Of a stretch of 41,393 bases of DNA, positions 1 to 41,393 are shown in pieces (position 1 is the stretch's first letter; every line of letters starts with the position of its first letter). The DNA is from Phascolarctobacterium sp. (GTDB lineage Bacteria; Bacillota; Negativicutes; Acidaminococcales; Acidaminococcaceae), in NCBI RefSeq assembly GCF_030531065.1, contig NZ_JAUNOQ010000018.1, positions 1 through 41,393 of the forward strand, written 5' to 3'. Below the pieces are notes generated by a model. That model did not search any database. It was not told the DNA's origin and saw only the letters and a program-made list of their open reading frames with translations. The position numbers and the translations under genes are program-made.

Positions 1-2
1 TA

Positions 3-959
3 ATCGTGGGCTTTAGCTGCGCGGCGAATAACGCGGCTAAATATTTGTACGACGATAAGCCGATGAAAGTGGAAAATATCAATCCGTATTTGGTTGACGG
101 GCCAAATGTTTTTATAGAGAGCAGGAAAAAATCTATTTCCAATATTCCAGAAATGGTAAAAGGTAGTAGCCCTGTAGATGGTGGGAATTTACTTATTTCT
201 GATGAAAGTTATTTTGAATTTCAACAAAAAGAGCCTGATGCGCTTCGATTTATTAGGCCGTTTTTAGGAGCGAGAGAATATATACATAATATCAAACGAT
301 GGTGTCTTTGGTTAGACGGTGAGTCGCCTGCGTTATTTAGAAATTTGCCAATGGTAAAACTTAGAATTGAAGCAACAAGAAATTTCAGGTTGGACAGTAC
401 AAAAGAAGCGACGAGAAAATATGCCGATTATCCTTTTCGTTTTATGGAAATGCGGCAACCTGAAACTGATTACATATTGATTCCACGACACTCTTCGGAA
501 AATAGAAAATATATACCATTTGGATTTATGAAACCTGAGATGATTTGTGGCGATGCTAATAGTATGATACCTAATGCGAATCTGTATCATTTTGGCGTTC
601 TTATTTCTAATGTTCATATGGCTTGGATGCGAGCAGTTTGCGGTAGAATTAAGAGTGACTATCGTTATTCTAATGATATCGTCTACAATAATTTCCCGTG
701 GCCTACGCCGACGGCGGCGCAACGCGAAAAAATCGAGCGCACGGCGCAGGGGATTCTGGACGCGCGGGCGCTGTACCCGGACAGCAGCCTGGCGGATTTG
801 TACGACGAGCTGACGATGCCCAAAGAATTGCGCGACGCGCACCGCGCCAACGACCGCGCGGTGATGGAAGCCTACGGCTTTTGGGGAAAATTAAACAGCG
901 AAGCCGCGTGCGTGGCGGAGCTGATGAAGATGTACCGCACGTTGGCGGGGGAATCGTGA
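3..959 (+). CDS. MmeI/YeeA-like DNA adenine methyltransferase, 3' part only
   Basis: The reading frame is open to the left window edge, so the N-terminal part is missing, including the methyltransferase catalytic core. The visible ~318 residues look like the target-recognition domain and C-terminal tail of the MmeI/YeeA class of large SAM-dependent DNA methyltransferases. The phrase ILDARALYPDSSLADLYD and the downstream YGF are typical of the MmeI C-terminal domain, and NNFPWP is the usual link from recognition domain to tail. Such proteins methylate adenine in a specific site, some with a fused nuclease. Bases up to about 700 are AT-rich and the remainder GC-rich, suggesting an exchanged specificity domain. 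Whether a nuclease domain is present cannot be judged here. Confidence 0.85.
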   Translation: MVGFSCAANNAAKYLYDDKPMKVENINPYLVDGPNVFIESRKKSISNIPEMVKGSSPVDGGNLLISDESYFEFQQKEPDALRFIRPFLGAREYIHNIKRWCLWLDGESPALFRNLPMVKLRIEATRNFRLDSTKEATRKYADYPFRFMEMRQPETDYILIPRHSSENRKYIPFGFMKPEMICGDANSMIPNANLYHFGVLISNVHMAWMRAVCGRIKSDYRYSNDIVYNNFPWPTPTAAQREKIERTAQGILDARALYPDSSLADLYDELTMPKELRDAHRANDRAVMEAYGFWGKLNSEAACVAELMKMYRTLAGES

Positions 960-960
960 T

Positions 961-1102
961 AAACTCCCCCGGTCATTTTGCAAGCAAAATGCCAGCCCCC
1001 TCTAAGAGGGGGCAAAAAATACAGTTTAAAGCATAAAGTATTTTCCTCCCTCTAAGAGGGAGGTGCCGAACAAAGTGAGGCGGAGGGAGTTTTCGAGTAA
1101 CG
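961..1102. repeat. MITE-like palindromic element
   Basis: A non-coding unit of about 140 bp. It begins AAACTCCCCCGG and ends GGCGGAGGGAGTTTT, so its ends are imperfect inverted repeats. Each half carries a perfect palindrome: CCCCCTCTAAGAGGGGG at about 996-1012 and CCTCCCTCTAAGAGGGAGG at about 1047-1065. The two halves are themselves inverted copies of one another. The architecture is that of a small non-autonomous mobile element. Only one copy is seen in this window. Confidence 0.6.
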
Positions 1103-1112
1103 AAACGATATC

Positions 1113-1136
1113 GGAAAGAATGTTCGCAAAAAATAA
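1113..1136. repeat. Direct repeat left of TA copy A
   Basis: GGAAAGAATGTTCGCAAAAA followed by ATAAA here is repeated at 1500-1525 with one substitution and one extra A. The two copies bracket TA copy A. This could be a duplicated flank or an insertion footprint. Confidence 0.5.
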
Positions 1137-1149
1137 AGCGCGGGAGCAA

Positions 1150-1270
1150 TTGACGATTCGTTTTTTTTCGCGTATAATAGTAAAAGAGATAGCTGATCCG
1201 GTAAGTCGGCTCTCCTCTAAGTAAATAAATTTGAAGAAGACCGCTTGACCGCAAGTTAGGCGGCTTTTTT
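1150..1270 (+). ncRNA. Type I antitoxin RNA, copy A (promoter and terminator included)
   Basis: The promoter is TTGACG (1150-1155), a 17-nt spacer and TATAAT (1173-1178), predicting a start near 1185. The RNA begins GAGATAGCTGAT and ends at a hairpin (CCGC/GGCGG, about 1241-1263) followed by a T run. It converges on the toxin gene on the other strand and overlaps its 3' end. This is the arrangement of type I TA pairs such as txpA/ratA. It is homologous to the antitoxin RNAs of copies B, C and D. Confidence 0.7.
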
Positions 1271-1274
1271 CTTT

Positions 1275-1355
1275 CTACTTATTGCGGAAAGAAAGGATTA
1301 ACACTACAAGCGTAGCAAAGCTTATCATTAAAGATAAAGCTTCGGCAACAGTCAT
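1275..1355 (-). CDS. Holin-like type I toxin peptide, copy A (26 aa)
   Basis: A 26-residue peptide, MTVAEALSLMISFATLVVLI followed by LSFRNK. It is a single hydrophobic helix with a basic end, matching the family annotated as putative holin-like toxin (Hol_Tox). The ATG follows a GGGGTGATGCT ribosome-binding region, and the upstream segment CTACTCCCT can pair with the Shine-Dalgarno, as expected for a translationally restrained type I toxin. Its promoter on the minus strand is TTGCTT (1445-1440), 17 nt, TATAAT (1422-1417). Such peptides insert in the inner membrane when their antisense RNA is lost. Copy C encodes an almost identical peptide. Confidence 0.8.
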   Translation of the reverse strand: MTVAEALSLMISFATLVVLILSFRNK

Positions 1356-1499
1356 AGCATCACCCCCTACTCATTAGGGAGTAGGAAAGTCAACCATCAG
1401 CTATCTCACGAACGTTATTATAACATATATATTCAGGCTAAGCAAAAATTTTTTTGGGGAAAGCTCAAAAGCGTGGCTTTAGGGTCGCGAAACGCGCTA

Positions 1500-1525
1500 G
1501 GAAAGAATATTCGCAAAAAAATAAA
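1500..1525. repeat. Direct repeat right of TA copy A
   Basis: Second copy of the 24-26 bp repeat described at 1113-1136, same orientation, lying between TA copy A and the TPR gene. Confidence 0.5.
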
Positions 1526-1655
1526 AGGATTAGCTCTACTTTAATTCTTGCTTTTTAGCTAGTAGTCGGATATGCTAATAATAGAGTACGGTTTACTTTT
1601 ATCCCCGGTTATAAAAGCAGTTAAAAGTATCTTTGAATTTAAGGAGGTAATGCTT

Positions 1656-2645
1656 ATGTCAAGGGAAACGGAAAAAATTTTTAAGGAGCTGCACGCCTTT
1701 TTAGAACAAAAAGGTTTGGAGAATATGAGCGAAGAAGAAACGGAGCGGGCAATCGACGAATTTATGCAGATGCATAACGTAGCTCCGCGCGTTCCGCTTA
1801 CGGAAGCGACGGCGAAAACGGCGGACGATTATTTTGAACTGGCTTCGGAAAGCGAGAGCAAACAAAAAATACTGAAATATTTAAAAGAAGCGATTAAATT
1901 AGACCCGAACCATATAGACGCTTTGAGCAGCCTGGCGATGTTCACGTATAAAAATCATTGGGACTTGCTCAATAAGTTGCAGGAAGTAGTGGAGCGCGGC
2001 AAAAAAGTTATGCAGCAAAAAGGTTGGGATGATCAAAAATATATTGGCGATTACTGGCTGATTACCGAAACGCGCCCTTATATGCGGGCGCGGGAGGATT
2101 ATATGAACATTTTATTTGGGTGCGGAATGTTGCGCAAAGCCGCCGCCGAATGCGAAGAAATGCTGCGCTTATGCGAAGGCGATAATTTGGGCGTTAGGCA
2201 CAAATTGATGCACATCTTCGCTATATTAGAAGAAAAAGATAAAGCTTTGGCTTTGCATAAAAAATTTGCTGAGCGCAACGAAACGCAAATGCTGTTGCCC
2301 TTGTCGATTTTAATGTTTAAATTAGGCGAAACGGATTTGGCTGCCGAGTACCTAAAGCGTTTGGCAAGTAGAAATAAAGATACGAAGAAGTTTATTAAAC
2401 TGGCGCTGCAAGACGGCGGCGTGCAGGAATTGATAGATCGCTTTTATGACGAAGACGAATTGTCGCAAGGCTACCGCCCGTTTACGATGGACGAATTTAT
2501 TATAGAAATTAACGAATACCCGGATCTGTTCTCTATATCCGCAGGTTACTTTTCCTGGGCGCATGAGGAGCTAAAGCCAAAAAGGCAGGCAAAGCCGACA
2601 AAGTCAACAAAGCCGACAAGGAACGGGCTTACCATTGTGAAGTGA
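1656..2645 (+). CDS. Cytoplasmic TPR-repeat protein
   Basis: A 329-residue soluble protein with no signal peptide or membrane helix. The helical repeat around residues 55-100 (ILKYLKEAIKLDPNHIDALS) is a clear tetratricopeptide repeat, and further helix pairs follow (residues 150-260). It resembles ST7-like or generic TPR proteins, which act as protein-interaction scaffolds; no enzymatic motif is visible. The start was chosen because AAGGAGG lies 8 nt upstream; the longer frame from 1572 has no ribosome-binding site. The last ~20 residues are a low-complexity Lys/Thr/Pro tail. The gene lies between TA copy A and a remnant of the same element in the same orientation, suggesting it arrived or was rearranged with it. 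Function unknown. Confidence 0.75.
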   Translation: MSRETEKIFKELHAFLEQKGLENMSEEETERAIDEFMQMHNVAPRVPLTEATAKTADDYFELASESESKQKILKYLKEAIKLDPNHIDALSSLAMFTYKNHWDLLNKLQEVVERGKKVMQQKGWDDQKYIGDYWLITETRPYMRAREDYMNILFGCGMLRKAAAECEEMLRLCEGDNLGVRHKLMHIFAILEEKDKALALHKKFAERNETQMLLPLSILMFKLGETDLAAEYLKRLASRNKDTKKFIKLALQDGGVQELIDRFYDEDELSQGYRPFTMDEFIIEINEYPDLFSISAGYFSWAHEELKPKRQAKPTKSTKPTRNGLTIVK

Positions 2646-2649
2646 TTTC

Positions 2650-2747
2650 GGCAAGTCGGCTTTACTTCTGAGTATTAGATGTTGCCAAAGACCGCTTGAC
2701 CGCAGGTTAGGCGGTTTTTCTTTCCGGCTGTTACGGAAGGAAAGGAT
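2650..2747 (+). repeat. Remnant of the type I TA element (copy F)
   Basis: About 98 bp resembling 1200-1297 of copy A: GCAAGTCGGCT, then AGACCGCTTGACCGCA, then TTAGGCGG with a T run, then GGAAGGAAAGGAT. It keeps the antitoxin terminator and the decayed 3' end of the toxin. The antitoxin promoter and the toxin start are gone. The terminator probably now serves the TPR gene. Confidence 0.6.
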
Positions 2748-2793
2748 ATCGGTTTAGATTTAGCTTGCTTATAGCGCAAAGGAGGGAAAGCGA

Positions 2794-4410
2794 ATGCGTA
2801 ATATGCGGCGTAATTTGGCGGCGCTGCTGCTGACGGCGGCGTTGGTAATTTTCGTACAGCTGGCGGCGGTTGCGGCGCGGCAGGATATTATTATTCTGCA
2901 TACCAACGATATGCACTGCGGCGTGAACGATAATATCGGCTTGGCCGGAGTGGCGCAGCTGAAAAAGGAAGCGTTGGCGCAGACGCCCCATGTGGTTTTG
3001 GTGGACGCGGGCGACGCTGTGCAGGGAGCGCCTATCGGCAATCTGTCTCAGGGCGAGGCCGTCGTAAGCTTGATGAACGCCGTGGGCTATGATTTTTGCG
3101 CGCCGGGCAATCATGAATTTGATTACGGTATGGAGCGCTTCTTGGAGCTGGCCGGCAAGCGGCAGGGCGGTTACTACAGCGCTAATTTTTTGGACGCCAG
3201 GACCGGCAGGCCTGTACTCAAGCCTTATGAGCTGATGGATTTTGACGGGACGAAAATTGCTTTCGTCGGCGCGGTTACGCCCGCAACCTTTACCAGCTCT
3301 ACGCCTTTGTATTTTCAAAACGCCGACGGGAAATATATTTATAGTTTTTGCGAGGACGCCGACGGACGCAAACTGTACCGTCAGCTGCAAAAATATATCG
3401 ACGCGGCGCGGCAGGAGGGAGCGCAATATGTTTTCCTCGTAGCGCATTTGGGAGTGAACGGTTCGCTGCCGCAGTGGAGCAGCGCGAGCGTGGCGCAAAA
3501 TACGACGGGCGTGACGGCGATTATCGACGGGCATTCGCATGAAAGCTTTGTGCGCGTCGTGCAAAATAAAATTGGGCAAGACGTGCTGCTGGCGCAGGCG
3601 GGGACGAAGCTGAACCGCGTGGGCGAAATACGGCTGAGCCCTTCGGGGAAGCTGAGCGCAAAATTATTTACGGTCGCTCCAGGCAAGGACGCGCGCGTCG
3701 CGCAAATTATTTCCCAGGAAATGGCGGCGTATGCGGAATTATTGCGGCAGCCGGTGGGCGAAGCGGCAGTACGTTTAGCCAGTTACGATGCGCGGACGGG
3801 GAAGCGTCTCGTGCGTAGTCGTGAATGTAATTTAGGAAATTTTGCCGCCGACGCTTATCGGACGGTATTGGATTGCGACGTCGCCTTGGCGAACGGCGGC
3901 GGTATCCGCAACGAAATCGAGCCAGGACTGATCAGCTATCAGGATATTTTGGAGGTTTTTCCTTTCGCTAATCAATGCGTCGTCGTGCAGGCGACGGGGC
4001 AGCAGCTGCTCGATTGTCTGGAACTGGGAGCGATGCGCTATCCAGACGAAAGCGGCGGCTTTATGCAGGTAGCGGGACTGACCTATACCATCAACAGCCA
4101 TATTCCTTCCGGCGTTGCGCTGGACGAAAAGGGACGTTTTGTCAAAGTTGCGGGCGCGTACCGCGTGAGCGAGGTCCGGGTCGGCGGCGAGCCGCTGGAT
4201 GTAAATAAAAAATATACGGTGGGCGGCACGGCTTATATTTTACAGAACGGCGGCGACGGTATGACGATGTTTAAGGACGCTCCGGTAGTAAAAAAAGCAA
4301 CGCTGAACGAAGTCGACGTTATCATAGAATATTTGCAAAACCATTTGAACGCCGCTATCGGCGAGCAATATGCCGACGCTTACGGCGACGGGCGCATTAA
4401 GATTAAATAA
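2794..4410 (+). CDS. Secreted 5'-nucleotidase / 2',3'-cyclic phosphodiesterase (UshA/YfkN type)
   Basis: A 538-residue metallophosphoesterase. A signal peptide (residues 1-29, basic start then an Ala/Leu/Val-rich core) is followed by the two-metal domain: ILHTNDMHCG (about 34-43), GNHEFDYG (about 105-112) and DGHSHE (about 245-250). The C-terminal substrate-binding domain carries NLGNFAADAYR and ANGGGIRNEIEPG (about 366). The family removes phosphate from nucleotides outside the inner membrane so that nucleosides can be salvaged. No LPxTG anchor is present, fitting a periplasmic protein of a diderm. The ATG follows AAGGAGGGAAAGCG. It appears monocistronic. The exact substrate cannot be told from sequence. 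Confidence 0.9.
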   Translation: MRNMRRNLAALLLTAALVIFVQLAAVAARQDIIILHTNDMHCGVNDNIGLAGVAQLKKEALAQTPHVVLVDAGDAVQGAPIGNLSQGEAVVSLMNAVGYDFCAPGNHEFDYGMERFLELAGKRQGGYYSANFLDARTGRPVLKPYELMDFDGTKIAFVGAVTPATFTSSTPLYFQNADGKYIYSFCEDADGRKLYRQLQKYIDAARQEGAQYVFLVAHLGVNGSLPQWSSASVAQNTTGVTAIIDGHSHESFVRVVQNKIGQDVLLAQAGTKLNRVGEIRLSPSGKLSAKLFTVAPGKDARVAQIISQEMAAYAELLRQPVGEAAVRLASYDARTGKRLVRSRECNLGNFAADAYRTVLDCDVALANGGGIRNEIEPGLISYQDILEVFPFANQCVVVQATGQQLLDCLELGAMRYPDESGGFMQVAGLTYTINSHIPSGVALDEKGRFVKVAGAYRVSEVRVGGEPLDVNKKYTVGGTAYILQNGGDGMTMFKDAPVVKKATLNEVDVIIEYLQNHLNAAIGEQYADAYGDGRIKIK

Positions 4411-4464
4411 GTTTTTTCAAGGCGCAGCTTATTTTCGTGGCTGCTCAGGAAATTTTATCTGCCA

Positions 4465-4493
4465 TTGCCGCGCAAAGTATGTTAAAATATAAT
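4465..4493 (+). promoter_or_regulatory. Promoter of parA-parB
   Basis: TTGCCG (4465-4470), a 17-nt spacer and TATAAT (4488-4493), 30 nt before the parA start. Confidence 0.6.
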
Positions 4494-4522
4494 AGATATT
4501 TTATGACTAGAGGTGAAGCGAA

Positions 4523-5284
4523 TTGGTAAAGGTAATTGCTATAGCCAACCAGAAGGGCGGCGTAGGCAAGACGACTACGGCGGTGAACCTGGCCGCGTGC
4601 CTGGCGTCCTTGGGCCGCCGGGTGCTTTTAATCGACAGCGACCCGCAGGGCAATGCTACCAGCGGCTTTGGCTTTGATAAACGGGATATTAGGCAATGTA
4701 TTTATGACGCTATTATCAACGACGTGCCGATGCAGGAGGTTATCAAGCATACGGCCTACGACCGTCTGGACATCGTTCCGGCAACTATTCAGCTGGCGGG
4801 AGCGGAAATCGAGCTGGTATCGCTGATGAACCGCGAGGGGCGTTTGAAAAATTCGCTTGAGCGAGTGAAGCATAATTACGATTATGTGATTATCGACTGC
4901 CCGCCGTCTTTGGGCCTTTTGACTATTAACGGTCTGACGGCGGCCAGCAGCGTGATGATTCCCATTCAGTGTGAATTTTATGCGCTGGAGGGCGTGACGA
5001 TGCTCATGAATACGATTCAGCTGGTGCAGCGCAATTTGAATCCGGCCTTGAAGCTGGAGGGCGTGTTGATGACGATGTACGACAGCCGCACTAATTTATC
5101 GCAGGAAGTAGTTGAAGAAGTGCAGAAATATTTCCAGAGCAAGATGTACAATACCATTATCCCCCGCAACGTGCGCTTGAGCGAGGCGCCCAGCCACGGG
5201 CAGCCCGTTATCGATTACGACGCTAAATCCAAGGGAGCGCAGGTGTATATGGATTTGGCGCATGAGGTTTTAGAGGACGAATAA
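4523..5284 (+). CDS. parA: ParA/Soj chromosome-partition ATPase
   Basis: A 253-residue Walker-type ATPase of the ParA/Soj family. The deviant Walker A, NQKGGVGKTTTAVNLA, lies at residues 8-23 and Walker B (IIDCPPSLGLL) near 124. It has the short chromosomal form without an N-terminal HTH. ParA dimers bind DNA when ATP-bound and are released by ParB, driving origin segregation. The start codon is TTG at 4523, preceded by AGAGGTGA; the protein begins in the usual place (VKVIAIANQKGG). It is followed after 20 bp by parB, one operon. No convincing parS site was found nearby. Confidence 0.95.
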   Translation: MVKVIAIANQKGGVGKTTTAVNLAACLASLGRRVLLIDSDPQGNATSGFGFDKRDIRQCIYDAIINDVPMQEVIKHTAYDRLDIVPATIQLAGAEIELVSLMNREGRLKNSLERVKHNYDYVIIDCPPSLGLLTINGLTAASSVMIPIQCEFYALEGVTMLMNTIQLVQRNLNPALKLEGVLMTMYDSRTNLSQEVVEEVQKYFQSKMYNTIIPRNVRLSEAPSHGQPVIDYDAKSKGAQVYMDLAHEVLEDE

Positions 5285-5304
5285 GACAGTCGAGGTGAAA
5301 GCAG

Positions 5305-6291
5305 ATGAGTAAGAAGGGCGGCCTGGGTAAGGGCCTGGGCGCTATTTTCGGCGAAAATAACGCGCCGCCGGTAGCTTCCGCGCCTGCGGAAACAGGCGAA
5401 GGAGCAACACGGGAGGCCGCCGTAAGCGAAATTACGGCTAACCCTTATCAGCCTAGGCGTATTTTTAATGAAGAAAAATTGCAGGAGCTGGCCGCTTCCA
5501 TTAAAGAATTCGGCGTGGTGCAGCCGTTGGTTGTGCGCAGAAAAAAGCAGGGCTATGAGCTGGTTGCCGGCGAGCGCCGTCTGCGCGCCGCCCAGCTGGC
5601 CGGGCTGACCGCGGTGCCCGTTATCGTAAAAGAATACGACGACGCGAAGATGATGGAAATCGCGCTGATAGAAAATATTCAGCGCCACGACCTGAACCCG
5701 ATTGAAGAAGCCCAGGGCCTGCGCCGGTTGATGAGCGAATTTAAGCTGACGCAGGAGCAGGCGGCGGAAAAGGTGGGACGCAGCCGCGTGGCGGTGACGA
5801 ATATTCTGCGCCTGCTGAATCTGCCCGACGCTATTCAGGAGCAGATTATTCAAGGCGCGCTGAACATGGGCCAGGCCAAGCAGCTTTTGGGACTGCCGCA
5901 GAAGGAGCAGCAGCTGCAGGTGGCGCGGGCCATTATCAGCGAGGGCTGGAGCTCGCGCACGACGGAAAAGGTTGTGCAGCTGTTAAAAGAAGGCAGGCAG
6001 CTGAAGGCCGTGCGCGAAATTATTGAAGCTGTCGCTAAGCCCGTAAAAGAAAAAAAGGCGAAGCGCCAGCTGTCGGAAAACGACGTTTTCTGCCGCGATT
6101 TCGAGCTGCGCCTGGTGGAGCTTTTGGGAACCAAGGTTAAGGTTCTGCCCAAGCCGGAGGAGGAAGGCCGCCAGGGCGGCACGATTCAGATTGAATATTA
6201 TTCCGCCGAGGATTTGCAGCGCATTTACGAGGTGTTGCAGCAGGGCAACGAAGAACAGCAGCCTGCGGCGCCGCGGCGGCTGCATGTGTAA
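5305..6291 (+). CDS. parB: ParB/Spo0J partition protein
   Basis: A 328-residue ParB/Spo0J protein. The N-terminal CTP-binding domain has GERRLRAAQLAG (about 91-102) and ENIQRHDLNPIEEA (about 128-141). The central helix-turn-helix, LTQEQAAEKVGRSRVAVTN (about 152-170), binds parS, and the C-terminal part would dimerise. ParB loads at parS, slides as a CTP-dependent clamp and partners with ParA just upstream. The ATG follows GAGGTGAAAGCAG. The Lys-rich linker around 245-255 is ordinary for the family. Confidence 0.95.
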   Translation: MSKKGGLGKGLGAIFGENNAPPVASAPAETGEGATREAAVSEITANPYQPRRIFNEEKLQELAASIKEFGVVQPLVVRRKKQGYELVAGERRLRAAQLAGLTAVPVIVKEYDDAKMMEIALIENIQRHDLNPIEEAQGLRRLMSEFKLTQEQAAEKVGRSRVAVTNILRLLNLPDAIQEQIIQGALNMGQAKQLLGLPQKEQQLQVARAIISEGWSSRTTEKVVQLLKEGRQLKAVREIIEAVAKPVKEKKAKRQLSENDVFCRDFELRLVELLGTKVKVLPKPEEEGRQGGTIQIEYYSAEDLQRIYEVLQQGNEEQQPAAPRRLHV

Positions 6292-6320
6292 ATATTTAGG
6301 GAGAAGCGCGAGGGAGAAGT

Positions 6321-7016
6321 ATGCCTGGGTTAGGAACTGTGGCGAATTGCGCGGCCATCGTGAGCGGCGCTTTGCTGGGTGTGCTCTTTAAACGCGGGCT
6401 GCCGGAAAAATGGCAGCAGACCATGATGAGCGGTATCGCGTTGTGCATCGTTTTGATTGGCGTGCAAATGGCTTTAAAAACCAATAATATCATTATTGTA
6501 ATCTTCAGTATCGCGCTCGGCTCGATTGCGGGCGAGATAGTCGATATCGAAAAATGGATGACGCGGTTAGGCGAAAAAATGGGAGCTAAGCTGGGCGGCG
6601 GCGACGTCGGCGTAGCCGCTCGCATCGCCGAGGGTTTTGTCAGCGCTTCCATTCTTTTTTGCAGCGGGGCTATGGCGATAGTTGGCAGTATTCAGGACGG
6701 CCTTGCCGCAGACCACACGACTCTTTTTGCCAAGGCGACGCTGGACGGTTTGATTGCGCTTATTTTAAGCGCGAACGTCGGTGTCGGCGTGCTGCTGTCG
6801 GCGGCGAGCGTAGGTATTTACCAAGGGTCGCTAACTTTGCTGGCGAGCGTAGTGGGGGCGCTGCTCACGGATGCCATGCTTTTAGAAATTACGGCGGCGG
6901 GCGGCGTGATGATTATGGCTATTGGCACGAATATGCTGCATATAACTAAAATAAGGATAGGCAATATGCTGCCGGGAATGGTATTTGCGGCGGTGTTGAC
7001 AAAGATTTTTTTGTAG
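6321..7016 (+). CDS. DUF554 family membrane protein (YqgA/YdfK-like)
   Basis: A 231-residue integral membrane protein with about six or seven hydrophobic helices. The start, GLGTVANCAAIVSGALLGV, and the internal GSIAGEIVDIEKW and FCSGAMAIVGSIQDG phrases identify DUF554. The biochemical role of the family is not established; transport has been suggested. It lies 29 bp after parB and 12 bp before the DUF4446 gene, so it is probably cotranscribed with the partition genes, a common neighbourhood in Firmicutes. The ATG is preceded by GAGGGAGAAGT. Confidence 0.85.
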   Translation: MPGLGTVANCAAIVSGALLGVLFKRGLPEKWQQTMMSGIALCIVLIGVQMALKTNNIIIVIFSIALGSIAGEIVDIEKWMTRLGEKMGAKLGGGDVGVAARIAEGFVSASILFCSGAMAIVGSIQDGLAADHTTLFAKATLDGLIALILSANVGVGVLLSAASVGIYQGSLTLLASVVGALLTDAMLLEITAAGGVMIMAIGTNMLHITKIRIGNMLPGMVFAAVLTKIFL

Positions 7017-7028
7017 AGAGGCGAATAA

Positions 7029-7505
7029 ATGGAAGAAGTAAATTTGTTACTCAGTGATAATTTAGCTGTTATCGTCGCCGCGCTGTTTTTAATAATTATC
7101 GCGCTGGTAATCTGGCTGTGCAGTTTGAAAAACAAATTGAGCGCCCTGCAGGCCAAGTACGATTTCTTTACCCAGGGTAAGGAAGCAAATATCGATACGG
7201 TGCTGACGGATACCTTAAGCGAGCTGCGGCAAACGCGGCAGGAGCTGCAAGAGCTGCAGAGCAGGCACGGCAAGCTGCACGAGCAGGTGCAGGGCTGCCT
7301 GCAAACTGTCAAGCTGACGCGCTACGACGCTTTCGACGCTATGGGCGGCGAAATGAGCTATTCTATTTTGCTGGCCGACGCGAAAAAGAACGGCGTTATC
7401 CTGACCAGCATTTATGGCCGCGACGAGAGTCGCTGCTACGCGAAGAACGTGCAGGACGGCAAATCAGCTTATCCGCTGGCCGAGGAAGAAAAAAATTTAT
7501 TGTAA
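7029..7505 (+). CDS. DUF4446 membrane-anchored coiled-coil protein
   Basis: A 158-residue protein. One N-terminal membrane helix (about residues 11-33) is followed by a coiled coil rich in Gln/Glu/Leu (about 55-95). A conserved C-terminal domain begins at LTRYDAFDAMGGEMSYSILL. That C-terminal motif marks DUF4446, often found next to parB in Firmicutes; its function is unknown. The ATG follows GAGAGGCGAATAA. It is probably the last gene of the parA operon. Confidence 0.8.
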   Translation: MEEVNLLLSDNLAVIVAALFLIIIALVIWLCSLKNKLSALQAKYDFFTQGKEANIDTVLTDTLSELRQTRQELQELQSRHGKLHEQVQGCLQTVKLTRYDAFDAMGGEMSYSILLADAKKNGVILTSIYGRDESRCYAKNVQDGKSAYPLAEEEKNLL

Positions 7506-7507
7506 AG

Positions 7508-7568
7508 CAAAAAAGAGGCGCTGCCGTGCGGAAGCAAAGTAACTTTCGCGTAGGCAGAGCCCCTTTTT
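7508..7568. terminator. Bidirectional terminator between convergent genes
   Basis: An imperfect hairpin, AAAAGAGGCGCTGCC pairing with GGCAGAGCCCCTTTTT, flanked by A and T runs. It can serve both the DUF4446 gene and the minus-strand gene. Confidence 0.5.
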
Positions 7569-7577
7569 ATTTTGTTT

Positions 7578-7988
7578 TCAGCCTTCAAAAAGCTTGAGCA
7601 GAATAAACATGGATTCGCCGAAGGTCAGATAGCGGAACCAGCTGCGCGGATAGACGAAGCCGTGGCCGTCGGTGATAAAAGTGCCGCTGATGCGCAGATG
7701 AATGGCAAAGGATTCCATCGCGGCGACGACCAGCAGCAGAAAGCCCGGCGTCCAGGTAGCTTCGTGCAGCATCAGCCAGATGCAGTACAGCAGAAACAGC
7801 GCGTCGCAGAGAAAATAGATAATAAAGACGGAGGCGCTGCCGTCGACGATGACGATCTGCTTGCGCTCCGGGTGAGCGCGGCGCTGCTCCAGCAGTTTGG
7901 CAAAATTTTGCAGAAAATAAGCGATTCTGTGCGCGTTGATGAAATGAAACATACGCACGCAGATAAAAAATAAAGGAACGAAATTCAT
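7578..7988 (-). CDS. Small integral membrane protein, unknown
   Basis: A 136-residue protein with three or four hydrophobic segments (about 5-20, 48-72, 78-92 and a short one near the C-terminus). Charged loops such as EQRRAHPERKQ separate them. I do not recognise a family. The opposite strand also has a 133-codon open frame, but this strand is preferred because the protein has coherent membrane segments and a Shine-Dalgarno-like GAGGT 7 nt before the ATG. It is transcribed alone, towards the parA operon. Confidence 0.6.
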   Translation of the reverse strand: MNFVPLFFICVRMFHFINAHRIAYFLQNFAKLLEQRRAHPERKQIVIVDGSASVFIIYFLCDALFLLYCIWLMLHEATWTPGFLLLVVAAMESFAIHLRISGTFITDGHGFVYPRSWFRYLTFGESMFILLKLFEG

Positions 7989-8308
7989 AAACTTACCTCG
8001 TAATCGTAATCCTGTTTATTATACACTATCCGCCGCCGTTCTGCCAGTAGTAAACGCATCTCTTTTAGTTTGTTTAGTTTGTTTAGAAAAGACTAAACTC
8101 CATAAAATACGCACAGAATTTTTGAAAGCATAAAAAATGTATCAATTTTTTAGTATTATCTGCAAGTATACAGAAAACATGAAAAATATCGTTGACAAAA
8201 GTGTGGCCTTATGGCTATAATGAGTACCATAAGTTATCAGGATAAGCGATCGTTCTTATTCCATTCCTGATGATTTGCGTAAAATAAGGGAAAGAGGGAG
8301 AAACTAAA
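7989..8308. other. Intergenic region with the liv operon promoter
   Basis: AT-rich, no gene. It contains a short direct repeat (TTTAGTTTG repeated at 8065-8083), the promoter at 8192-8221 and an 80-nt leader in which TCAGGATAAG can pair with CTTAT and TCCTGA. No T-box consensus (GGTGG..ACC) is visible. Confidence 0.5.
8192..8221 (+). promoter_or_regulatory. Promoter of the branched-chain amino-acid operon
   Basis: A perfect TTGACA (8192-8197), an 18-nt spacer and a perfect TATAAT (8216-8221). The coding region starts about 88 nt downstream. Confidence 0.8.
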
Positions 8309-9484
8309 ATGAAAAAATGGAAAAAATTAGCCGGCGCAGCATTGGCTGCTATGGTATTCGCCTCCGTTCTGAGCGGCTGCGGCGGAGATTCTAAGAAAGC
8401 TGCCGACAGCGGCGACACGATTAAGGTTGGCGCATCTTTTGAATTGACCGGCAATGTCGCTAACTATGGTAAATCTATTTTATCCGGCTTAAAAATGGCA
8501 ACCGACGAGGTAAACAAAAACGGCGGCGTGAACGGCAAAAAGCTGACTGTTATTGAAAGCGATAACAAATCCGAGCCTTCCGAATCCGGCAACTCCATTA
8601 CCAAATTGGTAACTCAGGATAAAGTTGTCGCCGTTGTCGGCCCCGCTACCAGCGGCTGCGTAGCTGCCGGCGCTCCTATTACCACCGCTAACAAAATTCC
8701 GCACATCGCTCCGGCTGCAACTGCGCCCGGCATCACTGTAGAAAACGGCAAGGTTAAGGAATTTATGTTCCGCGCCTGCTTCATCGACCCGTTCCAGGGT
8801 CAGGTAATGGCAGTATTTGCCGACCAGACCTTGAAAGTTAAAAACGTAGCTATCTTGTACGATTCCTCCAGCGATTATTCCAAAGGCCTAGCGGAAGTAT
8901 TCCAAAAAACCTTGGAAGGCAAGGGCGGCAAGATCGTAGCTAAAGAAGCGTTCCTGGCCAAGGATATGGATTTCAAATCTTCTTTGACCAAGCTGAAAGC
9001 TTCTAACCCGGAAGCAATTTATGTTCCCGGTTATTATGAAGAGGTTTCCAAGATTATTAAACAAGCCCGCGAAATTGGCATTACCGTGCCGCTGCTGGGC
9101 TGCGACGGTTGGGAAAGCCCCAAGCTGGCGGAAATCGCCGGTAAGGACGCTTTGAAGGGCTGCTATTATGTAAGCGCTTTCTCCGCTCAGGACAAGGATC
9201 CTTCCGTACAAAGCTTCATTAAAGCTTACAAAGAGAAATATCAAAAAGATCCAGATATTTTCGCAATGCAGGGCTATAATGCGGGCTTAGTTCTGGTAGA
9301 CGCGCTGAAACGCGCAGGCACTACCGACGGCGTTAAACTGGCTAAGGCTATTGCCGAGACCAAGGATCTGCCGGTTGCCAGCGGCAAGCTGACCTTCGAC
9401 GCTAACCACAACCCGGTTATGCCGGCTTTGATCATCAGCCTGGAAGGCGGCGTTCCGTCCCTGAAGGAAAAGATCAGCCTGTAA
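8309..9484 (+). CDS. livJ: Branched-chain amino-acid ABC transporter substrate-binding lipoprotein 1
   Basis: A 391-residue periplasmic-binding lipoprotein. The signal peptide ends in the lipobox VLSGC (Cys at about 24), so the mature protein is lipid-anchored. The receptor ligand-binding fold shows DTIKVGASFELTGNVANYG, VVAVVGPATSGC and GYYEEVSKIIKQAREIG. The family binds Leu/Ile/Val or related ligands and delivers them to the LivHMGF permease. The ATG follows AAAGAGGGAGAAACTAAA. A paralog of the same length lies 140 bp downstream. Ligand specificity is inferred from context. Confidence 0.92.
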   Translation: MKKWKKLAGAALAAMVFASVLSGCGGDSKKAADSGDTIKVGASFELTGNVANYGKSILSGLKMATDEVNKNGGVNGKKLTVIESDNKSEPSESGNSITKLVTQDKVVAVVGPATSGCVAAGAPITTANKIPHIAPAATAPGITVENGKVKEFMFRACFIDPFQGQVMAVFADQTLKVKNVAILYDSSSDYSKGLAEVFQKTLEGKGGKIVAKEAFLAKDMDFKSSLTKLKASNPEAIYVPGYYEEVSKIIKQAREIGITVPLLGCDGWESPKLAEIAGKDALKGCYYVSAFSAQDKDPSVQSFIKAYKEKYQKDPDIFAMQGYNAGLVLVDALKRAGTTDGVKLAKAIAETKDLPVASGKLTFDANHNPVMPALIISLEGGVPSLKEKISL

Positions 9485-9562
9485 AAACGGCGTAAACTTT
9501 CTACAATTAAATATTAGTAAATTCAGCGTTCCTTATCCACGGTTTATTTATTAAGTTAGAAA

Positions 9563-9590
9563 GGGCCCGCTTACTTTCAACCGCGGGCCC
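9563..9590 (+). terminator. Attenuating hairpin between the two binding-protein genes
   Basis: A perfect 8-bp stem, GGGCCCGC with GCGGGCCC, followed after 13 nt by a T run. It probably lets the first binding protein be made in excess and thins transcription of the rest. Confidence 0.6.
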
Positions 9591-9624
9591 CGATATATAT
9601 AATTTTTTTGAGGGGGAATAAACC

Positions 9625-10800
9625 ATGAAAAGAGTAACCAAATTATTATCTGTGCTGGCAGCGGGCGCTATCTTTATGGGCGCGTTGACTGGCTGCGGCG
9701 GCTCCAAGGAGTCTGCGGGCGGAGATACCATTAAGATCGGCGGCTTGCTGGAAATGACCGGCGGCAGCGCTTCTTTCGGTATTTCTTCTAAAAACGGCAT
9801 CGACCTGGCACTGAAAAAAATTAATGAGAAAGGCGTGCTGGGCGGCAAAAAGCTTTCCCTGGTTGTAGCAGACGATAAATCCGAAGCATCCGAAGCTACC
9901 AACGGTATGCAAAAGCTGATTTCTCAGGACAAGGTTGTAGCGGTTATCGGCCCCAACCAATCCTCTGCCGTAATTGCGGCCGGCGCTATCAATAACGGCT
10001 CCAAGGTTCCGGCTATTACGCCCATGGGCACCAACCCGGACGTAACCGTCGACCCGAAAACGCAAAAGACCAGAGAATACAGCTTCCGTACCTGCTTTAT
10101 CGACCCGTTCCAGGGCACGGTAATGGCCAACTTTGCTTCTAAAGAATTAAAGGTGCAAAAGGCCGCTATCCTCATCGATAATACCAGCGATTACGCGAAA
10201 GGCCTGGCGCAGTTCTTCAAAGAGAATTTCGTTAAAAACGGCGGCGCTGTAGTTGCCGAAGAAGCTTATCTGCAAAAAGATACCGACTTCAAAGCAACTC
10301 TGACCAAGATTAAAGCAGCCGCTCCCGACTTTATCTATATCCCCGGCTACTATCAGGAGGTTGGCCTGATCGTTAAACAAGCTCGTGAAATGGGCATCAC
10401 CGTTCCTATGGCGGGCGGCGACGGCTGGGACAGCTCCAAGCTTCCGGAAATTGCCGGCAAAGCAGCTTTGGACAACACCTTCTTCTCCAGCCTGTACTCT
10501 CCTGACGACGTATCCGACCTGAACAAAGAGTTTGTTGCTGAATATCAAAAAGCTTACAACGCAAAACCGGACGTATTCGCCGCTTTGGCTTATGATTCCG
10601 CTCTGCTGGTAGCAAAAGCTATCGAAGACGCAAAATCTGCCGAGCCCGCTAAAATCGGCGCCGCTATGGCTAAGGTTTCCGGCTTCAAGGGCGTATCCGG
10701 CGAAGTAACCTTCAACGAACAGCACAACCCGATCAAGAGCGCGGTCATCATCGAGCACAAGGACGGCGTTCAAACCTTCAAAACTAAAGTTAATCCCTGA
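9625..10800 (+). CDS. livJ: Branched-chain amino-acid ABC transporter substrate-binding lipoprotein 2
   Basis: A 391-residue paralog of the preceding protein, identical in length and domain layout. The lipobox is ALTGC (Cys at about 24), followed by DTIKIGGLLEMTGGSASFG, VVAVIGPNQSSAV and GYYQEVGLIVKQAREMG. The pair looks like a tandem duplication, with the binding-pocket regions diverged (for example PATSGC against PNQSSA), so the two may have different ligands feeding one permease. The ATG follows TTGAGGGGGAATAAACC. Confidence 0.92.
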   Translation: MKRVTKLLSVLAAGAIFMGALTGCGGSKESAGGDTIKIGGLLEMTGGSASFGISSKNGIDLALKKINEKGVLGGKKLSLVVADDKSEASEATNGMQKLISQDKVVAVIGPNQSSAVIAAGAINNGSKVPAITPMGTNPDVTVDPKTQKTREYSFRTCFIDPFQGTVMANFASKELKVQKAAILIDNTSDYAKGLAQFFKENFVKNGGAVVAEEAYLQKDTDFKATLTKIKAAAPDFIYIPGYYQEVGLIVKQAREMGITVPMAGGDGWDSSKLPEIAGKAALDNTFFSSLYSPDDVSDLNKEFVAEYQKAYNAKPDVFAALAYDSALLVAKAIEDAKSAEPAKIGAAMAKVSGFKGVSGEVTFNEQHNPIKSAVIIEHKDGVQTFKTKVNP

Positions 10801-10837
10801 TAAGTAACACAGTAGTCTTTACTAAAATCAACTCAAC

Positions 10838-10875
10838 GAGGCTGTTGTTTTGTGTAACAACAGCCTCTTATTTTC
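10838..10875 (+). terminator. Strong hairpin upstream of livH
   Basis: A perfect 12-bp stem, GAGGCTGTTGTT (10838-10849) with AACAACAGCCTC (10856-10867), and a T-rich tail. It should reduce transcription into the permease genes relative to the binding proteins. Confidence 0.75.
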
Positions 10876-10929
10876 AAAATAAGAATTTTATCCGTTTGCA
10901 TTTCGCAAAAATCTTTAGGGAGGTAAATT

Positions 10930-11820
10930 ATGGAGACCTTATTGCATCAGTTTTTCCAGCAGCTGATCAACGGTATATCCTTAGGCAGCATCTACGCGCT
11001 GATAGCTTTAGGCTATACTATGATCTACGGCATCATCAAGCTGATCAACTTCGCTCACGGCGATATCTATATGCTGGGCGCATACTTTGGTTTCTTTGCC
11101 ACGACTCAATTAGGTATGCCCTTCATCCCGGCAATTATTTTTTCCATGGCCTGCGCCGCCGTGGCCGGCATTATTATTGAACGCATTGCTTATCGGCCCA
11201 TGCGCAACGCGCCGCGTATCGCTATTTTGATTACCGCTATCGGCGTGTCCTTCTTCCTGGAATACAGCATGATTTTGCTGGTGTCCCCGCAGCCCCGCAC
11301 GTTCCCGGCTGTGTTCAGCGCTACCGTTTATAATCTGGGGCCTCTGGTTGCCAACAGCCAACAGCTGGTAATCCTGCTGAGCGCTATTATCCTGATGGCG
11401 GTGCTCACTTACATTGTAAATAAAACCAAAGCCGGCAAGGCTATGCGCGCCGTTTCCTTCGACGCCGACGCAGCCAGGCTGATGGGTATCAATATCGACC
11501 GCGTAATTTCCACTACCTTCGCTCTGGGCAGCGCTTTGGCGGCGGCCGGCGGCGTACTGGTAGGCGTTTACTATAACTCCATCGACCCGCTGATGGGTAT
11601 GATGCCCGGCCTGAAAGCCTTTGTTGCTGCGGTTCTTGGCGGTATCGGCATTATTCCGGGCGCTATGATCGGCGGCATCATTCTCGGCGTGGTGGAGGCT
11701 ATGGTCAGCGGTTTCCTTTCTTCCACCTTCCGCGATGCGGCGGCCTTTGGTATTTTGATTTTGATTCTGCTTTATAAGCCCTCCGGCTTATTAGGCAAGA
11801 AGATGCGTGAGAAAGTGTGA
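10930..11820 (+). CDS. livH: Branched-chain amino-acid ABC permease LivH
   Basis: A 296-residue inner-membrane permease with about eight hydrophobic helices. LINGISLGSIYALIALGYTM at the N-terminus and GLKAFVAAVLGGIG near residue 230 (the loop contacting the ATPase) are characteristic of LivH. It pairs with LivM to form the channel. The ATG follows AGGGAGGTAAATT. It ends 10 bp before the livM start. Confidence 0.95.
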   Translation: METLLHQFFQQLINGISLGSIYALIALGYTMIYGIIKLINFAHGDIYMLGAYFGFFATTQLGMPFIPAIIFSMACAAVAGIIIERIAYRPMRNAPRIAILITAIGVSFFLEYSMILLVSPQPRTFPAVFSATVYNLGPLVANSQQLVILLSAIILMAVLTYIVNKTKAGKAMRAVSFDADAARLMGINIDRVISTTFALGSALAAAGGVLVGVYYNSIDPLMGMMPGLKAFVAAVLGGIGIIPGAMIGGIILGVVEAMVSGFLSSTFRDAAAFGILILILLYKPSGLLGKKMREKV

Positions 11821-11830
11821 GGTGCTTGTT

Positions 11831-12790
11831 ATGAATCCGATCAGAAAATTTGATTTAAAAGCCCTTGTCGCTGGCATCGTTGTCTTTGGCGTAATTCAAG
11901 GTCTGATCATGGGCGAAATCATCGGTCCCTTCTGGGAGCTGAACATCATCCTGATCTGCATAAATATTATTTTGGCCGTCAGCCTGAATCTGATCAACGG
12001 TTATACCGGCCAGTTTTCCATCGGCCACGCCGGTTTTATGGCGGTCGGCGCTTACAGCAGCGCTATTATGACCGTTAAGCTGGGCTTCCCCTTTGAGGTT
12101 GGCCTGATCGTGGCTACTATTGCCGCCGGCGTGCTGGGCTTCTTAATCGGTTTGCCGACGCTGCGTCTGGACGGCGACTATCTGGCTATCGCTACCCTGG
12201 GCTTGGGCGAAATCATCCGCATCTGCATTCTCAATATCGATTATGTGGGCGGCGCTTCCGGCTTGATGGGCATTCCCCGTATGACCACCTTTACCTATAC
12301 CTTCTGGATTATGATAGCCATCATTTTCTTCATCAAGAACTTCAAAAATTCCGCGCATGGCCGTTGCTGCCTGGCGATCCGTGAAAACGAAATCGCTGCC
12401 GACACCATGGGCATCAACACTACGAAATATAAAGTAATGGCCTTCACCCTGGGCGCTTCCTTTGCCGGTACGGCGGGCGCGCTGTTCAGCCACTACTTCT
12501 TCCTGGCTCATCCGGCTTCCTTCACCTTCATGCGCTCCTTTGATATCCTGACCATGGTAGTATTGGGCGGCCTGGGCTCCATGACCGGCGCAATCACCGG
12601 CGCGACGCTGCTGACCTTTATTTCCGCTTATCTGTCCGATTATCCCGAATGGCGTATGGTTATCTATTCCGTAACCATGATAGTGCTGATGCTGTACCGT
12701 CCGCAGGGCTTGTTCGGCAGCGAAGAGCTGAGCCGCAAAATGTTTAGATTAGGAGGTAAGAACAATGGCAGAACTGCTGAAGGTAGATAA
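11831..12790 (+). CDS. livM: Branched-chain amino-acid ABC permease LivM
   Basis: A 319-residue inner-membrane permease. Diagnostic stretches are SLNLINGYTGQFSIGHAGFM (about 52-71), LGLGEIIRICILN and MVVLGGLGSMTGA (about 250). The start at 11831 was chosen because GAGGTG lies 7 nt upstream and the frame upstream of it overlaps livH. The 3' end overlaps livG by 26 bp and contains the livG ribosome-binding site, so the two are translationally coupled. Confidence 0.93.
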   Translation: MNPIRKFDLKALVAGIVVFGVIQGLIMGEIIGPFWELNIILICINIILAVSLNLINGYTGQFSIGHAGFMAVGAYSSAIMTVKLGFPFEVGLIVATIAAGVLGFLIGLPTLRLDGDYLAIATLGLGEIIRICILNIDYVGGASGLMGIPRMTTFTYTFWIMIAIIFFIKNFKNSAHGRCCLAIRENEIAADTMGINTTKYKVMAFTLGASFAGTAGALFSHYFFLAHPASFTFMRSFDILTMVVLGGLGSMTGAITGATLLTFISAYLSDYPEWRMVIYSVTMIVLMLYRPQGLFGSEELSRKMFRLGGKNNGRTAEGR

Positions 12791-13538
12791 CGTATCCATG
12801 GTATTCGGCGGTCTGCGCGCCGTTTCCAACTTTTCTATGTACATCAACGAGGGCGAGCTGATCGGGCTTATCGGCCCCAACGGCGCCGGCAAGACGACCG
12901 CCTTCAACATGATCACCGGCGTTTACACTCCCACCGAGGGCGACGTATATTTTAACGGAACCAAGAGCAGCGGCAAAAAATCCTACCAGGTAACGCAGCT
13001 GGGCATGGCGCGTACCTTCCAGAATATCCGCCTGTTTTCCGAGCTGACCGTTATCGATAACGTAAAAATTGCTTATAATATGCACGTTACCTATAATCTG
13101 GCCGACGCGATTATCCGCGATAAAAAATATCTTAACGAAGAAGAATATATTACGCAGAAGGCGTTGGACCTGCTGAAAATTTTCCATCTGGAGGGCGAAG
13201 CCTACGAAATGGCGAAAAACCTGCCCTACGGCAAGCAGCGCCGTCTGGAAATTGCCCGCGCGCTGGCGACCGAGCCCAAGCTTTTGCTGTTGGACGAGCC
13301 CGCCGCAGGCATGAACCCGCAGGAGACGCACGAGCTGATGGAAATGATTCGCTGGATCCGCGAGCATTTTAAACTTTCCATTTTGCTGATTGAACACGAT
13401 ATGAGCTTAGTTATGGGCGTGTGCGAGCGCATTTACGTTTTGGAATACGGCATGAAAATCGCCGAAGGCACGCCGGAAGAAATTAAATCCAATAAGCGCG
13501 TTATCGAAGCATATTTGGGCGAGGAGGTTATCAACTAA
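12765..13538 (+). CDS. livG: Branched-chain amino-acid ABC ATPase LivG
   Basis: A 257-residue ATPase. Walker A GPNGAGKTT is at about residues 37-45 and Walker B LLLLDEPAAG at about 167-176; the signature region is reduced to PYGKQRRLEIARALA, which is normal for LivG. The ATG follows AGGAGGTAAGAACA. It forms a heterodimer with LivF. The stop and the livF start overlap as TAATG. Confidence 0.95.
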   Translation: MAELLKVDNVSMVFGGLRAVSNFSMYINEGELIGLIGPNGAGKTTAFNMITGVYTPTEGDVYFNGTKSSGKKSYQVTQLGMARTFQNIRLFSELTVIDNVKIAYNMHVTYNLADAIIRDKKYLNEEEYITQKALDLLKIFHLEGEAYEMAKNLPYGKQRRLEIARALATEPKLLLLDEPAAGMNPQETHELMEMIRWIREHFKLSILLIEHDMSLVMGVCERIYVLEYGMKIAEGTPEEIKSNKRVIEAYLGEEVIN

Positions 13539-14242
13539 TGTTACGAGTTGAAGATATCAATGTCTATTACGGCGCCATTCACGCCATTAAAGGCATCAGC
13601 CTCGATGTTCCCGACGGCGAGATCGTAGCGCTGATCGGCTCCAACGGCGCGGGCAAATCCACCACCCTGCGCACTATTTCCGGTTTGATGAAGCCCAAGA
13701 GCGGCAAAATTCTTTACGAAGGCAAGGATATTTCCGGCGTAGCGGCGCATAAAATCGTGGGCATGGGCCTGTGCCAGGTTCCCGAAGGCCGTCACGTTTT
13801 CGCCAATATGACCGTTTTGGAAAATCTGGAGCTGGGCGCTTACCTGCGCAACGACAAGGACGGCATCGCCAAGGATATGCAGGATGTTTTTGATAAATTC
13901 CCGCGCCTTTTGGAGCGCAAGGACCAAATCGCCGGTACGCTTTCCGGCGGCGAGCAGCAAATGCTGGCCATGGGCCGCGCTCTGATGAGCCGTCCGAAAT
14001 TATTATTGCTGGACGAACCCTCCATGGGTCTTGCCCCCTTGCTGGTTAAGGAAATTTTTAATATAATAAAAGAAATCAACGCCGGCGGCACTACTATTTT
14101 GCTGGTAGAGCAGAACGCCAATATGGCGTTGTCCATAGCCGATAAGGCATATGTTCTGGAAACCGGCCGTATTACCTTGAGCGGCACCGCCCAGGAGCTG
14201 GCAAGCAGCGAAGCGGTACGCAAGGCATATTTGGGCGGCTGA
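13538..14242 (+). CDS. livF: Branched-chain amino-acid ABC ATPase LivF
   Basis: A 234-residue ATPase. Walker A GSNGAGKSTT is at about residues 35-44, the signature LSGGEQQMLAMGRALM at about 134-149 and Walker B LLLLDEPSMGLAP at about 155-167. It is the second ATPase subunit of the Liv importer. It starts within the livG stop codon (TAATG), indicating coupled translation. Confidence 0.95.
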   Translation: MLRVEDINVYYGAIHAIKGISLDVPDGEIVALIGSNGAGKSTTLRTISGLMKPKSGKILYEGKDISGVAAHKIVGMGLCQVPEGRHVFANMTVLENLELGAYLRNDKDGIAKDMQDVFDKFPRLLERKDQIAGTLSGGEQQMLAMGRALMSRPKLLLLDEPSMGLAPLLVKEIFNIIKEINAGGTTILLVEQNANMALSIADKAYVLETGRITLSGTAQELASSEAVRKAYLGG

Positions 14243-14259
14243 TAAGAGGAGGTCGTTTT

Positions 14260-14919
14260 ATGTTAGTAAAGGACTTTATGACAACCGATGTAATAACCGT
14301 CCGCGAGGACCAGTCCATGCTGGAAGCCCGCGAGCTGCTGCGCAGCAAAAATCTCATTAGCTTGCCCGTTGTCGATGATATTAAACGCATCCGCGGCATC
14401 ATTACCATTGACGATATCGGCAAAGCGTCCCCCAGCGACAGCTCCACGCTGTCCCGCTACGAAGCTAATTATCTGCTGGGACGTTTGAAAGTTAAAGACG
14501 TTATGGGGCGCAACGTGGTGACGGTTGAAGACGAGGACACGATTGAATACGTCGCTTATAAACTGTATAAGAGCAAGGTCAACGCCCTGCCCGTAGTTAA
14601 TAAAGAAGGCAAGCTGTGCGGCATCATCTCCCGCAGCGACTTGTTCCGCTCCTTCGTAGAAATTATGGGCGTGAACCGTTCCTGCACCCGTATTACCGTC
14701 GAAGCTCCCGATAAAGTGGGCGTCGTTGCGGAAATCACTAATATGCTTAAAGAGGACGGCATCAATATCATTTCTTTAGTAACGCTGCAGAACGGCGACG
14801 GCACGGCGCAGATTACAATGCGCTGCGACTTGAACAACAGCGGTATGGATATTATCGAGCAAATCCGCGAAGCTGGCTACGAGGTGTCCGATATCATGAC
14901 CTTGGAAGGCTTGAACTGA
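14260..14919 (+). CDS. CBS-pair and ACT domain protein (AcuB-like)
   Basis: A 219-residue soluble protein. Two CBS motifs (about residues 1-60 and 75-135, starting VKDFMTTDVITVRED and VKDVMGRNVVTVEDED) are followed by an ACT domain (about 145-215, ITVEAPDKVGVVAEITNMLK). CBS pairs bind adenosyl nucleotides and ACT domains bind amino acids, so the protein likely senses both. Its place 17 bp after livF suggests it reports amino-acid or energy status for the Liv system; that is inference. The ATG follows AAGAGGAGGTCGTTTT. Confidence 0.85.
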   Translation: MLVKDFMTTDVITVREDQSMLEARELLRSKNLISLPVVDDIKRIRGIITIDDIGKASPSDSSTLSRYEANYLLGRLKVKDVMGRNVVTVEDEDTIEYVAYKLYKSKVNALPVVNKEGKLCGIISRSDLFRSFVEIMGVNRSCTRITVEAPDKVGVVAEITNMLKEDGINIISLVTLQNGDGTAQITMRCDLNNSGMDIIEQIREAGYEVSDIMTLEGLN

Positions 14920-15131
14920 TGCAGGCAGGCGTTACGGTAAACGTGGGCGACGTGGTGAAAATGAAAAAACCGCATCCCTGCGGCTCTGCGGAATGGGAAA
15001 TCACCCGCACGGGCATGGATATCGGCATGAAATGCTGCGGTTGCGGGCATTATGTGATGCTGCCGCGCGTAAAATTTATCAAGGGCTTGAAGGCGATAGT
15101 TAAAAGCGCCGCGCCTGCGGAAGACAAGTAA
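14919..15131 (+). CDS. DUF951 protein (YyzM-like)
   Basis: A 70-residue protein. GDVVKMKKPHPCGS and the later CCGCGHYVMLPR supply three closely placed cysteines and a histidine, suggesting a small metal-binding fold; this identifies DUF951. Function unknown. The ATG overlaps the upstream stop (TGATG), so it is the last gene of the liv operon. Confidence 0.85.
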   Translation: MQAGVTVNVGDVVKMKKPHPCGSAEWEITRTGMDIGMKCCGCGHYVMLPRVKFIKGLKAIVKSAAPAEDK

Positions 15132-15160
15132 ATATTTTCGTTAAAATTTTATAAACGAAC

Positions 15161-15206
15161 GCGCCGCTTGAAGCCGGGTAGCAGGCTTTGGGCGGCGCGA
15201 TTTTTA
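15161..15206 (+). terminator. Terminator of the liv operon
   Basis: A GCGCCGC (15161-15167) and GCGGCGC (15192-15198) stem with an inner AAGCC/GGCTT pairing, followed by ATTTTTAT. Confidence 0.75.
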
Positions 15207-15301
15207 TCTTAGCGAATTTGTGGTTGATATCTTAAATTACAATAACGAAATAAGCTCCAGCTGCTAATCTGCCGGAGCTTTTAAAGCGAAAGAATGTGTG
15301 C

Positions 15302-15368
15302 TATAATTGTGCTTAAGAGATAGTTGGTGTAGGTTTTCCTACTCCCTGAAAGTAGGGGGTGATGCGCT
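15302..15368 (+). promoter_or_regulatory. Toxin leader of TA copy B, with weakened promoter
   Basis: The -10 TATAAT is kept (15302-15307), but about 16-17 nt upstream there is TTTAAA in place of the TTGCAA/TTGCTT of copies C and A. The leader keeps CCTACTCCCT and AGTAGGGGGTGAT, which pair with each other and occlude the ribosome-binding site. Confidence 0.45.
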
Positions 15369-15446
15369 ATGACGACTTTTTAAGCTTTATCTTTAATGAT
15401 AAACTTCGCGGTCCTAGTAGTAATCATTCTCTCATTTCGCAAATAG
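15369..15446 (+). pseudogene. Holin-like type I toxin, copy B, inactivated by a nonsense codon
   Basis: Aligned with copy C this reads MTTF, stop (TAA at 15381-15383), then ALSLMINFAVLVVIILSFRK and a normal stop. The rest of the hydrophobic peptide is intact and in frame, so the loss is recent and due to changes in codons 3-5. The toxin promoter also looks weaker, while the antitoxin side is perfect. Confidence 0.8.
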
Positions 15447-15449
15447 AAT

Positions 15450-15569
15450 GAGAAAAACCGCCTAGCGGCGAGGCGGTCTTCCATCAAATATACAATATTA
15501 GGGGAGAGCCGACTTACCACAACCGACTATCTCTTTAATTATTATAAGCTTGTAATTAAAAATAGTCAA
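15450..15569 (-). ncRNA. Type I antitoxin RNA, copy B
   Basis: On the minus strand, TTGACT (15569-15564), a 17-nt spacer and TATAAT (15546-15541) predict a start near 15534. The terminator hairpin ACCGCC/GGCGGT lies at 15457-15477, followed by a T-rich end. The antitoxin is preserved although its toxin is broken. Confidence 0.7.
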
Positions 15570-15587
15570 GACGTTAAATGTGCCGTT

Positions 15588-15773
15588 CTATGCTAAAACA
15601 TCGTCCATAAATTTAATCAAACCTGCTTCTGCCTCGTCCCGCAGTTCAAGTTCGTTATGAATTTCGTGACGGTAGCCGCTATAGGCTTTGACGGAAATCT
15701 TGTGCCAGCTGTTGGCCAAAAGATTGGCGACGTGGTGCAGCTCTTCGCTGTAATTGCCGCAGGAGCCCTGTTT
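15588..15773 (-). pseudogene. Remnant of an alpha/beta hydrolase (lysophospholipase / monoacylglycerol lipase type)
   Basis: Only the last ~60 codons of a hydrolase are recognisable, ending FMDDVLA and a stop at 15588. GSCGNYSEELHHVANLL and AYSGYRHEIHNELEL match the C-terminus of serine aminopeptidase S33-type lysophospholipases. The His of YRHEIHNE corresponds to the catalytic histidine. The nucleophile elbow and the rest are absent: the homology runs out before the end of bioWF. It lies between TA copy B and the biotin operon, so a deletion probably removed the rest. Confidence 0.75.
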
Positions 15774-15802
15774 TTTACAAGCGGACGAACGCGCTACGCT
15801 TT

Positions 15803-17713
15803 TTAATTTTGCTTTCCCGCGTATTTTTTCATGGCGGCGGCGATGAGCTGCGCCGTGCGCTTCAGTTCTGCTTCCGTATGGCTGGACATGAGCGCGACTC
15901 TGAGCCGCGCCGTTCCCTTTGCTACCGTGGGGTAGCGGATGGCGGGAATCAAGCAGCCCTGCTGCAGCAGCTCGTCCGCTACTTTCAGCGCCGCGGCTTC
16001 GTTGCCGATGACAATGGGCACGATGGCCGTGGGCGATTCTGCTTTAACGCCGGCGTCGTGCAGGCAGCGCAGAAAATATTCCACGTTATGCTGTAAGCGC
16101 TGGGCGCGGCGGGGCTCCGCTTCCAGAATTTCCAGCGCCTTTAAGGCGGCGGCCAGCGTGGCTGGGGCCTGGGAGGTGGCGAAGATAAAGCTGCGCGCTT
16201 TGTTTTTTAAATATTCGATGATGGTCTTGCTGGCGCAGGCAAAACCGCCTTCCGCGCCCAAAGCTTTGCTCAGCGTGCCCATGATGATATCGGGAACGCA
16301 GGCGTAGTCGTAATATTCTACGGTTCCCTTGCCTGTCGCGCCGATAACGCCGGTAGCGTGGGCTTCGTCGATCATGGTCAGCACATGGTACTGCTTTCCC
16401 AAAGCCGTCAGGCGGGGCAGGTCGACGATATCGCCGTCCATACTGAAAACGGCGTCGCTGACGATGAGGCCCTTGCGATAGGCCGTAGTTTGCAGCTTCT
16501 TTTCCAAATCCCGCATATCGTTATGCTTATAAACGACGACGCGGGCTTTGCTCAAACGGCAGCCGTCGATGATGCTGGCGTGATTGTATTCGTCGCTGAA
16601 GATTACGCTTTCGCTGTCGCAGAGCGCGGAGATGATGCCCACGTTAGCCATATAGCCGGTGTTGAACAGCAGCGCCGCCTCCGTGCTTTTAAACTGCGCC
16701 AGTTTATTTTCCAGCTGTTCGTGCAGGGCGGTGTTGCCCGTGGTCAGACGGCTGCCGCCGCTGCCCGCGCCCCAGGCGAGCGCCGCTTGGGCGGCGGCCT
16801 GCTTGACGCGCTCGTCGTCGGCCAAATCGAGATAGCTGTTGGAGGCTAAAAGCAGCACGGAGCGTCCCCGCATTTTTACATATTTGCTTTGGGGGCTGTC
16901 GATGGTGCGCATGCTGCGGTACAGGGATTTTTCCTTGAGCCGCGCCAGCTCTTCGGCGAAAATTTGCTGCGGGTCGGCGTTGAGCGGGCGCTCAGGCGGC
17001 AGGCCGCGCACCAGCACTCTTTGTTTTTCCAGATAGTTGATGGCGTCGGCGGCGTCGGCCAGGCGGCTGTCAAAAATAAAAATGCGACCGCCGTGAGGAT
17101 TGCCGACTTCTTTGAGCGGCGTCAGGCGCACATAGCCGTGGCGCAGCGAAGAAATATAACCGGTGACGTATTCCGGATCGTCGGACATACACAGCTCGGC
17201 GATAACTCCCGGCGCGTGGACTACCTTGGTCGCGAGCACGACGGCTTCGCGGAAATGATTTTTGCAGCTGCCGGTTGCGCTCGCGCTTTCGGCGTCCATG
17301 TAGGTAACGCGGATGCCGCGCTGATGGTCGGGCTCGATGCAGCGGTCCGTGGCCAGGTCGTAAAGGACGGCGCCGCGCATGGGGTGGACGCTGCGCAACA
17401 GCGCGACGAGCTTATCCGCTTGGGCCGCCAGGCCCAGCTCGCCTAAAATCTGGCGCATAATCGCATAGCTGCCTTCCACCGTAGCGGCAGGGCGGGCGCT
17501 GACGGGCAGCGCCTCCAGATATTGCAGCTCGCCGGGCTGGATTTCTTCGATTTTGACGTTGATAAAATCGGCGCGGCCCAGACCGTGGTGCAGGGCGCGT
17601 TCGCTCAAGGCGCTGACGGCCCGGCTTATATCCTGTTGGGGCAGGATGCGTTCTGCGCCGCTGACGTGCTTGCCGCTTTTGGACGCGCGCATTTTAATAC
17701 TGTATGTGGGCAT
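15803..17713 (-). CDS. bioWF: Fused pimeloyl-CoA synthetase and 8-amino-7-oxononanoate synthase (BioW-BioF)
   Basis: A 636-residue protein. Residues 1-~240 are BioW (YSIKMRASKSGKHVSGAERI, later RVTYMDAE and HGGRIFIF), which activates pimelate to pimeloyl-CoA with ATP. Residues ~250-636 are BioF, with DEAHATGVIGATGKG and the PLP lysine in GTLSKALGAEGGF, condensing pimeloyl-CoA with L-alanine to 8-amino-7-oxononanoate. Both halves have full family length and continuous reading, so this is a true fusion that could pass pimeloyl-CoA between sites. The ATG follows AAAGGAGAAACAAGCATT. It is the last gene of the biotin operon, 208 bp after the membrane-protein gene. Confidence 0.95.
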   Translation of the reverse strand: MPTYSIKMRASKSGKHVSGAERILPQQDISRAVSALSERALHHGLGRADFINVKIEEIQPGELQYLEALPVSARPAATVEGSYAIMRQILGELGLAAQADKLVALLRSVHPMRGAVLYDLATDRCIEPDHQRGIRVTYMDAESASATGSCKNHFREAVVLATKVVHAPGVIAELCMSDDPEYVTGYISSLRHGYVRLTPLKEVGNPHGGRIFIFDSRLADAADAINYLEKQRVLVRGLPPERPLNADPQQIFAEELARLKEKSLYRSMRTIDSPQSKYVKMRGRSVLLLASNSYLDLADDERVKQAAAQAALAWGAGSGGSRLTTGNTALHEQLENKLAQFKSTEAALLFNTGYMANVGIISALCDSESVIFSDEYNHASIIDGCRLSKARVVVYKHNDMRDLEKKLQTTAYRKGLIVSDAVFSMDGDIVDLPRLTALGKQYHVLTMIDEAHATGVIGATGKGTVEYYDYACVPDIIMGTLSKALGAEGGFACASKTIIEYLKNKARSFIFATSQAPATLAAALKALEILEAEPRRAQRLQHNVEYFLRCLHDAGVKAESPTAIVPIVIGNEAAALKVADELLQQGCLIPAIRYPTVAKGTARLRVALMSSHTEAELKRTAQLIAAAMKKYAGKQN

Positions 17714-17736
17714 AATGCTTGTTTCTCCTTTTGCTG

Positions 17737-17907
17737 GCGGTAAATATAATATCGCTAAGTGAATAGCGCTTTTAGCGCATCAACGCTTAGAACCATAGAA
17801 ATTGAGCCACTGTTTGAGCGCAAGGCGCGAGTTTGGCGAAATTTCGTTATGGGTCTGTGTGCAAGGCGCGTTAAAAAGCGTGCTGAACGGGCGATATTAT
17901 ATTTACG
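17737..17907. repeat. Inverted-repeat non-coding element inside the bio operon
   Basis: TAAATATAATATCGC (17741-17755) recurs inverted at 17891-17905, with GCG flanks on both sides, enclosing about 135 bp with no open frame. Further internal repeats (GCAAGGCGCG twice, TAAGCG/CGCTTA) make the whole unit able to fold. It fills the unusually long gap between the membrane-protein gene and bioWF. It may be a small non-autonomous element or a processing or attenuation structure. Confidence 0.55.
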
Positions 17908-17921
17908 CTTGTGAGTGTATT

Positions 17922-18395
17922 TTAGTTTTGCCGCAATAATTCAACGTGGTGCAGCAGCCTTTGCGCCGGTTTGTACAAAACTCCTGCGGTCGCGGCGGTG
18001 AAAATCATGCCGGGCGCCGCGGCGGCGGCCAGTACCTGCCAGCTTACGCCTGTCACCTGCCACATAATTATGCGAGCGAACAGAGTGCCCAAGGGGCCGC
18101 TGACGATAACGGTCAGCAGATTAGTCCCCATTAAAGCCATGACGCCGCCCGCTACCGCGCGGAAGCACATTTGAATGAGGACGCTGAAAATATTGTGAAC
18201 GCCCAGCGTCATGCCCAACGCGCTGGCCAAAAGCCCGGCGATAATGTAGCGCTTGAAGCCGAAGCAGGCGCAGATAAGCACAGCGATGGGCGCGGACAGC
18301 TGAAATTCGCCGCCGGCTACGGGCGAGGGGATTTTCATGCTGCCGGACAGCAGAATAATTACGCCTAAAAGCGCGGTGGTCGTAAGTTGCCGCAT
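17922..18395 (-). CDS. Small integral membrane protein in the biotin operon, possible ECF-type S component
   Basis: A 157-residue, very hydrophobic protein with about five predicted membrane helices and few charges. The N-terminus (LLGVIILLSGSMKIPSPVAG, then LSAPIAVLICACFG) is reminiscent of substrate-binding S components of energy-coupling-factor transporters. It does not show the usual BioY sequence. Its position between bioA and bioWF suggests uptake of biotin or of a precursor such as pimelate, the BioW substrate. The ATG follows AAAGGAGTTTACTTGA. Family assignment is tentative. Confidence 0.5.
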   Translation of the reverse strand: MRQLTTTALLGVIILLSGSMKIPSPVAGGEFQLSAPIAVLICACFGFKRYIIAGLLASALGMTLGVHNIFSVLIQMCFRAVAGGVMALMGTNLLTVIVSGPLGTLFARIIMWQVTGVSWQVLAAAAAPGMIFTAATAGVLYKPAQRLLHHVELLRQN

Positions 18396-18473
18396 TCAAG
18401 TAAACTCCTTTAAAACAAAAGTTGATGATAAAAATATTTTTTTAGGGCGCAGCTTAACCGCGCCCTTTGTTCT

Positions 18474-19826
18474 TCAGCCTAAAATTTCGTCGACGGATTG
18501 CTTAGCCAATGCGACGGCCTTAGCCAAATCCTCGTCCGCAATATTCAGCGGCGGGTTGAAATAAATTACGTTGCCCAAGGGTCGCAGCAGCAGGCCGTGG
18601 GTCAGCGCCTTTTTATAAATTTCGTAGCCGATGCGCAGCTGGCCGTCAAAGCCCGTCTTTTTATTTTTATCCGTTACCAGCTCCATGGCGTTGATGAGGC
18701 CGATATGGCGAATCTCGCCGATATTTTTGTGCTGGCCGAAGGCTTCGTTCAGCGCGGCGTTAAAATATTTGGCTTTCACGGCGGCGTTCGCCAGAATATT
18801 TTCTTCCTTCATAATTTGAAGCACCGCTAAAGCCGCGGCGCAGCCGATGGGGTTGCCCGCGTAGGTGTGGCTGTGCATGAAGGCCTTGCCCTTATTGTAA
18901 TCGTCGTAAAACGCGTCGTAAATTTTATCCGTGGTGCAGACGATGGACATGGGCAGATAGCCGCCGGTCAGCGCCTTGCTGATGCACATGATGTCCGGCG
19001 TGACACCCGCGTGCTGGCAGGCGAACATTTTGCCCGTGCGTCCAAAGCCCGTGGCGATTTCGTCGGCGATGAGCAGCACGCCGTAAGCGTCGCACAGCGC
19101 GCGCAGCTTTTTGAGATACAGCGGCGGGTAGATGCGCATACCGGCGCAGCCCTGCACGATGGGCTCCACGATAATGGCCGCCGTTTCCCTAGCGTGCTGG
19201 GCGAAAGCCTCTTCGGCAAATTTAAAGCATTCGCACTGGCAATGCTCCCTGTTTTTATTGAAGGGGCAGCGGTAGCAGTCGGGCGCCTGGACGTGAATAT
19301 TATTCATCATCATGGGCTTATACATTTGCGCGAATAAATCCATGCTGCCCACGGACAGCGCGCCGATGGTTTCGCCGTGATAGCCCTCGCTGAGGCACAT
19401 GAAGCGCTGCTTTTCGCCGTGACCGGTCTGCAGCTGATATTGGAAAGCGATTTTGAGCGCGATTTCCACGGAGGCGGAACCGTTGTCGGCAAAATTAAAT
19501 TTAGTTAAGCCGGGGGGCAGCACCTGCGCCAGCTCCTCGCATAATTTAATCGCGGGCTCGTGCGTAAAATTGACGAAGATAACGTGTTCTAATTCGTCGA
19601 GCTGCTTTTTAATCGCGGCGTTGATTTTGGGATTGCAATGTCCCAAAAGGTTGCACCACCAGCTGCTGATGATGTCCAGATATTTCGTGCCGTCGGCGGC
19701 GTAAAGATACGGGCCTTCGGCGTGATCCACCACAATAGGCCGCAGCGTTTCGTAATCCTTCATTTGGGAACAGGGATGCCAGATATGCGCCAGGTCGCGG
19801 CGGGCTAAATCTTCCATTTTATCCAT
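18474..19826 (-). CDS. bioA: Adenosylmethionine-8-amino-7-oxononanoate aminotransferase BioA
   Basis: A 450-residue class III aminotransferase. [13 protein letters not shown] (about 14-26) is the typical BioA start; [14 protein letters not shown] (about 253-266) and the PLP lysine in [12 protein letters not shown] (about 283-294) follow. It transfers the amino group of S-adenosylmethionine to 8-amino-7-oxononanoate, giving 7,8-diaminopelargonic acid. The ATG follows GAGGAGAGAAAATT. It lies 73 bp downstream of bioD. Confidence 0.95.
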
Positions 19827-19899
19827 AATTTTCTCTCCTCGATAATATATTCAGAAGCAAAAAACAGCTTTGCGCCGGTCTGCTTAGCGCCGGCTTTTT

Positions 19900-20583
19900 T
19901 TATTTAAACAGCGATTGCAAAAATTGAACGTCGATATCCAGTTCTTGGGCGTTGGGCTTGACGGCGGCGACGACGGGCACGCCCGAAATCGCTTCTATCA
20001 TGCGCTTATTATCGGCCTGCATAAAATCGTCGGCGTCATAATTATTGAGAATAATGCCGCGGACGGGAATGCCGTGTTGCTGCAAATAATAAACGGTCAG
20101 GACGCAGGCGTTGATGGAGCCCAGCGCCGCGCTGGAAATTACCAGTGTGCCCAGTCCCAGCTCTTTGATAATGTCCTCCAATAAAATGTGTTGCTCGTCC
20201 CAGCGAATGGGGCAGATGATGCCGCCGCTGCCTTCCATGGTAACGTAATCGTATGTGGCCAGCGACGCTTGGTAATCGCGGACGATTTTAGACATTTCCA
20301 CCGGATTGCCTTCGCGCAGCGCCGCCAGGTGGGGCGAAACGGCAGTCTTATAAATGTAGGAAACCAGTTCCTCAGGCTTGGCAGGGATGCCTGCGGTTTG
20401 AGCGACAAAGGCGGCGTCGCCGGGCAGCCAGCTGCCGTCGGGTTGCTCTTCCGCGCCGCTTAATGCGGCCTTGTAGTAACCGGCGTTCACACCGGCGTCG
20501 CGCAGCTTTTTGACTAAGAGCGCGGTGACGTAGGTTTTGCCCACGTCCGTACCGGTGGCCGTAATAAAAATACCTTTACTCAT
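19900..20583 (-). CDS. bioD: Dethiobiotin synthetase BioD
   Basis: A 227-residue P-loop enzyme starting MSKGIFITATGTDVGKT, the last part being the Walker A. GSGGIICPI (about 123-131) binds the substrate. It closes the ureido ring of dethiobiotin from diaminopelargonate, CO2 and ATP. The start at 20583 is preceded by AAGGTGAAAATT; a longer frame would run into the BirA operator region. It is the first gene of the biotin operon. bioB is not in the window. Confidence 0.95.
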   Translation of the reverse strand: MSKGIFITATGTDVGKTYVTALLVKKLRDAGVNAGYYKAALSGAEEQPDGSWLPGDAAFVAQTAGIPAKPEELVSYIYKTAVSPHLAALREGNPVEMSKIVRDYQASLATYDYVTMEGSGGIICPIRWDEQHILLEDIIKELGLGTLVISSAALGSINACVLTVYYLQQHGIPVRGIILNNYDADDFMQADNKRMIEAISGVPVVAAVKPNAQELDIDVQFLQSLFK

Positions 20584-20611
20584 AATTTTCACCTTCTGCT
20601 TTATTTCATAA

Positions 20612-20640
20612 GTTAACCTTGTGAACGATTTGCGTTGACG
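20612..20640. promoter_or_regulatory. BirA-type biotin operator, downstream copy
   Basis: GTTAACC (20612-20618), 15 nt, then GTTGAC (20634-20639). It is an imperfect inverted repeat of the biotin-repressor type, placed just after the predicted transcription start. Confidence 0.6.
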
Positions 20641-20645
20641 AACAT

Positions 20646-20674
20646 AGTATAGAACAGTTTGCCGCACAAGTCAA
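20646..20674 (-). promoter_or_regulatory. Promoter of the biotin operon
   Basis: On the minus strand, TTGACT (20674-20669), a 17-nt spacer and TATACT (20651-20646). The -35 box overlaps the upstream operator half-site. Confidence 0.75.
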
Positions 20675-20697
20675 CCCAGTAAAATGGTATGGTTAAC
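20670..20697. promoter_or_regulatory. BirA-type biotin operator, upstream copy
   Basis: GTCAACC (20670-20676), a 14-nt spacer and GGTTAAC (20691-20697). This matches the Firmicute BirA operator form (GTTAACC, 14-15 nt, GGTTAAC) with one mismatch. It overlaps the -35 box, so biotinyl-AMP-bound BirA would exclude RNA polymerase. Confidence 0.75.
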
Positions 20698-20754
20698 TAA
20701 AACGGTGCGGCGCAAAAATCTTCCATTATTTAGCGCTTGCGGAAATTTTTTTGC

Positions 20755-20783
20755 TTGCCAAGCGGCGCGTTCTATGTTATCAT
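20755..20783 (+). promoter_or_regulatory. Promoter of panC-panD
   Basis: TTGCCA (20755-20760), a 17-nt spacer and TATCAT (20778-20783). It diverges from the biotin promoter about 80 bp away. Confidence 0.55.
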
Positions 20784-20789
20784 AATTGC

Positions 20790-20952
20790 GGTAAATCGGA
20801 CTGCGGCACAGCAGCGCCTGCGGCGCGTTGTAGCCAGAGCAGCCGGAGTTTATGATAAGAAGTCAATAATCGCTTGGATCTGTCAGACCGGGACGAAGAC
20901 GCAATATGAAGCATATGCCTGCGCATTCCGTTTCGGAGTGCGCTTTTTTATT
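20790..20952 (+). ncRNA. Structured panC leader with terminator, candidate pan-motif RNA
   Basis: The leader folds into a long hairpin at 20797-20845: CGG/CCG, a bulged A (20800), CTGC/GCAG, GGC/GCC, a bulged A (20832), ACA/TGT and GCGCC/GGCGC. A smaller hairpin with a bulged A follows (GGATCT/AGACC, about 20876-20889). An intrinsic terminator, GCGCATTCCG/CGGAGTGCGC plus a T run, ends at about 20950, 100 nt before panC. Stem-loops with bulged adenines upstream of pantothenate genes are the hallmark of the described pan motif. The assignment was not checked against a covariance model. Confidence 0.5.
20921..20951 (+). terminator. Intrinsic terminator in the panC leader
   Basis: A 10-bp stem, GCGCATTCCG with CGGAGTGCGC, a TTT loop and a TTTTTTAT tail. 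It lies ahead of the coding region, so it should act as an attenuator. Confidence 0.8.
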
Positions 20953-21049
20953 TGTAGTGCCGCCGCGAGGGCGGGCGCGTTACTCCAAAAGGTCAGGAAG
21001 AATAATACAACGATTATGCAAATCGGTATTCAAAGTGAGGGAAAAGCTA

Positions 21050-21904
21050 ATGAAATTAGTACACACAGTCGCAGAGCTGCGCGAAGAAGTAGCCGCAGCT
21101 AAAATCAAGGGACTGACCATCGGCCTGGTTCCTACTATGGGCGCTTTGCATGAAGGCCACGCTTCCTTAATCAGCGCCGCCAATAAGGAAAACGATTTTG
21201 TCGTAGTCAGCGTTTTTGTAAATCCGACTCAGTTCGGACCCAACGAAGATTTGGACGCGTACCCGCGCACTTTGGACGCCGACTGTAAGCTGGCGGAAAA
21301 AATGGGCGCCGATATCGTCTTCGCACCTTCTCCTAAAGAAATGTATCCCAGCGAGGACGCTACCTGGGTGGAGGTTACGGGCGACATTACTAAAGTGCTG
21401 TGCGGTCGTACCCGTCCGATTCACTTCCGCGGCGTAACTACCGTCGTTACTAAGCTGTTTAATCTGGCGCAGCCCGACCGCGCTTATTTTGGCCAGAAGG
21501 ACGCGCAGCAGGTGGAAGTGCTGAAGCGCATGGTTAAGGACTTGTTCTTTAATTTGCAGCTGCGTATCATGCCCATCGTCCGCGAAGCCGACGGCCTGGC
21601 CAAAAGCTCCCGCAATACTTATTTGAGCGCCGAAGAACGCGAGGCAGCCCTGGTTTTGAGCCGCAGCCTGAAAGCAGCCAAGGAGCAGTACGATGCGGGC
21701 GAGCGCGACGCCGCTAAAATTACCGCCGCCGTAACCGCTTCCATCGAGCAGGAGCCTATGGCGAATATCGATTATGTAGAAATTTACGCGCTGCCGGAAT
21801 TGAAACCGGCGGCTAAGCCCCTGGCAGGCAGCAATCTGCTGGCCGTAGCCGTCAAATTCGGCACTACCCGTTTAATCGATAATGTTGTATTGGAGGAAAA
21901 ATAA
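21050..21904 (+). CDS. panC: Pantoate-beta-alanine ligase PanC
   Basis: A 284-residue ATP-dependent ligase joining pantoate and beta-alanine to pantothenate. [13 protein letters not shown] (about 29-41) contains the HxGH-type nucleotide site; [14 protein letters not shown] (about 58-71) and GQKDAQQ follow. The start at 21050 is preceded by GTGAGGGAAAAGCTA; the frame extends upstream to 20906 only through the leader terminator and is not used. The stop overlaps panD (TAATG). panB is not in the window. Confidence 0.95.
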
Positions 21905-22287
21905 TGCTTTATAATATGTTTCATGGCAAAATCCATCGCGCTACCGTAACCGAAGCTAATCTGGAATATATGGGCAGCATCACCATCGACAGCGAGCTGC
22001 TGGAGCTGTCCGGGATCTTGCCGGGCGAACGGGTGCAGATTGTGGACAACAATAACGGCAACCGTCTGGAAACCTACGTTATCGCCGGCGAGCGCGGCAG
22101 CGGCGTCATCTGCTTAAACGGCGCGGCAGCCCGTAAGGTAGTAGTGGGCGATACGGTTATCATTATCGCTTACGCGATGATGGACGAAAAGGAAGCTAAA
22201 GGCTACGAGCCGAAAGTCGTTATGGTGGACGAGCATAACCGGCCGATTAACGTGCGCGGCACGGAAAAGGAACGGGAGATAGGCTAA
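21904..22287 (+). CDS. panD: Aspartate 1-decarboxylase PanD
   Basis: A 127-residue pyruvoyl enzyme precursor. Self-cleavage between Gly24 and Ser25 (YMGSITID) generates the pyruvoyl group on the alpha chain. It decarboxylates aspartate to beta-alanine, the second substrate of PanC. Translation is coupled to panC through the TAATG overlap. Confidence 0.96.
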
Positions 22288-22319
22288 AGGCTTTTAAAAA
22301 GCTTGACGAAAAAATAAAC

Positions 22320-22367
22320 AAGCGCACTGCTTGCGAGCGTAAAAACTTGCAGGTAGTGCGCTTTTTG
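22320..22367 (+). terminator. Terminator of panC-panD
   Basis: AGCGCACT (22321-22328) pairs with AGTGCGCT (22355-22362), followed by a T run. Confidence 0.75.
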
Positions 22368-22379
22368 GTTTTGCAAAAT

Positions 22380-22530
22380 TGTTTTTCCTTGCGCTTCGCA
22401 ACAGGAAGACAATGTTGCGGTTCAGTATTTTATTTCCCCTAGCGTTTCACGACGGACAGATGATTTTGCGGTTCGGTAGTCGGCTTTCCCCTCGCGTTTT
22501 ACGATAGGAATAGCTGCTGGCGTTTATTAT
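22380..22530. repeat. Three degenerate tandem repeats
   Basis: Three imperfect units of about 45-55 bp follow one another, each with the pattern TTTCC(C)CT..GCGTTT..ACGA..GGA and mostly ending TTGCGGTTC. The clearest pair is about 22433-22483 and 22487-22530. No open frame; no known family recognised. The rest of this 300-bp gap holds only the panD terminator. Confidence 0.45.
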
Positions 22531-22590
22531 TTCATTGAAAAGTAGCGACCTGTAGGGCAAAACTTTTCAACGAAATTACGCGCCGCAGTT

Positions 22591-22800
22591 TTATTTTTGG
22601 GCGCGCTTGCGGATTTCCGTTACCGGCGTGCCGCCGATGCCCCAGTTATCCGTATCCACTTCGTCGATAACTACGACGGTGGTGGCTTTGTTTTTGCCTA
22701 AAACGTCGTGCAGCAGATTGGTCGCGCCTTCGATGAGCTGGCGCTTTTGCTCCGGGGTCACGTTGCCCTCTTTGGTGATTTTAATATTAACGTACGGCAT
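22591..22800 (-). CDS. 4-Oxalocrotonate tautomerase family protein
   Basis: A 69-residue small tautomerase. After removal of Met, Pro1 (MPYVNIKIT) is the catalytic base typical of the family, and the later region VVVIDEVDTDNWGIGG is conserved. Enzymes of this size form hexamers and isomerise enol/keto acids; the physiological substrate here is unknown. The ATG follows GAAGGGAGGCATTTCC. Monocistronic. Confidence 0.9.
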   Translation of the reverse strand: MPYVNIKITKEGNVTPEQKRQLIEGATNLLHDVLGKNKATTVVVIDEVDTDNWGIGGTPVTEIRKRAQK

Positions 22801-23142
22801 GGAAATGCCTCCCTTCCATAAATTTTTCGCAGGCGGAATTGGCTTGGCTGTGGCGAACGATAAGGCGAAGCCAGTTTATTATTTATATTATGAGCTAGTC
22901 GCTGCAATTTACGCAGGCGGCGCTGGTTTCGTTCGCGCTAAGGCGCAAGCTTTTCGCTGTTTATATTATAGCATGGCGGGCTGAATTTTGCAGTAGTTTG
23001 CAGTTTTGCCGAGCGCAAGCCGCTCTTGCCGCCGTCAACGCTAATTCTGCGCGCTTTTGCTTTATTATTTGTTAGTAGTGTGATAAAATAATTATATTAT
23101 GGGCAAGTGTGCGGCGAGCCCAAAAGGACGGGAGGCGAGGCT
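22801..23142. other. Intergenic region upstream of rsmI
   Basis: No gene seen. It contains a short direct repeat, TTTATATTAT (22882-22891 and 22958-22967). A possible promoter for rsmI is TTGTTA (23069-23074), 18 nt, TATATT (23093-23098). Confidence 0.35.
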
Positions 23143-24006
23143 GTGACAGCGGAAGAAATTACATACGGAACCTTGTACCTGTGCGCCACGCCCATCGGCA
23201 ATTTGGAGGACATGACGCCGCGGGCCTTGCGCATGCTGCGGGAGGCGGATTTAATCGCTGCCGAGGACACGCGCCACACCTTGCAGCTTTTAAATCATTT
23301 CGGCATTAAGGGCCGTCTTGTCCGTTACGACGAGCACAGCAAGGAAAAGCAGGGCGCTTATTTATTGGAGCAGTTGCTGGCCGGCAAAAATATCGCCTTG
23401 GTCAGCGACGCGGGCTTTCCCGGCATCGCCGACCCGGGCGAAGCCTTGGCGAAGGACGCGATTGCCGCGGGCGTGCGCGTAGTGCCAGTGCCCGGCGCCA
23501 ACGCCGCCTTATGCGCGCTGATTGCTTCCGGCCTGCCCGCGTACCCGTTTTTTTTCGGCGGCTTTTTGCCCAAGAGCAAGCGCAACCGGCGCGAGCAGCT
23601 GGAGGCATGGAAATATATTCCGGCGACGATGCTGCTATATGAAGCGCCGCACCGCATCGAAGAGGTGCTGAAGGATATTCTGGAAGCCTGGGGCGACCGT
23701 CCCCTGGCGGCGGCGCGGGAGCTGACCAAGCTGCACGAGGAATTTTACCGCGGCACAGTCAGCGGCTGTTTAGCGTGGCTGGAGCAGCAGGGGCCGCGCG
23801 GCGAATTTTGTTTAGTCGTCGGGCCGGGCGACGGCGAGCAGCCGAAGGACGAAGAAGAATTGGCGCCTCTGGACGAGGTGCGCCGCTTGCTTGCCGAGGG
23901 CATGGACAAAAAATTCGCTCTGGCGCAGGTGGCCAAAAAACGTAAAATCCCCAGGCGGGAATTATATAATCAATTTATTCTTGAAGGAGAAGGGATCAGC
24001 AAATGA
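23143..24006 (+). CDS. rsmI: 16S rRNA (cytidine-1402-2'-O)-methyltransferase RsmI
   Basis: A 287-residue tetrapyrrole-methylase-fold enzyme. LYLCATPIGNLEDMTPRAL (about 11-29), AAEDTRHT and VSDAGFPGIADPG (about 86-98) are diagnostic. It 2'-O-methylates C1402 in the decoding centre of 16S rRNA. A GTG start at 23143 is chosen because GGGAGG lies about 7 nt upstream; the frame is open to another GTG at 23107. The stop overlaps the metG start (ATGA). Confidence 0.93.
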   Translation: MTAEEITYGTLYLCATPIGNLEDMTPRALRMLREADLIAAEDTRHTLQLLNHFGIKGRLVRYDEHSKEKQGAYLLEQLLAGKNIALVSDAGFPGIADPGEALAKDAIAAGVRVVPVPGANAALCALIASGLPAYPFFFGGFLPKSKRNRREQLEAWKYIPATMLLYEAPHRIEEVLKDILEAWGDRPLAAARELTKLHEEFYRGTVSGCLAWLEQQGPRGEFCLVVGPGDGEQPKDEEELAPLDEVRRLLAEGMDKKFALAQVAKKRKIPRRELYNQFILEGEGISK

Positions 24007-25952
24007 CAAAACCGACTTATTATATTACGACTCCGATTTATTATCCCAGCGATAATCTGCATATCGGTCACGCTTACTGCACGACGGTTGCCGACAGCCT
24101 GGCGCGCTTCCATCGTTTGAAGGGCGAGGAGGTTTTCTTCCTGACGGGCAGCGACGAGCACGGCTTGAAGATTCAGCGCAAGGCCAAGGAAAAGGGAGTG
24201 ACGCCGATTCAATATGTGGACGCGATTATCGCCAATTTTAAGCTGCTGTGGCAGCGCCTGCATATTTCCAATAACGATTTCATCCGCACGAGTCAGGAGC
24301 GTCACCACAAGGTGGTGCAGGACGCGCTGCAAAAAATTTACGAGCAGGGCGATATCTACAAAAAGAATTACAAGGGCTTGTACTGCGTGCCCTGCGAATC
24401 CTATTGGCTGGAGCGCCAGCTGGACGAGAACGGCTGCTGCCCCGACTGTCACCGTCCCGTTGAAGAGATGGAAGAGGAAAGCTATTTCTTCAAAATGTCC
24501 AAGTATCAGGATTGGTGGCTGCAATTTATCGAGGAGCATCCCGATTTCATCCAGCCTGTCAGCCGCCGCAACGAGATGATAAATTTCGTTAAGCAGGGTT
24601 TGGAGGATTTGTGCATCACCCGCACGACTTTCGATTGGGGCATCCCCGTGCCCTTTGATAAGAAGCACGTCGTTTACGTTTGGTTCGACGCGCTGCTCAA
24701 CTATTTGACGGGCATCAAGTACGGCACGGACGACGCTTTCTTCCACAAATTCTGGCCCGCCAGCCTGCATTTGGTAGGCAAGGAAATCGTGCGCTTCCAT
24801 ACGATTATCTGGCCGATTATGCTGCACGCTATGGGCCTGGAGCTGCCGCAGGAGGTTTACGGCCACGGCTGGCTGGTGGTGGACGGCGACAAGATGTCCA
24901 AGTCCAAGGGCAATGTTATCGACCCGCTGGCTTTAATCGACGAGTTCGGCGCGGACGCTATCCGCTATTTCCTGCTGCGCGAAATCAATCTGGGCAGCGA
25001 CGGCAATTTCTCGCGCGACGCGCTGATTACCCGCATCAACGCCGACTTGGCCAACGATTTGGGCAATTTGCTGCACCGCACCGTGAGCATGATTGAAAAA
25101 TATCACGGCGGCGTGGTGACGGACGCAGGCATCGGCGAGCCCATCGACGACGAGCTGAAGGTTTTGGTAAGCGAAACTGTGGCTAATTACGTCAAAGCCA
25201 TGGACAGTATGGAAATCAACGCGGCCATTAAGGGCGTGTGGGCGCTCATTAGCCGCACTAATAAGTATATCGACGAAACCGCACCGTGGATTTTGGCTAA
25301 GGACGAGGCCAAGGCCGGACGCTTGCAGACCGTGATGTACAATCTGGCGGAAACGCTGCGCATCGTGGCTATCCTAATAAGTCCCTACATTCCGACGACC
25401 AGCCCGAAGATTTACGAACAGCTGGGCCTGGCCGTGCCGGAGCAGTTCCTGCTGGCGGACGCCGTTTGGGGCAAGCTGGCTAACGGCACGAAGGTCTGCA
25501 AGGGCGACCCGCTGTATCCGCGTATCGAAATTGCCGAGGACGGCGCGACCATTATCGGCGGCAAACGCTACGAGCCCGCTACGCCCGCAGTTAAGGAAGA
25601 ACCGAAGCCGGCGATGGAGCCCATCAAGCCGGAAATTTCCATCGACGACTTTAGCAAAATTGATTTGCGCGTCGGCAAAGTGCTGGCGGCGGAAAAGGTT
25701 AAGAAATCCAAAAAGCTGCTCAAACTGCAGGTGGAAATCGGCGGCGAGGCGCGCACTATCGTCAGCGGTATTTCTCAATACTACGAGCCCGAGCAAATGC
25801 TGGGCCGCAACGTCATCGTGGTGGCTAATCTGGCTCCGGCCAAGCTCATGGGCATTGAATCCTTCGGTATGCTGCTGTGCGCTTCCGACGGTCAGGGCAA
25901 TTTGGCGCTGGCCGAGGCTCCGAACATGGCGTCCGGCAGCCGCGTAAAATAA
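24003..25952 (+). CDS. metG: Methionyl-tRNA synthetase
   Basis: A 649-residue class I synthetase charging tRNA-Met. It shows the HIGH motif (LHIGHAY, about 19-25), a four-cysteine zinc knuckle (CVPC and CPDC, about 129-150) and the KMSKS loop (DKMSKSKGN, about 298). The C-terminal tRNA-binding domain (about 546-649, IDLRVGKVLAAEKV) promotes dimerisation and tRNA capture. It is coupled to rsmI by a 4-bp overlap. No T-box leader is seen before the pair. Confidence 0.97.
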   Translation: MTKPTYYITTPIYYPSDNLHIGHAYCTTVADSLARFHRLKGEEVFFLTGSDEHGLKIQRKAKEKGVTPIQYVDAIIANFKLLWQRLHISNNDFIRTSQERHHKVVQDALQKIYEQGDIYKKNYKGLYCVPCESYWLERQLDENGCCPDCHRPVEEMEEESYFFKMSKYQDWWLQFIEEHPDFIQPVSRRNEMINFVKQGLEDLCITRTTFDWGIPVPFDKKHVVYVWFDALLNYLTGIKYGTDDAFFHKFWPASLHLVGKEIVRFHTIIWPIMLHAMGLELPQEVYGHGWLVVDGDKMSKSKGNVIDPLALIDEFGADAIRYFLLREINLGSDGNFSRDALITRINADLANDLGNLLHRTVSMIEKYHGGVVTDAGIGEPIDDELKVLVSETVANYVKAMDSMEINAAIKGVWALISRTNKYIDETAPWILAKDEAKAGRLQTVMYNLAETLRIVAILISPYIPTTSPKIYEQLGLAVPEQFLLADAVWGKLANGTKVCKGDPLYPRIEIAEDGATIIGGKRYEPATPAVKEEPKPAMEPIKPEISIDDFSKIDLRVGKVLAAEKVKKSKKLLKLQVEIGGEARTIVSGISQYYEPEQMLGRNVIVVANLAPAKLMGIESFGMLLCASDGQGNLALAEAPNMASGSRVK

Positions 25953-25975
25953 TTGATATTTGTTTAAAATATAAA

Positions 25976-26018
25976 AAGCTAAAGGACGCTGCAAACGGCG
26001 TCTTTTAGCTTCTCTTTT
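25976..26018 (+). terminator. Terminator after metG
   Basis: AAGCTAAAGGACGC pairs with GCGTCTTTTAGCTT around a short loop, followed by CTCTTTT. Confidence 0.75.
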
Positions 26019-26039
26019 AGTTTGGAAAATGGAGGGCCT

Positions 26040-26624
26040 ATGTCGGAAAAACTTTTTAGCAGGCTTTACTGGCGTCCGTATCTGATGATAGGCGTCAGCA
26101 TGCTGCTCGTGATGCTCAGCAGCCTGACGCTTTACGTTTTGCCGCACGAATGGCTGGCGACAAATCATAATAACTATGGCTTGTATGCGTTCAAAGCCAT
26201 GGCATGGCTGATTAAGCTGTCCATGCTGACTTATCTTTTTGGCATTTACCTGGCGCTGCGCAAAAATTATTTCCCGCGGCTGGGAAAATTGTGCTGCAAG
26301 GAGGCGCGGGCGGTGATTACGGGCTACAGCAAAAGCTGGACGCGCGGCAAGCAGCTTTGCCCGATTTTTACATATACCGTGGACGGCAAAGAGTACAGCG
26401 AAGCGCTGAACGAAGCCCATGGCAGCAGGACGAAGGACGGCGACCAGATCGACAGGGGCTTTACTTTAAAATTGCCGCGCAAAATAAAGTACAATCCGGA
26501 CGCGCCGCGCGAATTTTATTTGCTGGGCGAGGAATATTATTCCCGCAAGGGCGCGATTGCGCGCTTTGTGCTGTTCAGTCTGTTGTATTTTTTGCAGCTG
26601 TATCTGAACGTGTTTATGTATTGA
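26040..26624 (+). CDS. DUF3592-like membrane protein
   Basis: A 194-residue protein. Two hydrophobic segments near the N-terminus (about 13-36 and 56-76), a soluble middle domain (about 85-165, including PIFTYTVDGKEYSEALNEA) and a last membrane helix (about 172-190) give the layout of DUF3592 proteins. Function unknown. The start at 26040 follows GGAGGG; an ATG at 26022 lacks a ribosome-binding site. It lies 12 bp before tatD, so the two are probably cotranscribed. Confidence 0.65.
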   Translation: MSEKLFSRLYWRPYLMIGVSMLLVMLSSLTLYVLPHEWLATNHNNYGLYAFKAMAWLIKLSMLTYLFGIYLALRKNYFPRLGKLCCKEARAVITGYSKSWTRGKQLCPIFTYTVDGKEYSEALNEAHGSRTKDGDQIDRGFTLKLPRKIKYNPDAPREFYLLGEEYYSRKGAIARFVLFSLLYFLQLYLNVFMY

Positions 26625-26636
26625 CGAGGTGGCGTT

Positions 26637-27416
26637 ATGAGCAGGACTGGTTTGTGGGATTCCCACGCGCATTTGGACGACGAGGCTTTCGATAAGGACA
26701 GGGAGGAGCTGCTGGCGCAGCTGGAACAGGATTTGGACGGCGTGATTAACGCGGGCTGCGACGCGGCGAGCTCGGCCAAGGCGGTGGAACTGGCGCGGCG
26801 GTACGCTTTTATTTACGCCGCCGTGGGCTATCATCCGGAAAATTTAACCGGGATTCCCGCCGATTATTTAGAGCAGCTGGCTAAGTGGGCGCAGCTGCCC
26901 AAGGTTGTCGCTATCGGCGAGATCGGTTTGGATTATTATTGGAAAGAAAACGAGCCCAAAGAAGTGCAGAAGCGGATTTTTCTGGAGCAGATAGATTTGG
27001 CCAAGCAATTTAATTTGCCCGTTATTATTCACGACCGCGACGCGCACGGCGATATGCTGGAGCTGTTTCAAAAGGAAGTGCGCGGAGTGCAGGCCGTGTT
27101 CCACTGCTTCAGCGGCAGCCTGGAAATGGCGAAGGAGCTGGCGAAGCGCGGTTATTACTTTGGCTTCGGTGGCACGTCCACTTATAAGAACGCGCAGAAG
27201 GTGCGCGAGGTTTTGCAATACGTGCCCAAGGAGCTGATTCTGCTGGAAACCGATTGCCCGTATCTGACGCCCGTGCCCTTCCGCGGCAAGCGCAACAATC
27301 CCGGCTATGTGGAATACACGGCGCGCAACGCGGCGGAGGTTTTGCAAATGGATTTTGCCGAGCTGGCGGCGTTGACGGCGGCCAATACTAGGCGGCTGTT
27401 CTGGAAAATAAAATAA
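26637..27416 (+). CDS. tatD: TatD family metal-dependent DNase
   Basis: A 259-residue amidohydrolase-fold nuclease. The metal ligands are in DSHAHLD (about 8-14), IGEIGLDYYW (about 94-103), IIHDRDAHGD, FHCFSG and ETDCPYLTP (about 204-212). The family has 3'-5' exonuclease activity and is often placed next to metG in Firmicutes, as here. The ATG follows GACGAGGTGGCGTT. Confidence 0.95.
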   Translation: MSRTGLWDSHAHLDDEAFDKDREELLAQLEQDLDGVINAGCDAASSAKAVELARRYAFIYAAVGYHPENLTGIPADYLEQLAKWAQLPKVVAIGEIGLDYYWKENEPKEVQKRIFLEQIDLAKQFNLPVIIHDRDAHGDMLELFQKEVRGVQAVFHCFSGSLEMAKELAKRGYYFGFGGTSTYKNAQKVREVLQYVPKELILLETDCPYLTPVPFRGKRNNPGYVEYTARNAAEVLQMDFAELAALTAANTRRLFWKIK

Positions 27417-27417
27417 G

Positions 27418-27440
27418 CCCGGCGATTTTGCCGGGACTTT
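27418..27440 (+). terminator. Terminator of tatD
   Basis: CCCGGC and GCCGGG pair around GATTTT, followed by ACTTTT. Confidence 0.75.
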
Positions 27441-27527
27441 TGCAAGTGAACTGATGTATGGTATAATGTCTATGAGGTAGCTGGTATGTCGGTTTTATCC
27501 TACTCCCTAAGGGCAGGGGGTGATACT
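27440..27527 (+). promoter_or_regulatory. Toxin promoter and self-occluding leader, TA copy C
   Basis: TTGCAA (27440-27445), a 16-nt spacer and TATAAT (27462-27467). The leader starts near GAGGTAGCTGG, almost the same as the start of the antitoxin RNA. CCTACTCCCT can pair with the AGGGCAGGGGGT that includes the ribosome-binding site. Confidence 0.65.
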
Positions 27528-27605
27528 ATGACGGTTTCAGAAGCTTTATCTTTAATGATAAGTTTTGCAACCTTAGTGGTACTCATTCTATCGTTCCGTA
27601 AGTAG
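27528..27605 (+). CDS. Holin-like type I toxin peptide, copy C (25 aa)
   Basis: The intact 25-residue peptide MTVSEALSLMISFATLVVLI then LSFRK. It is one membrane helix with a basic C-terminus, of the putative holin-like toxin family. CAGGGGGTGATACT precedes the ATG. It differs from copy A mainly at the fourth residue and the C-terminus. The convergent antitoxin RNA overlaps its 3' end. Confidence 0.85.
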   Translation: MTVSEALSLMISFATLVVLILSFRK

Positions 27606-27729
27606 TATGAAAAAAACCGCTTAACGGAAGCGGCTCTTTTCCAAAAATTTACAATTATAGAGGAGAAGCCGACTTCCCAATATCAGCTATCTCTTTAATT
27701 ATTATAAGCTCGAAAATGAAAATAGTCAA
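27605..27729 (-). ncRNA. Type I antitoxin RNA, copy C
   Basis: On the minus strand, TTGACT (27729-27724), 17 nt and TATAAT (27706-27701) predict a start near 27694. It ends at CCGCTT/AAGCGG (27617-27633) with a T run, giving an RNA of about 90 nt. The same hairpin ends the toxin mRNA on the other strand. Confidence 0.75.
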
Positions 27730-27756
27730 GACGTTCTAAAACGCCTTGAGGTTGTG

Positions 27757-27784
27757 ACGCCGTTCTCAGGAGCGGCGTTTTTAT
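27757..27784 (+). terminator. Terminator between the type I and type III TA loci
   Basis: ACGCCG (27757-27762) pairs with CGGCGT (27773-27778), followed by TTTTATT. Confidence 0.6.
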
Positions 27785-27820
27785 TCTTGGGCGAGTGTGA
27801 AAAAACTTTTGCAAATGTAG

Positions 27821-27849
27821 TTGACTTTTTATGATTTGATTGCTAAAAT
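27821..27849 (+). promoter_or_regulatory. Promoter of the type III TA operon
   Basis: TTGACT (27821-27826), a 17-nt spacer and TAAAAT (27844-27849), just before the first antitoxin repeat. Confidence 0.7.
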
Positions 27850-27854
27850 ATAAT

Positions 27855-27955
27855 TGAAAGTTTACCGCTGACCAATATGCGGTATATAAATGGTTGGGTT
27901 GAAAGTTTACCGCTGACCAATATGCGGTATATAAGTGGTTGAGTTGAAAGTAAAG
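27855..27955 (+). ncRNA. cptI: Type III antitoxin RNA, two 45-nt pseudoknot repeats (CptI-like)
   Basis: Two tandem 45-bp units (27855-27899 and 27900-27944) differ at two positions; a third begins (TGAAAGTAAAG) and is cut short. Each unit can form an H-type pseudoknot: stem 1 TACCGC/GCGGTA (27863-27868 with 27879-27884), stem 2 GACCA in its loop with TGGTT downstream (27870-27874 with 27891-27895). The same pairs occur in unit 2. In type III TA systems the toxin nuclease cuts such RNA into single repeats, which then bind and inhibit it. Repeat length and number fit the CptIN subfamily. Confidence 0.88.
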
Positions 27956-27985
27956 TCCTTCGCAGTACAGCGAAGGACTTTTTTT
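27955..27985 (+). terminator. Leaky terminator between antitoxin RNA and toxin gene
   Basis: A perfect 9-bp stem, GTCCTTCGC with GCGAAGGAC, and a 7-T tail. In type III systems this position sets the excess of antitoxin RNA over toxin mRNA. Confidence 0.9.
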
Positions 27986-28002
27986 ATGCGAGGAGAGATA
28001 TA

Positions 28003-28482
28003 GTGAAAAAATCCGGGTTCTACATTATACAAGATAAATTTTTTACTGATATGGCAGACCCTTATCTTAAAGGAAATAAGAGTGGTAACAGACCGCATTA
28101 TTATTGCTTTAAGGATGTGCGTACAGATATATATTGGATGATTCCTTTGTCCAGCCGTATAGATAAATATAGATATTTGATAGAGCAGAGGAATAAATTA
28201 GGCAAGTCCTGCGATATTCTGTATATTGCCAAATTAGATAATGATCGTGAGAGCGTATTTTTGATTCAAGATATTTTTCCCGTAATAGATGAATATATAG
28301 AAAGAGAATATACGATTGCGGGAAGGCATTTAATATTAACGAGTGAAACCGTTGTCAAAGAGCTTGAACACAGAGCGCGGAAAGTTATCGGTATGTTAAA
28401 ACGAGGAATAAAATTTACGCCTACGCAGCCGGATATTATTGCGATTTTGCAAAAATTAAAGCAAAAGAAAGCTTTGAAATGA
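28003..28482 (+). CDS. cptN: Type III toxin endoribonuclease, CptN/ToxN family
   Basis: A 159-residue protein. GFYIIQDKFFTDMADPYLKG, then NRPHYYCFKD and DIYWMIPLSSRIDKY, match the CptN branch of ToxN-like RNases; AFLIQ-type FLIQDIFPVIDEYI and a helical C-terminus follow. The toxin would cleave cellular mRNA when antitoxin RNA falls, causing growth arrest or abortive infection by phage. The start is GTG at 28003 behind AGGAGAGATATA. The gene is AT-richer than its metabolic neighbours, and the upstream 45-nt repeats and terminator complete the canonical locus. Confidence 0.88.
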   Translation: MKKSGFYIIQDKFFTDMADPYLKGNKSGNRPHYYCFKDVRTDIYWMIPLSSRIDKYRYLIEQRNKLGKSCDILYIAKLDNDRESVFLIQDIFPVIDEYIEREYTIAGRHLILTSETVVKELEHRARKVIGMLKRGIKFTPTQPDIIAILQKLKQKKALK

Positions 28483-28556
28483 TAAATTTGACTGAGATAT
28501 CTAAAATATTTTAAAAGAAAAACCTGCTTCTGCGTATATGCAGCGGCAGGTTTGCT

Positions 28557-29444
28557 TTATTTATTTTCGTTCACCGCAAAGCTGTCCAGCGAATACAGCG
28601 CTTGGGGCAGATAAACGCGCGTCTGCTCCGCAGGCATGACGTAAAGCAGTTGATAGGTTTTGCCGTTTTGCTTAGCGCTGGCTTCTAGCAGCAGCTTGTC
28701 GCCGTAAAAATCCTCGTGGCGGCTCAGCGCGCAGTCCCACACCAGCGCGGTCCCGTGCTGCCAGCGGCAGTACAGCTTTTTATTTGCGTAAGCGGGCAAG
28801 GGCTGCTGCGCGTCGTAGCTGACGGTATCCGTTGGGTCGAGGACGGTAGCGGCGCACATCAGCGTATTGCTTGCCGCGCGCACCAGCATAGCGCCCTGGG
28901 CGGACGGCAGCTGCTCCAGCGGATCGCTGCCGAAGGCCTGGGGCAGCAGCAGGGAATAACTGCCCGCTGCGCTGTTGGCCGTTACAAAATCGCCGGGCTG
29001 GGGCGTGCGTAAAAATTGTTTGGGCAGGGGCGGCTTTTTTACCAGGCTAGGCAAAGGCTTCGGTTTGGGCGCGGCTGCCTGCGGCGCAGTACCTACTGCG
29101 GGAGCGGGCTGCTTTGGGGTTTGGTTTTCGGCCACGGCCGCTGCGTCTGCGTTTTGCTCCGCCAAATGCTTTTTAGCTTTGCCTGTCCGTGATCGAGCGC
29201 GTTCTGCCGGTGCGGTTGCGACTGCCTTTTCCTTAGCCTGCTGCGGCGTGGTCGGCTCGCTGATGTGGCCCGTGTTGTCCTCCACGGTAATATGCGGCGT
29301 GGGCGCGGGCGCGGGCTGCCGCGGCTGCGTGGAAACGTAATCAGGGCGCTTTTGGTAATCCTGCCACACTTCGTCCGGGGTGGCCGCCGCTGCGGCGCTG
29401 CACATCGATAAAGTCAGACAGGCCAGCAGCGCTGCCGCTCTCAT
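28557..29444 (-). CDS. Secreted proline/alanine-rich protein, unknown
   Basis: A 295-residue protein. It has a signal peptide (1-21, cleaved after the Ala run), a long low-complexity Pro/Ala/Lys region (about 40-150) and a folded C-terminal part (about 150-295). No family is recognised. The layout suggests an envelope protein whose linker crosses the periplasm or peptidoglycan. Translation is coupled to the HD-domain gene by an ATGA overlap. Opposite-strand open frames here are GC artefacts. Confidence 0.7.
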   Translation of the reverse strand: MRAAALLACLTLSMCSAAAAATPDEVWQDYQKRPDYVSTQPRQPAPAPTPHITVEDNTGHISEPTTPQQAKEKAVATAPAERARSRTGKAKKHLAEQNADAAAVAENQTPKQPAPAVGTAPQAAAPKPKPLPSLVKKPPLPKQFLRTPQPGDFVTANSAAGSYSLLLPQAFGSDPLEQLPSAQGAMLVRAASNTLMCAATVLDPTDTVSYDAQQPLPAYANKKLYCRWQHGTALVWDCALSRHEDFYGDKLLLEASAKQNGKTYQLLYVMPAEQTRVYLPQALYSLDSFAVNENK

Positions 29445-30019
29445 AATTTTTCGCAGGCTTCGTTGATGGCCGCTTCGTCGACGCGCATAGCCGCAATGGT
29501 TTTCTCCATCAGCTCGTCCAGCGTCCAGCCCAAGTCGTCTGCGCCTTCTTTGATAACGTCGCGGTTACAGCCGGCGGCAAATTTTTTATCTTTGAATTTT
29601 TTCTTCAGGGATTTCAATTCCATATCCTGCACGCTTTTGGAGGGGCGCATCAACGCTGCCGCGCCGATAAGGCCGGACAGTTCGTCGGCGGCGAAAAGCA
29701 CCTTTTCCATTTGGTGTTCAGGCTTAATGTCGGCGGCGGTTAAACCGTAGCCGTGGCTGGCGGTGGCGCGGATAATGCTTTCGTCCACGCCGTGCCGGCG
29801 CATCAGCTCCTGGGATTTTACGCAGTGCTGTTCGGGATACTGCTCGAAATCGAGATCGTGCAGCAGGCCGACGATGCCCCAGTATTCCTCCTGGTCGCCG
29901 TAGCCCAGCTCTCTGGCGAAATAGCGCATAACGCCCTCCACCGTCAGCGCGTGGCGCAGATGAAAGGGCTCCTTGTTGTATTGGGTAAGTAATTTCCAGG
30001 CTTCTTCTCTGGTAATCAT
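29441..30019 (-). CDS. HD domain phosphohydrolase
   Basis: A 192-residue HD-superfamily protein. FHLRHALTVE (about 18-27), GLLHDLDFEQYPEQH (about 51-65) and ASHGY (about 88) provide the metal-binding His/Asp set. Such proteins hydrolyse phosphomonoesters or nucleotides; the substrate is unknown. The ATG follows ACGGAGGCAGAAAAT. It is the first gene of a two-gene unit with the secreted protein. Confidence 0.85.
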   Translation of the reverse strand: MITREEAWKLLTQYNKEPFHLRHALTVEGVMRYFARELGYGDQEEYWGIVGLLHDLDFEQYPEQHCVKSQELMRRHGVDESIIRATASHGYGLTAADIKPEHQMEKVLFAADELSGLIGAAALMRPSKSVQDMELKSLKKKFKDKKFAAGCNRDVIKEGADDLGWTLDELMEKTIAAMRVDEAAINEACEKL

Positions 30020-30113
30020 ATTTTCTGCCTCCGTAAATGAATGTGTTAAAGCTGCTGGACAGCGGCGTCCTGCTCTGCTGTCTGCCGGTATGCTCTGCTG
30101 CCGCGGCTTGCCG

Positions 30114-30557
30114 TCAGACGGAGCCGCTGTTTTTCGCGGCGGTCTGCTTTTGCCGGAAGTCGCTGATCATATCCGCCAAAGTGGTATGATCCACCACGCC
30201 GTCGATGGCGTCCTGAATTTTTTTATATAAGCCGATAGTGATGCAGGAATCGATTTTGTCGCAGGGAGTTCTGCAATCCAGACAGGATACGGGAGCCAGG
30301 CTGCCCTCCACAGTGCGCAGAATTTCTCCTACCGTGTATTCTTCCGGCAGGCGCGCCAGACGGTAGCCTCCCTGCGCGCCGCGGGCGCTCTGGACAAAGC
30401 CGTTTTTGCTCAGCTGGTGAATTATCTGCTCCAGATATTTATCGGAAATTTCCTGCCGTTGGGCAACAGCTTTGAGCGGAATGTAGCCGCTCGTTTGGTT
30501 GATGGCTAGGTCGAGCATTAAGCGCAGGGCATAGCGCCCCTTGGTAGAAATCTTCAT
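30114..30557 (-). CDS. Rrf2 family transcriptional regulator
   Basis: A 147-residue winged-helix regulator. The start MKISTKGRYALRLMLDLA is diagnostic, and the recognition helix lies in EISDKYLEQIIHQLSKNGFV (about 40-59). CLDCRTPC and DKIDSC supply four cysteines (about 101-114), suggesting an Fe-S cluster or redox sensor like IscR/NsrR, unlike the cysteine-free CymR. No cysteine-desulfurase gene is adjacent. The start was set at 30557; the frame upstream adds nine residues absent from the family. Confidence 0.9.
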   Translation of the reverse strand: MKISTKGRYALRLMLDLAINQTSGYIPLKAVAQRQEISDKYLEQIIHQLSKNGFVQSARGAQGGYRLARLPEEYTVGEILRTVEGSLAPVSCLDCRTPCDKIDSCITIGLYKKIQDAIDGVVDHTTLADMISDFRQKQTAAKNSGSV

Positions 30558-30686
30558 AGTAGTCACAACCTTTCTTATTGACACTATTTTACTATGAAAT
30601 TAGTAGGAGTTCAATATTTTATTTCCCTTAACAGCGTTTTTGTGATAGAATACCTGTATAATACTGTATTTATTGGAGGCTTGATG

Positions 30687-31025
30687 ATGGATAAACAGAA
30701 ATTAGATAAAACTTTTAAGTATTACATGGGCTTGTTCACTGCCGATAAGGAATTGGGGCAGCTTATGAGCAAGATAACCTTTCAGGAGCTTTTTAATCCT
30801 GAGTTTTTAAAGGAGCACAGCAAATTTACTTCCATGGACGATATCCTGTGGCGCAGCGGTTTCGGCATTATGAATTTGCTGGAGGTGGAGAACGTCAATC
30901 AGGATAAATGGAACGAGTATATCGCTAAGAACTGCGAGTGCGAAACCTGGCACGACTTTGGCAAGCTGGCGATGATCGAGTGGATGAAGCGCAAGCTGGA
31001 GGAAGTCAAAAAAGAAAAGCATTAA
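30687..31025 (+). CDS. Hypothetical small soluble protein
   Basis: A 112-residue, charged, helical protein (MDKQKLDKTFKYYMG..., ending KLEEVKKEKH) with three Trp and two Cys (CEC). I do not recognise it. TTGGAGG lies 7 nt before this ATG; the ATG at 30684 is also possible. A TATAAT at 30658-30663 could be its -10. It is transcribed divergently from the Rrf2 gene, so it may be controlled by it; that is inference. Confidence 0.65.
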   Translation: MDKQKLDKTFKYYMGLFTADKELGQLMSKITFQELFNPEFLKEHSKFTSMDDILWRSGFGIMNLLEVENVNQDKWNEYIAKNCECETWHDFGKLAMIEWMKRKLEEVKKEKH

Positions 31026-31114
31026 ATTCTATTGCCGGAGCCTGCGCAAAAGTTTTTGTTCGTAGCTGTACGTTCATAAAAGGTTAGACAAGCAAACAAA
31101 AATTCAAAATAATA

Positions 31115-31143
31115 TTGACAAAGTTCACCATCGGTATTAAAAT
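31115..31143 (+). promoter_or_regulatory. Promoter of the LysM protein gene
   Basis: A perfect TTGACA (31115-31120), a 17-nt spacer and TAAAAT (31138-31143). Confidence 0.75.
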
Positions 31144-31178
31144 ATAAACAAACGAAGATTTACCGGGTGGTGATAAAT

Positions 31179-31466
31179 GTGAAAAGGATTTTATTTGTAT
31201 TGGCGTTTGCTTGCATGGCGTATGGGATGTATGGCAGCGCGTTCGCAGACGAGCCGGTCTATCGCAATTGCAGCGTTACCGTGGCTCAGGGCGATACGCT
31301 GTGGGACATTGCCTGGCGGCACACGGAAAATAAAGAGGATGTGCGCGAGGTTATGCATCGCATTTCCCGGGCTAACGCCTTGAAGTCCAGGCATATTTAT
31401 CCGGGCCAGGTTTTGCAGGTGCCGATGCGTGTGCAGGATAGCGGCCTGATGGTTGCTACCAAATAG
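31179..31466 (+). CDS. Small secreted LysM protein
   Basis: A 95-residue protein with a signal peptide or membrane anchor (about 1-23, ending FADEP). One LysM peptidoglycan-binding domain follows (about 30-82, VTVAQGDTLWDIAWRH and HIYPGQVLQVP). Size and layout recall YneA, the SOS-induced cell-division inhibitor of Bacillus, but lexA is not adjacent. The start is GTG at 31179, preceded by GGGTGGTGATAAAT; a GTG at 31167 is a less likely alternative. Confidence 0.8.
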   Translation: MKRILFVLAFACMAYGMYGSAFADEPVYRNCSVTVAQGDTLWDIAWRHTENKEDVREVMHRISRANALKSRHIYPGQVLQVPMRVQDSGLMVATK

Positions 31467-31565
31467 ACGAAGTAATTTTACAGAATAAACACAAGGCTTT
31501 TGCTCGTCAGCGTCGAATTAAGTTAATATATTAGCTTATTATTGCTGATTAAGGAGGCGTTGAAG

Positions 31566-31994
31566 ATGCAAGGTAAGAAATGGATAGCCGCGGCGTTGGT
31601 TGCAGGCTTTATTTTAGGAAACGGAATGGCTCCCGTACAGGCGGGGATTTTGGATAAGGTTATTAAGGGCGGCGTTATCGGCTATGCGGTGGACGCTACG
31701 GCCGGGCCGCTGAACGACGGCATTAACGCCGTAACGGCCAAGTACGGCGTCAGCACTACGGACGCCACCAAGGTAGTGCCGATTATTTCCGTAGGCGACG
31801 GCAGCCGCGCGGGCGCGGCGCAGGTATCGGGACCGGTAGAAAAGGTTGACCAGGTTAAGGCCGCCTTGATTATCGAGCAGACAATTTTGGGCATCCGGGC
31901 AAAAATTTTGATTCCCGTGGACAGAGTGGATTATAAAAATGTGAACCGCGTTCAGGGCGTAGGCGTGAGCGCTTCTCTGGACGTCAAAATATAA
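31566..31994 (+). CDS. Small secreted protein, unknown
   Basis: A 142-residue protein with a signal peptide (1-25, ending PVQA). The mature part is rich in Gly/Ala/Val, begins GILDKVIKGGVIGYAVDATA and ends in alternating hydrophobic strands (GVGVSASLDVKI). No family is recognised; an envelope or periplasmic role is likely. The ATG follows AAGGAGGCGTTGAAG. Confidence 0.7.
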   Translation: MQGKKWIAAALVAGFILGNGMAPVQAGILDKVIKGGVIGYAVDATAGPLNDGINAVTAKYGVSTTDATKVVPIISVGDGSRAGAAQVSGPVEKVDQVKAALIIEQTILGIRAKILIPVDRVDYKNVNRVQGVGVSASLDVKI

Positions 31995-32020
31995 AAATTT
32001 CTCAGCGCAGTAAAAACGAA

Positions 32021-32054
32021 TGCGCCGCTTGCATACGAAAGCGGCGCGTTTTAT
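32021..32054. terminator. Bidirectional terminator
   Basis: GCGCCGCTT and AAGCGGCGC pair around GCATACGA, with a T run. It lies between the convergent secreted-protein and autotransporter genes. Confidence 0.75.
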
Positions 32055-32067
32055 ATTGCCCGATTTT

Positions 32068-35055
32068 TTAGAAATTATAGGTTGCCTGCACCATGCCGCT
32101 GAAGCCGTCCCTTTGTCCCTGATACCCCGTCAGGTTCAAGTCCAGGCTCCACGGCGAAATGGCCGCGTCTTTAAATTTAAGGCCGATTTTGCCGATAACC
32201 GTTCCGCCCTCCAGGCTCTGCGTCGGCAGGTCGAACTGCGCGGCCCGCATATCGCTGTCGCCGCTGAATTCGTATTCGTAAGCGAGGCCGTAAACTGCGC
32301 TCCACTTATTGCTTTTATTTGTCGTGAGCTGCGCGCCGATGCGGACGCGGTCGCTCTTGACGGAATCGAAGGTAATTTTATCGCCGTCGATATTGAAGCT
32401 GTCGCCGTCGACGTAGGTGTGGAAATACTTGCCGTAAACGTCCAGCTCCTTATCGCCGCCGACTGCGAAGAGCTTGCCCACGCCCACGTGCGCGCCGTAA
32501 TACGTCGAGTCGGACTCGTAGCCGTAAGAATTACCCGCGCCGTCCTTCACGGCGTTGCTCATTTCGGATTTTAAAGCGCCGACGCGCAGCGAGCCTTCGT
32601 AATAGAAGCCGTCGCTACGGCGCAATCTTGCGGCTACGCCGCCGCCGTTGTAGAGCAGATTGCCGTCGCCGCGGAAAAATTCGCTGTTGAAATTATTATA
32701 CGTGCGGTAATTGCCCGTGCCGTTTTCGTAGAAGACGCCCCAGTCGAAATCGCCGGAAGAAGTCTTATGCGTGCCGCCGAAGCCGACGATGTCGCTCCAG
32801 CCGTTGATTTTCAAATCGTCGCTGACGTCGTAGCTGCTGCGGTTGCCGTAAACGGCGGCGAAGGTTTTAAAGCCGTAGTCGTATTGTTCGGCAAGGGACG
32901 CCAGACCGTCGGCAATTAAGTCGCTGCCCTGGTTGACGAACGCAGCGGCGACGGCCCTGTTTTCGGCGATTAAATTAACCTGCGGATTGGCCGCGATTTC
33001 TTTGACGGTGTAGCGCAACCCTTCGTTTACGACTTCCGCTTGGCCTTTGCCGATTGTAGCGACGCCTGCGGAAAAACCGCTGTCGTGTACGTTGTTTAAA
33101 TCGACGTCTAAGTTTTCGCCTTTGATAAGCAGCATGGAATCGTTGGCTTTGATAGCGGAAGCGTTGCTAAAGCTGTTCAAATTAACGGTTGTCTTGGCCA
33201 GGCTTTCTTGCTGGCCGTCGCTGTTGTTTATCGTCAGCACGCTGCCTGTGTTTTCCCACTCTATGTCGTTAAAGTTAAGCGCATCGAAGCCGTTCAGGCT
33301 GTTGACAAAATTATTTTTCCCAGTTATGACGGCGCTGTTTCCAGCGTGGCTTGAAACATTAGAATTATAGGCGTATAAATTTATATTGCCGATAGACGCG
33401 CCGTTGAGTAAAATGGCGTTATTGTTTACCGCGCCGTTCTCGCTGTAGCCAGCGTAAATTTTGGCGTCCGCAGCGGCAGTATAATTCCCGCTGATGATAA
33501 TCGTACCGCCTGTGGCGTCGCCGCTGCTGGCGTAGCTGCCCGCGATAACGCTGGCGTTGGTGCTTACAGTAGCATCTAAATATAATTTGCCGCTTTTATC
33601 TGTCGATTTTGAATTATAATGCGCTGTACCGTCGACATCCGTATATTTTCCTGTTAAAATAGATTTGTTTACACCCATAGAAATATCTTTATGAGAGTCT
33701 GAATTTGCATCGTTTGTATAAATCTTGATATTGTGAATACGTATGCCGTTGCTGGTTAGGTTCCTGTCGTCGTTAATCATATCCTTTTCAAGTTTATTGC
33801 TGACAGCTTCGGATAGACTTACATTATCTTCTTTAAAATTTATATTTTTCCCATCCACTATGAGGTATCGCTTATTGTCTGCGATTAAATCTGTATCATC
33901 GCTTAGCGAGGTAATAATTATTTTTGTATCGTCTAAATCAGAACGACTTGTAGTGGAAAAAACTGCGTTGTCTATACCGTTGTACAAATCGTCACTAAAG
34001 GAAAGATTATTGAAAATTAAATTATTAAAGTTATTTGCGCTTTTTACCTTACCGCCCCATTGATTGATAATAAGATTATTGTTAGTGCCGTTGCTGCCGT
34101 TATTAGAGCCGTAAAGATTAGCGTTTGTAATAGAAGCGTTGTCGCTAATCTCGATGTAGTTTTTGGTTACTATGGAATTATTGCTTGCGGCTTTTGTAGT
34201 TGGGGTAGAAAAACCGGCATAAATATTAGCGTTGGATTCAACAATTCCTTTGATTTTTACATAGTTATTTTCAACAATTCCTCCTAAATTATTTTTTTGC
34301 GTGCCGGAAGTGTTATTGCCGCCTGCAATATTTAAGAGCGTTGTGGATGTTATCTTCGCATCGGAATTTATAATAATACCGTTGTCTTTTAGATTACAGC
34401 CGGTAATAGAGGAGCCGCCGTATATATCAGGAGTATATTTAGCATTTATTTTTATGTTACCTGATAAAGTAACAATATTTTCTTTTATATCTATATTTTC
34501 GCTACCTTGCGAAAATCCTCCGATAATATCTCCGCCGCTGACATTAGAGTTTATATTGATTGTGCTATTGGAAATATTTACAGTATTTTTTTCGATGATT
34601 GGTTTGTCATTACTTGAAAACCAAATTGTGCTGTCACCGCTGTTTTGGGTATAGTTTGCAAAACCGCCGACAATTTGTCCGTTAATTGTGCTGCCCTTGA
34701 TGGTAATTTGATTATTTGTTATGCCAGAATGAGTTGGCGCTAATCCGCCTGTAACATTTGAAACTGTACTATTATTAGTAATTTCGATTCTATTGTTAAA
34801 AACAAGAAAATAACTTTTTGAGTCAGCCATTCCTCCGAAGATACCATTATTAGTAGTTGAATTGTCTAACAAAATATATGAGTCAAAGGCGTTTTCATTT
34901 CTTGCGCCAAAAATTTGCTTGTTAATTGCTTCATCTTTATAAGTATGTTGCTTACTTCCTGACGCAAGACAATGGCTTAATGTCAAAGCAGATAGTAAAT
35001 ATCCTAAGGATAAGGTAGTGATGATTGTTTTGCTTGATAAGTTATTTTTACGCAT
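32068..35055 (-). CDS. Autotransporter (type V secretion) with beta-helical passenger
   Basis: A 995-residue protein. A signal peptide (about 1-31) is followed by a long passenger of short repeated strands rich in Asn/Ser/Thr/Ile/Gly (about 32-690), typical of a right-handed beta-helix. The C-terminal autotransporter barrel (about 720-995) ends VQATYNF, with the terminal aromatic needed for outer-membrane insertion. The passenger is exported through the barrel to the cell surface; adhesion is the usual role. The start at 35055 has AGGGAGG 8 nt upstream; a longer frame to 35112 has none. The N-terminal half is AT-rich, the barrel GC-rich. Confidence 0.92.
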   Translation of the reverse strand: MRKNNLSSKTIITTLSLGYLLSALTLSHCLASGSKQHTYKDEAINKQIFGARNENAFDSYILLDNSTTNNGIFGGMADSKSYFLVFNNRIEITNNSTVSNVTGGLAPTHSGITNNQITIKGSTINGQIVGGFANYTQNSGDSTIWFSSNDKPIIEKNTVNISNSTININSNVSGGDIIGGFSQGSENIDIKENIVTLSGNIKINAKYTPDIYGGSSITGCNLKDNGIIINSDAKITSTTLLNIAGGNNTSGTQKNNLGGIVENNYVKIKGIVESNANIYAGFSTPTTKAASNNSIVTKNYIEISDNASITNANLYGSNNGSNGTNNNLIINQWGGKVKSANNFNNLIFNNLSFSDDLYNGIDNAVFSTTSRSDLDDTKIIITSLSDDTDLIADNKRYLIVDGKNINFKEDNVSLSEAVSNKLEKDMINDDRNLTSNGIRIHNIKIYTNDANSDSHKDISMGVNKSILTGKYTDVDGTAHYNSKSTDKSGKLYLDATVSTNASVIAGSYASSGDATGGTIIISGNYTAAADAKIYAGYSENGAVNNNAILLNGASIGNINLYAYNSNVSSHAGNSAVITGKNNFVNSLNGFDALNFNDIEWENTGSVLTINNSDGQQESLAKTTVNLNSFSNASAIKANDSMLLIKGENLDVDLNNVHDSGFSAGVATIGKGQAEVVNEGLRYTVKEIAANPQVNLIAENRAVAAAFVNQGSDLIADGLASLAEQYDYGFKTFAAVYGNRSSYDVSDDLKINGWSDIVGFGGTHKTSSGDFDWGVFYENGTGNYRTYNNFNSEFFRGDGNLLYNGGGVAARLRRSDGFYYEGSLRVGALKSEMSNAVKDGAGNSYGYESDSTYYGAHVGVGKLFAVGGDKELDVYGKYFHTYVDGDSFNIDGDKITFDSVKSDRVRIGAQLTTNKSNKWSAVYGLAYEYEFSGDSDMRAAQFDLPTQSLEGGTVIGKIGLKFKDAAISPWSLDLNLTGYQGQRDGFSGMVQATYNF

Positions 35056-35063
35056 AAAAAACA

Positions 35064-35087
35064 CCTCCCTAAAAAATCTTAGGGAGG
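35064..35087 (-). promoter_or_regulatory. Hairpin occluding the autotransporter ribosome-binding site
   Basis: CCTCCCTAA and TTAGGGAGG form a perfect 9-bp stem with a 6-nt loop. On the mRNA the 3' arm is the Shine-Dalgarno AGGGAGG itself, 8 nt before the ATG. Translation should need this stem to open. Confidence 0.75.
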
Positions 35088-35177
35088 AGCAACGGAAGGG
35101 CAGGTTTTGCACAGGTGCGAGTACCCCCCCTATGGCGAACTCTTGTTTTTAAAAATCGCAATGGATTTCCTACTCTT

Positions 35178-35207
35178 ATTGTAGCATAAGAAAATAAGAA
35201 GGCGCAA
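35178..35207 (-). promoter_or_regulatory. Possible autotransporter promoter
   Basis: On the minus strand, TTGCGC (35207-35202), an 18-nt spacer and TACAAT (35183-35178). It would give a leader of about 115 nt. Confidence 0.5.
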
Positions 35208-35225
35208 TAGCTGCGAAAAATTTAA

Positions 35226-35270
35226 AGTAGTATGAAAAAACCGCTTAACGTGCGGTTAAGCGGTTTTCAT
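35226..35270. terminator. Terminator overlapping a fragment of the type I TA element (copy E)
   Basis: AAGTAGTATGAAAAAA and CCGCTTAACG equal the toxin-end/antitoxin-terminator junction of copies C and D, same orientation. Here AACCGCTTAACG with CGGTTAAGCGGTT forms a perfect bidirectional terminator after the DUF3791-like gene. Confidence 0.6.
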
Positions 35271-35271
35271 A

Positions 35272-35715
35272 TTAAGCGCAAATTTCTTTTTCTTTATAGC
35301 ATTCGTAAATATAGTCGCGCGATTGATAATAAAAATCCGTATTATAGTCGGATATCACGTCGTCAATCCACGACAAATAAACTTCCAATAAAATTTTAAT
35401 AACGATTTTTTCGTCGTCGCCGCAAATATCTTCAATCAAACGCTCGTAAACTTCTCCTATCGTCCAGTAATCCGGGACGTCATAGCGGCAAGCGGCAATA
35501 TTGTCGAAAGTTCCTTGAGGAATGTTGTGGCTTTCAATAAAATCAGCTGCGGTTTTGGCGATAGGCTCGCAATGAAAAATATCTGCGTATGCATAGATAT
35601 GGGCAATAGTTTTAGCGCCTAAAAATTTTACTACATCCGCACGTTTCAATTTTTGCTCGCGTCCAATAAATTCTATTAAACTGCAAGTATAGAATAAAGC
35701 GCTATTATTTTTCAT
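35272..35715 (-). CDS. DUF3791-like partner protein
   Basis: A 147-residue acidic soluble protein. The first ~65 residues (FYTCSLIEFIGREQKLKRAD, then VVKFLGAKTI and ADFIESHNI) resemble DUF3791, a family regularly encoded beside DUF3990. The C-terminal half, rich in Asp/Tyr, is not recognised. A TA or regulatory relationship with its neighbour is suspected from gene order, not shown. The ATG follows GGAGGAAGTACGCA and overlaps the upstream gene by 11 bp. Confidence 0.6.
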   Translation of the reverse strand: MKNNSALFYTCSLIEFIGREQKLKRADVVKFLGAKTIAHIYAYADIFHCEPIAKTAADFIESHNIPQGTFDNIAACRYDVPDYWTIGEVYERLIEDICGDDEKIVIKILLEVYLSWIDDVISDYNTDFYYQSRDYIYECYKEKEICA

Positions 35716-36169
35716 TGCGTACTTCCTCCGCTTTCAAAAAATTTAAAGTTGTCAATGCGCGCGCAGTATGAAAACTAATTTGATGCGTTGGTTTTTTGAA
35801 TTTTGCCAAAGCCCAAAACGCTTCTCTGCTAATTTTTCCATCAACAAAATTTTGCACATAGTTAAAAATAGTATCGTTAGCCATTGGGCCTTCCACAATA
35901 TCGTAGCTATGGGAATTGCCTGAACGACATGCTGCAATAAAATCCAGCCACTCTTCGCTCATTTCTGAAAAACGTTTTATGTTCAGGGTTTCATCAGGAA
36001 GATATTCATATTCATTAAGATAACCTACTCCGTTAAATCGAGTGGCCCAGCGGATTGCTTGCTGCGGATACAGCGTGCAGTAAAAGCCGAAATAAAAATC
36101 TTTATTGTATTTTTGAATACGTATTTCGGGCGATTCCACAATAACTTTACTTCCGTGATATAGAATCAT
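35705..36169 (-). CDS. DUF3990 protein, ADP-ribosyltransferase-like
   Basis: A 154-residue protein starting MILYHGSK. It continues with DFYFGFYCT and QQAIRWATR, which resemble the NAD-binding elements of DUF3990, a family placed in the ADP-ribosyltransferase clan. It could modify a target with ADP-ribose, possibly as a toxin held by the DUF3791-like partner. The start was set at 36169, where GGGAGG lies 9 nt upstream; the longer frame runs into TA fragment D. The pair is AT-rich compared with its neighbours. Confidence 0.75.
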   Translation of the reverse strand: MILYHGSKVIVESPEIRIQKYNKDFYFGFYCTLYPQQAIRWATRFNGVGYLNEYEYLPDETLNIKRFSEMSEEWLDFIAACRSGNSHSYDIVEGPMANDTIFNYVQNFVDGKISREAFWALAKFKKPTHQISFHTARALTTLNFLKAEEVRNEK

Positions 36170-36185
36170 TACGTAGCACCTCCCG

Positions 36186-36323
36186 TTCCGTAAGTAGTAT
36201 GAAAAAAACCGCTTAACGGTGAAGCGGCTCTTTTCCAAATATCATTAAATTATGAGGAGAAGCCGACTTTCCGCAGTCAACTATCTCTTTACTTATTATA
36301 AGCTTCAACTAAAAAATAGTCAA
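36186..36323 (-). ncRNA. Solitary type I antitoxin RNA (truncated TA copy D)
   Basis: On the minus strand, TTGACT (36323-36318), 17 nt and TATAAT (36300-36295) predict a start near 36288. The terminator CCGCTT/AAGCGG lies at 36209-36227. Only the last codons of a toxin (GTTCCGTAAGTAG) remain; the toxin start, leader and promoter are missing, replaced by the DUF3990 gene. An orphan antitoxin could still silence homologous toxins in trans. Confidence 0.7.
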
Positions 36324-36480
36324 GTTTTTGCAATGAACGACCCAACTATTTTCCCAAGTCGCGTTTCGGAACTGGCAGCGCGTGGGCAAAATTAAAAACG
36401 GCGCGCGCTGTGGTATACGCCGCTTGCAATCCGTCATAAAAAAATTACGCCGCTTTCGCTGGGAAGGCGGCGTTTTGCTT
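36324..36480 (-). terminator. Gap holding the dipeptidase terminator
   Basis: Near 36445-36476 the minus strand reads ACGCCGCC, a loop, AGCGGCGT and then AATTTTTT, an intrinsic terminator. Nothing else is seen in the gap. Confidence 0.65.
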
Positions 36481-37428
36481 TTACAAAACCTTTTGCAAAA
36501 GGTTGAGCACGTTCTGGTGCGTAATTTTGGCGATGGTGGCGTCGCTGTATTTTGCGGATAAGAAGTCGACCAGCGGCTTGTAATCCTGCACGCCGTTAAT
36601 ATTGTAGGGCGGGTGGCTGATGCCGTCGAAGTCGCTGCCGAAGCCGACGTGGTCGTCGTTGCCCATGAGGTTCAGCATATAATCGATGTGGCGGTACACG
36701 CTTTCAATGCAGGCGTTATGGTAATCCTCTTCCAGAAATTGCCCGGCGAAGGTAACGCCGATAAGGCCGTCGTTCGCGTTAATCGCCAAAATCTGTTTGT
36801 CGTCCAGATTGCGCGGATGCGGGCACAAGCCTTTAGCGTTGGAATGCGTGGCGATGATGGGCTTGCTGCTGGCTTCGATAACGTCCCAAAAACCTGCGGG
36901 CGCGATGTGCGATACGTCGACGAGCATACCCAGCTTATTCATTTCGGCGACGACCTTGCGGCCGAAAACGGTGAGCCCGCCGCCGCTGCTTGCTTCGTTC
37001 ACGCCGTCGGCGATGTCGTTGCGGTTGCTCCAGGTCAAAGTCATGGCGCGCACGCCCAGCTCGTACAGGCAGCGCAGCGCCTCCAGGCTGCCGTCGATAG
37101 CGCCGCCCTCTTCGATGGCGAGCAACGTGGCGGCCCGGTGGTTTAAGACGTCGGCGGCGTCGGCCTTAGTGCGCACCTGTAGCACGTCGACGCCGGCTGC
37201 CCGCAGCTTTTTGCATTCCTGCAAATATTTGTCCAGCAGCTGCAGCGTGTAGCGCAGGCCGCCGTAATAGCGGAATTCCGGCGTGGGCACGAAGATGGCG
37301 CAGAACTGCAGGCCGCCGCCCAAAGCGATTTGGCGCTTAATATCGAAGTGCTGCTCGTTGCCGTACAGGTCGGCGTTCTTTTTATAAAGTTCGGTTAAGG
37401 TGTCGCAGTGACAATCGCAAATAAACAT
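36481..37428 (-). CDS. Membrane dipeptidase (peptidase family M19)
   Basis: A 315-residue renal-dipeptidase-like zinc enzyme. DCHCDTLTELY (about 4-14) holds the first metal ligands; AIEEGGAIDG (about 105-114), HSNAKGLCPHPRNLDD (about 195-210) and GFGSDFDGI (about 261-269) complete the site. It hydrolyses dipeptides, often with D-residues at the C-terminal position. There is no signal peptide, so it is probably cytoplasmic, which fits peptide-based nutrition. The ATG follows AGGAGGTAGGTAA. Confidence 0.93.
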   Translation of the reverse strand: MFICDCHCDTLTELYKKNADLYGNEQHFDIKRQIALGGGLQFCAIFVPTPEFRYYGGLRYTLQLLDKYLQECKKLRAAGVDVLQVRTKADAADVLNHRAATLLAIEEGGAIDGSLEALRCLYELGVRAMTLTWSNRNDIADGVNEASSGGGLTVFGRKVVAEMNKLGMLVDVSHIAPAGFWDVIEASSKPIIATHSNAKGLCPHPRNLDDKQILAINANDGLIGVTFAGQFLEEDYHNACIESVYRHIDYMLNLMGNDDHVGFGSDFDGISHPPYNINGVQDYKPLVDFLSAKYSDATIAKITHQNVLNLLQKVL

Positions 37429-37509
37429 TTACCTACCTCCTGACGAAATTAGCTTTAAGACGCGGCTGCGTTTGGTAAATGCGCGCGCGTTCAGATTTTT
37501 CAAGGCAAA

Positions 37510-37542
37510 GAAACAGCAGCCGCCGAGGGCTGCTGTTCAATC
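37510..37542. terminator. Terminator of dcuC
   Basis: AACAGCAGCC and GGGCTGCTGTT pair around a GCCGA loop; the minus strand continues TTTCTTT. Confidence 0.65.
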
Positions 37543-37578
37543 CGTGCGTTACAAAAATTATATTGCCGCCGCGTCGGC

Positions 37579-38949
37579 TTAGTAGCCGGTGTAGTAGAAG
37601 AAGAAAGTCATGCCTAAGGTTACGGCCATAGCGCCCATCATGGGGATGGCGGTGCGCTTAACCAAATCGAAGGAAGAAATGCCGCCCATGCTGGAGGATA
37701 CTACGATAACCGCCGTAATCGGGGACAGGTTGCGCATGATGGAAGCGGCGAAATGCATCGGCAGCAGCATCAGCACCGGGTGCAGCCCGGTGGAAGCGGC
37801 TACGGCGGGCGTCAGCGCGGCAAAAGCGAAGAAGGGCGCGTTGCCGGAACCCATAACGATGGCGGAACCGGCGATAATCGCTACCATGACGAGCATCATG
37901 GCCATGGGGCCGAAGCCCAGGCTCTTGCTGCCGTCGATCATCGCGTTGATGGTGCCCATGGAAATCAAGCCCTGGGCGAAGGTCTGGCCGGCGACGATCA
38001 GCGTGATTACGTTAGCCATTTGCAAGCCCAAGCCGTCGAAGAAAACCTGAATATCGTCCAAAACTTTTTTGCCGTCGCGGTGGCGGATAAATTCGCAGCA
38101 CACGCCGATGAAGAGGCCGATGAACATGGCCATAACGATATTCATTTTAATGGAAGTAATCCACAAGGAGCTGAAGCTGAGGATTAACGCCAGCGGAATA
38201 ACGGGCAGAATGGCGTAAAACGCCGGAGCGGTATCGGCCTCGTCCTTTACGCTTTCAACTTCCATCGGTTTTACGACGTGACCGTCGCGTTTATCCATAT
38301 ATTTTTGCGTCAGGTAATGCAGCACGCCTACGACAACGAAGGCTACGGCTACGATGGGAACCTGGTAGTGGCTCCAGTAAAATACCGGGTCCACGCCCGC
38401 GGTTTCGGCGGAAAGAATCGTGCCGGTGTCGCTGGGGCTCCAGTCGAAGCACAGGGTGGTGGCTACGGCCGCGGTTGCGGACAGGCGGCTTACGCCCAGG
38501 CCCATCAGAATCGGGAACATCGTCACCATCAGCAGCATGGCCAGGCCGGAGGCGCTGTTGATGCACAAACCGATGAGCATACCAACGATCCAGGTGCCGC
38601 TCATTACGAGGTAGGGCGATTTCAGCGCCAGCAAGGGTTTGATGGTCATGCGCACGAGCGCGCGGGACGCGCCGATTTTATCCATATATTTGGCGAACGC
38701 GCCTACGGACATAATGTTCAAGCCCAATTTACCGGCTGTGGAGCTTAACGTAGCGCGGATAAATTCAAACGCGTCGAAGAAAACGGAACCGGTGGTAGCC
38801 TTGGGCCCCAGAATTTGGCCGTAACCTAAAATAACGGCTAAATACATCATCACCATACCGCCCATGAAGAGCACCGGTTGAGGTTTGTACTTTTTGTAAA
38901 TCAGATAACCGACCCAAAAAGTAACGATCGCAGAAATAACTACACCCAT
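37579..38949 (-). CDS. dcuC: Anaerobic C4-dicarboxylate transporter DcuC
   Basis: A 456-residue integral membrane protein with a dozen or more hydrophobic helices. The conserved DWSPSDTGTILSAETAG and GSGNAPFFAFAALTP are characteristic of DcuC. It exports succinate or exchanges C4-dicarboxylates during anaerobic metabolism. The ATG at 38949 is preferred since AAAGG lies 9 nt upstream; the ATG at 38958 overlaps that site. Confidence 0.93.
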   Translation of the reverse strand: MGVVISAIVTFWVGYLIYKKYKPQPVLFMGGMVMMYLAVILGYGQILGPKATTGSVFFDAFEFIRATLSSTAGKLGLNIMSVGAFAKYMDKIGASRALVRMTIKPLLALKSPYLVMSGTWIVGMLIGLCINSASGLAMLLMVTMFPILMGLGVSRLSATAAVATTLCFDWSPSDTGTILSAETAGVDPVFYWSHYQVPIVAVAFVVVGVLHYLTQKYMDKRDGHVVKPMEVESVKDEADTAPAFYAILPVIPLALILSFSSLWITSIKMNIVMAMFIGLFIGVCCEFIRHRDGKKVLDDIQVFFDGLGLQMANVITLIVAGQTFAQGLISMGTINAMIDGSKSLGFGPMAMMLVMVAIIAGSAIVMGSGNAPFFAFAALTPAVAASTGLHPVLMLLPMHFAASIMRNLSPITAVIVVSSSMGGISSFDLVKRTAIPMMGAMAVTLGMTFFFYYTGY

Positions 38950-39002
38950 TTGCAACATCCTTTCTCGTTCAGTTTATTTTGCAAAAAAATTATGGTAACT
39001 CC

Positions 39003-39032
39003 ATTATATCATAGCCGTGTATCGCAGGGCAA
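39003..39032 (-). promoter_or_regulatory. Promoter of dcuC
   Basis: On the minus strand, TTGCCC (39032-39027), an 18-nt spacer and a perfect TATAAT (39008-39003). Confidence 0.6.
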
Positions 39033-39033
39033 G

Positions 39034-39068
39034 AAAAACCCCGCCTCGCAATTTTGCAGACGGGGTTT
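39034..39068. terminator. Terminator of the aldo/keto reductase gene
   Basis: AAACCCCG and CGGGGTTT pair around an 18-nt loop, with TTTTTC on the minus strand. Confidence 0.7.
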
Positions 39069-39105
39069 AGTAAATTAAGAATGTATAAAATTTGTTTTGG
39101 CGCGG

Positions 39106-39957
39106 TTATTCGTGAATCTTCCAACCGTTCAACCATTTCGCAGTGGCGGCGGCGCCGTGGTCGATAATTTCGCTGCGCCCTCTGTCCAGGGCGGCGATAG
39201 CCCGCATATCTTCGTCGCTCAGGGAAAAATCCCAAACGTGGAAATTTTCTTCCATGCGCTCTTGATGCGTCGATTTGGGAATCACTATTACGCCGCGTTG
39301 GATATTCCAGCGCAGCGCCACCTGCGCTATGCTTTTATTATATTTAGCGGCGACGCCCGCCAGCGCGGCGTTGTCGAAGATGCCGAACTTGCCCTCGGCG
39401 AACGGCCCCCACGCTTGCGGCTGCACTTGGAGTTCCCGCATATTGGCCAGCGCGTCGGCTTGCTGGAAAAAGGGATGCAGCTCGATTTGATTGACCATGG
39501 GGACAATCGCGGCGTTTACGCATAAATCCGTCAGACGGTCCGGATAAAAATTGCATACGCCGATAGCGCGTATCCTGCCTTCCTGATAAAGTTCTTCCAG
39601 CGCGCGCCACGAGCCGTAATAATCGCCGAAGGGTTGATGAATGAGATAGAGGTCTAAATAGTCGAGCCCAAGTTTGCGCAGCGAGGTATAGAAGGCTTTT
39701 TTGGCGTTTTCGTAACCCGCGTCCTGAATCCAAAGCTTGGTAGTGATAAAAAGTTCCTCGCGCGGCAAGCCGCTCTTTTTGACGGCGGCGCCCACAGCTT
39801 CTTCGTTAAAATAAGCCGCGGCTGTATCGATTAAACGGTATCCCGTCGCGAGCGCCCGGCTGACGGCGGTTTCGCAAGCGGCGGCGTCCGGCACCTGGAA
39901 GACGCCGAAGCCCAACATCGGCATTTCCACGCCGTTACTCAACTTTGTTGTTTCCAT
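39106..39957 (-). CDS. Aldo/keto reductase
   Basis: A 283-residue NADPH-dependent reductase. [26 protein letters not shown] (catalytic Asp and Tyr), [10 protein letters not shown] (Lys) and LDLYLIHQP (His) form the AKR tetrad. GVCNFYPD and [14 protein letters not shown], the cofactor loop, follow. It resembles the bacterial 2,5-diketogluconate reductase group; the substrate is unknown. The start at 39957 is chosen because GGAG lies 9 nt upstream; the in-frame ATG at 39966 sits inside that site. It is divergent from a LysR gene. Confidence 0.92.
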
Positions 39958-40114
39958 AAAATTCATCTCCTTGTATAATAATGTTAGTTAATATTTTGGA
40001 TAGCGTATCTTGACCGACGCTTTCGTACTTTTATTATAACCCGGATATTTTCGCTTGGGAATTTCCGGAAAAGCAACGGAGTGTTAACCTAGAGTTTATG
40101 CCGGAGGAATCGCC
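39958..40114. promoter_or_regulatory. Divergent control region of the reductase and LysR genes
   Basis: 157 bp, AT-rich. For the LysR gene TTGACC (40010-40015) with TATAAC (40035-40040) is possible, with long spacing. The inverted pair GGATATTTTCGC and GGGAATTTCC lies between the starts and could be a regulator site. No firm operator call. Confidence 0.35.
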
Positions 40115-41035
40115 ATGTATAACGAGCAGCTCAAAGTTTTTGTCGAAGTCGCCGATTGCGGCAGTTTTACTAAAGCCGCCGCCAAGCTTTACATATCGCC
40201 AACCGCCGTGATGAAGCAAATGAATCTTTTAGAGGAACGGCTGGGGCTGCAGCTTTTATTGCGCAACGCCCGCGGCGCGAGCCTGACGGAAGCGGGCAAA
40301 TCTATTTATCGGGACGCGCGCTTTATGATGCAATATTCCGAAGCGGCGCTCGCTAGAGCCCGCGACGCCCAGGCGTCCGGCAGTCAGACCATCCGGGTGG
40401 GCAGCTCCGCTTTATACCCGTGTAAAAATTTGGTGGCTTTATGGAATCGGGTCAGCGCCGAATATCCGCAGTTACGGCTGCAAGTAATTCCTTTTGCGGA
40501 TACGGATAGCAGCGAAGCCCACCGCAACATTGGGAAAAAATACGATTTGGTAGTAGGCGTTTACGACCCCGCCGCCGCGGGCATTTCTTGCGGCATTCTG
40601 CAATTAGGCCGATGCGGCTTCGGCGTAGCTATGTCCTGCAAGCACCGTTTGGCGCGCAAGGACAAGCTTGCTATCGCCGACTTGCACGGCGAAACGCTGC
40701 TGGTTATGCGGCCGGGGAACAGCCCGGCGAACGATACGATTCGCCGCGAAATAGAAAAGGAACATCCGCAAATAAAAATTGCGGACGCTCCCCATTTCTA
40801 CAATTTAGACGTTTTTAATTATTGCGAAGCAAATTCCTGCCTGCTGCTGACGTTGGATTGCTGGAAGGACGTCCATCCGTCGCTGGCCACTGTGCCCATG
40901 GACGTTCCGTACAGCATACCTTACGGCATAGTCCACGCCGCCGAACCTAACGCCGGGACGAAACTTTTCCTGGACGTCGTGGCCGCTGTTTTGCGGGACG
41001 AAAAAGATTTGCCAAACGGCGGCGAAGCTTTTTAA
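40115..41035 (+). CDS. LysR family transcriptional regulator
   Basis: A 306-residue regulator. The N-terminal winged HTH is clear (LKVFVEVADCGSFTKAAAKL, about 6-25, then ISPTAVMKQMNLLEERLG), followed by the effector-binding domain (about 90-295). LysR proteins typically control a divergent neighbour, here the aldo/keto reductase gene. Effector unknown. The ATG follows GCCGGAGGAATCGCC. Confidence 0.93.
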   Translation: MYNEQLKVFVEVADCGSFTKAAAKLYISPTAVMKQMNLLEERLGLQLLLRNARGASLTEAGKSIYRDARFMMQYSEAALARARDAQASGSQTIRVGSSALYPCKNLVALWNRVSAEYPQLRLQVIPFADTDSSEAHRNIGKKYDLVVGVYDPAAAGISCGILQLGRCGFGVAMSCKHRLARKDKLAIADLHGETLLVMRPGNSPANDTIRREIEKEHPQIKIADAPHFYNLDVFNYCEANSCLLLTLDCWKDVHPSLATVPMDVPYSIPYGIVHAAEPNAGTKLFLDVVAAVLRDEKDLPNGGEAF

Positions 41036-41098
41036 GCGAAGTTTAGGCGCGCTTCCCGGAACGAATCGTTACTCAAAAGAATGTTTGCGATAAAAACA

Positions 41099-41136
41099 AC
41101 GCCCGCGCGTACTGCGGTAGTACGCCGGGCGTTTGC
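41099..41136. terminator. Bidirectional terminator
   Basis: AACGCCCG pairs with CGGGCGTT, with an inner GTACT/AGTAC stem. It lies between the convergent LysR and Rpn-like genes. Confidence 0.7.
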
Positions 41137-41172
41137 GGTTTTAGAAAAAACGATTTAGTTTCGCGATAAAAT

Positions 41173-41393
41173 TTATTCTACGACTTCCAAGCCGTTGGCC
41201 TGCGCCAAGGCATAAACTTCTTCCTTACGCAAGCTGGTAAGTTTCATGATTTTAGCTAACGAATCTTTTTCTTTAAGCAACTCCAGCGCAATATTGCGGC
41301 GTTCTTCGATTCTTCCTTCTTCTCGCCCTTCCTTGCGTCCTTCCATGCGTTCGTCCTTTAATCTTGTAGATAAAACCATATATTCTCGCCTCG
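41173..41393 (-). CDS. C-terminal part of an Rpn-family nuclease / PD-(D/E)XK transposase-like protein (partial)
   Basis: The frame is open to the right window edge, so only the last ~73 residues are seen. A charged segment (LKDERMEGRKEGREEGRIEE) is followed by IALELLKEKDSLAKIMKLTS and LRKEEVYALA. This tail, with repeated Arg-Glu-Gly, is typical of Rpn-type proteins (recombination-promoting nucleases of the PD-(D/E)XK fold). The ATG at 41379 is internal. The catalytic domain lies outside the window. Confidence 0.75.
   Translation of the reverse strand, partial: RREYMVLSTRLKDERMEGRKEGREEGRIEERRNIALELLKEKDSLAKIMKLTSLRKEEVYALAQANGLEVVE

Follow-up and report, generated by a model that had tools for sequence, protein, structure and literature searches.

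A pan RNA ahead of panC-panD in Phascolarctobacterium and a predicted attenuation switch between its second hairpin and an antiterminator

A 41,393-nucleotide contig of Phascolarctobacterium sp. (NZ_JAUNOQ010000018.1 of assembly GCF_030531065.1; hereafter the window) carries a structured leader ahead of panC, and this locus raises the question of what the RNA is and how it could control pantothenate synthesis. In the pan motif (RF01749; Weinberg et al., 2010), as given in the excerpted part of PMC2864571, tandem stems precede pantothenate biosynthetic genes. A pan RNA of Paenibacillus has been mapped inside the measured 5' UTR of panB-panC-panD (PMC5670726). No ligand, mechanism or transporter context of the pan RNA was reported in the literature searched, from which most subscription papers were absent, so that priority is not established. 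The leader and its genes are as follows.

20755-20783, forward strand: promoter-like site TTGCCA-17-TATCAT with an extended TG (consensus scan, 10 of 12 matches)
20805-20835, forward strand: pan hairpin 1, with 3 bp, bulged A20832, 5 bp, bulged A20813 and an inner stem (RF01749, leave-genus-out model, covariation)
20870-20896, forward strand: pan hairpin 2, with 3 bp, bulged A20893, 5 bp, bulged A20878 and an inner stem (RF01749, leave-genus-out model)
20921-20949, forward strand: intrinsic terminator with a 10 bp stem, a 3 nt loop and T6 (sequence; folding, -16.0 kcal/mol)
21050-21904, forward strand: panC, pantoate--beta-alanine ligase (TIGR00018, 368.9 bits)
21904-22287, forward strand: panD, aspartate 1-decarboxylase (TIGR00223, 180.4 bits)

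RF01749 was the best match in a permissive search, covering the full model (1-92) at 20805-20900 with 35.1 bits and an E value of 2e-4 in 501 bases. The window yields nothing at the Rfam gathering threshold, being 1.1 bits short of the 36.2-bit cut-off; the gathering score is a curated reporting cut-off that does not describe a structural feature and is not used here to define membership, and it was missed because of divergence from the Rfam seed, with no structural feature lacking. A covariance model trained without the window's genus, on an alignment of 43 pan RNAs from other genera, gave 48.3 bits (E 8.5e-10) on the window, which was its sole match in the whole genome. The original prediction had proposed a fit to the pan motif, to be checked with the Rfam pan model and abandoned if that model gave no hit and the stem was not conserved in relatives. 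The search returned the match, slightly below the cut-off, and the stems proved conserved and covarying.

Among the 43 aligned relatives, standard pairs make up 97.2% of paired cells, a level reached by none of 500 shuffles, and both sides have changed in 12 of the 20 pairs. Covariation is found in 9 of the 10 pairs of hairpin 1, and 97.4% of the cells of hairpin 2 are paired. Each hairpin has one bulged A per strand, 5 bp apart, and all four are invariant in the alignment. The two bulged hairpins had been recognized correctly at the outset, but with a count of three bulged A's, whereas four are present (A20813, A20832, A20878 and A20893). Folding of 20790-20955 gave -62.7 kcal/mol (z -3.1), which none of 200 shuffles equalled. 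RF01749 matched in 74 of 100 genomes of relatives at E <= 1 (56 of 100 above the Rfam cut-off), and an even draw across the phylum gave a pan match at E <= 0.001 in 116 of 299. A functionless fold lying by chance beside panC, in favour of which the missed gathering score might be cited, is refuted by these conservation data: given the leave-genus-out E value, the covariation and the recurrence of this element ahead of pan genes across most relatives, we see practically no room for it. With two tandem stems of two bulged A's each, a pantothenate synthesis operon downstream (panC at 21050, panD at 21904) and a significant joint score for sequence and structure under both models, 20805-20900 is a complete tandem pan RNA whose membership is secure. 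It shares with RF01749, in the excerpted part of PMC2864571, tandem stems with two conserved bulged A's each before a panB/panC/panD-type operon. The window holds a true but unremarkable representative of an orphan RNA family that was already known.

Further copies were considered and discarded. Weak RF01749 matches elsewhere in the genome (18.5, 15.6 and 15.4 bits) adjoin unrelated genes and vanish under the leave-genus-out model, and a search of the genome found no pan RNA before its own PanS-like and panF genes. In other genomes, the weak matches L150 and L151 lie in unrelated contexts and have the appearance of chance hits. Two other weak matches, L179 (G084) and L180 (G064), are located directly 5' of panB and seemingly consist of a single hairpin.

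The promoter-like site ends at 20783, and transcripts should therefore start just 5' of the pan RNA; similar TATNAT boxes occur about 20-25 nt 5' of pan in relatives. The long ORF containing panC opens at 20906, and the TIGR00018 match starts at its residue 49, which is ATG 21050 and likely the panC start. Since the match begins only there, the terminator lies within the untranslated leader, which extends about 260 nt 5' of panC-panD. The terminator reads GCGCATTCCG-TTT-CGGAGTGCGC (20921-20943) followed by T6; it sits 24 nt 3' of hairpin 2 and about 100 nt 5' of panC, where a strong terminator had been noted from the sequence.

Terminators accompany pan RNAs widely. When about 180 leaders from a class set and a wider phylum sample were compared under uniform criteria, a terminator lay no more than 100 nt away in 81 of the 94 class leaders (median position 22 nt 3' of hairpin 2) and in 66 of the 81 phylum-sample leaders. 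No terminator was detected in a minority, several of which show hairpins with interrupted T runs. An intrinsic terminator in the leader, 5' of the coding sequence, is thus the common arrangement. In the tails and terminators inspected, the terminator's 5' half can pair with the hairpin 2 3' strand and the conserved tail that follows it. The two strands lie at these positions in the window.

20888-20903, forward strand: antiterminator 5' strand, the hairpin 2 3' strand plus tail, CCGGGACGAAGACGCA (predicted hairpin, 18-mer scan, swap tests)
20920-20936, forward strand: antiterminator 3' strand, TGCGCATTCCGTTTCGG, overlapping the 5' arm, the loop and the start of the 3' arm of the terminator

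The window pairs CCGGGACGAA..CGCA with UGCG..UUCCGUUUCGG. Many class leaders pair GACGGAAGG with CCUUUCGG, while the pairing is GACAGAGGG with UCCUUCUGUC in L190 and ACGUAG with CUACG in L013, L042 and L046. The pairing of each tail with its own terminator was compared with its pairing with the terminators of other leaders. In the class set, own pairing averaged -12.55 kcal/mol versus -11.00 kcal/mol for swapped pairs (sd 0.29, p < 1/3000), and it was still stronger when swaps were kept inside two groups (swapped mean -11.50, sd 0.21, again p < 1/3000). Four control segments of the same class leaders showed no preference for their own terminator. In the phylum sample the preference for the own terminator came to z -4.1, and over the 124 distinct leaders together to z -7.7, again with null controls; swapping removes the shared ancestry of leaders only partly, and the control segments share that relatedness. 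Stem-1 and linker segments showed no leader-specific pairing with the terminator in these tests. Among all 18-mers of a leader, the one pairing best with the terminator half fell on the hairpin 2 3' strand for 50 of the 63 class leaders and for 32 of the 61 from the phylum; position alone predicts roughly one in ten. In the window, the region 20888-20903 gives the 18-mer of the whole leader that pairs best with the terminator half; judged on this one leader, the tail pairing is no more than moderately unusual, with 2.75% of shuffled tails as good. The antiterminator complementarity is therefore specific to each leader. An alternative antiterminator from the 5' part of the leader (20797-20805, CGGACTGCG, with 20923-20931) looked good in the window and was rejected, as it is not kept within the genus (L185).

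The computations yield an alternative structure that excludes both the terminator and the sensor hairpin, and the antiterminator and pan hairpin 2 are predicted to be mutually exclusive. In Firmicutes attenuators such as TPP and FMN riboswitches and PyrR leaders, the 3' strand of the sensor also forms part of an antiterminator, the competitor of an intrinsic terminator. The pan leaders resemble them in that the sensor 3' strand also serves the antiterminator, and differ in having a pair of small tandem hairpins as sensor.

Predicted energies in the window are -8.2 kcal/mol for hairpin 2, -16.0 kcal/mol for the terminator and -17.5 kcal/mol for the antiterminator hairpin. When transcripts of increasing length were folded, hairpin 2 had a probability of 0.99 up to 20925; at 20936 the antiterminator reached 0.91 and hairpin 2 fell to 0.01, and by 20943 the terminator had risen to 0.97 and hairpin 2 had returned to 0.99. 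The prediction for the window is thus that these structures take each other's place in turn as transcription proceeds. The decision would fall within a short interval, so anything that holds hairpin 2 would tip it. The complete terminator is favoured at equilibrium, and the ON state would therefore rest on kinetics.

We consider it probable that the pan RNA controls panC-panD by transcription attenuation through this competition. When the signal is absent, 20888-20903 would pair with 20920-20936 as RNA polymerase passes, and the resulting antiterminator would allow read-through into panC-panD. The signal, a small molecule or a protein responding to one, would keep hairpin 2 folded and 20888-20903 unavailable; the terminator could then form, transcription would stop and the genes would be off. 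Because hairpin 2 would compete with the antiterminator, steadying it should stop transcription of the vitamin B5 genes. The computed support covers family membership, the terminator, the specific antiterminator complementarity and the gene contexts. We infer the switching itself and the identity of the signal, and derive the sign of control, with the signal turning the genes off, from the anatomy and the logic of a biosynthetic operon. Control by premature termination, as suggested earlier for this leader, is supported by the conserved terminators and the specific antiterminator pairing, the switching being predicted. From the antiterminator model, the individual bases to target by mutation can be read off.

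A different output would follow if the terminator were a fixed weak stop, or if control were mainly translational, with the hairpins acting otherwise, for example in mRNA protection. Some leaders have no detected terminator, and the GGAGG tail in some leaders of ECF transporters looks like a ribosome-binding site, so other outputs would exist in the family. The window terminator is strong, follows hairpin 2 after 24 nt and has a 5' half that specifically complements hairpin 2, and we regard this alternative as unlikely. The tail in question was noticed directly 3' of the pan match in L257, L260 and L024, where the GGAGG of hairpin 2 lies 5' of ECF S-component genes and looks like their ribosome-binding site; these leaders showed no terminator and, judged from sequence, suggest a translational version of the pan RNA.

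Attenuation through hairpin 2 could be driven by different sensors, and two versions of this preferred reading differ in who senses. The sensor may be a dimeric protein responsive to pantothenate or CoA, which would bind the tandem hairpins, clamp hairpin 2 and favour termination. The discoverers suggested a dimeric protein-binding motif in the excerpted part of PMC2864571; the simple paired tandem hairpins with bulged A's suit such a site, and the same terminator/antiterminator anatomy would be used. Since no candidate protein is known and L179 and L180 have seemingly one hairpin each (at weak scores), we place a protein sensor a little short of an even chance. The pan RNA may instead be a true riboswitch with a terminator platform that binds pantothenate, phosphopantothenate, CoA or a similar metabolite. 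Its sensor/antiterminator/terminator anatomy is like that of known riboswitches and its gene set spans pantothenate uptake, synthesis and activation, but the hairpins are each small and simple, and the literature searched contained no ligand report for a motif published in 2010; direct metabolite binding appears plausible to us and short of probable.

The genes behind pan RNAs bear on the signal. At the 99 loci of the class set, window included, the first downstream gene is panG in 34, panC in 24, a BASS-family transporter gene in 18, panB in 7, yhdT-panF in 7, panD in 3 and another gene in 6. The 87 loci of the phylum set begin with panG (59), panB (10), panC (8) or other genes (10). A BASS protein encoded downstream of a pan RNA scored 251 bits with the PanS model, not reaching its strict cut-off of 400, and a PanF scored 377.9 bits against a cut-off of 328.05 (400 residues scanned). 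ECF S components follow the pan RNA among the other phylum contexts (L257, L260, L264, L272 and L274). Type III pantothenate kinase occurs in the operons birA-S component-coaX (L244) and S component-coaX (L272), and type II pantothenate kinase in that of L230 (G287). Pantoate is the substrate of PanS, and pantothenate that of PanF and PanT (PMC6593275, PMC12570885); substrates of the transporters found behind pan RNAs are putative.

Because these contexts span uptake, synthesis and activation, they suggest that the signal comes late in the pathway, with pantothenate or CoA. It would most likely report the end of the pathway, as pantothenate, CoA or another late intermediate, and the breadth of the regulon makes late products likelier signals than beta-alanine or ketoisovalerate. 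We give an even chance to the broader proposal that the pan RNA is a widespread Firmicutes attenuator, with hairpin 2 and antiterminator exclusive of each other, governing one CoA-pool-responsive regulon of uptake (PanF, PanS-like, ECF), synthesis (PanB/C/D/G) and activation (type II and III pantothenate kinases). If true, one RNA ties vitamin B5 uptake and synthesis together in common gut bacteria and offers a means to assign transporters of unknown substrate. The overlap of stem 2 with the terminator/antiterminator and the uptake and kinase contexts go beyond the description in the excerpted part of PMC2864571. For this already known family, the present analysis adds a wider regulon and a specific switching model, open to experimental test, that would apply to all its members.

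In L230, the pan RNA is followed by a transporter of OPT-family-like appearance, judged from the look of its sequence, together with the type II kinase gene; this transporter may carry a CoA precursor. In L235 (G180), an amidohydrolase-like gene, birA and an ECF S component follow the pan RNA.

Neither panB nor panG was found in the window's genome, which is 99.5% complete, and panC-panD therefore looks like a pantoate-salvage operon. Gut bacteria with PanD and PanC and without PanB have been described as a pantoate-salvage type (PMC6593275), which this genome resembles. panF and two PanS-like proteins are also present, and this gene content suggests salvage of pantoate or pantothenate. The same-genus relatives L035 and L037 retain panG-panB-panC-panD behind the same RNA. 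The window PanC is closest to that of Acidaminococcus, Pectinatus and other Selenomonas relatives, with one contig labelled Succinatimonas as the exception, which places the genome in the Negativicutes.

On the minus strand, bioD diverges from the plus-strand panC leader across 20668-20789, with promoter-like sites on both strands. This short intergenic stretch may therefore serve both cofactor operons. The minus-strand ORF at 15803-17713 encodes 636 amino acids, matching BioW at residues 12-236 and then BioF at 264-623, and looks like a fusion of bioW and bioF; bioA and bioD belong to the same biotin cluster.
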